From assembly GCA_025354985.1 (NCBI GenBank), contig JANXLU010000057.1, forward strand, positions 1 to 56,070: 56,070 bases of DNA, read 5' to 3'. Position numbers and translations under genes: made by a program. Below, piece by piece: positions 1 to 56,070 of this stretch. Within the stretch, counting starts at the first letter, position 1, and the number at the start of each line of letters is the position of its first letter. The notes under the pieces were generated by a model, which was given only the letters and a program-made list of their open reading frames with translations, did not search any database and had not been told where the DNA came from. The stretch is from Chloroflexota bacterium. Its GTDB lineage: Bacteria > Chloroflexota > Anaerolineae > J036 > Brachytrichaceae.

Positions 1-1
1 T

Positions 2-1354
2 CTGCCAACGAGCACGCCGACGGTTACGGACACGCCAACGAACACTCCAACAAGCACGCCGACGGTAACGGACACAGCGACCAACACAGCTACTGCCACA
101 ATAACGCCGTCGCCAACGCCAACACTTACGCCATCGCCAACTCCGCGTGCTCCGGTTGGTGGGATTGATCCATTTGTCTGTTCGCAAAATCAAATTACCG
201 GATGGGTGGTTGATTTTGCGGACTTGGCCAGTGCGATCCAAGTCACGCTGACGTTGGACGGGAGCTTCATGGCCGAGGTGCCGGCCAATATTCTTCGCAG
301 CGATATCAACACAACCTACGGTATAGCAGGGAACCATGGTTACAGCTCCACGGTGCCAAACTATGTTCTGACCGATCAACTGGTGCACACGGTAACTGCG
401 AAGTCGGTTAGTCCAAGCGGTATCGTCATTTCTGTCGTGGACTTGACAATTGGGGCGTGTGGTAGCTCCAGCCCGACCCCGACGCCGACTTTGACTCCAA
501 CTGCCACGGCGACACCGACGGCGACCTCAACAACGACTTCCAGTCCAACCAATACAGCTACGCCTTCTCCAACCACCACGCCAACGTTGACCGGCACGGT
601 TTTGCCACCAAGCCCGGCGAGTACGTTTACACCGACGCCCACTCCGACGGCCACGCAAATGCCACTTGGCGCCATCGATCCGTTTGTGTGCTCTGTGGGT
701 CAGATCAAAGGTTGGGTCATTGACTATGCCGAGTTGACAGCAACCATTCAGGTAACGATCACTTTGGATGGGAATTTCATCGGCAAAGTGCCGGCAAGTA
801 TTTTCCGCCAAGATGTAAACACGGTATATAACGTGATTGGTAATCATGGTTATAGTTCAACCGTGCCCGCCGCCATCCTGACGGATGGTGTGGTGCACAC
901 CGTTACCGCCAAATCGGTGAGCCCGAGCGGAGAGGTGTTGACGGAAGTGACCGGGCAGGTCGGACCGTGTGGTCGGGTGACTGCCGTTGAGGTGGTCGGC
1001 TTTAATGCGCAGCGCAGTGGTTCAACGGTCACCTTGCGCTGGTCGGCACTCAGTGAGTTCGGCACGGCGGGCTACCAGGTCATGAAGGCCAATGGTCGCT
1101 TTAACGGTGGCATACCGCCATCAGCGGTGCCAGTCAACGCCACGCTTGTGGGCGCCACGGGTTTAGGCGGCGGACACCAACTGATTGACACTGCGGCGAG
1201 CCCACGCGGCATGGTCACCTACTGGTTGGTCGAAGTCACGTCACAAGGCACGTCACAAGTCTTGATGAAGTCAGAGGTGGGCTCAACGGCAGTGTATCTG
1301 CCAATGGTGGCGGCGCAGGATACGCGTCGGGCGGAACTCCAGCGCGAAGAATAG
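2..1354 (+). CDS. Modular surface protein with Pro/Thr linkers, 5' end missing
   Basis: The reading frame is open from the first bases of the window, so the gene starts upstream; 450 residues are visible. Order: a Thr/Pro-rich linker (bases 2-163), a 100-residue module beginning IDPFVCS (164-463), a second Thr/Pro/Ser linker (about 464-673), a second copy of the module (674-973), then a C-terminal region resembling a fibronectin-like beta-sandwich, ending near VYLPMVAAQD. Each module has one Cys near its start and one at position 99, which could form a disulfide outside the cell. Short YLP-type tails and Thr-Pro linkers are common on exported Chloroflexota proteins. Export is inferred; the signal peptide lies outside the window. 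Function is unknown; a surface or adhesion role is only a guess. Confidence 0.75.
   Translation: MPTSTPTVTDTPTNTPTSTPTVTDTATNTATATITPSPTPTLTPSPTPRAPVGGIDPFVCSQNQITGWVVDFADLASAIQVTLTLDGSFMAEVPANILRSDINTTYGIAGNHGYSSTVPNYVLTDQLVHTVTAKSVSPSGIVISVVDLTIGACGSSSPTPTPTLTPTATATPTATSTTTSSPTNTATPSPTTTPTLTGTVLPPSPASTFTPTPTPTATQMPLGAIDPFVCSVGQIKGWVIDYAELTATIQVTITLDGNFIGKVPASIFRQDVNTVYNVIGNHGYSSTVPAAILTDGVVHTVTAKSVSPSGEVLTEVTGQVGPCGRVTAVEVVGFNAQRSGSTVTLRWSALSEFGTAGYQVMKANGRFNGGIPPSAVPVNATLVGATGLGGGHQLIDTAASPRGMVTYWLVEVTSQGTSQVLMKSEVGSTAVYLPMVAAQDTRRAELQREE
164..463 (+). repeat. 100-codon protein module, copy 1
   Basis: Exactly 100 codons from IDPFVCS to GACG. It shares GNHGYSSTVP and VHTVTAKSVSPSG with copy 2 at 674-973. 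The Cys at module positions 6 and 99 are in both copies. I do not recognise it as a named domain. Confidence 0.8.
674..973 (+). repeat. 100-codon protein module, copy 2
   Basis: Exactly 100 codons from IDPFVCS to GPCG, in frame with copy 1 and separated from it by a Thr/Pro-rich linker of 70 codons. Variation between the copies looks mostly conservative (for example GWVVDFADL against GWVIDYAEL), which points to an old duplication kept under selection. Confidence 0.8.
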
Positions 1355-1381
1355 CCGGGCGCGTATGCAGTGCGCTGAGAT

Positions 1382-1413
1382 GGGCAGTCTGGTAGATTAA
1401 TTTCAGACTGCCC
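1382..1413 (+). terminator. Perfect 10-bp hairpin after the surface protein gene
   Basis: GGGCAGTCTG (1382-1391) and CAGACTGCCC (1404-1413) pair perfectly around a 12-nt loop, 28 bases after the stop codon. No T-run follows, so it is a weak or factor-assisted terminator, or a 3' stabilising structure. Confidence 0.6.
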
Positions 1414-1422
1414 TGCTACAAT
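1414..1422 (+). promoter_or_regulatory. Extended -10 promoter of tRNA-Leu
   Basis: TGCTACAAT is an extended -10 element (TG-N-TACAAT). It begins one base after the preceding hairpin. The predicted start lies about 8 nt before the tRNA 5' end. No clear -35 box is seen; the hairpin occupies that place. Confidence 0.55.
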
Positions 1423-1437
1423 TTCGCTTGTTTGTTT

Positions 1438-1524
1438 GGGGCCGTGGCGAAACAGGCAGACGCCGGAGACTTAAAATCTTCTGCTGGTAATCCCAGCGTG
1501 CGGGTTCGATTCCCGCCGGCCCCA
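1438..1524 (+). tRNA. tRNA-Leu (anticodon UAA)
   Basis: The 87-nt cloverleaf was folded by eye. The acceptor stem GGGGCCG pairs with CGGCCCC (1517-1523), with discriminator A at 1524. The anticodon stem closes the loop CTTAAAA, giving anticodon TAA. A long variable arm follows, as in class II tRNAs, and the T arm is GCGGG-TTCGATT-CCCGC. The CCA end is not encoded. It reads codon UUA and perhaps UUG by wobble. It converges on sua5, whose stop codon is 10 bases away. Confidence 0.97.
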
Positions 1525-1534
1525 TCGTGCGCGG

Positions 1535-2578
1535 TCAGGCGGCCGCCCGTTGCAGGCGGTCCGCAATTGCGGCTCCAAGGCCGGTGCGCTCGACCTGTAG
1601 GGCCAGAATGACCGTGGACCCCGCACTGTCCAGTGCGCGCAGACCGGCATACAGATTTCGGGCCATTGATTCATGATCATTACCAACTATGTACTTCGTG
1701 TGATCGTCGGCAAAATCCGCCTGATGGGCCGAGGTGAGCAACAAACCAACCTTGTGTCCCCGAGCCCCTTGTACTGTAAGCTCCCGACGCAGGTCAAATG
1801 GATTGTTACAAATAATCAATTTTGCATTTGGCGCGTAGTGCTTCTCGAGCATTCCAGGCGCGGCCAATCCAGTTTGCAAGCCGGGTTCCGTATGCGCGCT
1901 GGTACGCACGGCCATCCCGACAATAGTTTCAATCCGCTCCCGCGTGACGCCGCCATGACGCAACAGCACAGGTGGCCATTGCAGCGCATCCAACACGCTG
2001 CTCTCGATTCCTATTTGGGTTGGTCCGTCATCCAAAATAATCGATACGCGGTCGCCAAGATCATCGCGCACATGCTGGGCCGTGGTAGGGCTGGTATGCC
2101 CAAAGCGGTTGGCGCTGGGGGCGGCCACGGGAACACCCGCGAGCGCGATCAACTGTTGCGCAACGCGATGCGCGGGCATGCGCACGGCAACATGCTCGTG
2201 ACCGGCGGTAATAAGAAGCGGTATGCGCGCTCCGCGGGGAAATAAAAGCGTGAGCGGACCGGGCCAGCATGCGTCAATCAACCGACGGAGGACGATCTGC
2301 GTATGGGTTGGAATGGCCTCAAGATCTATCACCCCGGATTGGCCCAGTTCTTCCAGAATAGCGTTTGGGTCCGTGACCGACGGGTGCGACTGCATGGGCG
2401 CAACGTGAACAATCAACGGGTCGCTTAATGGTCGCCCCTTTGCCTCAAAAATGCGGGTGCACGCCGCCGCGTCAGTGGCGTTGGCCCCCAACCCATAGAC
2501 CGTTTCAGTGGGGAACGCAACCAACAGCCCGTCGCGCAGGGCCTGCGCGGCCATCTGCAACTCAGCCGGGCTGATCAT
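1535..2578 (-). CDS. sua5: L-threonylcarbamoyladenylate synthase (Sua5 type)
   Basis: Makes threonylcarbamoyl-AMP from threonine, bicarbonate and ATP for the t6A37 modification of ANN-decoding tRNAs. The 347-residue protein has the two-domain Sua5 layout: an N-terminal YrdC domain with FPTETVYGLG and KGRPLSDPLIVH, and a C-terminal Sua5 domain with APGMLEKHYAP. I chose the ATG at 2578, ten bases after the nuoC stop; an in-frame upstream start at 2656 would add 26 low-similarity residues and overlap nuoC by 68 bases. No clear Shine-Dalgarno site is visible, so translation may be coupled to nuoC. It is the last gene of the minus-strand run that begins at 7324. Confidence 0.93.
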   Translation of the reverse strand: MISPAELQMAAQALRDGLLVAFPTETVYGLGANATDAAACTRIFEAKGRPLSDPLIVHVAPMQSHPSVTDPNAILEELGQSGVIDLEAIPTHTQIVLRRLIDACWPGPLTLLFPRGARIPLLITAGHEHVAVRMPAHRVAQQLIALAGVPVAAPSANRFGHTSPTTAQHVRDDLGDRVSIILDDGPTQIGIESSVLDALQWPPVLLRHGGVTRERIETIVGMAVRTSAHTEPGLQTGLAAPGMLEKHYAPNAKLIICNNPFDLRRELTVQGARGHKVGLLLTSAHQADFADDHTKYIVGNDHESMARNLYAGLRALDSAGSTVILALQVERTGLGAAIADRLQRAAA

Positions 2579-2588
2579 TGATGGCGCG

Positions 2589-3104
2589 TTATTCCCGGGC
2601 GTAAATTTTCCCTTCGTCGATGCGTTTGCGGTTGAAGGTAAATGCAACTTCCTCAACTTTGACCGGGTGTTCCTTGCGGAGTGGATGGCCCTCCCATCCT
2701 GGTGGCATCATGATCCGGCGCAAATCCGGATGATCTGAAAATTGGATGCCCAAGAGATCATAGAGCTCACGCTCAAACCAGTTGGCGTTCTCAAAGACGG
2801 CGCATGCGCTTGGTACCACCGGGTTGGTCTCGCCCAACATTAGCTTGATCCTCAGCCGCACGTTTTTGCTTGTGGAATAGAGCTGGTAGATCATGCCAAA
2901 GCGGGGTGACTTTGGGTAGTAATCCACGCACGTCTCATCGGCCAGCATGTTGAAGTGCTGTTGATCCTTTAAATAGCGCAGCACCTCGACAATGCGTTCG
3001 GCGGTTGTCAACAGCGTGAGCTCTCCGCGAAACTCCAATTTTCCGGTGACTGCGTCACCCAAAGCCATGGAAACTGTGTCGGATAGTGCGGTTTGGTCTG
3101 ACAT
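2589..3104 (-). CDS. nuoC: NADH-quinone oxidoreductase subunit C
   Basis: The 30-kDa peripheral-arm subunit of respiratory complex I, 171 residues. The signature segment ERELYDLLGIQFSDHPDLRR and the C-terminal HPLRKEHP are those of the family. It is a stand-alone NuoC, not a NuoCD fusion. It follows nuoB with one base between stop and start, so the two are co-translated. The next gene downstream is sua5 rather than nuoD, so the rest of complex I must lie elsewhere or be replaced by another copy. Confidence 0.95.
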   Translation of the reverse strand: MSDQTALSDTVSMALGDAVTGKLEFRGELTLLTTAERIVEVLRYLKDQQHFNMLADETCVDYYPKSPRFGMIYQLYSTSKNVRLRIKLMLGETNPVVPSACAVFENANWFERELYDLLGIQFSDHPDLRRIMMPPGWEGHPLRKEHPVKVEEVAFTFNRKRIDEGKIYARE

Positions 3105-3105
3105 G

Positions 3106-3588
3106 CTATTGCCACTTTGTGAGTGGTTCTTTCTTGATCTTTTCCTGCAATTTCAATATGCCGTCGATCAGTGTTTCGGGCCGTGGAGGACAACCCGCCA
3201 CGTAGACATCCACCGGGACTATTTCGTCCACGCCCTGCACAATGGCATAGTTGTTAAATACGCCGCCGCATGAGGCGCAGTCACCCATGGCAATCACCCA
3301 TTTTGGATCTGGCATTTGATCATACAGGTTGCGCAAAACAGGCGCCATTTTCCGGCTGACACGCCCGGCGACGATCATGAGATCGCTTTGTCGTGGGCTG
3401 GCACGCATGAGCTCCATGCCGAAGCGACTAAGATCATAGCGGCTGGCCTGGGTGCTCATCATTTCAATTGCGCAACAAGCCAGACCAAACAGCATCGGCC
3501 AAATGGCGTTTGAACGCGCCCAACCAACTACTTTTTCCAGCGACGTCGTCACGATCCCCATGTCGCCAAGTTTTTGTTCCAAACCCAT
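3106..3588 (-). CDS. nuoB: NADH-quinone oxidoreductase subunit B
   Basis: The 20-kDa subunit that carries cluster N2, the last iron-sulfur centre before quinone. Of 160 residues, the four expected cluster ligands are present: adjacent Cys38-Cys39, Cys104 in GDCASCGG, and Cys133 in VAGCPPRPE. Length is normal. The start is 2 bases after the nuoA stop. It is expected to bind NuoC, NuoD and NuoI at the membrane face. Confidence 0.97.
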
Positions 3589-3590
3589 AG

Positions 3591-3965
3591 TTACTTATCC
3601 GATGTTTCCCATTCAAGTGCGCCTTTCTTCCACACCCAAACGTAGCCCACCAACAGAATGCCGATAAAGCTCAGCATCGCAAAAAAACCGTTCCAACCGA
3701 GGTCGCGGAACGCCACGGCCCACGGATAGAAAAACACTATTTCGATGTCAAACAAAATAAACAAAACCGAAACCAAATAAAAGCGCACCGGTAACCGGCG
3801 CTGTCCGGGGCCGATTGCCCGCATCCCGCTTTCGTAGGGCACCACTTTGGCGGTGTTGTTTGCACGCTTGCGCGGCCCAAACAGGATCGAAATAAGCACC
3901 ACCAGGCAGGCAATAAACGTAGCTGCGATGAACATGATGGCGATGGGCAAATAGTCGCTAAGCAT
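3591..3965 (-). CDS. nuoA: NADH-quinone oxidoreductase subunit A
   Basis: A small membrane subunit of complex I at the quinone-site interface, 124 residues with three predicted transmembrane helices (about 5-29, 60-82, 90-112). The loop between helices 1 and 2 holds the conserved PYESGM segment, and [22 protein letters not shown] covers helix 2 with its acidic residues. It starts 12 bases after the murE stop, so it is probably transcribed from the promoter upstream of 7324. Confidence 0.95.
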
Positions 3966-3977
3966 CAGCGCACGATT

Positions 3978-5564
3978 TTACACCGCCTCTGTCCTGGCGG
4001 CGGAGGCCATTATCGCCTGTCGAAGTTGTATCCGGTCATCCCAAGGCACCTCCCGCGTGCCGAAGCACATACTCTGTTCGTGACCCTTGCCACATGCGAC
4101 CACAATGTCTCCAGGCCGAGCCCGCGAACAGGCAGCCTGCAGCGCGGCAAACCGATCAGGCACGACCATCACATGGTTGGCCCGGTTTGCCGGTACTCCG
4201 GCCAACATTTCCGCAAAAATATTTTCCGGATCTTCACGTCGTGGATCCTCAACGGTAAAGATGGCGTTGTCACTCAAGCGCGCGGCAATCTCGGCCATGA
4301 GCGGGCGCTTTTGCAAATCTCGCTCGCCGGCACATCCAAAGACGACCGTCAACTGCCCGTCACCTTTGAGCGCGCCCAGCGTAGACAGACAACTTTCAAG
4401 CGCATTTGGCGTATGTGCAAAATCCACGAATGCCCTAAATGCCTGTCCGGCATCCACCGGCTCCATCCGTCCCGGGACCCCCCGTGTCGCGGCTATACCG
4501 ACAACGATTGCGCTGTCACTGACTTTTAGCGCATATGCGGCCCCCACCGCAGCCAGGATGTTGCTGACGTTAAAAGCTCCAATCAATTGGGTTTGCACCT
4601 GTAGGTTGTGGTTCGAGGCCTGCACGTGCAAAACCATTCCGGACGCAGTTGATTGAATTTGATTTGTCGTGATGAAGTTTGTCCGGGTGCTGGCGCCGTG
4701 GCGCTGTCTCGCATAGGTTATTGTTTCACCGACCTGGATGGATGCGAGATAAGAATATGAATAGTCGTCATCAGCATTCAAGATGGCAGTGCCGGTTGGG
4801 CCAACGAGCTTGAACAGACGGGCCTTGGCTTCGCGATAGGCCTCACGCGAGCCGTGCAGATTGATGTGGTCGTGAGTGATGTTTGTGATAACCGCCACGT
4901 CAAAGTTGGTGCCGTCCACGCGATGATGGGCGAGACCATGTGATGTCACTTCAAGCACGCAATACGTCACCCGGGCTTCGCGCATTCGTGCCAAAAGCTC
5001 CTGCAATTCATCGGCGTCCGGCGTGGTCGTATGCAGCCCGGTGTCAATCACCTGTTGATCAATCACGGCATTGACCGTGCTGATGAGACCGACCTTGTGA
5101 CCCGCCGCCCGCAGGATATTGAACAGAATCGTACCGGTGGTTGTCTTGCCATCAGTACCAGTAATGCCAATGACTTTAAATGATTTGGATGGGAAACCAT
5201 GCCAGGACGCGCACAGCCACGCAAACATCTCGCGACCATTTGATACGGTGGCACGTATGGGTGCGGTGAACCCCTGGCGCGCGGTGTCGATGTCGGATTC
5301 AAGGCCGTCCGCTTCCAGCAAAACGGCAACCGCACCGTTGTTGATCGCGGACTGAATGTAGCGACGACCATCCGAGGCCACGCCGGGATAGGCGACGAAA
5401 CAAAAACCGGGCCTGACGGCGCGCGAATCATCGGTGATTCCGGTGATCGTGACTGATGAGTCACCAACGCTGCGCAGGCTCGCACGGATTTTCGTCGGCA
5501 ACGCGTCGACCAGCGCTGCAAATGGTCGGGACGCAGGAAAGCTACTCGTCCCAGGCCTCGGCAT
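3978..5564 (-). CDS. murE: UDP-N-acetylmuramyl-tripeptide synthetase (MurE)
   Basis: Adds the diamino acid to UDP-MurNAc-L-Ala-D-Glu in the cytoplasm. The 528-residue protein shows the three Mur-ligase domains: the UDP-binding N-domain (DDSRAVRPGFCFVAYPG), the ATPase centre with GITGTDGKTTT (Lys140) and DHINLHG, and the C-domain. The DNPR motif that binds meso-diaminopimelate in many MurE enzymes reads Glu439-Asp440-Pro441-Arg442 here. A similar DDPR occurs in the lysine-adding Thermotoga enzyme, and Chloroflexus peptidoglycan is known to use ornithine, so the substrate may not be diaminopimelate. The start overlaps the EthD-like gene by 23 bases; no better internal start is visible. Confidence 0.93.
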   Translation of the reverse strand: MPRPGTSSFPASRPFAALVDALPTKIRASLRSVGDSSVTITGITDDSRAVRPGFCFVAYPGVASDGRRYIQSAINNGAVAVLLEADGLESDIDTARQGFTAPIRATVSNGREMFAWLCASWHGFPSKSFKVIGITGTDGKTTTGTILFNILRAAGHKVGLISTVNAVIDQQVIDTGLHTTTPDADELQELLARMREARVTYCVLEVTSHGLAHHRVDGTNFDVAVITNITHDHINLHGSREAYREAKARLFKLVGPTGTAILNADDDYSYSYLASIQVGETITYARQRHGASTRTNFITTNQIQSTASGMVLHVQASNHNLQVQTQLIGAFNVSNILAAVGAAYALKVSDSAIVVGIAATRGVPGRMEPVDAGQAFRAFVDFAHTPNALESCLSTLGALKGDGQLTVVFGCAGERDLQKRPLMAEIAARLSDNAIFTVEDPRREDPENIFAEMLAGVPANRANHVMVVPDRFAALQAACSRARPGDIVVACGKGHEQSMCFGTREVPWDDRIQLRQAIMASAARTEAV

Positions 5565-5853
5565 ACATCATGGTGACCAGATCGTTGGCAAACCCCATCA
5601 AATGCCTGCCGGCATCCCGACCTGGCGCACTGTTGAGACCCGCGACCAGTGCTTCATAGCTTTCGAAATAGGTCTCGTGAATCATGTGATACGGCGCATC
5701 TCCGCGCGGTGCGCCAATGGCACGCGAGACCCCGGCCTTTTTGAGACCGGGAATTCGGTTGATCGCCGGCACATATACCTGTGAAAATACGTTCTCGAAA
5801 CTTTCGAGCTCGGCCTCGGGTGGCTTTTTGAAAAAAACGATTAACTTAACCAT
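5542..5853 (-). CDS. EthD-family small protein
   Basis: 103 residues, MVKLIVFFKKPPEAELESFE at the N-terminus, with the ferredoxin-like alpha/beta pattern of EthD proteins (PF07110) and a typical PGLKKAGVSRA turn. EthD was named from an ether-degradation cluster, but most members have no known activity. Here it lies between moaA (19-base gap) and murE (23-base overlap), which gives no clear functional hint. Confidence 0.75.
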   Translation of the reverse strand: MVKLIVFFKKPPEAELESFENVFSQVYVPAINRIPGLKKAGVSRAIGAPRGDAPYHMIHETYFESYEALVAGLNSAPGRDAGRHLMGFANDLVTMMYAEAWDE

Positions 5854-5872
5854 TTGAAGCTAGTGATCAAAA

Positions 5873-6922
5873 CTATCCGCCAATTTCCGACATGATTCGG
5901 TTCATCGGAATGATGCCATCGGCCAGATCATGGCCCCACGGCTTGCGCCAAATCGCCGCGCGAATCATGGTCATCAAATCCTCGTGTGACGCACCGGCAC
6001 GCAGCGGCGTGCGCAGATCGAGCTCGCCATCCTTGAGCAGGCATAGCCGCAACATGCCGTCCGCAGTCAGGCGCACGCGGTTGCAACTGGCGCAAAACGG
6101 GGCGCTTACCGGGCTGATAAACCCGACGCTACCCAGCGCGCCTGGAAGACGAAACATTCGGGCCTCGCCATCCAAAGCCCCGCCGTTTTCCGGCGAGAGG
6201 ACTCCGCACACAGCCTCAATGCGCCGCATCATTTCACTGGTGGTCACTATGTGATCCTGCTGAAACTCGGCCACATCGGCAAAGGGCATCACCTCGATAA
6301 ACCGGAATTGCCAGGGTTTGTCAAGGGTCAAGCGGGCCAGATCAACGACGTCGTCTTCGTTGTAGCCGCGAATGACGACGGCGTTAAGCTTGATTGGCGT
6401 GAGACCCGCCTGTTCACTTGCCTCTATACCACGCAATACATCCTTCAAATTACCCCAACGCGTAATCCGCTTGTACTTTGCGGCGTCGAGCGTGTCTATG
6501 CTGATATTTACACGGTTCAGCCCGGCTTTTTTGAGCGGTTCAGCAAGCTTGCCAAGACGCAGACCGTTGGTTGTCATCGCGATTTCACGGGTGCGGGGCA
6601 GCCGGGCAATCTCGCTGACAATGTCGGGCAAGCCAGGGCGAACAGTTGGTTCGCCGCCGGTGAGCCGGTATTTGTCAAAACCAAGCGCGTCCATGGCGCG
6701 CAGCACGGTAAATAGTTCGGAATCCGTGAGAATTTCATTGCCGGGCCGAAACACCATCTGCTCGGGCATGCAATAGACGCACCGTAGATTGCACTTGTCG
6801 GTAAGTGAAATACGCAGATAGTGAATTTGGCGACCAAACGCGTCCAGCGCGCGGTGTGGTTTAGATCCATTAGCCTGAACCGGCGTAAGCAAACCAGGCT
6901 CCTTTGCCATCGTGGTCATCAT
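5873..6922 (-). CDS. moaA: GTP 3',8-cyclase MoaA (molybdenum cofactor)
   Basis: A radical-SAM enzyme that turns GTP into 3',8-cyclo-GTP, the first step of molybdopterin synthesis. Of 349 residues, the SAM cluster Cys44-x3-Cys48-x2-Cys51 is present, as is the C-terminal cluster region (FCASCNRVRLTADG, then RLCLL). The protein ends in the double glycine expected for MoaA. Two ATG codons are adjacent at 6922 and 6919. It starts 3 bases after the previous stop. No other moa or moe genes are in the window. Confidence 0.96.
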   Translation of the reverse strand: MMTTMAKEPGLLTPVQANGSKPHRALDAFGRQIHYLRISLTDKCNLRCVYCMPEQMVFRPGNEILTDSELFTVLRAMDALGFDKYRLTGGEPTVRPGLPDIVSEIARLPRTREIAMTTNGLRLGKLAEPLKKAGLNRVNISIDTLDAAKYKRITRWGNLKDVLRGIEASEQAGLTPIKLNAVVIRGYNEDDVVDLARLTLDKPWQFRFIEVMPFADVAEFQQDHIVTTSEMMRRIEAVCGVLSPENGGALDGEARMFRLPGALGSVGFISPVSAPFCASCNRVRLTADGMLRLCLLKDGELDLRTPLRAGASHEDLMTMIRAAIWRKPWGHDLADGIIPMNRIMSEIGG

Positions 6923-6925
6923 GGG

Positions 6926-7324
6926 TTATCCGGTCTCATCCAGCGAGCGCTTGATGATGGGCCCTGCTACTTCAAACGGCACTTCAACGCGCTGATAGCA
7001 ATCGCCATTGTTGATCATCTCAACCACGGCTAGGAGGGGCGTACCGCGATCCAGCTGGGGCAAAAAAAGTGTCGGAGCAGGTCGCCGTTCAATGCCACCC
7101 ACCAGCGACGCCATGCGGACCACCTCACCAGTGGTGTTGGCAATCAGCACATCCATGGCGGGGAAGACGCGAAATTGAGTCACGCCCAGTTCAACTGTTA
7201 CCCGTGTGCCATCCGGCCAGGGCATGACCCGATAATCGGTGACCCGGACGTTATCGGCAGGGAGTTGTTGAAGCGGTATGCCAGGTTGCCCATTCAGGTC
7301 ATAAAGCGGAAGATCTTCAGCCAT
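6926..7324 (-). CDS. Unknown protein, first gene of the moaA-sua5 run
   Basis: 132 residues, no signal peptide or membrane segment, predicted mostly beta strands, with motifs such as TDYRVMPWPDGTRVTVELG. I do not recognise a family. Its stop lies 3 bases before the moaA start, so the two are probably translated together. A -10-like TATACT (7342-7337) lies 12 bases before its ATG, which makes it the likely promoter-proximal gene of an eight-gene operon. Confidence 0.75.
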   Translation of the reverse strand: MAEDLPLYDLNGQPGIPLQQLPADNVRVTDYRVMPWPDGTRVTVELGVTQFRVFPAMDVLIANTTGEVVRMASLVGGIERRPAPTLFLPQLDRGTPLLAVVEMINNGDCYQRVEVPFEVAGPIIKRSLDETG

Positions 7325-7336
7325 TGTGAAAAGTCG

Positions 7337-7342
7337 AGTATA
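7337..7342 (-). promoter_or_regulatory. -10 box upstream of the moaA operon
   Basis: TATACT on the minus strand, 12 bases before the ATG at 7324. With usual spacing the 5' leader would be about 5 nt, too short for a Shine-Dalgarno site. Confidence 0.45.
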
Positions 7343-7406
7343 CGCTGACGTGCTGAGTGTTTTCCGGGTTCACTTATCCGTTGCTCAGTTCAACGGGTTC
7401 AAATTT

Positions 7407-7415
7407 TGCTATTCT
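7407..7415 (+). promoter_or_regulatory. Extended -10 promoter and RBS of the lipoprotein gene at 7441
   Basis: TGCTATTCT is an extended -10 element. It is followed by AAGGA at 7427-7431, nine bases before a TTG at 7441. This pair decides the start: the TTG gives a compact lipoprotein signal, while the longer GTG reading from 7357 begins upstream of this promoter. Confidence 0.5.
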
Positions 7416-7440
7416 GCAAACACGACAAGGACCCCCGGCG

Positions 7441-8769
7441 TTGCCAAAATTGAGACGCCGCACATTTATGGTGACCCTGCCAATCGCCATGTTGGAACTG
7501 GCGGCGTGTGTCGTCCAGAAGCAGGCAATTGAATCGACCCCGGAGGCATTCGTAACGGGCACGGCACCGGTACCACGGCTGACCAGTGGTGTTTTGACGT
7601 CTCAGCAAAGCACAGTGCCAGTGCGCCCAGCGCCGATACAGGTTTCGCCAGTTCGTTCACCTTTAATTCCCACCGGGTCGACAGGGACGCCAACTGGAAG
7701 CGTCACGGTTACCGCTTCCGCCCGCAACAAGCTTTATTTCCCGGAGGTGGTTGGGCCAAACCCGACCAGTGCGCTTGCGCGGGTCAATGCCCAGATCAAC
7801 ACGCCGGTGCCCACGGCATTGCCAACTGAGCCGCCAACGCCAACACCGGTTCCGACGATTGTGCCGGCCCCGTTGCCGACCGTGGCGGTCGACGATGCGG
7901 TTCGATTTGGATACAAGTTGGGGGTGAATTGCGTGGACGATTACGATGTGCGCAGTGGCGCCAACTACGCAGCATCACTGGGTGCGCCGGTCGTCGTGGT
8001 GTATATCAGCAAGAGCGCGGCCGTTGAGTTGAAGCAGCGCTATCCGAACATGATCGTCGTGTATCGACCGTTTCTAAATGACGTCGGCAATAACGTTGGC
8101 GAGCTCATTAAGCGGTATGAGCTGGCACCGTCGGATCCGCCATTGCTGTATCTTGGGCATAACGAAAATGAAATCGGGATTGATCTTTCCCCGGATGGCG
8201 TGCGCGCGCGCGCGGCCTTTGACGCACAGGCCGCGCAACTGCTGAAGGATCGGCAGCCCAACGCCATTTATCTTGCGGGATCGTTTGCGCATGGCACGCC
8301 CGACTTCACAAACCCCGACGTGTGCCGGGCTATCCGCGAAGCATATGCTCCGGCCTATAACAGTGGTTTGCTTTGGCTGGATATGCATAACTACACGCTT
8401 GGTCGGCGATTTCCGACACATCCGCCGTCCGGCGCTGGCATCGTGGATGCCATTTGGTATGAGCGTCGGTGGCAGTGGCTGTTCACCAACTGCGGATTTA
8501 GCCCAACCGTTCGGCATATTGTCGCGAGCGAGACAGGCGTGGAAGCGGGATCGGGCGGCTTTGCAGGGGCCGGATATACCGAGGCGCAGCTAACAGATTG
8601 GTTGATTGACCATCGCCGAACGCAACTGACACCGCTGGTGCTCAATGGTTGGACATATCCATCGCCCTTCAGATTCGGTGCGCTGTTTCAGTTTGGAGTC
8701 AACGGCCGGTGGAAGAATTACGACATGCGCGGCTATGAGGCCGCTCTTGTAGCGGAGTGGCGTCGGTAA
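7441..8769 (+). CDS. Lipoprotein with clan GH-A-like glycosidase barrel (paralogue of 16730-18049)
   Basis: 442 residues from TTG. Signal with RRR and lipobox Leu20-Ala21-Ala22-Cys23, then a Pro/Thr-rich linker to about residue 150, then a barrel-like domain. The features expected of clan GH-A enzymes are in order: Asn241-Glu242 after a hydrophobic strand (LLYLGHNENEIG), His316-Asn-Tyr318 in DMHNY, and Glu364 in ASETGV, which would be acid/base, HxY and nucleophile. GTPDFT, IWYERR, LFTNCGF and YPSPF are shared with the paralogue. I cannot name the family or substrate. It is divergent from the moaA operon and convergent with murJ (4-base gap). Confidence 0.75.
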   Translation: MPKLRRRTFMVTLPIAMLELAACVVQKQAIESTPEAFVTGTAPVPRLTSGVLTSQQSTVPVRPAPIQVSPVRSPLIPTGSTGTPTGSVTVTASARNKLYFPEVVGPNPTSALARVNAQINTPVPTALPTEPPTPTPVPTIVPAPLPTVAVDDAVRFGYKLGVNCVDDYDVRSGANYAASLGAPVVVVYISKSAAVELKQRYPNMIVVYRPFLNDVGNNVGELIKRYELAPSDPPLLYLGHNENEIGIDLSPDGVRARAAFDAQAAQLLKDRQPNAIYLAGSFAHGTPDFTNPDVCRAIREAYAPAYNSGLLWLDMHNYTLGRRFPTHPPSGAGIVDAIWYERRWQWLFTNCGFSPTVRHIVASETGVEAGSGGFAGAGYTEAQLTDWLIDHRRTQLTPLVLNGWTYPSPFRFGALFQFGVNGRWKNYDMRGYEAALVAEWRR

Positions 8770-8773
8770 TTGG

Positions 8774-10381
8774 TCAACGTGAAATATTAGTTGCAATAAG
8801 GGCGAGCCGTGTGGTCGCGAACCGCGTCAGGTCGGTGATTTCGCGATTGCGCACCAGTAATGCCACCAGACCAAAGACTATGGCACCGAGGCCGCTGATG
8901 ACAACAGTGGCGATCGGCCCACTTCCCAGAGCCTGCGTTGCAAGCCAAAGCGCTACAGCCATGGCTAGGGCGGCCGCGACTGACGTCATTGTTGTCAGGG
9001 ATGTGCTCTGTAGTTCGGTCCACTTGTAACCAGCGCGACTGATCAGCCAGACCGCGAGCACAGTCACTTCCAGCCAGGTCGCCAAGCTGTTGGCCAGGGC
9101 CAGACCGCCAAACGCGAGCAAACCCGCACGCGCAAATTCCCGGGATAGCAGAAAGCTCAATGCGATGTTAACCGCTACGCCTCCGGCGCTGACAACGAGT
9201 GGGCGTCGCGTGTCCTTGAGTGCATAGAAGCCGCGTGCCAAAATTTCGTAGACGCAATGAGCCACCAAGCCAAGCGCATAGAACGTGAGCGCAAAAGCCA
9301 CGGCTTGGGTGCTGGCCGCATCGAATTTACCACGTTCAAACAGGAGTGCGATGATAGGTTTTCCCATCATCAACAGCCCGACGGTGGCTGGGATAGCCAT
9401 GACCAGCACCATTCGCGTGGCGCGCAGAAGTGATGCGCGGAATTCCCTGTGCTCGCCGCGTGCCACCTGGGCGCTGATGGCCGGGAACAAGGCGGTGGCA
9501 ATTGACTGCGCGATCGCCGCCTGGGGCAACAACATGAGCGTAAACGCGATATTGATAGCCGCGAGGGCCGTATCACCCATGTAACTGGCCAGATTTGTAT
9601 TTACGATGAAGTTGATCTGGATCAGCCCCAACCCCAGCATGCGCGGCAACATGAGGCGCAGGATGCTTAGCAAATTCGCCGTGGAATGTTCGGTGTTGCC
9701 GGTGGTGTTGATCGGGTCAATGCTTGCAAAAGATTTGTCCCGTGCAACAACACGGATCAATGCGGGCAGTTGCACGGCCAGATGCAGGGAGGCGCCAACG
9801 ACCACTCCGATGCCGGCGGCCTCGATGCCAAGCGCCGACCCAAGCAGCGCGACACCAAGCATAATGCCGATGTTGTAAAAGCTGGGGGCAAGCGCGGGCG
9901 CCAGGAACGAGTCGTTAGATTGCAACACACCCATCAGCAAGCCGCTTACACCGAAAATCACGGTGCTGATCAGCATGATGCGCAGCAAGCCCGCCGTGCG
10001 CGCTATTTGTTCCGGGGAGAAGCCGGGCACCACAATGTTGTGCAGGAGGGGCTCGGCCAATACACCACAAGTGATGGCCACGACGATGAGCGCGGCAAAC
10101 ACGCAGAGCGTGGTTGCGCGCGCAAGTGCCCAGGCTTGCCGTGCGCGGTGGTTGGCCAGGTGCCCGGCGAAAATGGGGACAAACGCGGAGGCGAGTGCAC
10201 CACCCGCCAAAATGCTAAATAGAAAATCCGTAACGCGAAATGCCGCTTGAAATGCGCTCAGCTCGGCGCCCGCGCCAAATTGCGAATTGATGATGATGTT
10301 GCGTCCCAGTCCGGTAAGTTGGCTCAGCACCAGAGAGGCGGCAATAATCAGCGAGGAGCGTGCCAGCGAAGCGCGTTTCAA
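8774..10381 (-). CDS. murJ: Lipid II flippase MurJ (MviN)
   Basis: Moves lipid-linked peptidoglycan precursor across the cytoplasmic membrane. 535 residues with about 14 hydrophobic segments. The N-terminus shows the MviN pattern SQLTGLGRNIIINSQFGAG and FLFSILAGGALASAFVPIF, with charged residues in the central cavity helices. The start is TTG at 10381 (reads MKRASLARSS); no ATG is placed better. A TACAAT box ends 9 bases before this TTG, so the mRNA may be nearly leaderless. Together with murE and dgkA it makes this region rich in cell-wall lipid functions. Confidence 0.93.
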   Translation of the reverse strand: MKRASLARSSLIIAASLVLSQLTGLGRNIIINSQFGAGAELSAFQAAFRVTDFLFSILAGGALASAFVPIFAGHLANHRARQAWALARATTLCVFAALIVVAITCGVLAEPLLHNIVVPGFSPEQIARTAGLLRIMLISTVIFGVSGLLMGVLQSNDSFLAPALAPSFYNIGIMLGVALLGSALGIEAAGIGVVVGASLHLAVQLPALIRVVARDKSFASIDPINTTGNTEHSTANLLSILRLMLPRMLGLGLIQINFIVNTNLASYMGDTALAAINIAFTLMLLPQAAIAQSIATALFPAISAQVARGEHREFRASLLRATRMVLVMAIPATVGLLMMGKPIIALLFERGKFDAASTQAVAFALTFYALGLVAHCVYEILARGFYALKDTRRPLVVSAGGVAVNIALSFLLSREFARAGLLAFGGLALANSLATWLEVTVLAVWLISRAGYKWTELQSTSLTTMTSVAAALAMAVALWLATQALGSGPIATVVISGLGAIVFGLVALLVRNREITDLTRFATTRLALIATNISR

Positions 10382-10390
10382 GACTAAACA

Positions 10391-10396
10391 ATTGTA
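10391..10396 (-). promoter_or_regulatory. -10 box of murJ
   Basis: TACAAT on the minus strand with nine bases to the TTG start, which leaves room for at most a few leader bases. Confidence 0.5.
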
Positions 10397-10422
10397 GTTT
10401 GGGGTTAGTGTAATTCACGCAC

Positions 10423-11283
10423 TTACACAGTCAGCACTTTATCGAGTTGCGTGCTTGCGAGGGCTGCGGCTGCCTCAGGCGTCATCGCCCGGATTTGCTC
10501 ATTGAACGGTTCCACCGCTACTGGACCGTAGTACCCAATAGCGCGCAGTGCGCTCATGAACTGTATGACGGGCAGAACACCGGTCATTCCAACCATGTCT
10601 CGCTCTTGATCAATCTGTTGATCACGATCACGTCCGGCGACGGCATCGTTCAGGTGTATGTAGACAACGTCCCTGGCCGTCAGGCATTTCAGTTCGGTCA
10701 CCGTGCCATGCGCCACCCACCAGTGGAAGATATCGAGCAGTAGACCCGTGTTGTGAAACTCTGAACCGATGGCTGCGGCCAGAGTGCGCATGCCATCCAG
10801 GGTGTGGACAAAGTCAAAGGCGCGATCCGCGCGCATGGTGTCCGGGCCCACAAATTCCAACCCAAGGCGCATGCCGCGTTCGCCCAACAGCCTGGCAATT
10901 TGTCGAAGACGTGGAACGACAAGGTCAAAGTGTGCGTAGAAGTCGCGCGATTCTGACCGCGGCATGACCCAGGTAGTGCTGCGCGAACAATCAAGCTCGG
11001 CGGCCAGCGCTACATCGGCCCTAAATGTAATCAGACTGTCGGTAAAAGCCTGATCCGAATCCGAATCCCGCCAGGCAACCGAGAGACCCATTGATCCCAA
11101 CTGCAAGCCGGTGGCGGCCAGCCAATCTCTGGTTGCACCCGCACCGTGGGTGGCGGCATGCTGCCTGAGGAAACCCATGTCCGGATCAATCGCGTCAAAG
11201 TTGTTCCTTTTGGCGATGGTAACCGCCACGTTAAACGGGATATTTGGATGACCCAGCGAGCCCAAGTTAAGCGTCTTTATCAT
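10423..11283 (-). CDS. Sugar phosphate isomerase/epimerase-family TIM barrel
   Basis: 286 residues with the xylose-isomerase-like (AP endonuclease 2) barrel signature: GLEFVGPDT with a metal-binding Glu, GLLLDIFHWWVAHG with Asp and His, VVYIHLNDA with His, and AVEPFN with the final Glu. These are the usual divalent-metal ligands. The substrate cannot be told from sequence; family members act on sugars, inositols and hydroxypyruvate. ATG at 11283 has a modest AGG about 10 bases upstream. It is divergent from rpsO and ends 41 bases before murJ, which may be read from the same transcript. Confidence 0.85.
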   Translation of the reverse strand: MIKTLNLGSLGHPNIPFNVAVTIAKRNNFDAIDPDMGFLRQHAATHGAGATRDWLAATGLQLGSMGLSVAWRDSDSDQAFTDSLITFRADVALAAELDCSRSTTWVMPRSESRDFYAHFDLVVPRLRQIARLLGERGMRLGLEFVGPDTMRADRAFDFVHTLDGMRTLAAAIGSEFHNTGLLLDIFHWWVAHGTVTELKCLTARDVVYIHLNDAVAGRDRDQQIDQERDMVGMTGVLPVIQFMSALRAIGYYGPVAVEPFNEQIRAMTPEAAAALASTQLDKVLTV

Positions 11284-11343
11284 TATTGAAACCTGTTGCG
11301 CAGTTATTATGAGTGACCGGGTGCGGTCTCGTGTTAAGATATC

Positions 11344-11391
11344 CAGCTTATTTTTTTGCGGAAAAGCTGCACCTTTGAGCGGCCCCGCTCA
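11344..11391 (+). promoter_or_regulatory. Two-hairpin leader of rpsO
   Basis: Two inverted repeats lie in the leader: CAGCTT (11344-11349) with AAGCTG (11364-11369), and TGAGCGG (11376-11382) with CCGCTCA (11385-11391). S15 represses its own mRNA through leader structures in several phyla, with unrelated folds, so an autoregulatory element is plausible. A TTAAGAT-like -10 lies just upstream (about 11335-11341). Confidence 0.45.
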
Positions 11392-11425
11392 TGACCTAGT
11401 AAAAACAAGGATACCAAACAAGAAA

Positions 11426-11695
11426 ATGTCTCTCAACAAAGGTGAGAAGACCGCACTCATCGAACAATATGCGGTCAAGGCTGGGGACACCGGATCCAGC
11501 GAAGTGCAAGTGGCAATGCTGACTCAGCAAATCCTCTCGCTAAACGAGCACCTAAAGAATCACAAAGGTGATCAGCATGCGCGCCATGGTCTTTTGGCCA
11601 AGGTTGGTAATCGGCGTGCGCATTTGAAATACCTGAGCCGCAAGAACCCGGCTTCCTATCGCGATCTGCTGCAAAAGCTGGGATTGCGCAAGTAG
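11426..11695 (+). CDS. rpsO: 30S ribosomal protein S15
   Basis: 89 residues beginning MSLNKGEKTALIEQY, with the S15 hallmarks AGDTGSSEVQVAMLTQQI, HKGDQHARHGLL and the C-terminal LLQKLGLRK. S15 binds 16S rRNA early in assembly of the 30S platform. An earlier in-frame start at 11309 would add 39 residues unlike any S15 and would swallow the leader hairpins, so I chose the ATG at 11426. The gene precedes pnp, the classic rpsO-pnp pair. Confidence 0.97.
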   Translation: MSLNKGEKTALIEQYAVKAGDTGSSEVQVAMLTQQILSLNEHLKNHKGDQHARHGLLAKVGNRRAHLKYLSRKNPASYRDLLQKLGLRK

Positions 11696-11735
11696 TACCG
11701 GGACGCACGTGCAGTCTTGGAAACGAGTTGATGAT

Positions 11736-11763
11736 CAGGGGCGACCTTTCAAGGTCGCCCCTG
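11736..11763 (+). terminator. 13-bp perfect hairpin between rpsO and pnp
   Basis: CAGGGGCGACCTT (11736-11748) pairs with AAGGTCGCCCCTG (11751-11763). There is no T-run, so it may act as an RNA-processing or stabilising site, or as a weak attenuator, rather than a full terminator. In E. coli the rpsO-pnp junction carries both an attenuator and an RNase III site. Confidence 0.6.
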
Positions 11764-11869
11764 TGGCTATCTGGCACAATGGGTGCCAATCCAGAATGGA
11801 CAATGCGCCGCATGGGGCGGCGTGTTTTATGAGCGGAACGGCAACAAAGAGGTTGCCAATAAACAAAAG

Positions 11870-14188
11870 ATGACAACGGACAATGTAACCATGGTGTTGC
11901 CGGCAAACAAGCCCGAGCCGCGCCACTACGAGGCCTTTATTGGTCAGACAAAAATCACACTTGAGACCGGGCACCTCGCTGGTCTGGCCGGCGGGGCGGT
12001 GACCGCACGGTTGGGTGACACGCTGGTGCTGGCAACCGCCACCATGAGCAAGGGCATCCGCGCCGGGATCGATTTCTTCCCCCTGAGCGTGGACTATGAA
12101 GAGAAGATTTATGCGGCCGGGCGCATTCCGGGCAGCTTTTTCCGCCGCGAAGGACGACCAACCGAAGCCGGCATTTTGATCTGTCGATTGATTGACCGGC
12201 CATTGCGCCCGCTGTTTCCGGACGACCTGCGCAACGACGTGCAGATCATCGCCACTGCGCTAAGTCACGATCAAATCAATGACATTGACATGCTGGCCAT
12301 CAATGCGGCCAGTGCTGCGCTCATCATTTCCGACGTTCCGTTTACCAATCCAATTGGTGCGGTTCGGGTTGGGTTGATCAATGGGGAGCTGGTGATTAAT
12401 CCGACACTGCCCGAACAGGAATATAGCGATCTCGATCTGCGAATCGCCGGCACTAAGGATGCCATTGTCATGGTGGAGTGCGGCGCCAACGAGGTGGACG
12501 AAGAGACCATGTTGCGTGCCCTTCGCGAAGGGCACGCCGCGGTGCAGGAATATATCGCCACGCTGGAGAAGATGCGTGCCGATGTGGGCAAAGTAAAGCG
12601 CGATTATCCCAAGTTTGGCGGCAACGCGGCATTCAACGACAAGGTACGCGCCGCCGTGGGCAACCGGGTTGACGATGCCATGGAAAAGGAAAAGGCCGAG
12701 CGCAATGCGGCTATCGACTCGCTTGAAGGCGAAGTTATGGCGCAGATGCAATCTATTGGTGACGTGAATGCCGACGAGTTGCATCAGGTGATCAAGGACA
12801 TGCAAAGCGACGCCGTTCGCAACAAGATCCTCAAGGATGGCATCCGGCCGGATGGACGCCGCACCAAGCAGATTCGCGCAATATGGTGTGATGTCGGCGA
12901 TCATTTGGCTCCGCGGGCACACGGCGCCGGGTTGTTTACGCGTGGCGAAACCCAGATTCTTTCGATCACGACGCTGGGAAGCAAAATGGATGCGCAAAAG
13001 CTCGATGGGTTGCACCCCAACACCGAGAAGCGCTATATGCACCACTACAACTTCCCTCCGTTTAGCACGGGAGAGGCCAAGGTTCTGCGCGGGCAGAGCC
13101 GCCGCGAAGTCGGGCATGGTGCGCTGGCTGAACGTGCGCTCATTCCAGTACTCCCCAGCGAGGATGAATTTCCCTATGTCTACCGCGTAGTGAGCGAGGC
13201 GCTGAGCTCAAATGGCAGCACCTCCATGGGCAGCGTGTGTGGAAGCACGCTCTCACTCATGGACGCCGGTGTGCCAATCAAGCGCCCTGTTGCAGGTATT
13301 GCGATGGGTCTCATTTGTTCACCCGGCGGCTTGAAGCAGGGTTACCAGGTGCTCAGTGATATCCAGGGGCTTGAGGATCATTTGGGCGACATGGACTTCA
13401 AAGTGGCCGGAACAAGCAAGGGCATTACCGCGCTGCAAATGGACATAAAGATTAGCGGTCTGACGATGGATGTATTCGAGATCGCGTTGGCCCAGGCGCG
13501 CGAAGGGCGCATGGCAATAATGGAACGGATGCTGGACGTGCTGTCGGCACCCCGGACCGAGATGAAGCCACAGACCCCGCGCATGTTGATTGTGCAGGTG
13601 AGCCCGGAGAAGCTGGGCGCCATCATCGGGCCAGGCGGCAAGATGGTGCGCAGTATTCAGGAAGAGACCGGCGCCAAGGTGGACATCCAGGATGATGGAC
13701 GGGTGTTTATATCAAGCAGTGACGGTCCTTCGGCCGAGGCGGCGCGTGATCGGGTGATGGAGCTGGGCGGCAGCGTGGAAGTGGGCGGCGTCTATACCGG
13801 CCCGGTGGTGCGCACCACCGACTTTGGCGCTTTTGTTGAAATTATGCGCGGAACCGATGGCATGGTGCATGTAAGCCAGCTTGCGGCAAACCCGGTGCGC
13901 ACGGTTGAAGATGAAGTGCAACTGGGTCAGGAAGTCACCGTGATGGTGATCGGCAACGACAACGGCAAAATTCGACTCAGCCGCAAAGCAGTGTTGTTGG
14001 GACTGACGCTTGCCGAGGCACAGGAAAGTGATCGCGGCGGTGGTGGTGGTCGTGGTGGTTCTCGCGGTGGCGACAGGGGTGGTGACCGTGGAGGCCCGCC
14101 GCGTGGTGGACGCGGTGGCGATGATCGTGGCCCACGCCGACCCTTGCGCGGGGGCGGTGGTGACCGCGGTGGGTATGATCGCCGCTAA
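11870..14188 (+). CDS. pnp: Polyribonucleotide nucleotidyltransferase (PNPase) with RGG tail
   Basis: A 3'-5' phosphorolytic exoribonuclease. 772 residues from ATG 11870 (MTTDNVTMVLPAN); a longer start at 11783 is possible. Layout: first RNase PH domain, helical linker, second RNase PH domain (GSVCGSTLSLMDAGVP, GDMDFKVAGTSKG), a KH domain with IIGPGGK near residue 586, and an S1 domain (GPVVRTTDFGAFVEI). The last roughly 50 residues are an RGG/RGGD-rich tail, which is unusual for this enzyme and probably binds RNA or partners. It is the second gene after rpsO, and a strong terminator follows. Confidence 0.97.
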   Translation: MTTDNVTMVLPANKPEPRHYEAFIGQTKITLETGHLAGLAGGAVTARLGDTLVLATATMSKGIRAGIDFFPLSVDYEEKIYAAGRIPGSFFRREGRPTEAGILICRLIDRPLRPLFPDDLRNDVQIIATALSHDQINDIDMLAINAASAALIISDVPFTNPIGAVRVGLINGELVINPTLPEQEYSDLDLRIAGTKDAIVMVECGANEVDEETMLRALREGHAAVQEYIATLEKMRADVGKVKRDYPKFGGNAAFNDKVRAAVGNRVDDAMEKEKAERNAAIDSLEGEVMAQMQSIGDVNADELHQVIKDMQSDAVRNKILKDGIRPDGRRTKQIRAIWCDVGDHLAPRAHGAGLFTRGETQILSITTLGSKMDAQKLDGLHPNTEKRYMHHYNFPPFSTGEAKVLRGQSRREVGHGALAERALIPVLPSEDEFPYVYRVVSEALSSNGSTSMGSVCGSTLSLMDAGVPIKRPVAGIAMGLICSPGGLKQGYQVLSDIQGLEDHLGDMDFKVAGTSKGITALQMDIKISGLTMDVFEIALAQAREGRMAIMERMLDVLSAPRTEMKPQTPRMLIVQVSPEKLGAIIGPGGKMVRSIQEETGAKVDIQDDGRVFISSSDGPSAEAARDRVMELGGSVEVGGVYTGPVVRTTDFGAFVEIMRGTDGMVHVSQLAANPVRTVEDEVQLGQEVTVMVIGNDNGKIRLSRKAVLLGLTLAEAQESDRGGGGGRGGSRGGDRGGDRGGPPRGGRGGDDRGPRRPLRGGGGDRGGYDRR

Positions 14189-14213
14189 CGCAGCGGACAT
14201 AGATAGATTGAAG

Positions 14214-14250
14214 AAGCCTCCGGCATATTGTGTGATGCCGGAGGCTTTTC
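14214..14250 (+). terminator. Intrinsic terminator of pnp
   Basis: AAGCCTCCGGCAT (14214-14226) and ATGCCGGAGGCTT (14235-14247) form a 13-bp stem with an 8-nt loop, followed by TTCTTATT. It also lies just past the 3' end of the convergent dgkA. Confidence 0.9.
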
Positions 14251-14253
14251 TTA

Positions 14254-14613
14254 TTATTGCAGCAGCAGTGCAACCAGTTTAGGTCCAAGAATAAATAGAC
14301 CCGCAACCGCCGCACCCAGTGCGGCAGCCAGAACGGCGCCCGCCGCACAATCTTTTGCGACGCGGGCAAGTTCATGGTGTTCGGGGGAGGTTTTGTCCAC
14401 GATGGCCTCGATGGCCGTGTTTATCAGCTCGGTAGTGATGACACTACCAGCGGCGAGCGCCAGAACGGCAATTTCGGCGGCTGACGCATGCAGCCAGATG
14501 GCCAAAATAGAAACGGCTATCACCGCCGCGCAGTGAACTCTAAAATTTATCTGGGTGAGAAAAGCGTGCCTGAGACCGGCATAGGCAAAGACAAAGCCGC
14601 GCAGGAATTTCAT
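14254..14613 (-). CDS. dgkA: Diacylglycerol/undecaprenol kinase family protein
   Basis: 119 residues, a small integral membrane kinase with three helices. The family motif is clear: ELINTAIEAIVDK followed by AKDCAAGAVL, which supplies the catalytic Glu and the metal-binding residues. Gram-positive-type members phosphorylate undecaprenol and feed the cell-wall lipid carrier pool; proteobacterial ones act on diacylglycerol. Undecaprenol is the more likely substrate here, by phylogeny. Its start is 2 bases after the rlmI stop, so the two are co-translated. Confidence 0.9.
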   Translation of the reverse strand: MKFLRGFVFAYAGLRHAFLTQINFRVHCAAVIAVSILAIWLHASAAEIAVLALAAGSVITTELINTAIEAIVDKTSPEHHELARVAKDCAAGAVLAAALGAAVAGLFILGPKLVALLLQ

Positions 14614-14615
14614 TC

Positions 14616-15839
14616 TCAGGAAACCCGGCAGATGAGTCCTTTCAGATATTCGCTTTCCGGGAAGGAAAGCAACACCGGGTGGTCACTGGCCTGTGTCAGG
14701 CGCTCCACAATTCGGGCATCTCGCTGGGCTTCAATGCTTGCACTAAAAAGAATTTTTTGAAAGAGCAGGGCATCGATTACGCCGCTGCAGGAAAACGTGG
14801 CGAGCACGCCACCAGGTCGCACCAACGCCAGCCCAAGCCGGTTCAAATCCTTGTAGGCCCGGGCTGCGCGGTCCACCTGGCTTGGATTGTGGGCGAACTT
14901 CGGCGGATCAAGCACCACCACATCAAATTGTTCACCGCGGTCGCGACGCTGGCGGAGGTCATCAAATACGTCGGCGCATACAAACTCCATTTCGGTGGCG
15001 TGCGTGTTCCCCAGCATTTGATTGAGCACGAAATTTTGTTGCGCAACGTCCAGCGCGTCGGCGGACGAATCAATGTTAACGACCCGACCGGCGCCGAGCA
15101 TTGCAGCGTGCAGGGCAAAACCACCGGTATAGCTAAACGTATTTAGCATGCTCCCTCCACGACCGGCATAGCGCGCCACGGCCGCCCGGTTGGTCCGCTG
15201 ATCAAGGTAAAAGCCGGTCTTTTGACCGCCTCCTATGACATTTACCAGATAGTGGACGTTGCGTTCGTGTATCTCAATTGGGTGGTTATCTTCTAGTTGC
15301 CTGCCCAATACCAATCCGCCGCCAGGTGAAACGCGTTCGTGTTTGAGCCGCTCTTCATCGGCCCGTTCGTAGATGACCTTTGGCTGGGCGGCTGCAGCAA
15401 GCGCGCTAATGGTCACGCCACGCATATTGCTTGCAGCCAGCGTGCTTATTTGGACGACAATATGACCATCATAATTGTCGGCGATTAATCCGGGGAGCCC
15501 ATCGCTTTCAGAAAATATCAGCCGTTGCGCGTTGGTGCCAGCCAGTTGCGGGTCACGCGCGCGGGCGGATATCGCCTGTTGTATCCGTTCGCTCCAGAGT
15601 GCGTCATCCAGACCCTCGGCCGGGTTCCAAGTCATGAGCCGAACGGCAATTTGTGCCTGTTGATTGATAATCCCGCGGGCGAGCCAGGCCCCGCGATTGT
15701 CGGTGACGTCAACGACATCACCGTCTTTGGGATGTCCAATGATTTCCTTAATTGCGCCACTAAATAGTCTTGGGTGCCGGTTTCGAACAGACTTGTCGCG
15801 ACCGCTCTTTAAGATAACGTTTCCAGTGGGTTCGCTCAC
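14616..15839 (-). CDS. rlmI: 23S rRNA (cytosine-C5)-methyltransferase, RlmI family
   Basis: A class I SAM methyltransferase with an N-terminal PUA-like domain (RHPRLFSGAI), 407 residues from GTG 15839. It has GFYLDQRTNR, the SAM-binding NTFSYTGGFALHAAMLGA, the motif IV DPPKF and the catalytic SCSG with the nucleophilic Cys. E. coli RlmI methylates C1962 of 23S rRNA. A longer start at 15884 overlaps the divergent lipoprotein promoter. The GTG is exactly 7 bases after a TACAAT box, which suggests a leaderless mRNA and supports this start. Confidence 0.88.
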   Translation of the reverse strand: MSEPTGNVILKSGRDKSVRNRHPRLFSGAIKEIIGHPKDGDVVDVTDNRGAWLARGIINQQAQIAVRLMTWNPAEGLDDALWSERIQQAISARARDPQLAGTNAQRLIFSESDGLPGLIADNYDGHIVVQISTLAASNMRGVTISALAAAAQPKVIYERADEERLKHERVSPGGGLVLGRQLEDNHPIEIHERNVHYLVNVIGGGQKTGFYLDQRTNRAAVARYAGRGGSMLNTFSYTGGFALHAAMLGAGRVVNIDSSADALDVAQQNFVLNQMLGNTHATEMEFVCADVFDDLRQRRDRGEQFDVVVLDPPKFAHNPSQVDRAARAYKDLNRLGLALVRPGGVLATFSCSGVIDALLFQKILFSASIEAQRDARIVERLTQASDHPVLLSFPESEYLKGLICRVS

Positions 15840-15846
15840 GAGATAG

Positions 15847-15852
15847 ATTGTA
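15847..15852 (-). promoter_or_regulatory. -10 box of rlmI, leaderless spacing
   Basis: TACAAT (minus strand) is followed by exactly seven bases and then the GTG at 15839, so transcription should begin at or next to the start codon. Confidence 0.6.
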
Positions 15853-15879
15853 GTTGCACCATCGGATTGTCGCGCGCCG

Positions 15880-15885
15880 TACAAT
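15880..15885 (+). promoter_or_regulatory. -10 box of the lipoprotein gene at 15893, leaderless spacing
   Basis: TACAAT is followed by exactly seven bases (CCTCCGG) and then GTG at 15893. It mirrors the rlmI promoter on the other strand, 27 bases away. Confidence 0.6.
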
Positions 15886-15892
15886 CCTCCGG

Positions 15893-16717
15893 GTGTGGAA
15901 TCTTGGTCGGCTTGTCACAGGTGTAAGCCTGCTTTCGCTTCTTTCGTGTCGGGCAGCGCCGCCTGCACCATCGACTGCACAAGCACCGGCCCAACAACAA
16001 GGGGCGCCTTGCGCGCTCCACACGGATGGCGCCACGTTGCGAGACCCCGCCGGCCGGCAAATTCTCTTGCGCGGGCCAAACCTGCCATCGCTTGGAGAAA
16101 TGGAGCAGTCCGGCACGGATTGGAAGGCCCGGCTCGTGGAGTCTGCCAGGGCTGGAGCGCGGGTGGTGCGGTTGACGGTGCGAGAGCCGGAAATGTCGCC
16201 TACCTTTCGCGCTCAAAAGCTGCTGCCATTTGTAACCGCCGCCAATCGTCTTGGCATGTATGTCATCATTGCATTCGATTTTGCCCTGCCGGAGTATGAC
16301 AATGATCGGTTTGACTTGATTGAGGACTGGGTCAGGGAGCAAATCCCAATCTTTGGCGCCATGTCCGGCGTCATGTTTGAACCCATCCGCGAAATCAAGC
16401 AGATTACACCCTTGCGACGCAAAAACGTGACCCAGAGACTAATTGACGGTCTGCGTGGCTATCGGGCGGTCAACTTGTATATTGCAACGGAGCCGACGTA
16501 TTTGTCCGAATTGGACGGTGCGCTCGCCACACCACTTTCGGGCAACAACATTGTTTATGCCGTGCACCAAGCGTCGGAGGTGCCGACTGGTCGTCAGGTT
16601 CCAATTATGTTGCTATCGGTTGGCACGGGGGCCACGTCAGCGGTCAGCATTGCGTTGACGGAAGACCTGTCATCAGCGGCCGCGGAGATTTGGCGAACCA
16701 GTGTTGCGTGTTCTTGA
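15893..16717 (+). CDS. Degenerate GH5-like lipoprotein
   Basis: 274 residues from GTG 15893. Lipoprotein signal ending LLSLLSC (Cys19). The rest follows the first half of a GH5-type barrel: LRDPAGRQILLRGPN, GARVVRLTV, GMYVIIAFDF and VMFEPIREI. The usual Asn-Glu acid/base pair is replaced by Arg-Glu in that last segment, the His of strand 3 is lost, and I find no nucleophile Glu near the end. It is probably a non-catalytic carbohydrate-related protein or a decayed enzyme, yet the frame is intact. An ATG at 15854 would place the start ahead of the promoter. It converges with the SH3-glycosidase gene (12-base gap). Confidence 0.7.
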   Translation: MWNLGRLVTGVSLLSLLSCRAAPPAPSTAQAPAQQQGAPCALHTDGATLRDPAGRQILLRGPNLPSLGEMEQSGTDWKARLVESARAGARVVRLTVREPEMSPTFRAQKLLPFVTAANRLGMYVIIAFDFALPEYDNDRFDLIEDWVREQIPIFGAMSGVMFEPIREIKQITPLRRKNVTQRLIDGLRGYRAVNLYIATEPTYLSELDGALATPLSGNNIVYAVHQASEVPTGRQVPIMLLSVGTGATSAVSIALTEDLSSAAAEIWRTSVACS

Positions 16718-16729
16718 TGCTTGGTGGTA

Positions 16730-18049
16730 CTAGTAAAACTTTCGCAACACGTTCATATAGTTTTTGACATCGTATCCCCACCACCCTGAATAGCTGCCAT
16801 ATTGGAAAATCGCGCCGCCCACATAGGGAGAGGGATATGACACGCCATTCACGACGATCGGTCGTGAGTGAATTTCAATCCATCGGTTGCACCAATGTTC
16901 AAATTGTGCGCTGGTGTAGTTGTGTGCCGGGATGCCACCCACACCGCCCTCGTCCACGCCGGTTTCGCTGCTGTAAATCGCGCGTATGCGCGGATCAAAC
17001 CCGCAGTGGGTGAATAGAAACTCGTAGCGCCGTTCATACCAGATCAAATCGTCATCGCGGTCAATGTGTTCGATTTTTGGGCTGTAATTGTGCATGTCAA
17101 ACGCCATCAGCCCGTTGTTGTAAAGCGGAGCGTAGTGTTCCTTCATTAGCAGGCATACGTCATTGCTGGTGAAATCCGGTGTGCCCATGCTAAACGTGCC
17201 GCCCACATAGGTTGCACCGCTAACTTGTTTGATGCGCGTAGCCAGCGCCTTATCAAACCCGGCCCGGGCGGGAATATTGCTGCTCTCGGCGCCAGCCGGA
17301 TCTGCCTCGTTGAGCCCAATGTAGACCAGGGCACGGTTGCTTGCGCCTTCCAGCTGGCCGATCATGTCATCGGTCGACGGAATTTTTGTGCCAACATACC
17401 GGCGCGCCAGTACGATGGCATCCGGATGTTTTGCAACCAACTGCGAAGCATCGGAAAAAGAATCCATCATGCAAAAAAACTTGCACCCATTGTCCGCCTC
17501 TTCGCGGGCAAGCCCGCCGTTTCCAAGCGTGTGCAACCCCAACCGGGGCAGCTGATTGCCGCCGACTTGCGGTGCATGAACTCCGTGGTCAGCCGGTTGC
17601 ACAGGTGGAACCGTCACAACAGGGGGGCCGGATGTTACGGGCGATAGCGTTGCTCCTCCAACCTGACTCAGGTCAAGGTATTGGGCTGACATGTAGCAGA
17701 CGACGGGCACCGTGGCATCCTCGGCTTGAATGGGTGCTCCGCCGGCGCTTAGCAGTATTCGCGCCCACGCACCTTCAACACCAAGAACTTCAACATCCGC
17801 ACCGTTGCGCAGCACGCCCAGGATGTTGCCAGGCTCGAGTGCAGGTGTGCGCCGAACCCGCAGATACCCGGCATCAGTGTTTATGCGGCGGCGCGTCGGA
17901 AAGGTGGTGGGTTGAATATCGCGCGTTTCTGAGTTTCCAAGTGCCGTGGGCTTGGTTTTGGAGGATGCAGCGCGACCGGTCTTGACAGGCTTTTTGGCCG
18001 TACGTGTGCCCGCAGTCTTTGCAGTTCTGCTGTTTTTTGCCATTGGCAT
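16730..18049 (-). CDS. SH3-domain protein with clan GH-A-like barrel (paralogue of 7441-8769)
   Basis: 439 residues from ATG 18049 (18043 also possible). Order: a Lys/Arg/Ala/Thr-rich stretch (residues 1-40) with no signal peptide, a bacterial SH3-like domain (GYLRVRRTPALEPGNILG to about 115), a linker, and the barrel. Catalytic-type positions are Asn247-Glu248 (YIGLNEADPAG), His320-Asn-Tyr322 (DMHNY) and Glu362 (SSETGV). SH3 plus glycosidase without a signal recalls endolysins and autolysins acting on cell wall, but the barrel family is not one I can name. It begins 44 bases after the SpoIIE-phosphatase stop, so it may be co-transcribed. Confidence 0.72.
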   Translation of the reverse strand: MPMAKNSRTAKTAGTRTAKKPVKTGRAASSKTKPTALGNSETRDIQPTTFPTRRRINTDAGYLRVRRTPALEPGNILGVLRNGADVEVLGVEGAWARILLSAGGAPIQAEDATVPVVCYMSAQYLDLSQVGGATLSPVTSGPPVVTVPPVQPADHGVHAPQVGGNQLPRLGLHTLGNGGLAREEADNGCKFFCMMDSFSDASQLVAKHPDAIVLARRYVGTKIPSTDDMIGQLEGASNRALVYIGLNEADPAGAESSNIPARAGFDKALATRIKQVSGATYVGGTFSMGTPDFTSNDVCLLMKEHYAPLYNNGLMAFDMHNYSPKIEHIDRDDDLIWYERRYEFLFTHCGFDPRIRAIYSSETGVDEGGVGGIPAHNYTSAQFEHWCNRWIEIHSRPIVVNGVSYPSPYVGGAIFQYGSYSGWWGYDVKNYMNVLRKFY

Positions 18050-18093
18050 AGTTTGGCCCACAAATGGCTTCGCGTCAACAGCGTGCTTTCCTG

Positions 18094-20118
18094 TTAGGGT
18101 CCTTCCCGTTTGAGAACAACCAGCGTTTGATCGTCGGTGGGAGTTTCCCCGCTGGCAAAGTCCGCTACGGCGTCCACGATCCCGGCCAGAATACCCTGGG
18201 CAGATAACGCACGGGCGTTGTCACAGGCGAATTTCAACCGATTCATTCCGAAGTCCTCGCCTTGCGCATTGAGCGCGTCCGTAATGCCGTCGGTGTAGAA
18301 CACAAGGGATTCGCCGCGCTCCAGTGTCATCTGGGAGACCTTGGGGGCAATCTCTTCGATAACGCCAAGTGCCATACCCGGCATGCTGAGCACCCGCAAT
18401 GTGCCGTCATTTTTTATATGAATGGGCGGGTTGTGCCCGGCATTGGCGAATTCAATAATGCCGGTTGCCGGCTCCCAATGCGAGAAAAGAAGCGTGACAA
18501 AAAGGTCGCTGCGCGTATCGGCGTGGATCAGTTCATTAACCCGTTTTAGCGCTTCTGCAGGCGGGCGACCGGTAAACGCAACGGCCCGCATCAACGTGCG
18601 TGCGAGCGCCATGAATATGGCCGCCGGCACGCCTTTTCCGGCAACGTCGGCGATCACGATTCCGTATTTGTCGGCAAGCGAATTGGCAGGCAAAACGGCG
18701 CTTTCAGGCTCTGATTGCGCACGATGCTGAATGACACGCGTCCCGCGTGGCGTGATTTGTAATGTGATTGGGCTGCCATGATCTCCAGCGGAACCGTCTT
18801 CACCACCGTCAGATGCGGAGACCAGTGTTCCCGCTGCGCGGCGCAAAGGAATAAAGTCGTAAAAGTCGCCACCCACCTGGGTTGCGCTTTGCCAACTGGC
18901 GGCCAGGTCCCAGCCAGGGACCTGGGGCGCGTATCGCGGCAGAAAACTAGTTTGAATATCGCGCGCCAGCGACAACTCGTTGCCAAGTCGCTGATTGCTC
19001 AAGGCAAGTTCATACAGGCGCGCTTCCTCGACAGCAACGGCCACCTGTTGTGCGAGCACTTCAAGATAGCGCCGATCATCGCCCGAAAAAGCCGCCCGGG
19101 TGCGGCTTTGCAAATCAAGCACTCCAATGACCTTGCCGTCAATAGTCAAGGGCAGGGCGGCCTCACTCCGAGTATCCGGCAGGGCGGTCACCGGCAGATA
19201 GCGCTTGTCGGCGGTGACATCATCCACCACGATCATCGTGTTCCGTTCAACGCACTGCCCAACCAAGCCCACCCCCGTTCGGGTGCGAATGGCAATCTGA
19301 TCAGGCAGCATGTGTCCCATGCAGACGATGCCACCGTCGTCCCCTTCCAACAGGCAGATTAGCACCGAGTAATAGCCAAATGTGTCGCCGACCGCCCGTG
19401 TCAATTGCCCGACCAACTGATTGGGTGTTAGCGCGGCCTGGGTTTGGCGCGCAACCTCGCTAACCAATTCAAGCTGCTTGGTGCGATTGCGTTCGCGACC
19501 GAGCGCCCTGGCGTTGTCAATAGCGCTTGCGGTTTGGTTGGCAATGATGATCAAGGTTCGCAGGTGCGCATCGGTAAATGCAAACGGAAGCAGGCTTTGC
19601 AGCGCCATGGCACCGATGACGTGTTCGCCGCTTCGCATTGGTACAAAGACCGCGCTCCGTGGAGGGTGATTGACGATATAACTTGGACGCGCAGGCAAGC
19701 TGGACATTTCCGCGGTGAAGTCGCGCACCAGCAAATGCTGACCAGTGTCGCGCACCCACTTGATGATGCCGGGTGCATCCAGCGGAAACTGCGCCGGTGG
19801 CTGTTCAACACCGTTCAAGGTGCGGAAGCGGATGTCATAGTCATTGTCCCGAAACAAACCGATTTGAAACAGTGTGGCATCGGCCAGTTTTCGCGTTTGT
19901 TCAAAGGCCAGTGCACACAAGCCATCCTCATCCAATTGGTTGGCCGAGGCGATGGCCGTTACCGCGTCGGACAGACCCTGTAATTCCTTGATCCGTTCCT
20001 GAAGCGCGCGCCTGCTTTCCTGCCGGCGTTGCCAGATGACCAACAGTACGGTACCGAGCGCCAAGGTAAGGATGAGCACTGCGACAAGGAGTACCGCCAA
20101 ATCTATCGTAACTGTCAT
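18094..20118 (-). CDS. GAF-GAF-SpoIIE (PP2C-type) protein phosphatase
   Basis: 674 residues. One N-terminal membrane helix (about 7-28), a short coiled segment, two GAF sensor domains (about 50-200 and 215-370), then a SpoIIE/RsbU-type Ser/Thr phosphatase domain with ARDIQTSFLPR, GGDFYDF, IADVAGKGVPAAIFMA, FANAGHNPP and FYTDGITDA. It would dephosphorylate an anti-sigma-antagonist-like partner in response to a signal sensed by GAF. A 55-60-residue low-complexity insertion separates GGDFYDF from IADVAGKG. No anti-sigma or STAS gene is nearby, so the partner is unknown. Confidence 0.9.
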   Translation of the reverse strand: MTVTIDLAVLLVAVLILTLALGTVLLVIWQRRQESRRALQERIKELQGLSDAVTAIASANQLDEDGLCALAFEQTRKLADATLFQIGLFRDNDYDIRFRTLNGVEQPPAQFPLDAPGIIKWVRDTGQHLLVRDFTAEMSSLPARPSYIVNHPPRSAVFVPMRSGEHVIGAMALQSLLPFAFTDAHLRTLIIIANQTASAIDNARALGRERNRTKQLELVSEVARQTQAALTPNQLVGQLTRAVGDTFGYYSVLICLLEGDDGGIVCMGHMLPDQIAIRTRTGVGLVGQCVERNTMIVVDDVTADKRYLPVTALPDTRSEAALPLTIDGKVIGVLDLQSRTRAAFSGDDRRYLEVLAQQVAVAVEEARLYELALSNQRLGNELSLARDIQTSFLPRYAPQVPGWDLAASWQSATQVGGDFYDFIPLRRAAGTLVSASDGGEDGSAGDHGSPITLQITPRGTRVIQHRAQSEPESAVLPANSLADKYGIVIADVAGKGVPAAIFMALARTLMRAVAFTGRPPAEALKRVNELIHADTRSDLFVTLLFSHWEPATGIIEFANAGHNPPIHIKNDGTLRVLSMPGMALGVIEEIAPKVSQMTLERGESLVFYTDGITDALNAQGEDFGMNRLKFACDNARALSAQGILAGIVDAVADFASGETPTDDQTLVVLKREGP

Positions 20119-20122
20119 TTCG

Positions 20123-20131
20123 TGTTATTCT
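20123..20131 (+). promoter_or_regulatory. Extended -10 promoter of the gene at 20162
   Basis: TGTTATTCT, an extended -10 almost identical to TGCTATTCT at 7407. GGTG lies a few bases before the ATG at 20162. A TAAACT on the other strand (20138-20133) may serve the divergent phosphatase gene. Confidence 0.5.
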
Positions 20132-20161
20132 CAGTTTAGTCGAACTTTTGTCAGGTGTCAG

Positions 20162-22666
20162 ATGATCCAACGCTCGAAGTGTTTCGGTTTGGTATCCGTG
20201 TTGATTACGTTGTATGTGTTGATGGCACCTGCTGCGATGGTTGTCGCGCGGTCACCAGCCACTCAGGCAGCCGTGCCGGTTGTCAGCATTGCCGCCGAGG
20301 CTGGCTTTAGCGGGTATTCCAAAAGGATGGGATGGTTTCCCGTGCGGGTGACGCTGGTGAGCACGGAGACGATCGATGGCGAGTTGTTGTTGGATGATGG
20401 CCAGGCGGATGGTGATCGCCTGTCTACAACCATTACATTGGCGCGCGGGGCGCGCCGCACCACCGTTCTATATGGCCGGGCGCGCAACGCGAACTATACC
20501 GTGCGGCTTATGGTTAACGGTGCGGAACTTGCCAATCAGTCTGTAAGCGTTCGGGTGTTGGCTGATGAAGATCGGCTGGTGGTTATCAGCAGCGATCCCG
20601 GTGATGGATTCAACTTTTTGGGAGACTTGCGCACGCCTTCAGGGGGCAAGACATATATCGCGCAAATGCCCGTGGCGCAGCTGCCTGATCGGCTTGCCAG
20701 CATGTCAAGCGTGGACACGTGGATCGTGAACAATGTGGACACCGCACTATTGTCTGAGAGCCAGAAGCAAACAGTTCGCGCCTGGGTAGTTAGCGGCGGT
20801 CAATTTATCGTGAGTGGTGGCCCGGGTGGACGTTTGACCGTGAACGGGATACCGGACCTTGCACCAGCGCGCATATTGAATGTCAACGACACAGCAGCGA
20901 ACGTTTTGGACGGCTTGCTGACCTTTGCAAACAGTGTCAGACCCGTGAACCTTACTCCTATCAGTAATACAGGAACCGTGCCGCTCGCTGGTTTACAGCT
21001 GACGACCAACGATGCGCAAGTACTGGTGGGCTCACCGGATACTCCCCTGATCGTTCGCCGTCGGGTTGGCCGGGGATTGGTTGATCAGCTGGCATTTGAT
21101 GCCGCGCTTGCGCCCCTGCGAGATTGGCCGGATCGTGCATCGGCCTTTAGCGCATTGTTTGATGGTCGCGTCAGTATTCCGATGAACGTGGGTTTTATGC
21201 ATGGCGAGCAATCGGCAACCGTGGCCGCACGCTCATTGCCCGCTGCCGCCCTGCCATCGTTCCTGCTCGTAGCGCTATTTTTGCTGGCCTATGTGTTGAC
21301 CATTGGACCCGTTAATTATTGGGTTTTGAAGCAGCTGAATCGCTATTCATGGGCCTGGGTCACGATACCGGTCTGTACGCTTGTATTTACGGGTGTCGGT
21401 CTCATTATTGGGTTTGGTTTGCGTGGGAGTGGTCCACAACTGCATCGCTTGAGCGTGGCGTTTGGCGATGTTTCTCTCACGGATGGTGCTGCGCAGAGCG
21501 TAATCGGATTGTTTTCACCAAGGCGCCAAACGCTCGACCTGGATATCGGCCACGCACTGCCGGATAGCGTTCGTGAAAACCCCGGGCCGACTACGCCCGC
21601 ACTATCATTGCACCTGCGCGAAGCGGAGCCCAACGTGATTCGCGATGTCACGGTCAATAGCAGCGTCACACGTGCGTTTTATGCCTTTGGCGAAACCACC
21701 CTGCCAAAAATTGCCGCCGAACTCAAAATAAGCTTTACCCACGCCATATCGGAAGGGCCGCGGATCGAGGGCGTGATCACCAATGTTGGCGGCGCACGAC
21801 TAAGTGATTGTGTGTTGCTCGCCAATGGGGATCAACAGGTATTTGCCCAGTCCTTTGGTCCCGGCGATAAACTAACTGTGGCGTTGCAGCTGAAAGAGCG
21901 ACGCAATCGTGCCATTTTGTATCCGGCCAGTGATCGTTTACCGCAAAACGGCTTTTCCGGGCGGGGCTCCACTTTTATCGGTTCCAGCTCGCTAAGAGTC
22001 GGGAAGTTATATGCCAGCGGTTCCAATCTGATGGATGCATTGATTTCATGGCGGGTATTTTCAGCACAGCGGTTGAATGATCGGGACCGTGAACTATTGA
22101 GCACTGCGTTGGGTGATGTGCGCGCTCAGATTGGCAGTGGCCTAACCTTTGCCTGCTGGGAAGATGCCGAGCATACAAACGTGCGAACTGCGGGTGCCGC
22201 CCTGGCTGATCGTGGATTGCGGATCTGGAATGTGCCGGTTCAACCGGCGCTGGCTGATCAGGGGCTGTCGCTTGCACCAGATATTTACAATTGGAACGTG
22301 GCCTACTCCGCAAGCTCAATTAGCCCGGGGTTGACCGATATTCGCGTAGATAGTGGATCGCATATTTTTTCCTTTTCACCCTGGTTACCGCTTCGCCTTT
22401 CTTCCTCACAAGCCCGCGTGAGCGTGCGCTTTGAATTTGGCTCGGCAACGCCTCGCACAGCATTGCGCAACTCAACCGTTTTCTTTTATGACTGGAGCAA
22501 GCGCGAGTTTGTAAAGGCGCGCTCGCTGGTCGGGGCCACCATCGACGAAGTATCTGCTTCGGGTGCGATTGTGTCACCCACGGGTGAGGTGCGGATGATG
22601 TTTAGTACACCGTCCGAGGTTGTGGTTGAAATGCAGGACATGGTGCTCGGGGTTATCGTGCAGTAG
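20162..22666 (+). CDS. Large exported membrane-anchored protein, unknown function
   Basis: 834 residues from ATG 20162, placed by an extended -10 promoter upstream. Signal-like N-terminus (about 1-30), a long beta-rich outer domain to about residue 360, two membrane helices (about 362-425) around LLAYVLTIGPVNYWVLKQLNR, and a further outer domain. The GPxNYxxL-x-R loop between paired helices is typical of a widespread group of uncharacterised Gram-positive and Chloroflexota proteins. I cannot give a function. It is divergent from the phosphatase and convergent with the gene ending at 22686. Confidence 0.75.
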   Translation: MIQRSKCFGLVSVLITLYVLMAPAAMVVARSPATQAAVPVVSIAAEAGFSGYSKRMGWFPVRVTLVSTETIDGELLLDDGQADGDRLSTTITLARGARRTTVLYGRARNANYTVRLMVNGAELANQSVSVRVLADEDRLVVISSDPGDGFNFLGDLRTPSGGKTYIAQMPVAQLPDRLASMSSVDTWIVNNVDTALLSESQKQTVRAWVVSGGQFIVSGGPGGRLTVNGIPDLAPARILNVNDTAANVLDGLLTFANSVRPVNLTPISNTGTVPLAGLQLTTNDAQVLVGSPDTPLIVRRRVGRGLVDQLAFDAALAPLRDWPDRASAFSALFDGRVSIPMNVGFMHGEQSATVAARSLPAAALPSFLLVALFLLAYVLTIGPVNYWVLKQLNRYSWAWVTIPVCTLVFTGVGLIIGFGLRGSGPQLHRLSVAFGDVSLTDGAAQSVIGLFSPRRQTLDLDIGHALPDSVRENPGPTTPALSLHLREAEPNVIRDVTVNSSVTRAFYAFGETTLPKIAAELKISFTHAISEGPRIEGVITNVGGARLSDCVLLANGDQQVFAQSFGPGDKLTVALQLKERRNRAILYPASDRLPQNGFSGRGSTFIGSSSLRVGKLYASGSNLMDALISWRVFSAQRLNDRDRELLSTALGDVRAQIGSGLTFACWEDAEHTNVRTAGAALADRGLRIWNVPVQPALADQGLSLAPDIYNWNVAYSASSISPGLTDIRVDSGSHIFSFSPWLPLRLSSSQARVSVRFEFGSATPRTALRNSTVFFYDWSKREFVKARSLVGATIDEVSASGAIVSPTGEVRMMFSTPSEVVVEMQDMVLGVIVQ

Positions 22667-22685
22667 CAATACATGGCATATTGCT

Positions 22686-23306
22686 TTACCTTTTTGGCTC
22701 CGCGGACGGATATTCGGTTTGCCTGCGTTTCAGCGAACCAAGTTGAAGCGCTAGGCTCGCCAAACATGCGAGCGCAGTCAGCCACCACCCGGCGCCAATT
22801 CCGACAAAATCGCGATAAAGCTCGGTAATTGCGGGTCTGATGGCCAGATATCCGGCAAGCGGAATCGCAGCCGCACCAACCAGAAAACAGGTCGTAATTG
22901 CCTTCCAGCTTGACATTGGCAAACTAATGCGGATGAATGAAATGATAGTCACGCCTGCACAAACGAGCACGGTTGCAATCAGCTGAAATAAGTTTTGCGG
23001 TTCAAAATACTTTGGATATTCTGGAAGACCGAACTGAGCAATACCAAGTGCTACGAGCGTCAGCATGATCCTGGGCAGGGCCGCACGAGCAGGCAAATTT
23101 AGCGCCACAATTGCCGCGCCGACCCACAATGGCACATAGAACCATTGATTTGCAAAAATGCCGGCACCCGGCGTGAAATGTGTGCTAATCGCAAGATCGT
23201 GCGCGCTTTGGGTCAGCGCCGCGGTCTTGTGCCAGGCCCAGGGTGCAAAATGAGCGCCGGCCAGGAGCAGAGCAAGGCCGCCCGTTGTGGCGCCGCGAAC
23301 GTTCAA
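22686..23306 (-). CDS. Membrane protein, unknown
   Basis: 206 residues from TTG 23306, whose last two bases are shared with the TGA of the upstream methyltransferase (TTGA overlap). About five to six hydrophobic helices and a basic C-terminal tail. A longer reading from 23381 would overlap the methyltransferase by 79 bases and has no hydrophobic content in the extra part. No family recognised. Coupled translation with the methyltransferase suggests a shared transcript. Confidence 0.65.
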   Translation of the reverse strand: MNVRGATTGGLALLLAGAHFAPWAWHKTAALTQSAHDLAISTHFTPGAGIFANQWFYVPLWVGAAIVALNLPARAALPRIMLTLVALGIAQFGLPEYPKYFEPQNLFQLIATVLVCAGVTIISFIRISLPMSSWKAITTCFLVGAAAIPLAGYLAIRPAITELYRDFVGIGAGWWLTALACLASLALQLGSLKRRQTEYPSAEPKR

Positions 23307-24058
23307 AGTTTGTGCGCCACCACGCGCAACCGACGGTAATCTGCAAACCAGACGTTGTCTCTGAAAATGTGCGGTCGGCAAAGCTCCTCGGTGCGAGCCA
23401 GCACCCGATCCTGGCCTCCATCAGATACATGACCAAGCATGGATGATCCAAACATAAGACACCAGTTTCGCAGACCCTCGGTGCCTATGAGTTTGGTGGG
23501 CCGGTCAAACAACCAGACTGCGGTTGTTTCAAGTTTGTTGCGCTCCAGAACCGCGGCGTATTGCGGCACGCTTGGAAAGTACCATTGATGGTGAGTACGA
23601 ATGCGGACCGTTTCGTATATTGCTTGTTGCAAAGCCGCGGTAATAGTTGCGACGTTGCCCTGCCCACCCAGCTCGGCGACAAAGCGTCCGCCCGGCTTCA
23701 ATACCCGGCTTATGCAGGCGGCGGTTTCTTCCGCCTGGCGCACCCAATGAAGTGCTGCATTCGAAAAGACTGCATCAAACGGCACGGCAAATGCAAAGTC
23801 TGATGCATCTTGAACGTCAAATTCAAGACCGGGGTATTGGGCGCGGGCGCTTTGGATCATCTCCGGAGATGAGTCGATTCCCACAACATTGGCGCCCGTC
23901 TGCGCAATTTCCTGCGCAAGCGCTCCGGTGCCGCAGCCTACATCCAATATGCGTTCGCCTGACAGCGGGTTTAGGAGCGTGACCAGCCCCACACCATATT
24001 CCGATATAAATGCATGCCGGGCATCATATAGTGAGGCATTCCATTTTTGATTTGGCAT
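23303..24058 (-). CDS. Class I SAM methyltransferase, trans-aconitate methyltransferase-like
   Basis: 251 residues. SAM-binding motif ILDVGCGTGALAQEIAQTG, acidic residue in VVGIDSSPEM, motif II DASDFAF and post-motif FDAVFSNAALHWV. The last motif and RVLKPGGRFVAELGG resemble Tam-like small-molecule methyltransferases. The substrate is unknown. A TACAAT box lies exactly 7 bases before the ATG, so the mRNA is probably leaderless. Confidence 0.85.
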   Translation of the reverse strand: MPNQKWNASLYDARHAFISEYGVGLVTLLNPLSGERILDVGCGTGALAQEIAQTGANVVGIDSSPEMIQSARAQYPGLEFDVQDASDFAFAVPFDAVFSNAALHWVRQAEETAACISRVLKPGGRFVAELGGQGNVATITAALQQAIYETVRIRTHHQWYFPSVPQYAAVLERNKLETTAVWLFDRPTKLIGTEGLRNWCLMFGSSMLGHVSDGGQDRVLARTEELCRPHIFRDNVWFADYRRLRVVAHKL

Positions 24059-24065
24059 CTCAGCA

Positions 24066-24071
24066 ATTGTA
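24066..24071 (-). promoter_or_regulatory. -10 box of the methyltransferase gene, leaderless spacing
   Basis: TACAAT on the minus strand, then seven bases, then ATG at 24058. The divergent DsbA-like gene may use TGCGATACT at 24082-24090. Confidence 0.6.
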
Positions 24072-24158
24072 CGGTGGTGTGTGCGATACTTTTCTGTTGC
24101 CGTTCGTCATCCCTCGGTGGGTGGCCGGGCGAACTTACCTAACCAAAAGAGAAAAAAC

Positions 24159-24944
24159 ATGTCAAAGAGCCGGGAAACGCGACAATTAGAGGAAGCGCAA
24201 CAGCGCAAGCAGTCACTGATTATGTTTGGGGTGATCGGAGCAATTGCGGTTGTCCTGATTGGGGGTGCGATTGTTTACACCAATAGTCAGGGTGATCCTG
24301 ACAGCCCGGCGCTGCCGGCCATTCAAGCTCCCGTGGCGTCTGGGAATACCAGCGGCGTCAATGCGCCGATCAATGCAGGGACGGGTGGTGATCCGGCCAA
24401 CGCTGATTCGGCCAACCGCGCATGGGGTCCGGCGGATGCACCAATTAAGATTGAGGAATTTGTCGACTATCAGTGCCCGGCATGTGGAAGCTTTAATAAG
24501 ACGTTTGAAGCGGGCGTGGTATCCGCCTTTGCACCCACTGGCAAGGTGCGCTGGGAAATTCATGCGTTGCATTTTCTTGAGCGCAACACGACAGAGAGCA
24601 GTGATGCATCAAAGCTGACCCAATGCGCGGCAGAGCAGGGCAAATTTTGGCAGGCACATAATGCCATTTTTGCGAATCAGGCGGGAGAAAATTTAGGCGC
24701 GTTTTCAAAGGTGCGATTAAAGGAATTGGCCCAGAAAATTGGATTGAATGGTGACACGTATGACTCCTGCATGATCAATCCGGCGCGCGACGCCACTGTC
24801 AAAGCCGACAATGATCTTGCCAGCAAGTATCAAGTTTCACAAACGCCATCGTTTGTGGTCAACGGAAAACTGTATGCCGGTGGCAAGAACGTAAACGACT
24901 TTAAGAAAATCTTCTCCGAGGTCGCACCCAACGTGAAGTTCTGA
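24159..24944 (+). CDS. Membrane-anchored DsbA-like thiol oxidoreductase, copy 1
   Basis: 261 residues from ATG 24159. A short charged cytoplasmic tail, one membrane helix (about 22-45), a Gly/Ala/Pro linker, and a thioredoxin-fold domain of the DsbA/Thioredoxin_4 type. The active site is Cys106-Pro-Ala-Cys109 and the cis-proline loop reads VSQTPSFVVNG. It is expected to act outside the membrane in forming or rearranging disulfides. An in-frame start at 24081 precedes a likely promoter and was not used. The next gene is a paralogue. Confidence 0.9.
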   Translation: MSKSRETRQLEEAQQRKQSLIMFGVIGAIAVVLIGGAIVYTNSQGDPDSPALPAIQAPVASGNTSGVNAPINAGTGGDPANADSANRAWGPADAPIKIEEFVDYQCPACGSFNKTFEAGVVSAFAPTGKVRWEIHALHFLERNTTESSDASKLTQCAAEQGKFWQAHNAIFANQAGENLGAFSKVRLKELAQKIGLNGDTYDSCMINPARDATVKADNDLASKYQVSQTPSFVVNGKLYAGGKNVNDFKKIFSEVAPNVKF

Positions 24945-25006
24945 GATCTTGAATAAATGAAGTGATCCCGTGCTGGGTTTAACCCTTGGCGGGATGGAAC
25001 CACGAA

Positions 25007-25759
25007 ATGTCAAAAAAACAACAGCTTCGCGAACTGCAGCGACGTGAACAGCGCAGGAAGACCATCATTACGGTGGCGGTGATTGCCGGTGCTGCCGTCG
25101 TGTTGGTTGGCGCTTTGGTCATAGGTGGCTTGCTGACCAGACAAAACCTGCCGCCGTTGCCTGCGCCAGTTTCCAGTAATCGCGAGTTTCCCGCCAACGC
25201 AGAAGTGAACGGACGGGCATGGGGCCCGGCCAACGCATCCATAAAGATTGAAGAATTCATGGATTATCAGTGTCCGGTGTGCGGAAGTTTTAACAAATCA
25301 AATGAGCCGGACATCGTCAAGGCACTGGCTGCCACCGGCAAGGTGCGCTATGAGATCAAGTATTTGCCCGTGGTGGATACGATCACAAATGGTCGTGAAA
25401 GCAGCGATGCCGGACAGGCGGCGTTGTGTGCTGCAGAGCAAAACAAATTCTGGCCCATGCATAACACCCTGTTTGCCAACCAATTTGCAGAAGGTCGGGG
25501 CACATTTAGCAAGCCACGCATCAAGCAAATCGCCGCGCTGGTTGATGGTTTGAACGCCGATACGTTCGCGGCTTGTCTTGATGGTGACAAGAACGCGTCG
25601 CGTGTGCAATCCGATGCCGCGGAGGCCACACGGCGCGGCGCAAATAGCACGCCGACGTTCTACATCAACGGTCAACGTTTTACCGCGGCAACCATCCCAA
25701 CGTTGGACGATTTCAAAAAGGAAATCGCCCGCATTGCACCAGCTATCAGCCTGAACTAG
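25007..25759 (+). CDS. Membrane-anchored DsbA-like thiol oxidoreductase, copy 2
   Basis: 250 residues from ATG 25007 (MSKKQQLRELQRREQ). Same layout as copy 1: charged tail, one membrane helix, linker, then RAWGPANASIKIEEFMDYQ leading to Cys89-Pro-Val-Cys92, and the cis-proline segment NSTPTFYINGQRF. The two proteins clearly share an origin. The dipeptide between the cysteines differs (PV against PA), so redox potentials may differ. The gap to copy 1 is about 60 bases, so they are likely one transcript. Confidence 0.9.
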   Translation: MSKKQQLRELQRREQRRKTIITVAVIAGAAVVLVGALVIGGLLTRQNLPPLPAPVSSNREFPANAEVNGRAWGPANASIKIEEFMDYQCPVCGSFNKSNEPDIVKALAATGKVRYEIKYLPVVDTITNGRESSDAGQAALCAAEQNKFWPMHNTLFANQFAEGRGTFSKPRIKQIAALVDGLNADTFAACLDGDKNASRVQSDAAEATRRGANSTPTFYINGQRFTAATIPTLDDFKKEIARIAPAISLN

Positions 25760-25790
25760 TAGCTTCGTTCAAGTTCTTGACCAGTAGTTT

Positions 25791-25829
25791 TGCCGGACAT
25801 GTGGTTGCAATGAGCTGACATGCCCGGCA
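25791..25829 (+). terminator. Imperfect hairpin between the DsbA-like pair and mutS2
   Basis: TGCCGGACATGT (25791-25802) pairs with ACATGCCCGGCA (25818-25829) with one mismatch; the loop is 15 nt. No T-run. It may mark the 3' end of the DsbA-like transcript. Confidence 0.4.
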
Positions 25830-25841
25830 GCATGACGCCGA

Positions 25842-28283
25842 ATGATCGCCAAGCATCTTGTTACCCTGGAATTGCCCAAAATTCTGGACCGGCTTGCCCG
25901 CGCCTGTAGTTTTGGCGCGAGCGCGGATCTGGCCCGGACGCTTCATCCAACCGCGGATATGGTTGAAGCCCAACGCCGTATCGCGGAAACGTCGGAGGCC
26001 CGGAAGGCATTGGAGGCAATTGACACGCTGGGTATTGGCGGTGCACGAGATATTCGCGATCTGGCGCGCCGTGCCGGGCGTGGTGGAATGCTTGAGCCAA
26101 GCGAGTTGCTGGAAATCGGCGATACATTGCGCAGTGCGCGCAATGTACAACGCAGCCTGGCAAAGCACGCGGAACTTTATCCGGCTCTGTTCGAGATAAC
26201 TTCGTTGCTAAATCCGCTTGTCGAATTGGCGGATGACATTGCTCGCACCATCGATGACCGGGGTGAAGTACGCGATAACGCCTCGCCCGCCTTGGGTCGA
26301 ATTCGCTCGGCCGTTCGAATCGCCCACGAGCGGTTGATGCAGAAGCTCCAACGCATGGTGAGCGGCGAAAGCGCACAGTATCTGCAGGAAGCCATCATCA
26401 CGCAGCGCAGTGGGCGGTATGTCATTCCCGTGAAGGCGGATTTCAAGGGGCGTATTCCTGGCGTGGTCCACGATCAGAGTAGCAGTGGCATGACGCTGTT
26501 TATCGAGCCGCTGGCGGTGCTGGACCTAAACAATGAATGGCGCGGTCTGCAGATGGAAGAAGAGATCGAGATTCAGCGGATTCTGGTTGCCATTAGTGGT
26601 CGCGTTGGCGCGGAGCGCGACGCGCTTGTTCGCAATGTCGCGCAACTTGCGCAGTTTGACCTGGCGTTGGCGAAGGCCAAGTATGGCGAGGAGTCGCATG
26701 CCGTGGCGGCGCAGCTTTTGTCCGGTTCGGAAAAGTCCGGGGCGGTATTTGCGATCAAACAGGCACGTCACCCGCTACTGCCCGAGGAGCGGGTGGTGCC
26801 GATCGATATATTGTTGGAAAAGGGCACGCGCATACTGGTAATTACCGGGCCCAATACTGGCGGTAAGACCGTGGCAATGAAGACAATGGGCCTGTTTGCC
26901 GCCATGACGCAGTGTGGATTGCACGTGCCAGCCGAGCAGGCCGAGCTGCCGGTTTTTTCCGCGCTTTATGCAGATATAGGTGATGAGCAATCCATCGAGC
27001 AGAGTTTGAGCACGTTTAGCGCGCATATCACCAACGTTGTGTCCTTTTTGTCCAAAGTTGACGGGCAGTCACTGGTGTTAATGGATGAGCTGGGCAGTGG
27101 CACAGATCCAATTGAGGGAGCTGCGCTTGCACGCTCGATTCTTGAGTATTTGCTGGCGACCGGTTCGGTGTGCGTCGTGGCTACGCACTATGCCGAGCTA
27201 AAGAGCTGGGCGGCGCTGACGGACGGGGTCGCCAACGCAAACGTGGCGTTTGACGTCAAGACGCTTCGGCCGTTGTATAAGCTGACCATCGGTCTTCCCG
27301 GGAGGAGCAATGCCTTCGCCATCGCCCAACGCCTGGGGATGCTCTCAGAGATTCTTGATGCGGCACAGGGACACACGGCGCAGGATCAACTGCGTTCCGA
27401 GGATATGCTCACACGGATTGCCCAGCTTCAGCGGCAAACCGAGGCGGCCCGCGATGGAGCAAGACGCGCTGAGCGCGCCGCCGAGAAGAACGCAGATCAC
27501 CTTCGACATCGCTTGAAGGATATTGACCAAGAGCGACGGATGGTTTTGGAACAGGCCCGCGACGAGGCGCTCCGAGAAGTCGAAAGTCTGCGTAATGAAG
27601 TGCGTGCGCTTCGCAACCGGGTGACCGCCGCCGGTGGTTCATCAATTGCGGATGTTCGCGAAATTGAAGCTTTGGTTGCCACAGTTGAGGATGGCACGCG
27701 AAAGCCGGCTGACGTGCGGTTGCCCCAGGAAAATCCGAATCGCACCGAGCCGGACCGGGCTATCGCTCCTTCGACGGGTCCGTTGCCATCCGGCCAGGTC
27801 CGTCCGGTTGTGATGGCGCCCCAAACCAAACGACGCTTGCAGGCCAACGATTCGGTTCGTGTGCGCAGCATGGGCGTGGAGGGTACGATCGCCGCGGTGA
27901 TGGGCGGTGAGGCCGAGGTTTTGATAGGACGGCTGCGCACCATGGTCAAGCTGTCTGACTTGGAGCGGGTAAGAAGGGCGGAACCGGAGCCGGTACATGA
28001 AAATAAATATGAACGGGGTTTTCGCGAAGACAGCCCAGGCATGGAACTTGACATGCGCGGGATGATGACGGAGGAAGGCATCGCCCGCATCGACGATTAT
28101 TTGGACAAAGCCACCCGTGCCGCACTGCCATGGGTGCGGATCATTCACGGCAAGGGTACTGGTGCGTTGCGGACGGCCGTGCGCAAGGCAATCAAGGCAA
28201 ATCCGAATGTGCTGACGTTTGAAAACGGCGAAGAGGGTGAGGGTGGCGATGGAGTGACCGTGGTGAAGCTGCGGCCCGAGTAG
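25842..28283 (+). CDS. mutS2: Endonuclease MutS2
   Basis: 813 residues. N-terminal MutS core and clamp, Walker A GPNTGGKT (Lys342), Walker B LVLMDELGSGTDP, a long Arg/Glu-rich coiled coil (about 515-600), and a C-terminal Smr domain with LDMRG (Asp737) and HGKGTGALR (His769). MutS2 lacks the mismatch-binding domain of MutS; family members suppress recombination or rescue collided ribosomes, with the Smr domain as nuclease. The middle Lys/Arg-rich region resembles the usual KOW-like insert. ATG 25842 has no strong ribosome site. Confidence 0.95.
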   Translation: MIAKHLVTLELPKILDRLARACSFGASADLARTLHPTADMVEAQRRIAETSEARKALEAIDTLGIGGARDIRDLARRAGRGGMLEPSELLEIGDTLRSARNVQRSLAKHAELYPALFEITSLLNPLVELADDIARTIDDRGEVRDNASPALGRIRSAVRIAHERLMQKLQRMVSGESAQYLQEAIITQRSGRYVIPVKADFKGRIPGVVHDQSSSGMTLFIEPLAVLDLNNEWRGLQMEEEIEIQRILVAISGRVGAERDALVRNVAQLAQFDLALAKAKYGEESHAVAAQLLSGSEKSGAVFAIKQARHPLLPEERVVPIDILLEKGTRILVITGPNTGGKTVAMKTMGLFAAMTQCGLHVPAEQAELPVFSALYADIGDEQSIEQSLSTFSAHITNVVSFLSKVDGQSLVLMDELGSGTDPIEGAALARSILEYLLATGSVCVVATHYAELKSWAALTDGVANANVAFDVKTLRPLYKLTIGLPGRSNAFAIAQRLGMLSEILDAAQGHTAQDQLRSEDMLTRIAQLQRQTEAARDGARRAERAAEKNADHLRHRLKDIDQERRMVLEQARDEALREVESLRNEVRALRNRVTAAGGSSIADVREIEALVATVEDGTRKPADVRLPQENPNRTEPDRAIAPSTGPLPSGQVRPVVMAPQTKRRLQANDSVRVRSMGVEGTIAAVMGGEAEVLIGRLRTMVKLSDLERVRRAEPEPVHENKYERGFREDSPGMELDMRGMMTEEGIARIDDYLDKATRAALPWVRIIHGKGTGALRTAVRKAIKANPNVLTFENGEEGEGGDGVTVVKLRPE

Positions 28284-28320
28284 GGATCGCATAAGCCACG
28301 CTGCCGGGGATTACCGTTCT

Positions 28321-28326
28321 TACAAT
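28321..28326 (+). promoter_or_regulatory. -10 box of the GlsB gene
   Basis: TACAAT, 46 bases before the ATG at 28373. Here a normal leader exists, and GAGGTG sits six bases before the start, so not all TACAAT promoters in this window are leaderless. Confidence 0.4.
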
Positions 28327-28372
28327 CGAAAAACAAATACTGACGTATCATCATGCGCCTGAGGTGTGAATC

Positions 28373-28648
28373 ATGGTCATAAGTCTTATCATTAACGGAA
28401 TCATCGGTGCCATCGCGGGTGTGATTGTTCGGGGACGGAGTGCTGGTTGCATAGGCAACATCATTGTTGGAGCGATCGGAGGGTGGTTGGGTAATGTGCT
28501 GGTACGATTCCTGGGTGGCTATGGTTACAACATTACGGCACCTCTGGCAGAGTTTTTGCCCGCCCAGAACCTGGTGCCCATAGCGGTGGGGTTGATCGGC
28601 AGCGTGTTGCTTCTCCTGATATTCCGGACGCTGTTCGGTCGGGATTAG
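28373..28648 (+). CDS. GlsB/YeaQ/YmgE family membrane protein
   Basis: 91 residues, three hydrophobic segments with glycine zipper pattern (IINGIIGAIAGVIVRG, GNIIVGAIGGWLGNVLV, PIAVGLIGSVLLLLIFRTLFG). Matches the PF04226 family, once called transglycosylase-associated. Such proteins are often stress induced; the molecular role is not known. A good Shine-Dalgarno GAGGTG precedes the ATG. Confidence 0.85.
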   Translation: MVISLIINGIIGAIAGVIVRGRSAGCIGNIIVGAIGGWLGNVLVRFLGGYGYNITAPLAEFLPAQNLVPIAVGLIGSVLLLLIFRTLFGRD

Positions 28649-28689
28649 GTTTCAGACCAAACTTGTCGAGCCGGGCAAATAGATAGTAA

Positions 28690-29892
28690 ATGGCAAATAG
28701 TGGCTTAACTAGAACCGTGTTGGTTCTTGCAATCATCGCGCTGGTGTTTTACATCGGCGAACAGATATTTCGACTTGGGGACAAGCTGGGAAATATCGTG
28801 AGCATCCTGGCAGGAGCCTGGTTCCTCAGCGTGCTCGCCCGACCCGTGGTCTCGTGGTTGTCCAATGGCCTGGTGCCACGCGTGCTTTTAAATCGCATGA
28901 CGCCTGGCGCCAAATCCATAGCTGCACGGGTCCGGTTGCCATTTGGTCTGGCGGTGGCGGTCAGTTATGTGACGCTTTTGATTGCCGTATTTGGCTTTAT
29001 TACGCTTGGCGTCACAAGCATTGTGCCGCAGATCAGTGATTTGGTAAACCGGGCACCTGACATATACGCTCAGTTGCCGGCGCAAATTAATCTGGTGTGG
29101 GGTTCCATTGCCCCCAGACTAAATCTGGATCCTCGCGCAATCAACCAATTGTTGGTGAGTGATAGCGTCACCGGTCAGATTCAAAGCGCGGCGGCGTTTG
29201 TGGCGGGTCAAACGCTGCGGATTGCCACGGGTACAGCGACGTTTTTTGGGCAGTTATTTCTTGCGCTTGTACTTAGTCTGTATATTACGACAGACGGCAA
29301 GACATTGGTGCGTGACCTGTTTCGCCTGTTGCCGCAGTCGGCGCACGCCACAGCCAACGCATCCATTGGAGCGGTTGGACATGCGTTTGATGGCTACCTT
29401 CGGGGCGCCGTATTGGCGAGCGCAATCGAGGCCTTTAACGCCACGGTCTGGTTAAGTGTGTTCCGAGTGAATTTTGCGCTTGCACTGGGTGTGATGTATT
29501 TTGTGCTGGCGCTTATCCCCTTGGTGGGTGCACCGGTCAGCATCTCGACTATTCTTCTGGTTACCCTGCTGTTCCAGCCGGCCGTGCTTTTGCCGATGGC
29601 GATCATCCTGGTGGCAGCCACCATTGTCAATGCATATATCATCACGCCCAGACTCATGCGCGATGCAGTCGGCGTGCCGGGCTTGCTGGGCTTGCTGAGT
29701 ACGAGCCTGAGCACTGCGCTGTTTGGTTTTTGGGGACTGTTGTTTGGCGTGCCGGTTGTGGGCGCAATATATGCACTGGTATTCCGGTTTCGTGGTCTGC
29801 ACGCGAATAGTGCGCGCACCGTGGCGCCAGTTGTTGACGTTGATCCGGAGGCCCCGCAGGCGGCCGCCAAGTCCACGGCAAAGTCAGCCTGA
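28690..29892 (+). CDS. AI-2E family transporter
   Basis: 400 residues with about eight membrane helices in the PF01594 pattern: two helices at the N-terminus, a central amphipathic region (LVNRAPDIYAQLPAQINL), a helix-rich second half with GYLRGAVLASAIEAF and a LIPLVGAPVSI loop, then VNAYIITPRLMRDAVGVPGL. Some members export autoinducer-2, others are Na+/H+ antiporters; the substrate cannot be deduced. Its last 9 bases overlap the end of the convergent gene at 29884. Confidence 0.88.
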   Translation: MANSGLTRTVLVLAIIALVFYIGEQIFRLGDKLGNIVSILAGAWFLSVLARPVVSWLSNGLVPRVLLNRMTPGAKSIAARVRLPFGLAVAVSYVTLLIAVFGFITLGVTSIVPQISDLVNRAPDIYAQLPAQINLVWGSIAPRLNLDPRAINQLLVSDSVTGQIQSAAAFVAGQTLRIATGTATFFGQLFLALVLSLYITTDGKTLVRDLFRLLPQSAHATANASIGAVGHAFDGYLRGAVLASAIEAFNATVWLSVFRVNFALALGVMYFVLALIPLVGAPVSISTILLVTLLFQPAVLLPMAIILVAATIVNAYIITPRLMRDAVGVPGLLGLLSTSLSTALFGFWGLLFGVPVVGAIYALVFRFRGLHANSARTVAPVVDVDPEAPQAAAKSTAKSA

Positions 29893-30135
29893 TCCGCTTT
29901 GTCCGGTAAGCTGCAGACCAATAATCAGGAACACAAGACCGACCATGGTCACGATCAGGGGTAAAAATGCGCGCAAATGTCTAAATGCAAAGATTAGCGC
30001 GCCCGGCGGAAAGAACAAAATAAGCAGGCCCCACCCGATGCCGTTTCTGAATGCCATGATGAGCATCCAAATGCCACCTAGAAAGGTCAACAGATAACCG
30101 GGAATAAGAAATAGTGTTCCAATAAATTGGCTCAT
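29884..30135 (-). CDS. Small membrane protein, unknown
   Basis: 83 residues with three hydrophobic segments and FRNGIGWGLLILFFPPGALIF in the middle, a pattern seen in many small uncharacterised inner-membrane proteins. ATG 30135 lies 22 bases after the dinG stop, so it probably ends the dinG transcript. It overlaps the convergent AI-2E gene by 9 bases. Confidence 0.7.
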   Translation of the reverse strand: MSQFIGTLFLIPGYLLTFLGGIWMLIMAFRNGIGWGLLILFFPPGALIFAFRHLRAFLPLIVTMVGLVFLIIGLQLTGQSGSG

Positions 30136-30157
30136 CGTTCAGGGCGCGGTTGAGTTA

Positions 30158-33121
30158 TTAAGTTTTGGGAACGGGCGGAATCTCTCCGACAGGTGTCGTG
30201 CGCTTTAGCCAGCGTTCCGTTGCCAGCCCTATTTGTGCAAGTGTTCCACGAAACTGGGTTGGGTCTGGCAGGGCATTTAGAAAGGAAGCACCGTAACCCT
30301 TGCTGGTCACGCGTTTGTCCAGCACCGCAACCACTCCCCGGTCTTGCTTGGTTCGTATCAACCGCCCAAAACCCTGGCGAAATTTGAGAACTGTTTCCGG
30401 GACGCTATATTCGTTAAACGGATCATCAAAGGTCTCGCTACGCGCCGCAAAAATTGGGTCTGTAGGCACATCAAACGGTAATTTGCAAATGGCAAGCGCA
30501 GTGAGTTTATCACCCTGAATATCAACGCCTTCCCAAAAGCTTCGGGTCCCAAGCAATACGCCGGCTTCGTGGGCGCGAAATTGCTCCAGCAGTGATCGCC
30601 GGCTGACGCCATCGGCCTGTTCAAACACGGTCACCCCGTGACGCGCGAGTTCTGGGGCTATCACGCGACCTGTGGCGCGCAAGGCGCTGTAGCTCGTGAA
30701 CAAGGCCATGCCCCGACCCTTGGACGCTCGAAACAAGTCGATGAGGGCACGCTCAAGTGCTTGTTGATAGCCCGGTTGATTGGGCTCCGGCATGTCGGTT
30801 GGCAGAAAAACGAGCGTGCTGTTTTTGAAGTCAAACGGTGACCCAACTGCCAATTCGCTCGAGTCAGCAGCGTTGAGCCTGTTCTTGATGTAGTTAAAGC
30901 TGGGCTGATTCCTTGTCGCGGGTGTGGCGGTGCGCAAGGTGGCGCTGGTCATCACCACGCTCACCTTGCCCTTCCATAAGTTCTTCTCAAGCAATGGCCC
31001 AACGCGCAGAGGCGCCGTGTTAAGGCGGACGCGCAAGTTGCCTTTGTTTCGACCAAAATTGGGCGTGCTTACATCGGCCCAGTAGATGCGGTCCTTGTCA
31101 TCGGCCTTGCTGATGATGCCGTTTAACTGTTCAATTGCCTCAACAAAGAATCGATTGGCCCCGGTGAGTCGACCAAGCAGAAGCTCCATTTGCTCAAGGT
31201 CATCCCCCTGTTCGGCGAGCCCGTTAATGATGCCACCCAGCCCGCGGCTGACGCTGGTGAGATCATGCAGCAAGTTGTCAAAACTGGATTCAACCGAGCC
31301 CCAACCGGGTGAGCTGCGTGCACCGGAAGTAATGCGCACTCGTTGCGCGTAATCCCCCTGATCGCTTCCCGAGATTCCCGTCAAGAACGCGCCAAGCTCA
31401 TCCCAAAACACGGCGTTGACCGTATGCGCCTTCATCACACTGCTGCTGGTTTTTTCCGCAAGGCGTTCAAACGCCGCAGCCTTGTCAACCGGAAGTGCCG
31501 AGCGCACCTTTGCAAGCACATCCGCAATGACGCCCGCCGATTTTGCGCGGCTAGTGATTGCACCCTTGCTCACCTCGTCCAATTCGCGGGCAACGTCATC
31601 GCGTTCGATTTCATAGGTCAGCGAGTCGGTTGCCGCACCTTCCAAGTGGTGACCTTCATCCAGCACCAGATATTTGTATTCTGGCAGCGCGCGGTTTTCC
31701 ACCGCAATATCGGCAAGAAGGAGTGCGTGGTTGACGATGATCACGTGTGCCGACTCCGCCTGCTTGCGGGCCTGAAAGAAATAGCATTCCGTTGCGGTGC
31801 ATGTCTTCATGTTGCAGGCCGGGTTTTGTGCGCTTAGATGTGCAAATGCCATCCGTTCACCGGGAGACGGGATGAATAGTTCGTCGGCATCACCCGAAAT
31901 CGTGTTGGGCAGCCAAATCAAAATTTTGCTAAGCAGCCTGGCCTCATCCAGTGACCGCGGACCGATGCGGCGCAGATCACTCACGCGGTTTGGGCAGATA
32001 TACCGGGCCTTGCCTTTCATAAGCGCGGCACGAGGTGGCTCGTAGGTTGGCGAATCGGCGCCGTTGCGTGTTTCATGCTGGGCGGTCAGCACGTCAATCA
32101 GCAATGGCACGTCCTTCTCCATCAGCTGCTCCTGAAGGTTGATGGTGTTGGTGCTTACCACTACCCGTTCGCCGTTCTTCATGGCCCACATCAGGGACGG
32201 AATCAAATAGGCAAAGCTCTTGCCCGTCCCTGTGCCCGCCTCAATAAAGGTCATGTCGCCATTGTTAAAGCTTTGCGCAACCTTGCGAAGCATATCCAGC
32301 TGCTGTGGGCGAACTTCGTAGTTGGGCACTTTTTGCTGGAATGCGCCGCCTTCACTCAAAATGTGCACGACTTCGTCCACGACCAACTCTTCAATATGTT
32401 CCGCTGGCGACAACGGGCGCAACTGACCGCCGGCCTTGCGTCTGAGTGCACCAGTCAGCGGGTTGCGTTTGCGTTCGTCGACAACCGCACGCTGAAGCTT
32501 TGCACCCAGGTTGGTTGTAAACGTGCCACGCGCCTGTTGTTGCAATGCCTCCCGCCAAAATGGCGCCAACAGCCAGCCGCTCTTTTCACCCATTCGGGTG
32601 ATTTCTTCCAACACGTCGGTGGGAAGTTCAGTCGCGCGTTGAAAGATGCGCATGTAGAGCTCGGCTGATGCCCGGGCATCATCAAGCGCCCGATGGGCAT
32701 CCTTTAGCACGATGCCAAGTGATGCAGCCAGCGACCCCAGTGAATAGCGACCGGCATGTGGCACCAGGATGCCCGCCAGTTCAAACGTATCCAGTGATTC
32801 GTTCCTGTCAAATACGCGTTGCTTTCTCAGAAACCCCAAATCGAACTGAATGTTGTGACCGATGATGGGCGCATCACCGACAACCTTTTGGGCCTGGCGC
32901 AGGGCATCCCACAGGGGAATGCCATCGCGCTTCACCATTTCGTTGGTGATGTGGGTTATTTCCGTGATTTTCGGCGGGATATCCCGACCCGGGTTTATCA
33001 GCGTGCTCCATTCCTGCTCGATTTCCGATCCATTGAATCGAACGATTCCAATTTCCAGAATTGCATCGCGGTCGGAATCCAGACCGGTGGTTTCAATATC
33101 GAGCGAGACGAGTGAGCGCAT
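30158..33121 (-). CDS. dinG: DinG-type helicase fused to a DnaQ-like 3'-5' exonuclease
   Basis: 987 residues from ATG 33121. Residues 1 to about 165 form a DEDDh exonuclease: LDIETTGL, IGHNIQFDLGFL and HRALDDA carry the four acidic residues and the His. The rest is an XPD/DinG superfamily-2 helicase with Walker A EAGTGTGKSF, DEGHH as motif II, and a Cys-rich stretch (YICPN then NPACNMKTCTATEC) for the iron-sulfur cluster. The fusion is the Gram-positive form of DinG. The ATG at 33133 lies inside the -10 box and cannot be used. Short leader expected. Two palindromes at 33332-33417 lie in the divergent region. Confidence 0.92.
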   Translation of the reverse strand: MRSLVSLDIETTGLDSDRDAILEIGIVRFNGSEIEQEWSTLINPGRDIPPKITEITHITNEMVKRDGIPLWDALRQAQKVVGDAPIIGHNIQFDLGFLRKQRVFDRNESLDTFELAGILVPHAGRYSLGSLAASLGIVLKDAHRALDDARASAELYMRIFQRATELPTDVLEEITRMGEKSGWLLAPFWREALQQQARGTFTTNLGAKLQRAVVDERKRNPLTGALRRKAGGQLRPLSPAEHIEELVVDEVVHILSEGGAFQQKVPNYEVRPQQLDMLRKVAQSFNNGDMTFIEAGTGTGKSFAYLIPSLMWAMKNGERVVVSTNTINLQEQLMEKDVPLLIDVLTAQHETRNGADSPTYEPPRAALMKGKARYICPNRVSDLRRIGPRSLDEARLLSKILIWLPNTISGDADELFIPSPGERMAFAHLSAQNPACNMKTCTATECYFFQARKQAESAHVIIVNHALLLADIAVENRALPEYKYLVLDEGHHLEGAATDSLTYEIERDDVARELDEVSKGAITSRAKSAGVIADVLAKVRSALPVDKAAAFERLAEKTSSSVMKAHTVNAVFWDELGAFLTGISGSDQGDYAQRVRITSGARSSPGWGSVESSFDNLLHDLTSVSRGLGGIINGLAEQGDDLEQMELLLGRLTGANRFFVEAIEQLNGIISKADDKDRIYWADVSTPNFGRNKGNLRVRLNTAPLRVGPLLEKNLWKGKVSVVMTSATLRTATPATRNQPSFNYIKNRLNAADSSELAVGSPFDFKNSTLVFLPTDMPEPNQPGYQQALERALIDLFRASKGRGMALFTSYSALRATGRVIAPELARHGVTVFEQADGVSRRSLLEQFRAHEAGVLLGTRSFWEGVDIQGDKLTALAICKLPFDVPTDPIFAARSETFDDPFNEYSVPETVLKFRQGFGRLIRTKQDRGVVAVLDKRVTSKGYGASFLNALPDPTQFRGTLAQIGLATERWLKRTTPVGEIPPVPKT

Positions 33122-33131
33122 GTGAGAGAAC

Positions 33132-33140
33132 ATTGTAACA
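33132..33140 (-). promoter_or_regulatory. Extended -10 promoter of dinG
   Basis: TGTTACAAT on the minus strand, ten bases before ATG 33121. The start codon at 33133 is part of this box, so 33121 is the true start with a leader of about three bases. Confidence 0.6.
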
Positions 33141-33331
33141 ATCGCACGCCTCTCGATATGCTTCGCGATCATCGCGCCCAACCACCGTTGGCGCGCCAAA
33201 TAACGCGGTCGAAACGTTGGCGGTATTCGGCAAGGTGCATACATCGACCTTTTCAAGGTGGGTTTTGAAGCTGTGGCCGGCACAATGACAATCAGTGGAC
33301 AAAAGGCGGATTTGAGGAGTTTAGCAAAGAA
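33141..33331. other. Intergenic part upstream of dinG, nothing clear
   Basis: The interval 33122-33461 has no gene on either strand. Its left part, after the dinG promoter, shows no recognisable gene, RNA or strong hairpin. The short frames here have no coding look. The right part holds the two palindromes and the promoter of the VOC gene. Confidence 0.5.
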
Positions 33332-33349
33332 TTAGAACAAAAGTTCTTA
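33332..33349. promoter_or_regulatory. LexA-like operator 1 (GAAC-N4-GTTC)
   Basis: TTAGAACAAAAGTTCTTA contains the 12-base core GAAC-AAAA-GTTC, the Gram-positive (Cheo) LexA box pattern. Its centre is 68 bp from that of operator 2. Confidence 0.5.
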
Positions 33350-33391
33350 CTTGTTGATGAGTAGGTTGTGATTCTGGCAGGGAAGTTCGTC

Positions 33392-33420
33392 TTGACAAAT
33401 TAGAACACGCGTTCTAAACT
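33392..33420 (+). promoter_or_regulatory. Promoter of the VOC-protein gene
   Basis: TTGACA (33392-33397), a 17-base spacer and TAAACT (33415-33420): a near-consensus sigma-70-type promoter. Operator 2 sits inside the spacer and the -10, so a bound repressor would block polymerase. Confidence 0.75.
33400..33417. promoter_or_regulatory. LexA-like operator 2, inside the promoter
   Basis: TTAGAACACGCGTTCTAA: seven-base arms TTAGAAC and GTTCTAA match perfectly around ACGC. The core is GAAC-N4-GTTC. LexA is the first candidate; a TetR or MarR regulator with a similar palindrome is possible. Confidence 0.6.
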
Positions 33421-33461
33421 ATGCATCGCGCCGACAAATCCGGTCGCCACGAAGGAGCAAA

Positions 33462-33872
33462 ATGCAATCACAATTGGGTCACGTTGTTTATGGCGTTGCT
33501 GCGGAACACCAGCCGTTTTACAAGGACTTATTCGAATTTTTAGGGTGGACAGTGATTTACGACAGCCCTGAAATGTGTGGGTTTGGCGACAAAAATCACG
33601 CAAGCGTATGGTTTGGACGCCCACTAAAAAGCACCGTTAATGACTATGACGGCTTTGGCGTCAATCATGTTGGCATTCACACGTCCGAAATTGAGGACGT
33701 TGACACAGCTGCTGCATTTTTGCGTAAACGTGGCATTGCCATGCTATTTGATACACCAAGACATCATCCTGAGTTTTCGAGCCCGACCAACGTCTATTAT
33801 CAGATTATGTTTGAGTCTCCGGATCGAATTTTGTTTGAAATTGTCTATACGCCTGCGTCTGGTGCTGCGTAG
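33462..33872 (+). CDS. VOC (glyoxalase/dioxygenase superfamily) protein
   Basis: 136 residues, two beta-alpha-beta-beta-beta halves typical of the vicinal oxygen chelate fold: GHVVYGVAAEHQPFYKDLFE at the start, GVNHVGIHTSEIEDV in the middle, and PDRILFEIVYTP with a Glu that may bind metal. The substrate is unknown; relatives include glyoxalases, dioxygenases and antibiotic-resistance proteins. The gene has a strong Shine-Dalgarno (AAGGAG, four bases from ATG) and a strong promoter under an operator, so it looks tightly repressed and highly inducible. Confidence 0.85.
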   Translation: MQSQLGHVVYGVAAEHQPFYKDLFEFLGWTVIYDSPEMCGFGDKNHASVWFGRPLKSTVNDYDGFGVNHVGIHTSEIEDVDTAAAFLRKRGIAMLFDTPRHHPEFSSPTNVYYQIMFESPDRILFEIVYTPASGAA

Positions 33873-33898
33873 CGCTTTGCAACACGGGAGGAATTGGC

Positions 33899-34681
33899 CT
33901 AAGGGTTTGCGTTTAGTGCGGCAACGTCGCCTACTATGATGATGGCAGGCGGTTGGAGGTTGCTGCATACGCGAATGGCTTGAGCGAGGGTCGTGCGTAT
34001 GACTATTTGTCCAGGCAACGTGCCCTGTTCAATCAGGGCAACGGGTGTGTTGGACGGTCTCCCATGAGCCAGAAGCTGGCTGACAATAACGGGTAATTGT
34101 TCTACACCCATCATGAAGACCGCGGTTGGCACAGCCGCGGCGGTATTCCAGTCAATTCCGCTGGCGGTGCCATCGTCGGCGGAGTGCGCTGCAAAAATTC
34201 CGATTGCCGCCGATAACCCGCGGTGGGTAAGCGGGATTCCGGCTGCTGCAGGGACGGCAATTGCCGAGCTGATCCCGGGAACTACTTCCACATCAATGTC
34301 AGCCTCCCGGGCAGCAAGCACTTCTTCATAGCCCCGACCGAACACAAAAGGGTCGCCACCTTTTAGCCGGATCACTGTTTTTCCCTGGCGGGCAAATGCT
34401 ACCAATTGCTCGTTAATCTGGTGTTGCTTTGGCGTGCCGCCTTTGCCGGGGGACTTTCCCACATCGATCCGCAGCGCATGATCGGGTGCGTAGGCGAGCA
34501 AATCCGGGTGAGCCAGTCGATCAAACATCACGACGTCCGCCCGAGCAAGCGCGCGGATTCCCTTGAGCGTAATGAGCTCGGGGTCACCCGGCCCCGCGCC
34601 AACAAGTATGATGCGCCCACGTCGATCACCGGATGCCGACCATTCGGATGAAGTTGTTTCGGGACTATGGGGCGTATTCAC
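33899..34681 (-). CDS. cobA: Uroporphyrinogen-III C-methyltransferase
   Basis: Two SAM-dependent methylations of uroporphyrinogen III give precorrin-2, the branch to siroheme and cobalamin. 260 residues from GTG 34681; family motifs are LVGAGPGDPELITLKG, VMFDRLAHPDLL, RLKGGDPFVFGRG, EVVPGISSA and GIPLTHRG. A TTG at 34720 overlapping the upstream gene by 11 bases is an alternative start; neither has a clear Shine-Dalgarno. It follows the precorrin-2 dehydrogenase gene. The ferrochelatase step is not seen in this window. Confidence 0.9.
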   Translation of the reverse strand: MNTPHSPETTSSEWSASGDRRGRIILVGAGPGDPELITLKGIRALARADVVMFDRLAHPDLLAYAPDHALRIDVGKSPGKGGTPKQHQINEQLVAFARQGKTVIRLKGGDPFVFGRGYEEVLAAREADIDVEVVPGISSAIAVPAAAGIPLTHRGLSAAIGIFAAHSADDGTASGIDWNTAAAVPTAVFMMGVEQLPVIVSQLLAHGRPSNTPVALIEQGTLPGQIVIRTTLAQAIRVCSNLQPPAIIIVGDVAALNANP

Positions 34682-34709
34682 GGTAGATACGATCGGATTT
34701 GCATCGTGG

Positions 34710-35426
34710 TCATACGCCAAAGCAGGCTCGGCAATGTGCCGGTTTGTCGGCAAACGCTGCGCAGTTCGCGGTAGCCCTGGTGCCATGGTGGCTGCGGGTT
34801 AGAAATTCGTTCATAACCGTCTCAACAGCAGCGGTTTGTCCGGTGGAAATTAGTTCCGGCGCGCATGATTCAAGCAACCCTTCCCAAAATGCTTGTCGGC
34901 GTGCGTAGGTTGGGATCACAGACTTTACAGCGGGGCGCCAGGCCCCAAGAAACTCAGCCAATCTTGCTGCATCTTCGGTTAGCAGCACGTGTTGAATGTG
35001 GTCACGAAGTTGCTTGGCCAATGCCGGGCTGGTTCCGCTGGTTGAAACGGCCACTTGGAGCGGGCCGCGCCGTGCAACCGCCGGTGCAATAAAGTTGCAG
35101 TTTTCCAAGTCGTCAACCGCATTTGCAATACGTTGGCGGGCGTTGGCCAGCTGATACACATGTGCATTGAGTGCTTTGTGATCCGTCGCACTAATCACCA
35201 TGAAGTGTTCTCCGATATCACCGTCGACAAAGTCACGTTTGTGCCAAACGAGAGCGCCATTCGCGTGCGCGTGTTGAATGTCGGCGCTTGCATCCGGCGC
35301 GATGACCGTGACACGCGCCTCCGCCGATAAAAGTTCACGAACTTTTCCCGTGGCAATGCGCCCACCTCCAACGACCAACACGGACCGCTGACGCAGATCA
35401 AGATAAATCGGAAGAAAATTTGCCAT
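34710..35426 (-). CDS. Precorrin-2 dehydrogenase (siroheme synthase N-terminal domain, Met8-like)
   Basis: 238 residues from ATG 35426, with AGGA a few bases upstream. NAD-binding VLVVGGGRIATGKVRELL, then ANAVDDLENCNFIAPAV with the catalytic-type Asp, then SGTSPALAKQLR. It oxidises precorrin-2 to sirohydrochlorin using NAD+; Met8p and CysG homologues also chelate iron. The C-terminal part after about residue 150 is longer than the minimal domain. A start at 35495 would only add a low-similarity stretch. It pairs with cobA downstream. Confidence 0.9.
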   Translation of the reverse strand: MANFLPIYLDLRQRSVLVVGGGRIATGKVRELLSAEARVTVIAPDASADIQHAHANGALVWHKRDFVDGDIGEHFMVISATDHKALNAHVYQLANARQRIANAVDDLENCNFIAPAVARRGPLQVAVSTSGTSPALAKQLRDHIQHVLLTEDAARLAEFLGAWRPAVKSVIPTYARRQAFWEGLLESCAPELISTGQTAAVETVMNEFLTRSHHGTRATANCAAFADKPAHCRACFGV

Positions 35427-35597
35427 GGTCGTTCCTGTGTGCGCTTCTTGTTTACGCGGCGGTTGATCCAGTCTATCTTGATCCGGCGACAACAAGCGCG
35501 AACGGGATTATCATTCAAAGATCGCCTGCTCGTGGCAACATGAGCGGCAAGGGCCCACCACGAGAAAGTTGATTCCAGATTAAGGAGAAGAAGATTT

Positions 35598-37007
35598 ATG
35601 AATATTGTGAAACTTAGTTCAGTGACGGCAGTGATTGCCATTACACTGGCAGCGTGCGCCCCCGCACCTGCCCCCGCAGAACCCACAAAGGCACCAGCCC
35701 CTGCCGCGACTGCGGCGCCTGTGGCGACTGCAGCGCCAGCCGCAACTGCGGCACCGGCGGTCCCCGCCGCGCCAGTCATGACAGCCAAAGGCGGAGATAT
35801 TCGCAAGAGCAAGAGTGGCTTTAAGGGCATATTGCAATACTGGGTGCTGGGTTATCAGCCCGCCCGCGCCAACCTGACCGGTCGCTTGATGGATGACGCA
35901 GCCGCCCAGTTCACCGCCGACAATCCAGATATCAAGGTGGAAATCACCGGGTATACCGGTGACCAAGCCGGGTTTACCAAGCTGACGCAGGCTGTTCAGG
36001 GTGGCAGCGTGGACATGTTCCGACTGCCCAGCGACATCCTGCCTCTGTTGGTGCGGGATGACTTGGTTGCGCCTATCGACACCTTTCTGACCGACGCGGA
36101 CAAGGCCGATATTTTCCCAAACCTTATTCAGGCGGTTAGCATCAAGGGCAAGGCCTATGCTTGGCCCCTTTGGGTTCCACCCGTAGGAATGTATATGAAC
36201 CTAGACGTGTTCAAGGAGAAAGGTGTTGAACTGCCACCCAAAAACTGGACCTATGATCAGTTTGTTGATGTCGCGAAGAAACTCACCTTTGCCCGTGCCA
36301 ACGGAGAAAAGGTATATGGCTTTACGGCCGGAATCGACCCCGGTTTGGTCAATGCCTGGCCGTTGTTTATGGGGGACGCCGCCAACATCATCCCGCTGAA
36401 CAAGGACAACACACAGTTTCAGTTTGACTCGCCCGAGGCAACCGCCGCGTTGAACAAATTTGCCGAGCTCGCATTGGTTCACAAGGTGACCCCACCAGAT
36501 TTTGGCGCCCAGAATATTGCCGACATCGGAACGGGTTTTAAGAAAGGTGTGTATGCCATGTATCCGGAGCCCTCGGGTGCCAGCGGTGGTTACAAGGCCG
36601 ACAAGGTGAACTTTGACGTTTGGCCCATGCCCGTGGGCAAGGGCGGCAAGCCCGTTACAGCCGGTGGCATTGGATTGATCTCGGTCTATAACGGAAAGGA
36701 TAAGGCGAAGACCGCAGCCGCCATGGATTTGGGTCGATACCTGACCAGCAAGGAAGTGGGCGACGATGTTGCTGGTTTTTATCTGGCGCCCGGCGCGCGC
36801 AAGAGCGTAAAGACAAGCGACCCAATCAACAAGTTCGAACCGTTTGTTGAATACACTTACATCACCCCAATCATTGCCGATTGGCCCGCGATCCGCACGC
36901 TGATTCATCCGGAAATCCAGAACATCATTTTTGGCAAGAGCAAAGCCGAAGATGCCATGAAGAAAATTGCACCCGAAATAAACAAGACGCTGGCTGCCGC
37001 TAAATAA
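35598..37007 (+). CDS. Sugar ABC transporter substrate-binding lipoprotein
   Basis: 469 residues. Signal with lipobox Leu17-Ala-Ala-Cys20, an Ala/Pro/Thr-rich linker (about 21-60), and a family-1 solute-binding protein body with the sugar-binder pattern (VEITGYTGDQAGFTKL, YMNLDVFKEKGVELPPKNW). The Shine-Dalgarno AAGGAG is strong. Downstream are two permeases, so this is a CUT1 carbohydrate importer. The sugar is unknown. A GH4 alpha-galactosidase lies 9 kb downstream but not in the operon, so melibiose or related sugars are only a possibility. Confidence 0.93.
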   Translation: MNIVKLSSVTAVIAITLAACAPAPAPAEPTKAPAPAATAAPVATAAPAATAAPAVPAAPVMTAKGGDIRKSKSGFKGILQYWVLGYQPARANLTGRLMDDAAAQFTADNPDIKVEITGYTGDQAGFTKLTQAVQGGSVDMFRLPSDILPLLVRDDLVAPIDTFLTDADKADIFPNLIQAVSIKGKAYAWPLWVPPVGMYMNLDVFKEKGVELPPKNWTYDQFVDVAKKLTFARANGEKVYGFTAGIDPGLVNAWPLFMGDAANIIPLNKDNTQFQFDSPEATAALNKFAELALVHKVTPPDFGAQNIADIGTGFKKGVYAMYPEPSGASGGYKADKVNFDVWPMPVGKGGKPVTAGGIGLISVYNGKDKAKTAAAMDLGRYLTSKEVGDDVAGFYLAPGARKSVKTSDPINKFEPFVEYTYITPIIADWPAIRTLIHPEIQNIIFGKSKAEDAMKKIAPEINKTLAAAK

Positions 37008-37033
37008 TTGAATTGGACAGCCGTTGATTGAAC

Positions 37034-37067
37034 GGGGGCATTGACTGGTAGAACGGTCAGTGCCCCC
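37034..37067 (+). terminator. 12-bp stem-loop between binding-protein and permease genes
   Basis: GGGGGCATTGAC (37034-37045) pairs with GTCAGTGCCCCC (37056-37067), with one G-T pair. There is no T-run. Such intergenic hairpins in sugar operons usually stabilise the upstream message, so that more binding protein than permease is made. Confidence 0.6.
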
Positions 37068-37110
37068 TCATAATATTGAAAATCTGCAGCCGACACCAGG
37101 CCATAAATCG

Positions 37111-38010
37111 ATGATGCAAAGCGCCCGGAAATTTGCTAAAAAGCATGGTTGGAGTTATGCGTTTGTCCTGCCTAGCATGGTGACGTTTTGCATCTTCGTC
37201 CTGTTTCCAGTGGTGTGGTCGCTGGTTATTTCATTTCAGAAATACAGTTTGTCGCGTGGCGGCGTCTGGCTCGATCCTGTTTACCAAAATTACGTCGATG
37301 CGTTCACCACCCAAGGCGGTGTGTTTGTGACGGCGATTCGCAACACACTCATATATTCGGCCGTAACAGTGGCGTCAAACGTACTGATCGGATTGATCCT
37401 CTCGAGTTTGATCCAGCCGCTTGGGTTTCGCCTGCAATCCTTCTTCCGCGCAGCCTATTACCTCCCAGCCGTTACCAGTGCGGTCGTCATAGGCATGACA
37501 TGGCGGTATATCTATAACGGTCAATGGGGTCTGGCCAATTACCTCTTGGAAAAGGTCGGCCTGGAGCCACTGCGCTGGCTTAGCAACCCGGACATTGCGT
37601 TGGGCAGTATCACCCTCAGCACTGTGCTAACCATCCCGGCAACGGCAGTTGTCTTGTTTTCCGCCGCGATGGGGAGCATCCCCAAAGAGTACTATGAGGC
37701 TGCCGAACTGGATGGCGCGGGCCCGATACGCCGCTGGTGGAACATTACGCTTCCGCTTATCAAATCGGTCACGCTGTATTTGGCGGTTTTGTATACGATC
37801 GCCAGTTTCGAAGTATTTGAAAAAGTATTTGTAATGGTGCCCAGTGGGGTGGCCAACAGCACCCAGACTATTGTGACCCAGGTCTACCAAAATGGATTCC
37901 AGCAGTTTAACTATGGGGTCGCCGCCGCGCAGGGATTTGTATTGTTTTTGATGATTGCCGTGGTTTCTGTTTTCCAATTCCGAGCACTGCGCTCGGACGT
38001 TGAATACTAG
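37111..38010 (+). CDS. Sugar ABC transporter permease 1 (MalF-like)
   Basis: 299 residues from ATG 37111, preceded by AGG. Six predicted helices. The cytoplasmic coupling loop has the EAA motif (YYEAAELDGAGPIRRWWNITLPL). N-terminal FVLPSMVTFCIFVLFPVVWS is typical of the family. Start codons upstream at 37060 and downstream at 37114 are possible. No ATP-binding subunit follows in the operon, so a shared MsmK-type ATPase is likely. Confidence 0.92.
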   Translation: MMQSARKFAKKHGWSYAFVLPSMVTFCIFVLFPVVWSLVISFQKYSLSRGGVWLDPVYQNYVDAFTTQGGVFVTAIRNTLIYSAVTVASNVLIGLILSSLIQPLGFRLQSFFRAAYYLPAVTSAVVIGMTWRYIYNGQWGLANYLLEKVGLEPLRWLSNPDIALGSITLSTVLTIPATAVVLFSAAMGSIPKEYYEAAELDGAGPIRRWWNITLPLIKSVTLYLAVLYTIASFEVFEKVFVMVPSGVANSTQTIVTQVYQNGFQQFNYGVAAAQGFVLFLMIAVVSVFQFRALRSDVEY

Positions 38011-38033
38011 ATGACTTCACCAGTGCACAGCTC

Positions 38034-38858
38034 ATGATACTCAGACCCAATCGGGCGCTAACCTGGCTGTTTTTGGCGCTTACAACTGTAATTGCACTGT
38101 TTCCAATGTATTGGCTGTTTGTAATGGCGCTGACGCCCATTGGTACGATCCCGCCAAGCACCCCTGCGTTGTTCCCTGATCCTTTTAGCCTGTCCAATAT
38201 CGTTCGATTGTTGACCAATGCCAAGGATTATTTACGCTGGGGTGCCAATAGCATTTTTGTGGCGGGAACGGTTACATTGTGGCATGTTCTGTTTGACACA
38301 TTGAGCGGGTATGCGTTTGCCAAGAAACGCTTCCCGCTGCGCAGCGTTTTCTTTTGGGTTATCCTGAGTACGTTGATGATCCCCGCTCAGGTTACGTTGG
38401 TGCCGCTGTATATCGTAACCAGGCAGCTCGGGCTGATCGACAACTTGTTTGCCGTTATTTTGCCGGGCACGGCTGCGGTTTTTGGCATCTTTCTGATGCG
38501 GCAATATATTCAGACATTGCCTTCGGAATTGGAAGATGCCGCCCGGATTGACGGCTGCAACGAATTTGCCGTATTTTGGAACGTTATCCTGCCGCTTTGC
38601 AAGCCCGCAATCGCGGCATTGGCCATCTTTAGCTTTGTGCGAAATTGGAACGATTTTTTGTGGCCTCTGATTATTCTCAACAAGAGCATTAATTACACGC
38701 TCACCGTGGGTGTTGCCGGGCTTCAGGGCGAATTTAGCACAGACTATGGCATCATATTTGCGGGTGCGGCCCTGGCGGCCCTGCCCATGATCGCCTTCTT
38801 TCTGGCTTTTCAGAAATACTTTCTCGAAGGCGTGCGTATGGGCGCCGTCAAGGGATAG
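38034..38858 (+). CDS. Sugar ABC transporter permease 2 (MalG-like)
   Basis: 274 residues, six helices. The EAA loop reads ELEDAARIDGCNEFAVFWNV, followed by the invariant LCKPAIAA segment. It lies 24 bases after permease 1. The two permeases form the pore with their paralogue, and the binding protein feeds it from outside. The next gene starts 54 bases on and may belong to another unit. Confidence 0.93.
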   Translation: MILRPNRALTWLFLALTTVIALFPMYWLFVMALTPIGTIPPSTPALFPDPFSLSNIVRLLTNAKDYLRWGANSIFVAGTVTLWHVLFDTLSGYAFAKKRFPLRSVFFWVILSTLMIPAQVTLVPLYIVTRQLGLIDNLFAVILPGTAAVFGIFLMRQYIQTLPSELEDAARIDGCNEFAVFWNVILPLCKPAIAALAIFSFVRNWNDFLWPLIILNKSINYTLTVGVAGLQGEFSTDYGIIFAGAALAALPMIAFFLAFQKYFLEGVRMGAVKG

Positions 38859-38911
38859 GCGGCTTTCGCCGTCTTGATTGACATTTAACGCGCATGAGGT
38901 AAAACTGAGTC

Positions 38912-40324
38912 ATGCAGCATTTCGACCTCATCGTAATCGGTTCCGGCCCGGGCGGACAACGTGGCGCGATCCAAGGCGCGAAGTTGGGGAAGCGCGTCGC
39001 CCTGATTGAGAAGCGCGAAGCCGTGGGCGGCTCATCCATCAATACCGGCACCATCCCAAGCAAGACCATGCGCGAAGCGGTTCTGCACCTTAGCGGTTAT
39101 CAGGTTCAACCCATTTATGGTATGAACTATCGGGTCAAGGACAAAATAACCATTGAGGATTTGTTCTTTCGGGTGCAACAGGTTGTCCGGGCCGAGGGTA
39201 GCGTGATGCAGTCGCAACTGTCGCGCAATGGAATTGAAATCATGCACGGCATGGCAAGCTTTACAGATGCCACTCATGTCAAAGTGACCAGTGAGCGCGG
39301 CGTAGCTGAGATTGAAGGTGACAAAATATTGGTCGCGGTGGGAACACGACCAGCCGCGAGCTCCAAAGTGCCAATTAACGGTCGCACGATCATAAATAGT
39401 GACCAAATTTTTGCGTTACCAAAGATTCCAAAGACGTTGATCGTGGTGGGCGGTGGGGTGATAGGTGTGGAATATGCCTGTATGTTTGCGGTATTGGGTG
39501 TCCGCGTGATCTTGATCGAAAAGCAGCCGCGTCTCCTTGCGTTTGCAGACAACGAAATCGTAGAGGCACTCGGTTACCATCTGCGTGACAGTCGGGTCAC
39601 CTTTCGACTGAATGAGGAGGTGGACAGCGTGGAGGAACTGCCCGACGGTACTGTTGTGGCCAATCTGAAGAGCAAAAAACGCGTGTCCGGGGATGCACTG
39701 CTGTATGCGGTGGGGCGTCAAGGAAACGTGGATGGTTTGGACTTGGCTAATGCCGGCCTGGCTGCCGATGATCGCGGTCGTATTGCCGTTGATTTGGATT
39801 ATCGTACTTCGGTGCCGTCCGTGATGGCGGTTGGTGATGTCATTGGATTTCCGCAACTGGCCAGCGTGAGCATGGAGCAGGGCCGTATCGCAGTTGGCAA
39901 GGCATTTGGCGCAATGGTGGTGTCCAACCCGGCCAATTACCCGTACGGCATTTATACGATCCCGGAAATATCCTTTGTCGGAAAAACGGAAGAACAGCTG
40001 ACCCAAGAGGATGTGCCGTATGAGGTTGGAATTGCGTTTTACCGTGAGATTGCGCGTGGCGCCATCAGGGGTGACTCGACCGGTCGTCTCAAGATTATTT
40101 TCCACCGCGAGACCCATCACATCATGGGCGTGCACATCATTGGTGAAGGCGCCTCTGAATTGGTGCATATCGGGCAGGCCGTGCTCAGCATGAATGGCAC
40201 GGTGGACTATTTTGTCAACACGGTATTTAACTATCCGACACTCGCCGAATGTTACAAGGCCGCGGCATTTAACGGACTGAACAAGCTTAGTAAATTTGAG
40301 CAGCTGGAAGAATACACGTCTTGA
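38912..40324 (+). CDS. sthA: Soluble pyridine nucleotide transhydrogenase-type flavoprotein
   Basis: 470 residues, FAD- and NAD(P)-binding two-domain reductase (GSGPGGQRGAIQGAKLG, then VVGGGVIGVEYACMF). In lipoamide dehydrogenases the redox disulfide is GGTCLNVGCIPSK; here the segment reads GGSSINTGTIPSKT, so both cysteines are lost, as in SthA-type enzymes that swap hydride between NADH and NADPH rather than use thiols. The C-terminus has a family dimerisation domain (YGIYTIPEISFVG). Its stop shares TTGA with the start of the next gene. Confidence 0.88.
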   Translation: MQHFDLIVIGSGPGGQRGAIQGAKLGKRVALIEKREAVGGSSINTGTIPSKTMREAVLHLSGYQVQPIYGMNYRVKDKITIEDLFFRVQQVVRAEGSVMQSQLSRNGIEIMHGMASFTDATHVKVTSERGVAEIEGDKILVAVGTRPAASSKVPINGRTIINSDQIFALPKIPKTLIVVGGGVIGVEYACMFAVLGVRVILIEKQPRLLAFADNEIVEALGYHLRDSRVTFRLNEEVDSVEELPDGTVVANLKSKKRVSGDALLYAVGRQGNVDGLDLANAGLAADDRGRIAVDLDYRTSVPSVMAVGDVIGFPQLASVSMEQGRIAVGKAFGAMVVSNPANYPYGIYTIPEISFVGKTEEQLTQEDVPYEVGIAFYREIARGAIRGDSTGRLKIIFHRETHHIMGVHIIGEGASELVHIGQAVLSMNGTVDYFVNTVFNYPTLAECYKAAAFNGLNKLSKFEQLEEYTS

Positions 40325-41292
40325 AGTCACTTGCTATTTCCTTTGATGATGTGCGCGATGCGGTCGGCCGGATCGCGGGCATTGCAACGGTCACACCGGT
40401 CCAAACGAGTCGGTGGCTGAATGAACAAACCGGTTGTGAAGTGTTTGTCAAGTGCGAAAACTTTCAACGCACCGGTTCGTTTAAGTTTCGAGGTGCGTAT
40501 AACGCCATCAGCCGATTGACCCCGGATCAACGTGGGCACGGTGTAGTCGCGTTTTCCAGTGGAAACCATGCGCAAGCAGTGGCACTTGCGGCTCGATTGC
40601 TCAGCGTACCGGCAACGATCGTCATGCCCACTGATGCACCGGAGGTAAAGGTGCAAGCCACGCGCGAATATGGCGCGACGATAGTGCGATTTGATCGGTT
40701 GACCCAAAATCGCGAAGACATTGCGCGCGGGTTGGCGGGTGACTCGGGCGCGACCATAATTCCGCCCTTTGATCACCCGCATGTCATGGCTGGGCAGGGC
40801 ACCCTCATGGTGGAGTGGCTTGAGCAGGTGCGTGTGCTGTCAGGAACAGGTCTGGACGCAGTGGTTATTCCGGTCGGCGGTGGCGGGCTTATCGCAGGCT
40901 GCGCGATCGCCGCCAAGGGTATCGATCCTGACATCCACGTTATTGGAGTGGAGCCCGAGGGTGCCGATGACACCAGGCAGAGCTTGGAGAAGGGCGAGCA
41001 AGTTAGCATCAGCCCACCCACGACGATCGCGGACGGCATCCGCACGCCACGCCCGGGCAACCTGACATTCCCCATTGAGCAGGCGCTAGTGGATGACGTT
41101 GTATTGGTAACAGAGGCCGACATTTGGCGAGCGCTGAGCGTACTGATACTGCGCATGAAGCTGGTGAGCGAGCCCACTGGCGCTGTGGCGCTAGCAGCGC
41201 TTATGGCCGGGCGGATTCCAAAATCATTCCGCCGTGTGGGCGTGCTGTTGTGTGGCGGCAACGTAGAGCCCGAATTGCTGGCACAAGTGTAG
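40321..41292 (+). CDS. Threonine/serine dehydratase (PLP)
   Basis: 323 residues from TTG 40321, overlapping the previous TGA (TTGA). Fold type II PLP enzyme: Lys55 in GSFKFRG forms the Schiff base, SSGNHAQAVALAA binds substrate, GGGGLIAG binds phosphate and LLCGGNVEP is near the end. It lacks the C-terminal ACT regulatory domain of biosynthetic IlvA, so it is closest to the catabolic TdcB or serine racemase type. Product is 2-oxobutanoate or pyruvate with ammonia. Coupled to sthA, but the link is unclear. Confidence 0.88.
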   Translation: MKSLAISFDDVRDAVGRIAGIATVTPVQTSRWLNEQTGCEVFVKCENFQRTGSFKFRGAYNAISRLTPDQRGHGVVAFSSGNHAQAVALAARLLSVPATIVMPTDAPEVKVQATREYGATIVRFDRLTQNREDIARGLAGDSGATIIPPFDHPHVMAGQGTLMVEWLEQVRVLSGTGLDAVVIPVGGGGLIAGCAIAAKGIDPDIHVIGVEPEGADDTRQSLEKGEQVSISPPTTIADGIRTPRPGNLTFPIEQALVDDVVLVTEADIWRALSVLILRMKLVSEPTGAVALAALMAGRIPKSFRRVGVLLCGGNVEPELLAQV

Positions 41293-41470
41293 TGCGCTAA
41301 TACCCGCGAAAAAATACATTCATGCTGCGAGTAATGGGCTCCTTGCAGCTTGCTCGTGGAACGCTGACTGCGGCGCCACATCGAATACTCCCTGGCATTG
41401 TTTTGAATTAGCGCGACGGTGGGGATAAGGACTGACGGCTATGTCAGGGTTTGCGGTTTGGACGATGCAG

Positions 41471-41479
41471 TGATACCAT
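41471..41479 (+). promoter_or_regulatory. Extended -10 promoter of the response-regulator gene
   Basis: TGATACCAT, eleven bases before ATG 41491: leader of about four bases at most. Confidence 0.4.
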
Positions 41480-41490
41480 CGCCAGCATCC

Positions 41491-42159
41491 ATGACACCAA
41501 CGCCCATCAAAATTTTGCTGGCAGATGACCATCGCTTCTTTAGGGACGGCGTACGCAGTCTGCTTGAAAGCGTTGCCGGGTTTGAAGTGGTTGGCGAGGC
41601 GGGCAACGGGGAGCAGGCGGTATCACAAGCGGCGCTTCTAAAACCCGATGTCATTTTGATGGATGTTCAGATGCCGGGTCTCAATGGTGTTGAGGCAACG
41701 CGTCGGATCATTGCAACACAACCCCAGATGGCCGTATTGATGGTGACAATGTTTGAGGATACCGATCTGGTTGTTGCAGCAATGCGCGCCGGCGCGCGCG
41801 GCTACATACTGAAAGATGCCGGCGAGGACGAGATGACCCGCTCAATCCGTGCCGTGCACAGCGGTGAGGCGTTGTTTGGCCCCGCGGTGGCCCGCCGATT
41901 GCTGAGCATAGTTTTGGATGGAAAGATCAAAGTAGCTCCTCCGCGTCCCAACGGTGCACCGTTTGAGGAACTGTCTGACCGAGAACTCGGCGTGTTGAAA
42001 ATGTTGTCGTTGGGCCAGTCCGTTAGCAGTATATCGGAGACGACCAAGCTCAGCGCCAAGACAGTGCGAAATTACATCAGCAACATTCTTGGTAAATTGC
42101 ATGCGGTTGATCGGGCGGACTTGATTAATCGTGCCCGGGCGGCAGGTCTGACTGAATAA
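41491..42159 (+). CDS. LuxR/NarL-type response regulator
   Basis: 222 residues from ATG 41491. Receiver domain with acidic Asp12-Asp13, phospho-acceptor Asp58 (VILMDVQMPG), Thr in MVTMFED and Lys in ILKDAGEDE. The C-terminal LuxR helix-turn-helix shows ELSDRELGVLKMLSLGQS and KLSAKTVRNYISNIL. The usual partner is a HisKA_3 kinase; none is next to it. It is followed by a pseudokinase gene 23 bases later. An earlier GTG-type start would add 24 residues that precede the promoter. Confidence 0.9.
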   Translation: MTPTPIKILLADDHRFFRDGVRSLLESVAGFEVVGEAGNGEQAVSQAALLKPDVILMDVQMPGLNGVEATRRIIATQPQMAVLMVTMFEDTDLVVAAMRAGARGYILKDAGEDEMTRSIRAVHSGEALFGPAVARRLLSIVLDGKIKVAPPRPNGAPFEELSDRELGVLKMLSLGQSVSSISETTKLSAKTVRNYISNILGKLHAVDRADLINRARAAGLTE

Positions 42160-42166
42160 TCCCGAC

Positions 42167-42172
42167 TAGAAT
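42167..42172 (+). promoter_or_regulatory. -10-like box before the pseudokinase gene
   Basis: TAGAAT, ten bases before ATG 42183. It lies in the 23-base gap after the response-regulator stop; no -35 is clear. Read-through from the regulator gene may also occur. Confidence 0.35.
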
Positions 42173-42182
42173 CGAAACAGCC

Positions 42183-43310
42183 ATGCCACAAAGATTTTGC
42201 GAACGGTGCGAGCGCACGACTCAGAATGGTCACTTGTGGTGCCCGTATACCGATTGCCCAGCTGAAACAGGTTTTCCCGTTTTTGAGTATGGAGACTGGC
42301 TTGGTGATCTCAAAATCACAAAGCTTATCCGGTGCTGGCGATGGGCTGCGCTTTATGAAGCCGATCGTCTTGGAAAGCCGGTTTGGCTCAAAGTCGCTCA
42401 CAATAATCCTGAAGCCCAGGATCGCCTCAAGCGCGAGGCCAAATTGCTGGAAACATTGCGACCAAAAATCCAAGGGGATAGTCCAATGCGTGCAGCACCC
42501 CGGCCGCTTTGGCCGTCTTTAATGGAGCCGGTGCCTGGTTCGGGCAAGCGAGCATATGGCGAAATTACCTTTCGTGGCGAACCCAAAGTATTCCATGTCA
42601 CCAATGCCGTTGGTGGATCAATTCTGGCCGATATGTTGCTGGAAAATCCCCAGATTTGGCACTACGAGGCCGCATGGATTACATCAACCATTGCGGAGGC
42701 CATGCGCCCATTGGTTAGCAACAACCTGGCACACCTGAATTTGTCGCCAGACGTCATCGCAATTAGCAGGGACGCAGAAGGCCACTGGCGCCCAACACTG
42801 CTGGATTTTGGCTGGCTTGTTGATGGCAAGACCACTTCGGCAGGCATGACCGATATCCTTGGTCAGTTGGAGCCAGCCTACACCGCACCGGAAGTGCAGA
42901 CTGGTAGTCGGCTGTCGATGGTTTCGCCATCGGCCGACACCTACTCCCTTGGCATGATGCTCCATGAGATGCTGGCCGGAACGCCGGGATATGAACCGCA
43001 CCTCACTCGGGACGAGCTTGTGCGCAAAGTGGTCGTGGCAAACAAAGCGGCAGTGCCAACCGAACGCCCGGAGTTGGATGCCGCGGGCGTGGTCAAAGTT
43101 GTTGAACAGGCAATCAGCCCCCGTGACCGACAGCCAAACGTTACCGAGTTGGGATCCGCCCTGACCAAAATCTACGGATCACCCCCACCGGAAAAACGCA
43201 CACTACCCGCGCGCACCCGTATATTGCTCACGCTTGGTGCGGTATTGCTGGGCACAATCGCAATTTTTGCGATGTTTACGCTGTTGCGTGCCCTGGCCAC
43301 CGCGCGCTAA
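42183..43310 (+). CDS. Zinc-ribbon, membrane-anchored pseudokinase
   Basis: 375 residues. N-terminal zinc ribbon (Cys6, Cys9, Cys20, Cys25), then a Ser/Thr-kinase-like domain and one membrane helix near the C-terminus (about 345-368). The ATP-anchoring Lys70 (WLKV) and the DFG motif at Asp208 are kept, and APE reads YTAPE. The catalytic loop HRDLKPxN is instead His184-Leu-Asn186-Leu-Ser188-Pro-Asp190-Val191: the catalytic Asp is Asn, and Lys and Asn are lost. No glycine-rich loop is visible. It is likely a signalling scaffold rather than an active kinase. It is next to a response regulator. Confidence 0.82.
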   Translation: MPQRFCERCERTTQNGHLWCPYTDCPAETGFPVFEYGDWLGDLKITKLIRCWRWAALYEADRLGKPVWLKVAHNNPEAQDRLKREAKLLETLRPKIQGDSPMRAAPRPLWPSLMEPVPGSGKRAYGEITFRGEPKVFHVTNAVGGSILADMLLENPQIWHYEAAWITSTIAEAMRPLVSNNLAHLNLSPDVIAISRDAEGHWRPTLLDFGWLVDGKTTSAGMTDILGQLEPAYTAPEVQTGSRLSMVSPSADTYSLGMMLHEMLAGTPGYEPHLTRDELVRKVVVANKAAVPTERPELDAAGVVKVVEQAISPRDRQPNVTELGSALTKIYGSPPPEKRTLPARTRILLTLGAVLLGTIAIFAMFTLLRALATAR

Positions 43311-43323
43311 CGCGCGCGTGGCC
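43295..43323 (+). terminator. GC-rich hairpin at the end of the pseudokinase gene
   Basis: GGCCAC-C-GCGCG (43295-43306) pairs with CGCGC-GTGGCC (43313-43323) with one bulged C. It includes the stop codon in its loop region. No T-run. Confidence 0.5.
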
Positions 43324-43340
43324 GCGGGGTGGTGAATCCG

Positions 43341-43346
43341 TATAAT
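43341..43346 (+). promoter_or_regulatory. -10 box of alaS
   Basis: TATAAT, ten bases before ATG 43357; leader of about three bases. There is no room for a T-box. Confidence 0.6.
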
Positions 43347-43356
43347 TCACTACCCC

Positions 43357-46068
43357 ATGCTTAGCAACGAAGTTCGAAGCACGTTCCTTAACTATTTCAA
43401 GCGCAATGGTCACGAGATTTTGGCCTCGTCATCGCTGATTCCGCATGGTGACAAAACGATTTTGTTTACCAACGCGGGCATGAATCAGTTCAAAAACGCA
43501 TTCCTTGGATTGGAGAAACGCGCCTATGTTCGGGCCGCGACCGCGCAAAAGGTAATGCGGGTGAGTGGCAAACACAACGATCTCGAAAATATTGGTGACA
43601 CCAAGCGTCATCACACCTTTTTCGAAATGTTGGGTAATTTTTCGTTTGGCGACTACTTCAAGGCGGATGCCATGCACTTTGCGCTTGAATTGTTGGAGAA
43701 AGAGTATGGTTTTGAACGCGATCGCATGTGGTTCACCATCTATAAAGACGACGACGAGTCGATGGAACTTTGGCAGAAAGTGGGCATTAAGGCGAGCCGA
43801 GTGCTGAAATTTGGTGAAAAGGACAATTTTTGGAGCATGGGCGCCACCGGTCCTTGCGGCCCAAACAGCGAGATTCACTATTTCACCGGAAAAATAGCCG
43901 ACAACGATGCCAGGTTTGTGAACAACGATGAGGACGCCAGCGAGGTCACTGCCGAGATTTGGAATCTGGTTTTTATGCAATACAACCGCACTGAGGACGG
44001 TGTGTTGCATCCCCTGCCGCAAACGGGTGTGGATACCGGCATGGGCTTTGAGCGACTGGTGCGACTTTTGCAGAGCGGGGACAGCAATTACGACACGGAT
44101 CTGTTTCTACCGCTGATTGCGCGCACGCAGGAACTGGCCCGCCAGTCTGACGCGCAGCGCGAGGCTCATCGGAAGGCTTATCGTGTAATTGCCGATCACG
44201 CCCGGGCTGCGGCATTTCTTATTGGAGATGGCGTATTGCCCGGAAACGAAGGTCGCAACTACGTGTTGCGCATGATCATGCGCCGGGCAATGCGCTTTGG
44301 CTTGGAACTTGGTCTGGAAGATCCATTCCTGTTTGAAGTGGGCAATGCCGTTGTTGACAAGATGGGTGATGTGTATCCCGACCTAAAGAATCGCCGCCAG
44401 CACATTGCCACGACCATTCACCAGGAGGAGGAGCGATTTGCACGCACACTTGACATCGGGTTGGATCGTCTGCAGGTGGAGATCGCCACTGTCAAGCTGG
44501 ATGCTTCGGGTAGCCCACACATCAACGGCGCAGCCGCTTTCAAGCTTTATGATACTTACGGATTGCCAATCGAGATCACCCGAGATATTGCAAAGGAACA
44601 GGGCTTGTCGGTTGATGACGCCGGCTTTGAGCAGGCGCGAAATGAGTCCAAGAACGTAGCGCGGAAGGCCGGCCAGGGTCGATTTGAAGGCCATGGCGAA
44701 ATCGCGCTGGCCTACAAAGATGCCTACGAATCATTACAGACCGACGGTAAGCTGGGTACTACCGGCGTGGCATATGATCCATATGGCCCCAGCCGCGTGA
44801 GTACCGTCGTGGTGGCTATCCTGCGGGACGGTGAAATGACGGATCGCGCCGTGATGGGCGAAACCGTGGACGTTGTTGTTGCGGCCACGTCCATGTATGT
44901 TGAAGGCGGAGGGCAGCAGGGTGATACCGGGGTAATCGCAGGTGATTTGTCCGGGTTGGACGTGGAACGAGCCTGGCGTCCGCTGCCGGGCTTGGTGGTT
45001 CATACCGGCAAAATACATGCGGGGCAACTGCAAGTGGGCGATGCGGTCACCGTAACGGTCGACCGCCAACGTCGCGCAGCGATTCAGCGCAATCACACTG
45101 CCACCCACCTCCTGCAGGAGAGCCTGCGCTCGGTGCTTGGCAATCATGTGGGTCAGCAGGGCTCACTCGTCGCGCCAGACCGGCTTAGATTTGACTTTAG
45201 TCATGGCGCCCCGATGAGCCGTGCGGAACAAGAGGCGGTTATGGAGCGCGTCAATGGGTATGTTTTGCGTGACCTTGCCGTATGGGACCAACAGGAAAAT
45301 TACAAGGATGCGGTTGCAGATGGCGCAATGGCTTTCTTTAGCGAAAAGTATGGGGATGTTGTTCGCGTCGTGCGGATTGGAGATCATGACGCGTCCGCCG
45401 GCACAGATTCGGTGATTTCTGCTGAACTGTGCGGTGGCACCCACGTGCGCAGCACCGGTGAAATTGGCTCGGCTGTTATCCTGGGCGAAAGCGCGGTGGC
45501 AGCAGGCATTCGCCGGTTGGAGGTAGCCACTGGCCTGGCTGCGCTTGAGGTGGCTCGTCGGCAGCAACGTGCGCTTCAGGATGTTGCGCAGGCATTGGGT
45601 GCGCCAATTGACGCTGTGGCCGAAAAGGCCGGCAAGTTGGTGGAGGACCTGGCTGCCAGCCAAAAGCAATTGCTGACCGCGCGCCGTGAGCTGGCCCAGG
45701 TTAAGTTTGATCACACGTTGGCCGGCGTTGTCCGAGGGCACGAGACCGTCGTGCTTGTAGCCCGAGTAGACGCAACAGACGCCGACCTGCTGCGAGATAT
45801 GACGGATTGGTTTCGGTCCGCGCACGCTTCGGGTGTGGCCGTGTTGGGCGCGGTTATTGCCGACAAGCCTTCGTTGGTCATAACCGTTTCGCCTGATCTC
45901 AACAAGCGCGGCCTCGATGCGGGTAAGCTAATCCGCGAGATTGCCCGGATCGTTGGCGGTGGTGGCGGCGGCAAGCCAACCTTGGCGCAGGCCGGTGGCA
46001 AGGACGCGGCCAAGTTGGATGATGCGCTCTCGCACGCTCGGGAGTTGGTTACCCTTGCGCTGCAGTGA
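43357..46068 (+). CDS. alaS: Alanyl-tRNA synthetase
   Basis: 903 residues, full length. Class II core with RSTFLNYFKRNGHEILASSS and TGPCGPNSEIHYF, then a tRNA-binding part and the editing domain with zinc-type ligands His580 and His584 (HTATHLL) and Cys692 plus His696 (CGGTH). The C-Ala domain has the Gly-rich GGGGGGKPTLAQAGGKD. It charges tRNA-Ala and clears mischarged Ser or Gly. A hairpin follows, and the GH4 gene converges. Confidence 0.97.
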   Translation: MLSNEVRSTFLNYFKRNGHEILASSSLIPHGDKTILFTNAGMNQFKNAFLGLEKRAYVRAATAQKVMRVSGKHNDLENIGDTKRHHTFFEMLGNFSFGDYFKADAMHFALELLEKEYGFERDRMWFTIYKDDDESMELWQKVGIKASRVLKFGEKDNFWSMGATGPCGPNSEIHYFTGKIADNDARFVNNDEDASEVTAEIWNLVFMQYNRTEDGVLHPLPQTGVDTGMGFERLVRLLQSGDSNYDTDLFLPLIARTQELARQSDAQREAHRKAYRVIADHARAAAFLIGDGVLPGNEGRNYVLRMIMRRAMRFGLELGLEDPFLFEVGNAVVDKMGDVYPDLKNRRQHIATTIHQEEERFARTLDIGLDRLQVEIATVKLDASGSPHINGAAAFKLYDTYGLPIEITRDIAKEQGLSVDDAGFEQARNESKNVARKAGQGRFEGHGEIALAYKDAYESLQTDGKLGTTGVAYDPYGPSRVSTVVVAILRDGEMTDRAVMGETVDVVVAATSMYVEGGGQQGDTGVIAGDLSGLDVERAWRPLPGLVVHTGKIHAGQLQVGDAVTVTVDRQRRAAIQRNHTATHLLQESLRSVLGNHVGQQGSLVAPDRLRFDFSHGAPMSRAEQEAVMERVNGYVLRDLAVWDQQENYKDAVADGAMAFFSEKYGDVVRVVRIGDHDASAGTDSVISAELCGGTHVRSTGEIGSAVILGESAVAAGIRRLEVATGLAALEVARRQQRALQDVAQALGAPIDAVAEKAGKLVEDLAASQKQLLTARRELAQVKFDHTLAGVVRGHETVVLVARVDATDADLLRDMTDWFRSAHASGVAVLGAVIADKPSLVITVSPDLNKRGLDAGKLIREIARIVGGGGGGKPTLAQAGGKDAAKLDDALSHARELVTLALQ

Positions 46069-46080
46069 GGTGATGTGTGG

Positions 46081-46104
46081 GGAAGGGGCGTAAGTGCCCC
46101 TTCC
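46081..46104. terminator. Bidirectional-type hairpin between alaS and melA
   Basis: GGAAGGGGC (46081-46089) and GCCCCTTCC (46096-46104), nine perfect pairs around a six-base loop. It lies between the convergent stops at 46068 and 46116. Confidence 0.7.
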
Positions 46105-46115
46105 AGTATTTCGAG

Positions 46116-47537
46116 CTATTCGTAGTCTGGCAGGAATTCCTTCTCTGCTTCGAACATTTCCAGTGTCATCGCCTTGATCTCGGCCGGGGAGCACACTGCG
46201 CTGGTGAGGGGATCCAGCATCAATGCATAGATGGCCGCCTCCACGCTGCGCTCGATGCATGCAGTGGCGCCCAGATCAAACATGTGCATGTTGCTGGCAC
46301 AAATCGCCGCCATTTGGGGTGGCAGGTAACCATAGCGTGTCGGTTGGATTCCATTCTGATCGATCATGCACGCGACTTCCACCACACCGTCATTGGGCAG
46401 GTTTGCGATCAGACCATCATGGTTCATCACGTTTCCGTGGATGCGAAAGGGTGTGTCTTTTTCGCGAGCCTCGATGATCCAGCTGGCATACTCGTAGCTG
46501 CGCGGCCATACCATTGGAGCGGTTCCCTTGAGCATCTCGGCGCGCAAGACATCGGCCGCCTTGCGCCAGTTTGGCCAGTTGTCTGCATAGAAACTGGTTC
46601 CACCGTCATAGCCATCACGTGAATACTTCTCGATCAAATCCGCGCGCTTGCGATAGTAGGGGAGATATTCACTCAAGTGACCGCTGCTCTCGGTGATAAA
46701 TGCACCGAAGTGCACCATCATGTCTTTGCGCACCAAATCCTTGGCATCGGCCGGGTCGGCAGGCTTGCCGGCGAGGTCACGCTCGGCTTTTTTCATGAGC
46801 ATGGGATACAGGTCCTTGCCCTGATGTTCCAGCTTTGTAAACCAGGCCAGGTGGTTGATCCCGGCGCATTCCCAAACCAAGTCTTCATAGGCCACGCCGG
46901 CACGGCGCGCCAATAATCGTCCGGTGCCCTGCACACTGTGGCACAGCCCGACCGTGTGCATGAAGCTTGTGCGGCCAGCCGCAAGCATCATCATGCTCAT
47001 TGGATTGGTGTAGTTGAGCACCATGGCTTCCGGGCATAGTTCTTCCGCATCGCTCAATACATCCAGCCAGACTGGTACGGTCCTAAGCGCCTTGAACAAG
47101 CCACCCGGGCCGATGGTGTCACCGATACACTGATTAATGCCATACTTCGCCGGAATGTCGTTGTCATGGCGCACACAAGCCAGACCACTGACCTCGATGC
47201 AGTTCACAATATAGTCGGTGTTGGGCAATGCCTTGCGCCGATCATCGGTGCCGGTCACCTTCCATGTGTCTGATTTGCCGAGCTGAGCAATCAGTTGCTT
47301 TATCAGCTTGGTCATGGTGGAAAGACGACTTTTGTCAATGTCGACCAGCGCAATAGTGCCGCCCATTTCTCCGGGGATGTGCAATACATCGTTGAGCAAT
47401 CGCGGTGTGAAGCCGCTGCCGGCGCCTAGAAACGTGATTTTGATCGGGCGATGGATCTTTCCGGTCAGCCCCAGCGCGCCTGCATCCTGAGTGTGTGCCG
47501 CGTGTCCTTGTTTGTTTGCATCTTTTTCGTTAGCCAT
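46116..47537 (-). CDS. melA: GH4 alpha-galactosidase
   Basis: 473 residues from ATG 47537. NAD- and Mn-dependent glycosidase of family GH4: Rossmann start ITFLGAGSGFTPRLLND, NYTNPMSMM, metal ligand Cys199-His200 in CHSVQGT, and GINHLAWF. CHSV is the signature of the alpha-galactosidase branch (MelA). The mechanism is oxidation at C3 of the sugar followed by elimination. A 30-residue Ala/Gln/His-rich N-terminal extension precedes the domain. A TATCAT box lies 14 bases before the ATG. It is divergent from the methyltransferase. Confidence 0.9.
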   Translation of the reverse strand: MANEKDANKQGHAAHTQDAGALGLTGKIHRPIKITFLGAGSGFTPRLLNDVLHIPGEMGGTIALVDIDKSRLSTMTKLIKQLIAQLGKSDTWKVTGTDDRRKALPNTDYIVNCIEVSGLACVRHDNDIPAKYGINQCIGDTIGPGGLFKALRTVPVWLDVLSDAEELCPEAMVLNYTNPMSMMMLAAGRTSFMHTVGLCHSVQGTGRLLARRAGVAYEDLVWECAGINHLAWFTKLEHQGKDLYPMLMKKAERDLAGKPADPADAKDLVRKDMMVHFGAFITESSGHLSEYLPYYRKRADLIEKYSRDGYDGGTSFYADNWPNWRKAADVLRAEMLKGTAPMVWPRSYEYASWIIEAREKDTPFRIHGNVMNHDGLIANLPNDGVVEVACMIDQNGIQPTRYGYLPPQMAAICASNMHMFDLGATACIERSVEAAIYALMLDPLTSAVCSPAEIKAMTLEMFEAEKEFLPDYE

Positions 47538-47551
47538 GATGATTTCGTCCA

Positions 47552-47557
47552 ATGATA
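47552..47557 (-). promoter_or_regulatory. -10 box of melA
   Basis: TATCAT on the minus strand, 14 bases before ATG 47537. The in-frame TTG at 47552 begins at the last base of this box, so 47537 is the better start. Confidence 0.4.
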
Positions 47558-47576
47558 GCGGAGTTCACTTTTAACT

Positions 47577-47582
47577 TAGAAT
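47577..47582 (+). promoter_or_regulatory. -10-like box of the methyltransferase at 47592
   Basis: TAGAAT, nine bases before ATG 47592, giving a leader of about two bases. Confidence 0.45.
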
Positions 47583-47591
47583 CTCCCCACG

Positions 47592-48365
47592 ATGTCTTCG
47601 CGGAGCGCCTATGCCGAACTTGCCCGATATTATGACTTGCAGCACGCCAGTTTTGTAGAAGACTACCCAATGTATCGGAGAATTGCGGCCGAATGTGGAG
47701 CCGAACTTCGCGTGCTTGAACTTGGTGCGGGAACCGGGAGAATAATGATTCCGCTGCTTGATGCCGGGCATATTGTGACTGGTGTGGATGAGAGTGAGGA
47801 AATGCTGCAAATAGCCCGAAACCACCTGGCAAGCTATGAACCTGGTCGCTACAAATTGATTTGCGCGGACAACGGCGCGCTGCAAAACGAGCCGCCTTAT
47901 GATCTTGTAATTGTTGCGCTAAATACGTTTCTGCATAATGTGTCGCGTGAGAGTCAGTTGGGCACGTTACGGGCGGCACACATCCAGCTGCGCACTGGTG
48001 GGCGCCTGGTGGTGGATTTGCCTCCAAACGACGAGCTGGCGCACCAGCCGGATGATGGCCAGTTTGAGTTTGAAGCACGCATGATCGATCCGGTGCGGCA
48101 TACGGAAATCGAAAAGTTCGTGGCCAGCCGGGTTTTTTTTGCGTCGCAACAACAAGAATTGAGCTACCGAATTTTTGAACATTCGAACGGGCAGTCCCTG
48201 AAGCGCGAAGTCAGCTTCCGGCTGCGCCATGTGTTTAAGCACGAGATGGAGCTGTTGCTGATGTCGGTCGGTTTTTTGCCGCGCGACTGGCAATGGTTTG
48301 GCGATTATGACTTCAGCCCTTACGACGAAAACTCACCGCGCATGATCATGTCCGCGCAAAAGTAG
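47592..48365 (+). CDS. Class I SAM methyltransferase, unknown substrate
   Basis: 257 residues. N-terminus YAELARYYDLQHA is the usual start of this methyltransferase type; SAM motif VLELGAGTGRIMIPLLDAG, acidic VTGVDESEEML, and DLVIVALNTFLHN. The C-terminal half (residues 150-250) has a beta-rich lid region common in small-molecule or peptide methyltransferases. The next gene, 16 bases on, encodes a histidine kinase. Confidence 0.85.
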   Translation: MSSRSAYAELARYYDLQHASFVEDYPMYRRIAAECGAELRVLELGAGTGRIMIPLLDAGHIVTGVDESEEMLQIARNHLASYEPGRYKLICADNGALQNEPPYDLVIVALNTFLHNVSRESQLGTLRAAHIQLRTGGRLVVDLPPNDELAHQPDDGQFEFEARMIDPVRHTEIEKFVASRVFFASQQQELSYRIFEHSNGQSLKREVSFRLRHVFKHEMELLLMSVGFLPRDWQWFGDYDFSPYDENSPRMIMSAQK

Positions 48366-48380
48366 GCCTGAGCCTTCGAA

Positions 48381-49829
48381 ATGTCCATACGCACAAAGCT
48401 GACCCTTTGGTATAGCGCAATCCTCGCAGTGGTGCTACTTCTGTTTGGCATTGCGGTGTATGCGGTTATGAGTTATACCTTGATTGCCAGCGTGGATAAC
48501 AACCTGCAGGATATTTCTGTCGCCATTGAACAACAAAATTCAGATCTGATTGACCGCGGAGATCGCACCTTGATCGCACCAAAGCTCGATCTTGCGATTG
48601 CCTCGATTGCGTTTGTGCAAATTTCGAATGCCCAAGGCGCGCTAATCACGGCCAATACGGATGGTAGTGGCGAGCTGTTAAAGGCACTAGCCGCCGTGGG
48701 CGGAAAACTGGATGGCAATGCGTTTGCAATCGCCCTGGCGCAACCCGTAAATCAAAAACGCAGTTTGTTGTCTTCGGTGCTAATTAAGGGTCTCCCACCC
48801 ATGCGCGTGTACACCGGAGCGCTGCTGAATACGTCAAACGCTGGTCGGGATCAACCGGTGCGCGGCTACCTGCAAGTTGCCCAGCCAATAGAGGACATTG
48901 AGCGAGCAAAGAGGGGGCTGCTGCTGACGCTGCTGATGGTTGGCACCATCGGTCTTGTGTTGAGCGCGGCCGCTGGTGTCGCCATGGCGCAGCGTGCACT
49001 TCAGCCGGTTGATTCAATTACTCGGACCGTGGTGGAGATCTATCGGGCGGATGACCTTGAACAGCGTGTGCAAGTAGCGTCAAACGATGAGGTTGGGCGG
49101 TTGGGCGGTGCGTTCAACGAGATGTTGGAACGGTTGCAGAGTCTGTTCCGCACCCAGCAGCGGCTGGTGGCGGACGTCAGCCATGAGTTGCGCACCCCGC
49201 TGACGGTAATCCGCGGCAACACCGAGCTTATGCGTTCGATTGGTTTTGCGGATCGCGAATCGCTGGATGCGATTATCAAGGAGAGCGACCGCATGACCCG
49301 CATGGTCAGTAATCTGCTTCTGCTCAGTCAGGCAGATGTTGGTGCGCTTCCCATGAAGATTCGCAGACTCGATTTGACGGATATTGTGTTGGATGTGGAA
49401 CGCAGCGCAAACACGTTGAGTGCGGGCAGAATTGACATTGTGGCCAGCGCATGCGGCGATTTGATGGTGCAGGGCGATCCCGATCGGATCAAGCAAGTAC
49501 TCCTTAACCTGGTTGACAACGCCATAAAGCACACGCCGGAAGGCGGCAAAGTGACCATTGCCGCAGATTGCATTGATGGGCAAAAGATCAAGCTGAGCGT
49601 CAGCGATAGCGGAATGGGGATCCCCCAGGCGGACGTGCCTCACGTGTTCGAACGCTTTTATCGCGTTGACAAGGCACGGTCGCGTGACATGGGCGGCGCC
49701 GGGCTTGGGCTGGCCATCGTTAAAAGCATCGTCGATGCCCATGGTGGCAAAATTGAAGTGCAAAGCGCGGTCGGTCAGGGCACAACATTCGTGGTGTGGC
49801 TGCCCGCGTATGAGCCGAACGTGGTGTAA
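48381..49829 (+). CDS. Sensor histidine kinase
   Basis: 482 residues. Two membrane helices (about 8-32 and 178-205) frame an outer sensing domain of about 145 residues. Then HAMP, a HisKA dimerisation domain with phospho-acceptor His268 (DVSHELRTPLT), and a HATPase_c domain (LLNLVDNAIKHTP, VSDSGMGIP, GGAGLGLAIV). It is a group-I kinase of the kind that normally pairs with an OmpR-type regulator. No such regulator lies next to it, so it is an orphan; the LuxR-type regulator at 41491 is of another class. Confidence 0.93.
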   Translation: MSIRTKLTLWYSAILAVVLLLFGIAVYAVMSYTLIASVDNNLQDISVAIEQQNSDLIDRGDRTLIAPKLDLAIASIAFVQISNAQGALITANTDGSGELLKALAAVGGKLDGNAFAIALAQPVNQKRSLLSSVLIKGLPPMRVYTGALLNTSNAGRDQPVRGYLQVAQPIEDIERAKRGLLLTLLMVGTIGLVLSAAAGVAMAQRALQPVDSITRTVVEIYRADDLEQRVQVASNDEVGRLGGAFNEMLERLQSLFRTQQRLVADVSHELRTPLTVIRGNTELMRSIGFADRESLDAIIKESDRMTRMVSNLLLLSQADVGALPMKIRRLDLTDIVLDVERSANTLSAGRIDIVASACGDLMVQGDPDRIKQVLLNLVDNAIKHTPEGGKVTIAADCIDGQKIKLSVSDSGMGIPQADVPHVFERFYRVDKARSRDMGGAGLGLAIVKSIVDAHGGKIEVQSAVGQGTTFVVWLPAYEPNVV

Positions 49830-49855
49830 CCCATAAAACTGGAATTTATAGTGTC

Positions 49856-50731
49856 ATGAAAATATCTCTCATTGCCGTACCTTATTCAAACGACGTGGCC
49901 CGCTGGGGCGCAGCCAAGGGCCCCCAGGCTTTTCTAGATGCTGGTCTCGCTCTGGCATTGACCAAACGCGGGCACAAGGTCGGCAAGGTCAAGTGGATGG
50001 AAATTCCACGCGAAAAGCGTGAGCGGGATACCGTGCTCAATTTGGGCTTCCTGGCCGCCCGAATCAGTGATGCGGTTGCGGCGTCGATTAGCGCGGGTGA
50101 GTTCCCCATTGTGATTGAAGGTAATTGCACCCATTGCGTCGGCCCGGCGGGTGGTGTGGCCCGCGCCTGTGGATCGGCGGGCATCGTCTGGTATGACGCG
50201 CATGGAGACATGCACACCCTGAAGACTACCAGCACTGGATTGCTGGGTGGGATGCCGTTTGGCGTGGCGATGGGTTGGGAATTTGACGATTGGCGCGAAC
50301 GCGCCGGACTGCACATTCCGGTGTCCACTGCGGCTGCCGCGCTGATCGGCGCAAGCGACCTCGATCCGGAGGAGAACGAAGCATTGACGACCCACAAAAT
50401 TGCCCGGCTTGATGCAATCGACATGATGACTGATGCCGGTAAAAAAACTAGTGCGCTGCTAAAGCGGTCCGCCCGCAAAGCCGCCGGATGGTACTTGCAC
50501 TATGACATGGATGTAAGCGGAACCGATGAAGTGCCGGGTGCTATGACACCTGCGCCACACTGGCCGCCGCGTGCCGAACTGTTGGCCTCGGTTGCGGCAA
50601 CGGCGCGAGCTGTTCCGCTTCGTTGCTTTGGGCTCGCGGCTTATGATCCGGCCGGTGACCCGGAGCGGCGCGGCGCGAAGCTCGGTATCGCGATTGTGCT
50701 GGCCGCCGTAGATGCGATGGTGAAATCTTAA
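49856..50731 (+). CDS. Ureohydrolase (arginase/agmatinase family)
   Basis: 291 residues. The Mn-binding set is present: His93 (NCTH, in place of GGDHS), Asp114-Ala-His116-Gly-Asp118, and Asp217-Met-Asp219 (HYDMDV). The usual DxDxxDP reads differently after the second Asp, and GGDHS is reworked to EGNCTHCVG, so the substrate may not be arginine or agmatine. Formiminoglutamase, guanidinobutyrase or a novel ureohydrolase are options. It directly precedes a lysine 2,3-aminomutase-like gene. Confidence 0.82.
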   Translation: MKISLIAVPYSNDVARWGAAKGPQAFLDAGLALALTKRGHKVGKVKWMEIPREKRERDTVLNLGFLAARISDAVAASISAGEFPIVIEGNCTHCVGPAGGVARACGSAGIVWYDAHGDMHTLKTTSTGLLGGMPFGVAMGWEFDDWRERAGLHIPVSTAAAALIGASDLDPEENEALTTHKIARLDAIDMMTDAGKKTSALLKRSARKAAGWYLHYDMDVSGTDEVPGAMTPAPHWPPRAELLASVAATARAVPLRCFGLAAYDPAGDPERRGAKLGIAIVLAAVDAMVKS

Positions 50732-50786
50732 ATATAGGTAATACAAAATTTAAGGTTAAATCAAGTCGATTTAAGCTCTGTGCGTC

Positions 50787-50814
50787 TTGCGAAATCAGGT
50801 GATTGTGCTATACC
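50787..50814 (+). promoter_or_regulatory. Promoter of the aminomutase gene
   Basis: TTGCGA (50787-50792), a 16-base spacer, then TATACC (50809-50814), itself preceded by TGC. No Shine-Dalgarno is visible before ATG 50830. Confidence 0.5.
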
Positions 50815-50829
50815 TCGCGCAACGCAATA

Positions 50830-52230
50830 ATGACTACGTATTCCGTCTCGCCCACAGGTTTGCCTCGCGGCAGCGCAATCCCGGTCGGGAACACTGAACG
50901 CCCAAAGTTGTGGGCCGATGTGCCTGATGACAAATGGGATGATTGGCGCTGGCAGTTGTCCAACCGCTTGAATTCGGTCGAGGACTTGGCCAAGGTGATC
51001 AACCTGACCCAGGATGAGATTGATGGCCTGAATGCACCCGACAAGTTTCGAGTGGATATTACGCCGTATTTTGCATCGCTCATGGACCCGGATGACCCTG
51101 AATGCCCGGTGCGATTGCAAATCGTGCCACGCTCACGCGAGCTTGAGGGATTTGACGAGCTTATGGAAGACTCGCTGGCAGAGGATGAACATTCACCGGT
51201 AGCGGGTTTGGTTCATCGTTATCCCGATCGCGTGCTGATGTTGGTGACCACGCAGTGCGCCAGCTATTGTCGCTATTGCACGCGCAGCCGCATTGTGGGT
51301 GATGCCGGAGCAATGTTTAACAAGCGGGATCATGACGCGCAAATTGAATATCTCAAGCATACCCCCCAGGTGCGGGATGTGCTGCTAAGCGGCGGTGATC
51401 CGCTGACGCTTCCGCCCAAAATTCTTGAGGACCTGCTGCGCAGGTTGCGCGATATTCCGCACATCGAAGTCATTCGAATCGGCAGCCGCGTTCCGGTATT
51501 TATGCCCCAGCGCGTGACGCCGGTACTTGTGGCGCTGTTGCGGCAATTTCATCCGCTTTGGATGAATATTCACATAAATCACCCGAAAGAAATTACGCCG
51601 GAACTGGCACGGGCGTGTGCGATGTTGGCCGATGCGGGGATTCCGATCGGAAATCAAAGCGTGTTGCTCGCAGGTGTCAATGATCATCCGGATACGATGA
51701 TGAAGCTGTGCACCGATCTGGTGAAGATTCGTGTCAAACCCTACTATCTGTATCAGGCCGACTTGGTGGAAGGTAGCGGTCACTTTCGTACGTCCGTTGC
51801 CGCGGGGATCGAAATCATTGAAAGTCTGCGGGGGCACACGAGCGGATACGCCGTGCCCACTTACTGTGTGGATCTGCCGGGTGGTGGCGGCAAGGTGCCC
51901 GTTGCCCCGAATTATTTGCTCAGCCAGAGCACTGATCGGTTGGTGTTTCGCAACTTCGAGGGATACATTTCAACCTATACCGAACCGCAGGATTACGTTC
52001 GACCCAAGCGCACAAAGTTTGTTCCGGATCGCAGGCATGAAAAAGGCCAGCGCGGTGTGGCGGGCCTTTTGGCCGGTGAGCAAATGGCCATCAAGCCGGC
52101 TTCCTGGGATGTGTTACATGAGCGTGAGACCTCCAAATCCGTGAACCGAGCAATTGGAAGTCTGCAAAACCACAAGGATGTGGAAGTCACCAATGGGCAT
52201 GGGAAGCCGATCTGGACTCAAGTGAATTAG
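50830..52230 (+). CDS. kamA: Lysine 2,3-aminomutase-family radical-SAM enzyme
   Basis: 466 residues from ATG 50830. Radical-SAM Cys143-x3-Cys147-x2-Cys150 (CASYCRYC), LLSGGDPLTL, and the PLP lysine Lys355 in VDLPGGGGKVP. The lysine-binding acidic residues known from clostridial enzyme are matched by Asp in QADLVEGSGHFRT and Asp in VDLPGGGGK, so lysine is the most likely substrate, giving beta-lysine. Glutamate or arginine 2,3-aminomutases are alternatives. Beta-lysine derivatives serve as osmolytes or in translation-factor modification. The gene has its own promoter. Confidence 0.85.
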   Translation: MTTYSVSPTGLPRGSAIPVGNTERPKLWADVPDDKWDDWRWQLSNRLNSVEDLAKVINLTQDEIDGLNAPDKFRVDITPYFASLMDPDDPECPVRLQIVPRSRELEGFDELMEDSLAEDEHSPVAGLVHRYPDRVLMLVTTQCASYCRYCTRSRIVGDAGAMFNKRDHDAQIEYLKHTPQVRDVLLSGGDPLTLPPKILEDLLRRLRDIPHIEVIRIGSRVPVFMPQRVTPVLVALLRQFHPLWMNIHINHPKEITPELARACAMLADAGIPIGNQSVLLAGVNDHPDTMMKLCTDLVKIRVKPYYLYQADLVEGSGHFRTSVAAGIEIIESLRGHTSGYAVPTYCVDLPGGGGKVPVAPNYLLSQSTDRLVFRNFEGYISTYTEPQDYVRPKRTKFVPDRRHEKGQRGVAGLLAGEQMAIKPASWDVLHERETSKSVNRAIGSLQNHKDVEVTNGHGKPIWTQVN

Positions 52231-52557
52231 ACGGGCGTTTCAACCGTTTCACTTAGAGCTTGCCATGTCACGCCTCGTTTGCCACCGGACGGGAAGGTTG
52301 ACTGCATCGCCGGCAGTGGGCATTAGCTGCCTGTTCGGCGGTGCGAACTGCTGGTGGCTCCCTCGCACGAGATGAAGCCGGTGAGGTGCCGGTCCGCTCA
52401 CAGAGCTCATCGGTCTGCGGCCATGGCACCTGGTTGGTGCCGCAGTTTGTCACGTGGTTTCGCCGTTGCCGGTGACCAACCCGGTTTTGCGCGACGTGGA
52501 GGGGCAGGCCGAGGTCTTGGAGCGGCAACCGGCTCTGCCAGGTCTTCTGCTATGAAT
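52231..52557. other. Long GC-rich intergenic region, no gene recognised
   Basis: About 330 bases between kamA and the rpsL promoter. No convincing coding frame. One clear hairpin: GGCACC-TGGTT-GGTGCC near 52425-52441. I looked for RNase P, tmRNA, SRP RNA and tRNA signatures and saw none. It could hold an unrecognised structured RNA or decayed sequence. Confidence 0.4.
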
Positions 52558-52585
52558 TTGCACTCAACTGTAATTCGTGTATAAT
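52558..52585 (+). promoter_or_regulatory. Promoter of the str operon
   Basis: TTGCAC (52558-52563), a 16-base spacer and TATAAT (52580-52585). Strong sigma-70-type promoter, about 195 bases before rpsL. Confidence 0.8.
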
Positions 52586-52608
52586 CCAAAGCCGCTAAAT
52601 TGAACAAA

Positions 52609-52626
52609 GAGCGCAGAAAGACGCTC
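52609..52626 (+). promoter_or_regulatory. First hairpin in the str leader
   Basis: GAGCG (52609-52613) and CGCTC (52622-52626) with an eight-base loop, about 17 bases after the predicted transcription start. Confidence 0.45.
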
Positions 52627-52653
52627 AACAATAGGCGAAAGGTAAATAACAAA

Positions 52654-52681
52654 AAGGTCGCTGACAACAGCGGCCTTTTTT
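52654..52681 (+). terminator. Intrinsic terminator in the str-operon leader (candidate attenuator)
   Basis: AAGGTCGCTG (52654-52663) pairs with CAGCGGCCTT (52668-52677) around ACAA, with one G-U pair, and runs into TTTTTT. It lies downstream of the strong promoter and upstream of rpsL, so it must be read through for the operon to be expressed. Confidence 0.75.
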
Positions 52682-52711
52682 GCGCGCTTTTGAAATGTGA
52701 AAAGTGCGCGC
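52682..52711 (+). promoter_or_regulatory. Second GC-rich hairpin in the str leader
   Basis: GCGCGCTTTT (52682-52691) pairs with AAAA-GT-GCGCGC (52700-52711) with a two-base bulge. It begins right after the U-run of the terminator. Confidence 0.45.
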
Positions 52712-52779
52712 GCTGTTTAACAGCAAAATATCACGCGAAAGCGGCAGGAAATTAGAAGAGATCAGTCAAGGGAACAAGT

Positions 52780-53235
52780 ATGCCAACAATCAATCAGTTG
52801 ATTCGAAAGGGTCGCAAGCCGAAGAAGGCCTTGAGCAAATCGCCTTCGTTGCAATTCACAACAAACACGTTGAAGGGCAACAAACGCACCGTGCAACCCA
52901 AGGGCGCGCCGCAAAAACGTGGTGTTTGTACCGTGGTTCGCACCCAGACCCCGAAGAAGCCAAACTCGGCTTTGCGCAAGGTCGCGCGCGTGCGCCTGTC
53001 GAATGGCGCCGAAGTAACTGCATACATCCCCGGTGAAGGTCACAAGCTGCAGGAACACTCGGTGGTTCTTGTTCGCGGCGGACGCGTGAAAGATTTGCCG
53101 GGCGTGCGCTATCACATTGTGCGCGGAACACTTGACAGCGAAGGTGTGGACAAGCGTTCACAGAGCCGCAGCAAGTATGGAGCCAAGCGACCCAAGAAGG
53201 GCGTTCCCGCCGCTCCTGTCAAGGGCAAGAAATAA
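52780..53235 (+). CDS. rpsL: 30S ribosomal protein S12
   Basis: 151 residues. Decoding-centre loops are intact: [11 protein letters not shown] and [16 protein letters not shown]. The insertion between residues 20 and 45 ([14 protein letters not shown] region) and the Lys-rich tail [11 protein letters not shown] are longer than in E. coli, as in many Gram-positive and Chloroflexota S12 proteins. The upstream region has AAGGGAACAAGT before the ATG. First gene of the operon. Confidence 0.97.
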
Positions 53236-53297
53236 CCAATGGCTGAGCGTGCGCTCGAGCGTTTTGTGCCCGATCGCACTCTTAGCGAATAAACACC

Positions 53298-53768
53298 ATG
53301 CCACGAAGAAACTCACCCCCAAAACGGCCCACGACGCCGGATATGAAGTACAGCAGCGAAGTGCTGCAGCGCCTGATTAACCGCATGATGTACAGCGGAA
53401 AGAAGAGCACCGCCCAAGGCGTGGTGTATGGCGCCCTCGCGATCATCGAAGAGAAGCTCCAGAAGCCTCCCATTACGGTCTTTGACGAGGCGATGAACAA
53501 GCTCAAGCCGAGCGTCGAGGTGAAGCCCCGTCGTGTTGGTGGTGCAACACTTCAGGTTCCAGTTGAAGTGAACCCTTTTCGTCAAGAGAGCCTGGCCATG
53601 CGCTGGCTGATCGGCGAGAGCCGCAAGCGGGGTGGCAAGACCATGTCGGAAAAATTGGCCGGAGAGCTGATGGATGCCGCCACCGGTCAGGGATCGGCGA
53701 TCAAGAAGCGTGAAGAGACGCACAAAATGGCTGAAAGCAACCGCGCATTTGCGCATTTTCGCTGGTAG
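53298..53768 (+). CDS. rpsG: 30S ribosomal protein S7
   Basis: 156 residues, MPRRNSPPKRPTTPDMKYSS at the start, with VKPRRVGGATLQVPVEV and MSEKLAGELMDAATGQG as family motifs. It organises the 3' major domain of 16S rRNA. ATG 53298 lacks a clear Shine-Dalgarno; the gap to rpsL is 62 bases. Confidence 0.97.
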   Translation: MPRRNSPPKRPTTPDMKYSSEVLQRLINRMMYSGKKSTAQGVVYGALAIIEEKLQKPPITVFDEAMNKLKPSVEVKPRRVGGATLQVPVEVNPFRQESLAMRWLIGESRKRGGKTMSEKLAGELMDAATGQGSAIKKREETHKMAESNRAFAHFRW

Positions 53769-53774
53769 GTTCCC

Positions 53775-55877
53775 ATGGCCCCAAAAGACTACCCACTCAG
53801 CCACGTCCGCAACTTCGGGATCATTGCCCACATCGATGCTGGCAAGACCACGACCAGCGAACGCGTGTTGTATTACACCGGCAAAACCTATAAGATCGGT
53901 GAGGTCCACGAAGGCGCGGCTACGATGGACTATATGGAGCAGGAGCGTGAGCGTGGCATAACGATTACCGCGGCGGCCACCACCTGTTTTTGGGATCGGA
54001 GTGGCTCGGAATATCAGTTCAACCTGATCGACACACCCGGGCACATTGACTTCACCGTTGAAGTTCAGCGCAGTTTGCGTGTGCTGGATGGTGGCGTGGT
54101 TGTATTTGACGCGGTTGCCGGAGTTGAGCCCCAGTCAGAGACTGTGTGGCGCCAAGCCGACAAATACGGTGTACCGCGCATTTGTTTTGTCAACAAACTG
54201 GATCGCATGGGCGCCACGCTGACAAAGAGCGTAACCATGATCCGTGAGCGCTTGGCCGCCAAGCCCTGCGTGCTGCATCTTAATGATGGCACTGAAGGCG
54301 CCTTCAAGGGCATCGTCGATTTGATCGAGATGGATTACGTCACATTCCATGGAACCATGGGTGACGAAATCATGCGTGAACCCATCCCCGATTATCTGGT
54401 TGCCGATGCCAAGGTGGCCCGCGCCGCCATGATCGAAGTGGTGACCGAGGCCGATGATTCCTTGCTTGAGAAGTATTTGAATGGCGAGGAGCCAACCAAG
54501 CCGGAGCTCAAGGAAGCCATCCGCAAAGGTACGCTCAACAAGATTTTCTTCCCGGTTTTGTGTGGCAGCGCACTAAAGAACAAGGGTGTGCAGTTGGTGC
54601 TGGATGCCGTGGTGGATTACCTGCCCTCACCTCTCGAGCGACCTGATACTGAAGCCATTAATCCGCGCAACGATGAGCACATTACGCGCAAGGCCGATGT
54701 AAAGGAGCCGTTTGCCGCGCTTGTGTTTAAGGTTATTAGCGACCCCAACGGCATGGGCAAGCTGGCATTCTTCCGCGTGTACAGCGGACGAATTAACACC
54801 GGCGACACGGTCTTGAACAGCACCAAGGGCAAGACTGAACGGCTAAGCCGCTTGTATCAAATGCACGCCAATAAGAAGGAAGCAATTGATTTTGTCAGTG
54901 CCGGCAACATCGGTGTTGCTCAAGGTCTGAAAGATGCAATCACCGGCGATACGATTTGCGACCCGGATCCCAACCGGCAGACCCTGCTTGAGACGATTCA
55001 GTTCCCTGAACCAGTGGTCAAGCTGGCCATTGAGCCCAAGTCGCAGTTGGATCAAGACAAGCTAGGCAAAGCATTGCGCGCCTTGAGCGACGAAGATCCA
55101 ACCTTGCACGTGGCAATGGATCACGAGACCGGCCAAACCACGCTTGCGGGCATGGGTGAATTGCACCTGGACGTAATTGTGGATCGCATGAAGCGCGAAT
55201 ACAACGTTGAAGTGCGCGTTGGCAAGCCTATGGTGGCTTATCGCGAGACCATTACTCGCCCGGCCAAGGCCCGGGAAGTGTTTAAGCGCCAGAGCGGTGG
55301 CAAGGGTCAATTTGGCGATGTCTCAATCGAAATTGAACCAAACGGCACCGGCAAGGGTTTCGAATTTATCAACAAGACCGTGGGCGGTTCGATCCCCAAG
55401 GAATTTATCAAGCCGATCGAAGCGGGCATTCGCGAAGCATTGGAAGGCGGCATCATCGCCGGTTATCCGATGGTGGATGTTTTGGTTGAGCTGGTCGATG
55501 GATCATTCCACGAAGTCGACTCAAGCGAAATGGCGTTCAAGATTGCCGGCTCCTTGGCCATCAAGGCGGCAGTCGCCAAAGCCGCAGGCGTGATCATGGA
55601 ACCCGTCATGCGGGTCGAGGTTATTGTCCCGGATGATTACACTGGCAGCGTGGTTGGCGACATGAACAGCCGCCGCGGCATGATCCAGAGTATCGAGCAA
55701 CGCGGCAACGCCCAGGCCGTCAATACGCAGGTGCCGCTTAGCGAAATGTTTGGCTACGCGACTGATTTGCGTGGCATGACTCAGGGGCGCGGCAACTTTG
55801 TGATGGAATTTGATCACTATGCCACCCTTCCGCGTAACCTTGCGGACGAGCTGACGGGGGCAAAAGAAAAGAAGTAA
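53775..55877 (+). CDS. fusA: Elongation factor G
   Basis: 700 residues, GTPase that drives translocation. G1 loop AHIDAGKTT (Ala18-Thr25 region), DTPGHIDFT as G3, NKLDRMG as G4, then domains II-V with RETITRPAKAREVF and DLRGMTQGRGNF. The start is six bases after the rpsG stop. Full length with no unusual changes. Confidence 0.98.
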   Translation: MAPKDYPLSHVRNFGIIAHIDAGKTTTSERVLYYTGKTYKIGEVHEGAATMDYMEQERERGITITAAATTCFWDRSGSEYQFNLIDTPGHIDFTVEVQRSLRVLDGGVVVFDAVAGVEPQSETVWRQADKYGVPRICFVNKLDRMGATLTKSVTMIRERLAAKPCVLHLNDGTEGAFKGIVDLIEMDYVTFHGTMGDEIMREPIPDYLVADAKVARAAMIEVVTEADDSLLEKYLNGEEPTKPELKEAIRKGTLNKIFFPVLCGSALKNKGVQLVLDAVVDYLPSPLERPDTEAINPRNDEHITRKADVKEPFAALVFKVISDPNGMGKLAFFRVYSGRINTGDTVLNSTKGKTERLSRLYQMHANKKEAIDFVSAGNIGVAQGLKDAITGDTICDPDPNRQTLLETIQFPEPVVKLAIEPKSQLDQDKLGKALRALSDEDPTLHVAMDHETGQTTLAGMGELHLDVIVDRMKREYNVEVRVGKPMVAYRETITRPAKAREVFKRQSGGKGQFGDVSIEIEPNGTGKGFEFINKTVGGSIPKEFIKPIEAGIREALEGGIIAGYPMVDVLVELVDGSFHEVDSSEMAFKIAGSLAIKAAVAKAAGVIMEPVMRVEVIVPDDYTGSVVGDMNSRRGMIQSIEQRGNAQAVNTQVPLSEMFGYATDLRGMTQGRGNFVMEFDHYATLPRNLADELTGAKEKK

Positions 55878-55883
55878 TGTTCT

Positions 55884-55903
55884 GTAAGCGCTTCGGCGCT
55901 TGC
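55884..55903 (+). terminator. UUCG hairpin between fusA and tuf
   Basis: GTAAGCGC (55884-55891), loop TTCG, GCGCTTGC (55896-55903): eight pairs including one U-G. No T-run. Likely a processing or partial termination signal. Confidence 0.6.
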
Positions 55904-55907
55904 AGTG

Positions 55908-55920
55908 GCTCTTTAACAAT
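55908..55920 (+). promoter_or_regulatory. boxA-like antitermination sequence before tuf
   Basis: GCTCTTTAACAAT matches the E. coli rRNA-leader boxA (TGCTCTTTAACAA) in its core. In rRNA operons NusB and S10 bind this RNA to block termination. It follows the UUCG hairpin, so it might reduce its effect. Confidence 0.5.
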
Positions 55921-55941
55921 TTAGAGACAGGAAAAACAGAA

Positions 55942-56070
55942 ATGGGAAAGGAAAAATTTGTACGCAACAAACCGCACGCGAACATCGGGACGATGGGGCA
56001 CGTGGATCACGGCAAAACGACATTGACGGCGGCGATCACAAAAGTGCTGGCAATGAAGGGCGGTGCGGAG
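55942..56070 (+). CDS. tuf: Elongation factor Tu, 3' end beyond the window
   Basis: 43 residues are visible: [19 protein letters not shown], then [12 protein letters not shown], the G1 region of EF-Tu. It reads TMG where most EF-Tu have TIG. AGGAAA lies about ten bases before ATG 55942. The gene continues past the window end. Position after fusA completes the rpsL-rpsG-fusA-tuf order. Confidence 0.96.

Follow-up and report, generated by a model that had tools for sequence, protein, structure and literature searches.

The window, by which we mean the whole stretch of 56,070 nt analysed here, covers positions 1-56,070 on the forward strand of contig JANXLU010000057.1 (assembly GCA_025354985.1), from a Chloroflexota bacterium (Anaerolineae; J036; Brachytrichaceae) with a genome size of 4.19 Mb. 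A dinG-type helicase gene and a gene for a small VOC-fold protein diverge from one another in it, and two GAAC-N4-GTTC palindromes (boxes 1 and 2; Table 1) lie between them, 68 bp apart, where the initial annotation had placed them. That annotation had also put the second palindrome inside a near-consensus promoter, which proved correct: box 2 fills the 17 bp spacer between a TTGACA and a TAAACT hexamer and overlaps the latter, and the VOC start codon follows 41 bp past the end of the −10 hexamer. Around box 1 no clear promoter was seen. Scores were obtained with a symmetrised matrix built from 44 lexA boxes only, the boxes at VOC genes being excluded from its training.

Table 1. Features of the VOC-dinG locus, with positions in the window.
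Feature	Position	Strand	Basis
dinG-type helicase with N-terminal DnaQ-like exonuclease, divergent from the VOC gene	30158..33121	-	Open reading frame; start from comparison with relatives
LexA box 1, TTAGAACAAAAGTTCTTA	33332..33349	.	17.3 bits with the lexA-trained matrix (25 relatives)
−35 hexamer TTGACA of the VOC promoter	33392..33397	+	Same hexamer conserved before the box in VOC homologues
LexA box 2, TTAGAACACGCGTTCTAA, putative operator inside the VOC promoter	33400..33417	.	18.8 bits, the top score in the window; relatives have a box at the homologous position
−10 hexamer TAAACT; shares bases with the right arm of box 2	33415..33420	+	TA and final T conserved across homologues
Ribosome-binding site AAGGAG	33452..33457	+	Read from the sequence
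VOC-fold protein of 136 aa; His7, His69 and Glu126 are conserved as putative metal ligands	33462..33872	+	Open reading frame, alignment and AlphaFold model

The VOC protein matches the Pfam Glyoxalase profile with 18.5 bits, below the cut-off of 20.6. Its AlphaFold model (mean pLDDT of 83) has the VOC fold, and both the model and its structural matches display the paired β-α-β-β-β modules of the superfamily. By both structure and sequence comparison, the protein is most similar to 3ct8, an uncharacterised putative glyoxalase from Bacillus halodurans (Z of 16.0, r.m.s.d. of 2.0 over 123 aligned residues, 24% identity; profile E value of 5.8e-10), with which the His and Glu positions align; further VOC matches, with Z of 11-13.5, include Fos enzymes, glyoxalase I and mitomycin- and bleomycin-binding proteins. 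In an alignment of 52 rows of homologues His7 and His69 are present in all 52, Trp50 never varies and 51 rows have Glu126, the remaining row having a gap there. The two histidines and the glutamate occupy the ligand positions of the superfamily (the opening strand of either module, and the final strand), where VOC enzymes of similar kind bind a metal. Their conservation points to an enzyme rather than to a protein that simply binds a drug, and the product is probably a small, homodimeric metalloenzyme with His7, His69 and Glu126 as its metal ligands. The modelled fold by itself does not reveal the substrate. The protein is assignable neither to the Fos enzymes nor to glyoxalase I or the bleomycin-binding proteins.

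Another reading sees in the VOC protein a means of drug resistance, akin to the Fos, bleomycin-binding or mitomycin-binding proteins, and explains the SOS control by target drugs that themselves damage DNA or set off the SOS response. The model does match FosA, FosB, FosX and the mitomycin- and bleomycin-binding proteins with Z of about 11.5-12, and the three Fos enzymes share the size and fold of the VOC protein and the His-His-Glu arrangement that is typical of the superfamily. Mycobacterium tuberculosis has DNA-damage-induced VOC proteins in Rv0887c and Rv0911, the former induced by mitomycin C (PMC3776920); these are likewise VOC-fold proteins of unknown substrate, and Rv0887c sets a precedent for a VOC protein induced by damage, whereas their genes are controlled by the sigma factor SigG and not directly by a LexA box of their own. 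Against drug resistance, the nearest match is the glyoxalase-like 3ct8, the identity to the Fos structures is only ∼14-21%, none of the resistance models in Pfam or NCBIfam scores above its cut-off (there was no match to a curated Fos family model, and the only NCBIfam match, PRK06724, is far below its cut-off), no plasmid copies were found and the conserved metal ligands speak against a pure drug-binding protein. We consider drug resistance to be unlikely. Assignment to a named drug-resistance family was rejected, with no model above cut-off, no plasmid copies and no PADLOC hit.

The dinG gene is an SOS gene in Escherichia coli, and the initial annotation had attached meaning to its divergence from the VOC gene. 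Comparison with relatives, in which the homology begins at MR(S/T)LVSLD, suggests that the conserved dinG start is the ATG at 33121 rather than the GTG at 33283 that had been listed. Box 1, on the dinG side, is some 210 bp upstream of this start. It may be an additional operator for the VOC gene, or it may serve dinG, in which case box 1 would control dinG and box 2 the VOC gene, as a divergent pair of SOS genes. A pair of this kind is doubtful: the upstream regions of dinG in 25 relatives carry a box in none (0/25), the best scores there being weak matches inside the first codons of dinG, and no promoter hexamers were seen around box 1 in the direction of dinG. The significance given to the divergence was thus not borne out, as dinG has no box in the 25 relatives and boxed VOC homologues adjoin other genes. 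We rejected dinG as a conserved target of the boxes; with all 25 upstream regions free of a box, its adjacency looks incidental and the gene is probably a bystander outside the conserved control, although box 1 might act on dinG in this organism alone.

GAAC-N4-GTTC is the LexA box of Gram-positive bacteria, in a passage of PMC3323433 that cites it for Bacillus subtilis and M. tuberculosis. To read the regulon of the host genome we used pattern searches and local loci; the counts leave out weaker boxes elsewhere, and the places given for GAACN4GTTC are among the matches listed. One clear lexA gene was found (contig C81, 32661-33308). Its upstream region, TTGACACTGAACATTCGTTCGGTATAATCGAACATTAGTTCAG, has two GAACN4GTTC boxes, the first of which separates the TTGACA and TATAAT hexamers of a promoter, an arrangement like that at the VOC gene. 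The box upstream of recA, AGAACAAAAGTTCT, is nearly identical to box 1. Exact boxes precede imuA-imuB, a DUF6504-dnaE2 cassette, nrdJ and an FtsK-like translocase gene, and boxes with one mismatch precede priA and uvrA. The core that the initial annotation had ascribed to the LexA of Gram-positive bacteria is therefore the motif found at lexA, recA, imuAB and the dnaE2 cassette of this genome, at lexA in the shorter GAACN4GTTC form. A LexA motif of a different type at recA and lexA, which would have spoken against LexA control, was looked for and did not appear: both genes have the GAACN4GTTC type, with recA boxed in the host and lexA boxed in every genome of the family in which lexA was detected.

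The relatives carry the same motif at lexA: one or two boxes precede the gene in 25/25 genomes of the family with a lexA hit, and in 28 of 30 more distant hosts a GAACN4GTTC-like box lies a short way upstream of lexA. Of the other two, one is cut by a contig end and the Caldilineaceae genome is doubtful as it has two competing lexA-like genes. The motif is thus the one that the two window boxes match, in the host as well as in its relatives. As in the Gram-positive LexA regulon, lexA carries the box itself, and recA, imuAB, dnaE2 and uvrA are among the probable targets.

A private repressor, the alternative raised by the initial annotation, might instead bind the two palindromes, for instance one of the TetR or MarR type that responds to the substrate of the VOC protein. 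Such repressors typically have paired palindromes at the promoters they control, and the VOC gene does have two exact boxes at close distance, but no regulator gene adjoins it in the window and lexA itself has this motif, as do recA, imuA and dnaE2. A private repressor is very improbable on these grounds, and we discarded it with no regulator gene nearby and the motif spread through the genome.

Besides lexA and recA, boxes were located at the following loci of the host genome. The stand-alone FtsK/SpoIIIE-like translocase (336 residues; locus L047, gene 2160-3170) has two upstream LexA-type boxes at 2005-2040 of that locus, one exact and one with a single mismatch. The gene for a B12-dependent ribonucleotide reductase, 3′ of an nrdR-like gene, has an exact LexA-type box directly upstream (L045:2021-2034). 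A further exact box (L052:1928-1941) separates a DUF4287-DUF5655 gene from the following gene of the same strand; the gene at 1953-2534 of this locus is on the minus strand.

The 12 bp core alone is unexceptional in the window: two copies were found against 0.75 expected, and 19 of 100 shuffled sequences reach two. The extended 18 bp form TTAGAACN4GTTCTWA occurs at three places in the genome, namely the two in the window and one before the dnaE2 cassette. AGAACN4GTTCT occurs 26 times genome-wide, compared with nine times for a reversed control pattern, and the chance that two among 26 sites fall within 100 bp of each other is about 0.016. Several of the 26 exact boxes sit inside genes or far from gene starts.

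An earlier protein-only scan of genome contigs recovered no VOC homologues. A wide alignment-based scan of named genomes gave 82, of which 80 were kept and 78 were scored. By record title their hosts are nearly all Chloroflexota (Thermoflexales, Anaerolineaceae, Caldilineaceae, Herpetosiphonaceae, Thermomicrobiales and Tepidiforma), with a few CPR bacteria. A box of at least 9 bits lies within 200 bp of the start in 47 of the 78 homologues, compared with 0.9% of 2012 control windows from the same loci, and these boxes are mostly between the −35 and −10 hexamers. Within the family the box is present in the window and in six of seven relatives. In a second control, 304 regions upstream of the remaining genes of these loci were scanned and 21 scored; when sorted by hand, all but one of the 21 turned out to be a VOC gene or a gene that shares the intergenic region of one. 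The box counts are not independent, since the homologues are related in sequence; clustering at 60% identity gave 27 clusters; 14 of them include at least one boxed homologue, and in 11 the boxed homologues are the majority. About 40% of the homologues, including that of G005 (a genome of the same family) and those of the CPR bacteria, have no convincing box in the scan with the lexA-trained matrix.

When the upstream regions are aligned on the box, the GAAC...GTT columns approach 2 bits and the TTG of the −35 and the TA...T of the −10 hexamer are conserved at a fixed distance, while the other flanks are unconserved; the aligned set was preselected at a score of at least 11, and describes the architecture rather than testing it. 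In many Anaerolineaceae the 3′ arm of the VOC box is GTTT, merging with the TATAAT hexamer, which sets these boxes apart from those of the Gram-positive regulon. The genes that adjoin the VOC homologues vary between genomes while the box stays. Chance matches, for which the expectation of the 12 bp core in a window of this size might be invoked, have next to no probability, given the comparison with control windows and a box that keeps its place in the promoter throughout the phylum. The CPR homologues (L197, L199, L202, L206 and L208) come from Roizmanbacteria, Dojkabacteria, Collierbacteria and Pacebacteria; none has a convincing LexA box, which suggests transfer.

We thus read the VOC gene as a LexA-repressed SOS gene that encodes a VOC metalloenzyme, and give this reading, regulation and enzyme class together, a probability of roughly 0.85; it draws on sequence comparison for the identity, position and conservation of the operators and for the predicted fold. 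With LexA bound to box 2, between the −35 and −10 elements, RNA polymerase would be kept off the VOC promoter. This placement of the box is able to block transcription and recurs in the VOC homologues and at lexA; box 1, further upstream, would probably strengthen the repression. RecA filaments on damaged DNA would inactivate LexA, and the VOC enzyme would then be made together with RecA, ImuAB and DnaE2. DNA damage very probably switches the gene on, because the operators precede it and the promoter-fused box is kept before its relatives across Chloroflexota. The view that the VOC gene is an unexpected member of a DNA-damage regulon, put forward from the window alone, is accordingly very probable, since lexA, recA, imuAB and the dnaE2 cassette have the motif and most relatives keep it upstream of their VOC gene. 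The enzyme would most likely modify a small molecule that is electrophilic or genotoxic and that is the damaging agent itself or a by-product of the damage; such a detoxifying role is plausible from the fold and from the company that the gene keeps.

SOS regulons are best known for genes of repair, replication and division. LexA repression of the VOC gene would be an ordinary mechanism acting on an unexpected, conserved target, and the regulon differs from that of Gram-positive bacteria in that VOC genes of two families are included. In the open literature that we searched, with most subscription journals outside its scope, no paper on a link between LexA and such VOC genes was found; this is weak evidence of absence. 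A bolder reading, which we regard as rather improbable, would make the VOC family a phylum-wide core SOS effector whose substrate arises from damage to DNA or nucleotides, such as an electrophilic fragment of a base or sugar, and is not an outside drug. If true, it would add to the SOS response a chemical clean-up branch of a kind not described before. The family is a defined one with cultured hosts (Leptolinea tardivitalis and Tepidiforma flava), in which the substrate can be hunted for.

The LexA proteins of the family (L080-L104) keep the catalytic Ser and Lys of the peptidase. At the position of the scissile Ala-Gly, with E. coli LexA used for orientation, they mostly have Ala-Ser or Cys-Gly. 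In the genus of the window the site reads ITCDGEHG, with one extra residue; because this stands where the scissile Ala-Gly is expected, LexA cleavage in the genus may differ from the textbook form.

The second VOC family is a two-domain, glyoxalase-like one. Its gene in the same genome (contig C47, 115574-116344; L033:575-1345) has a LexA box at −127 with 18.3 bits. A paralogue in the same genome (C29:242174) and the homologue in G005 have no box, and four homologues in three related genomes (two in G001 and one each in G003 and G007) are boxed at 19.5-24.8 bits. This second boxed family supports the theme of SOS-controlled VOC genes.
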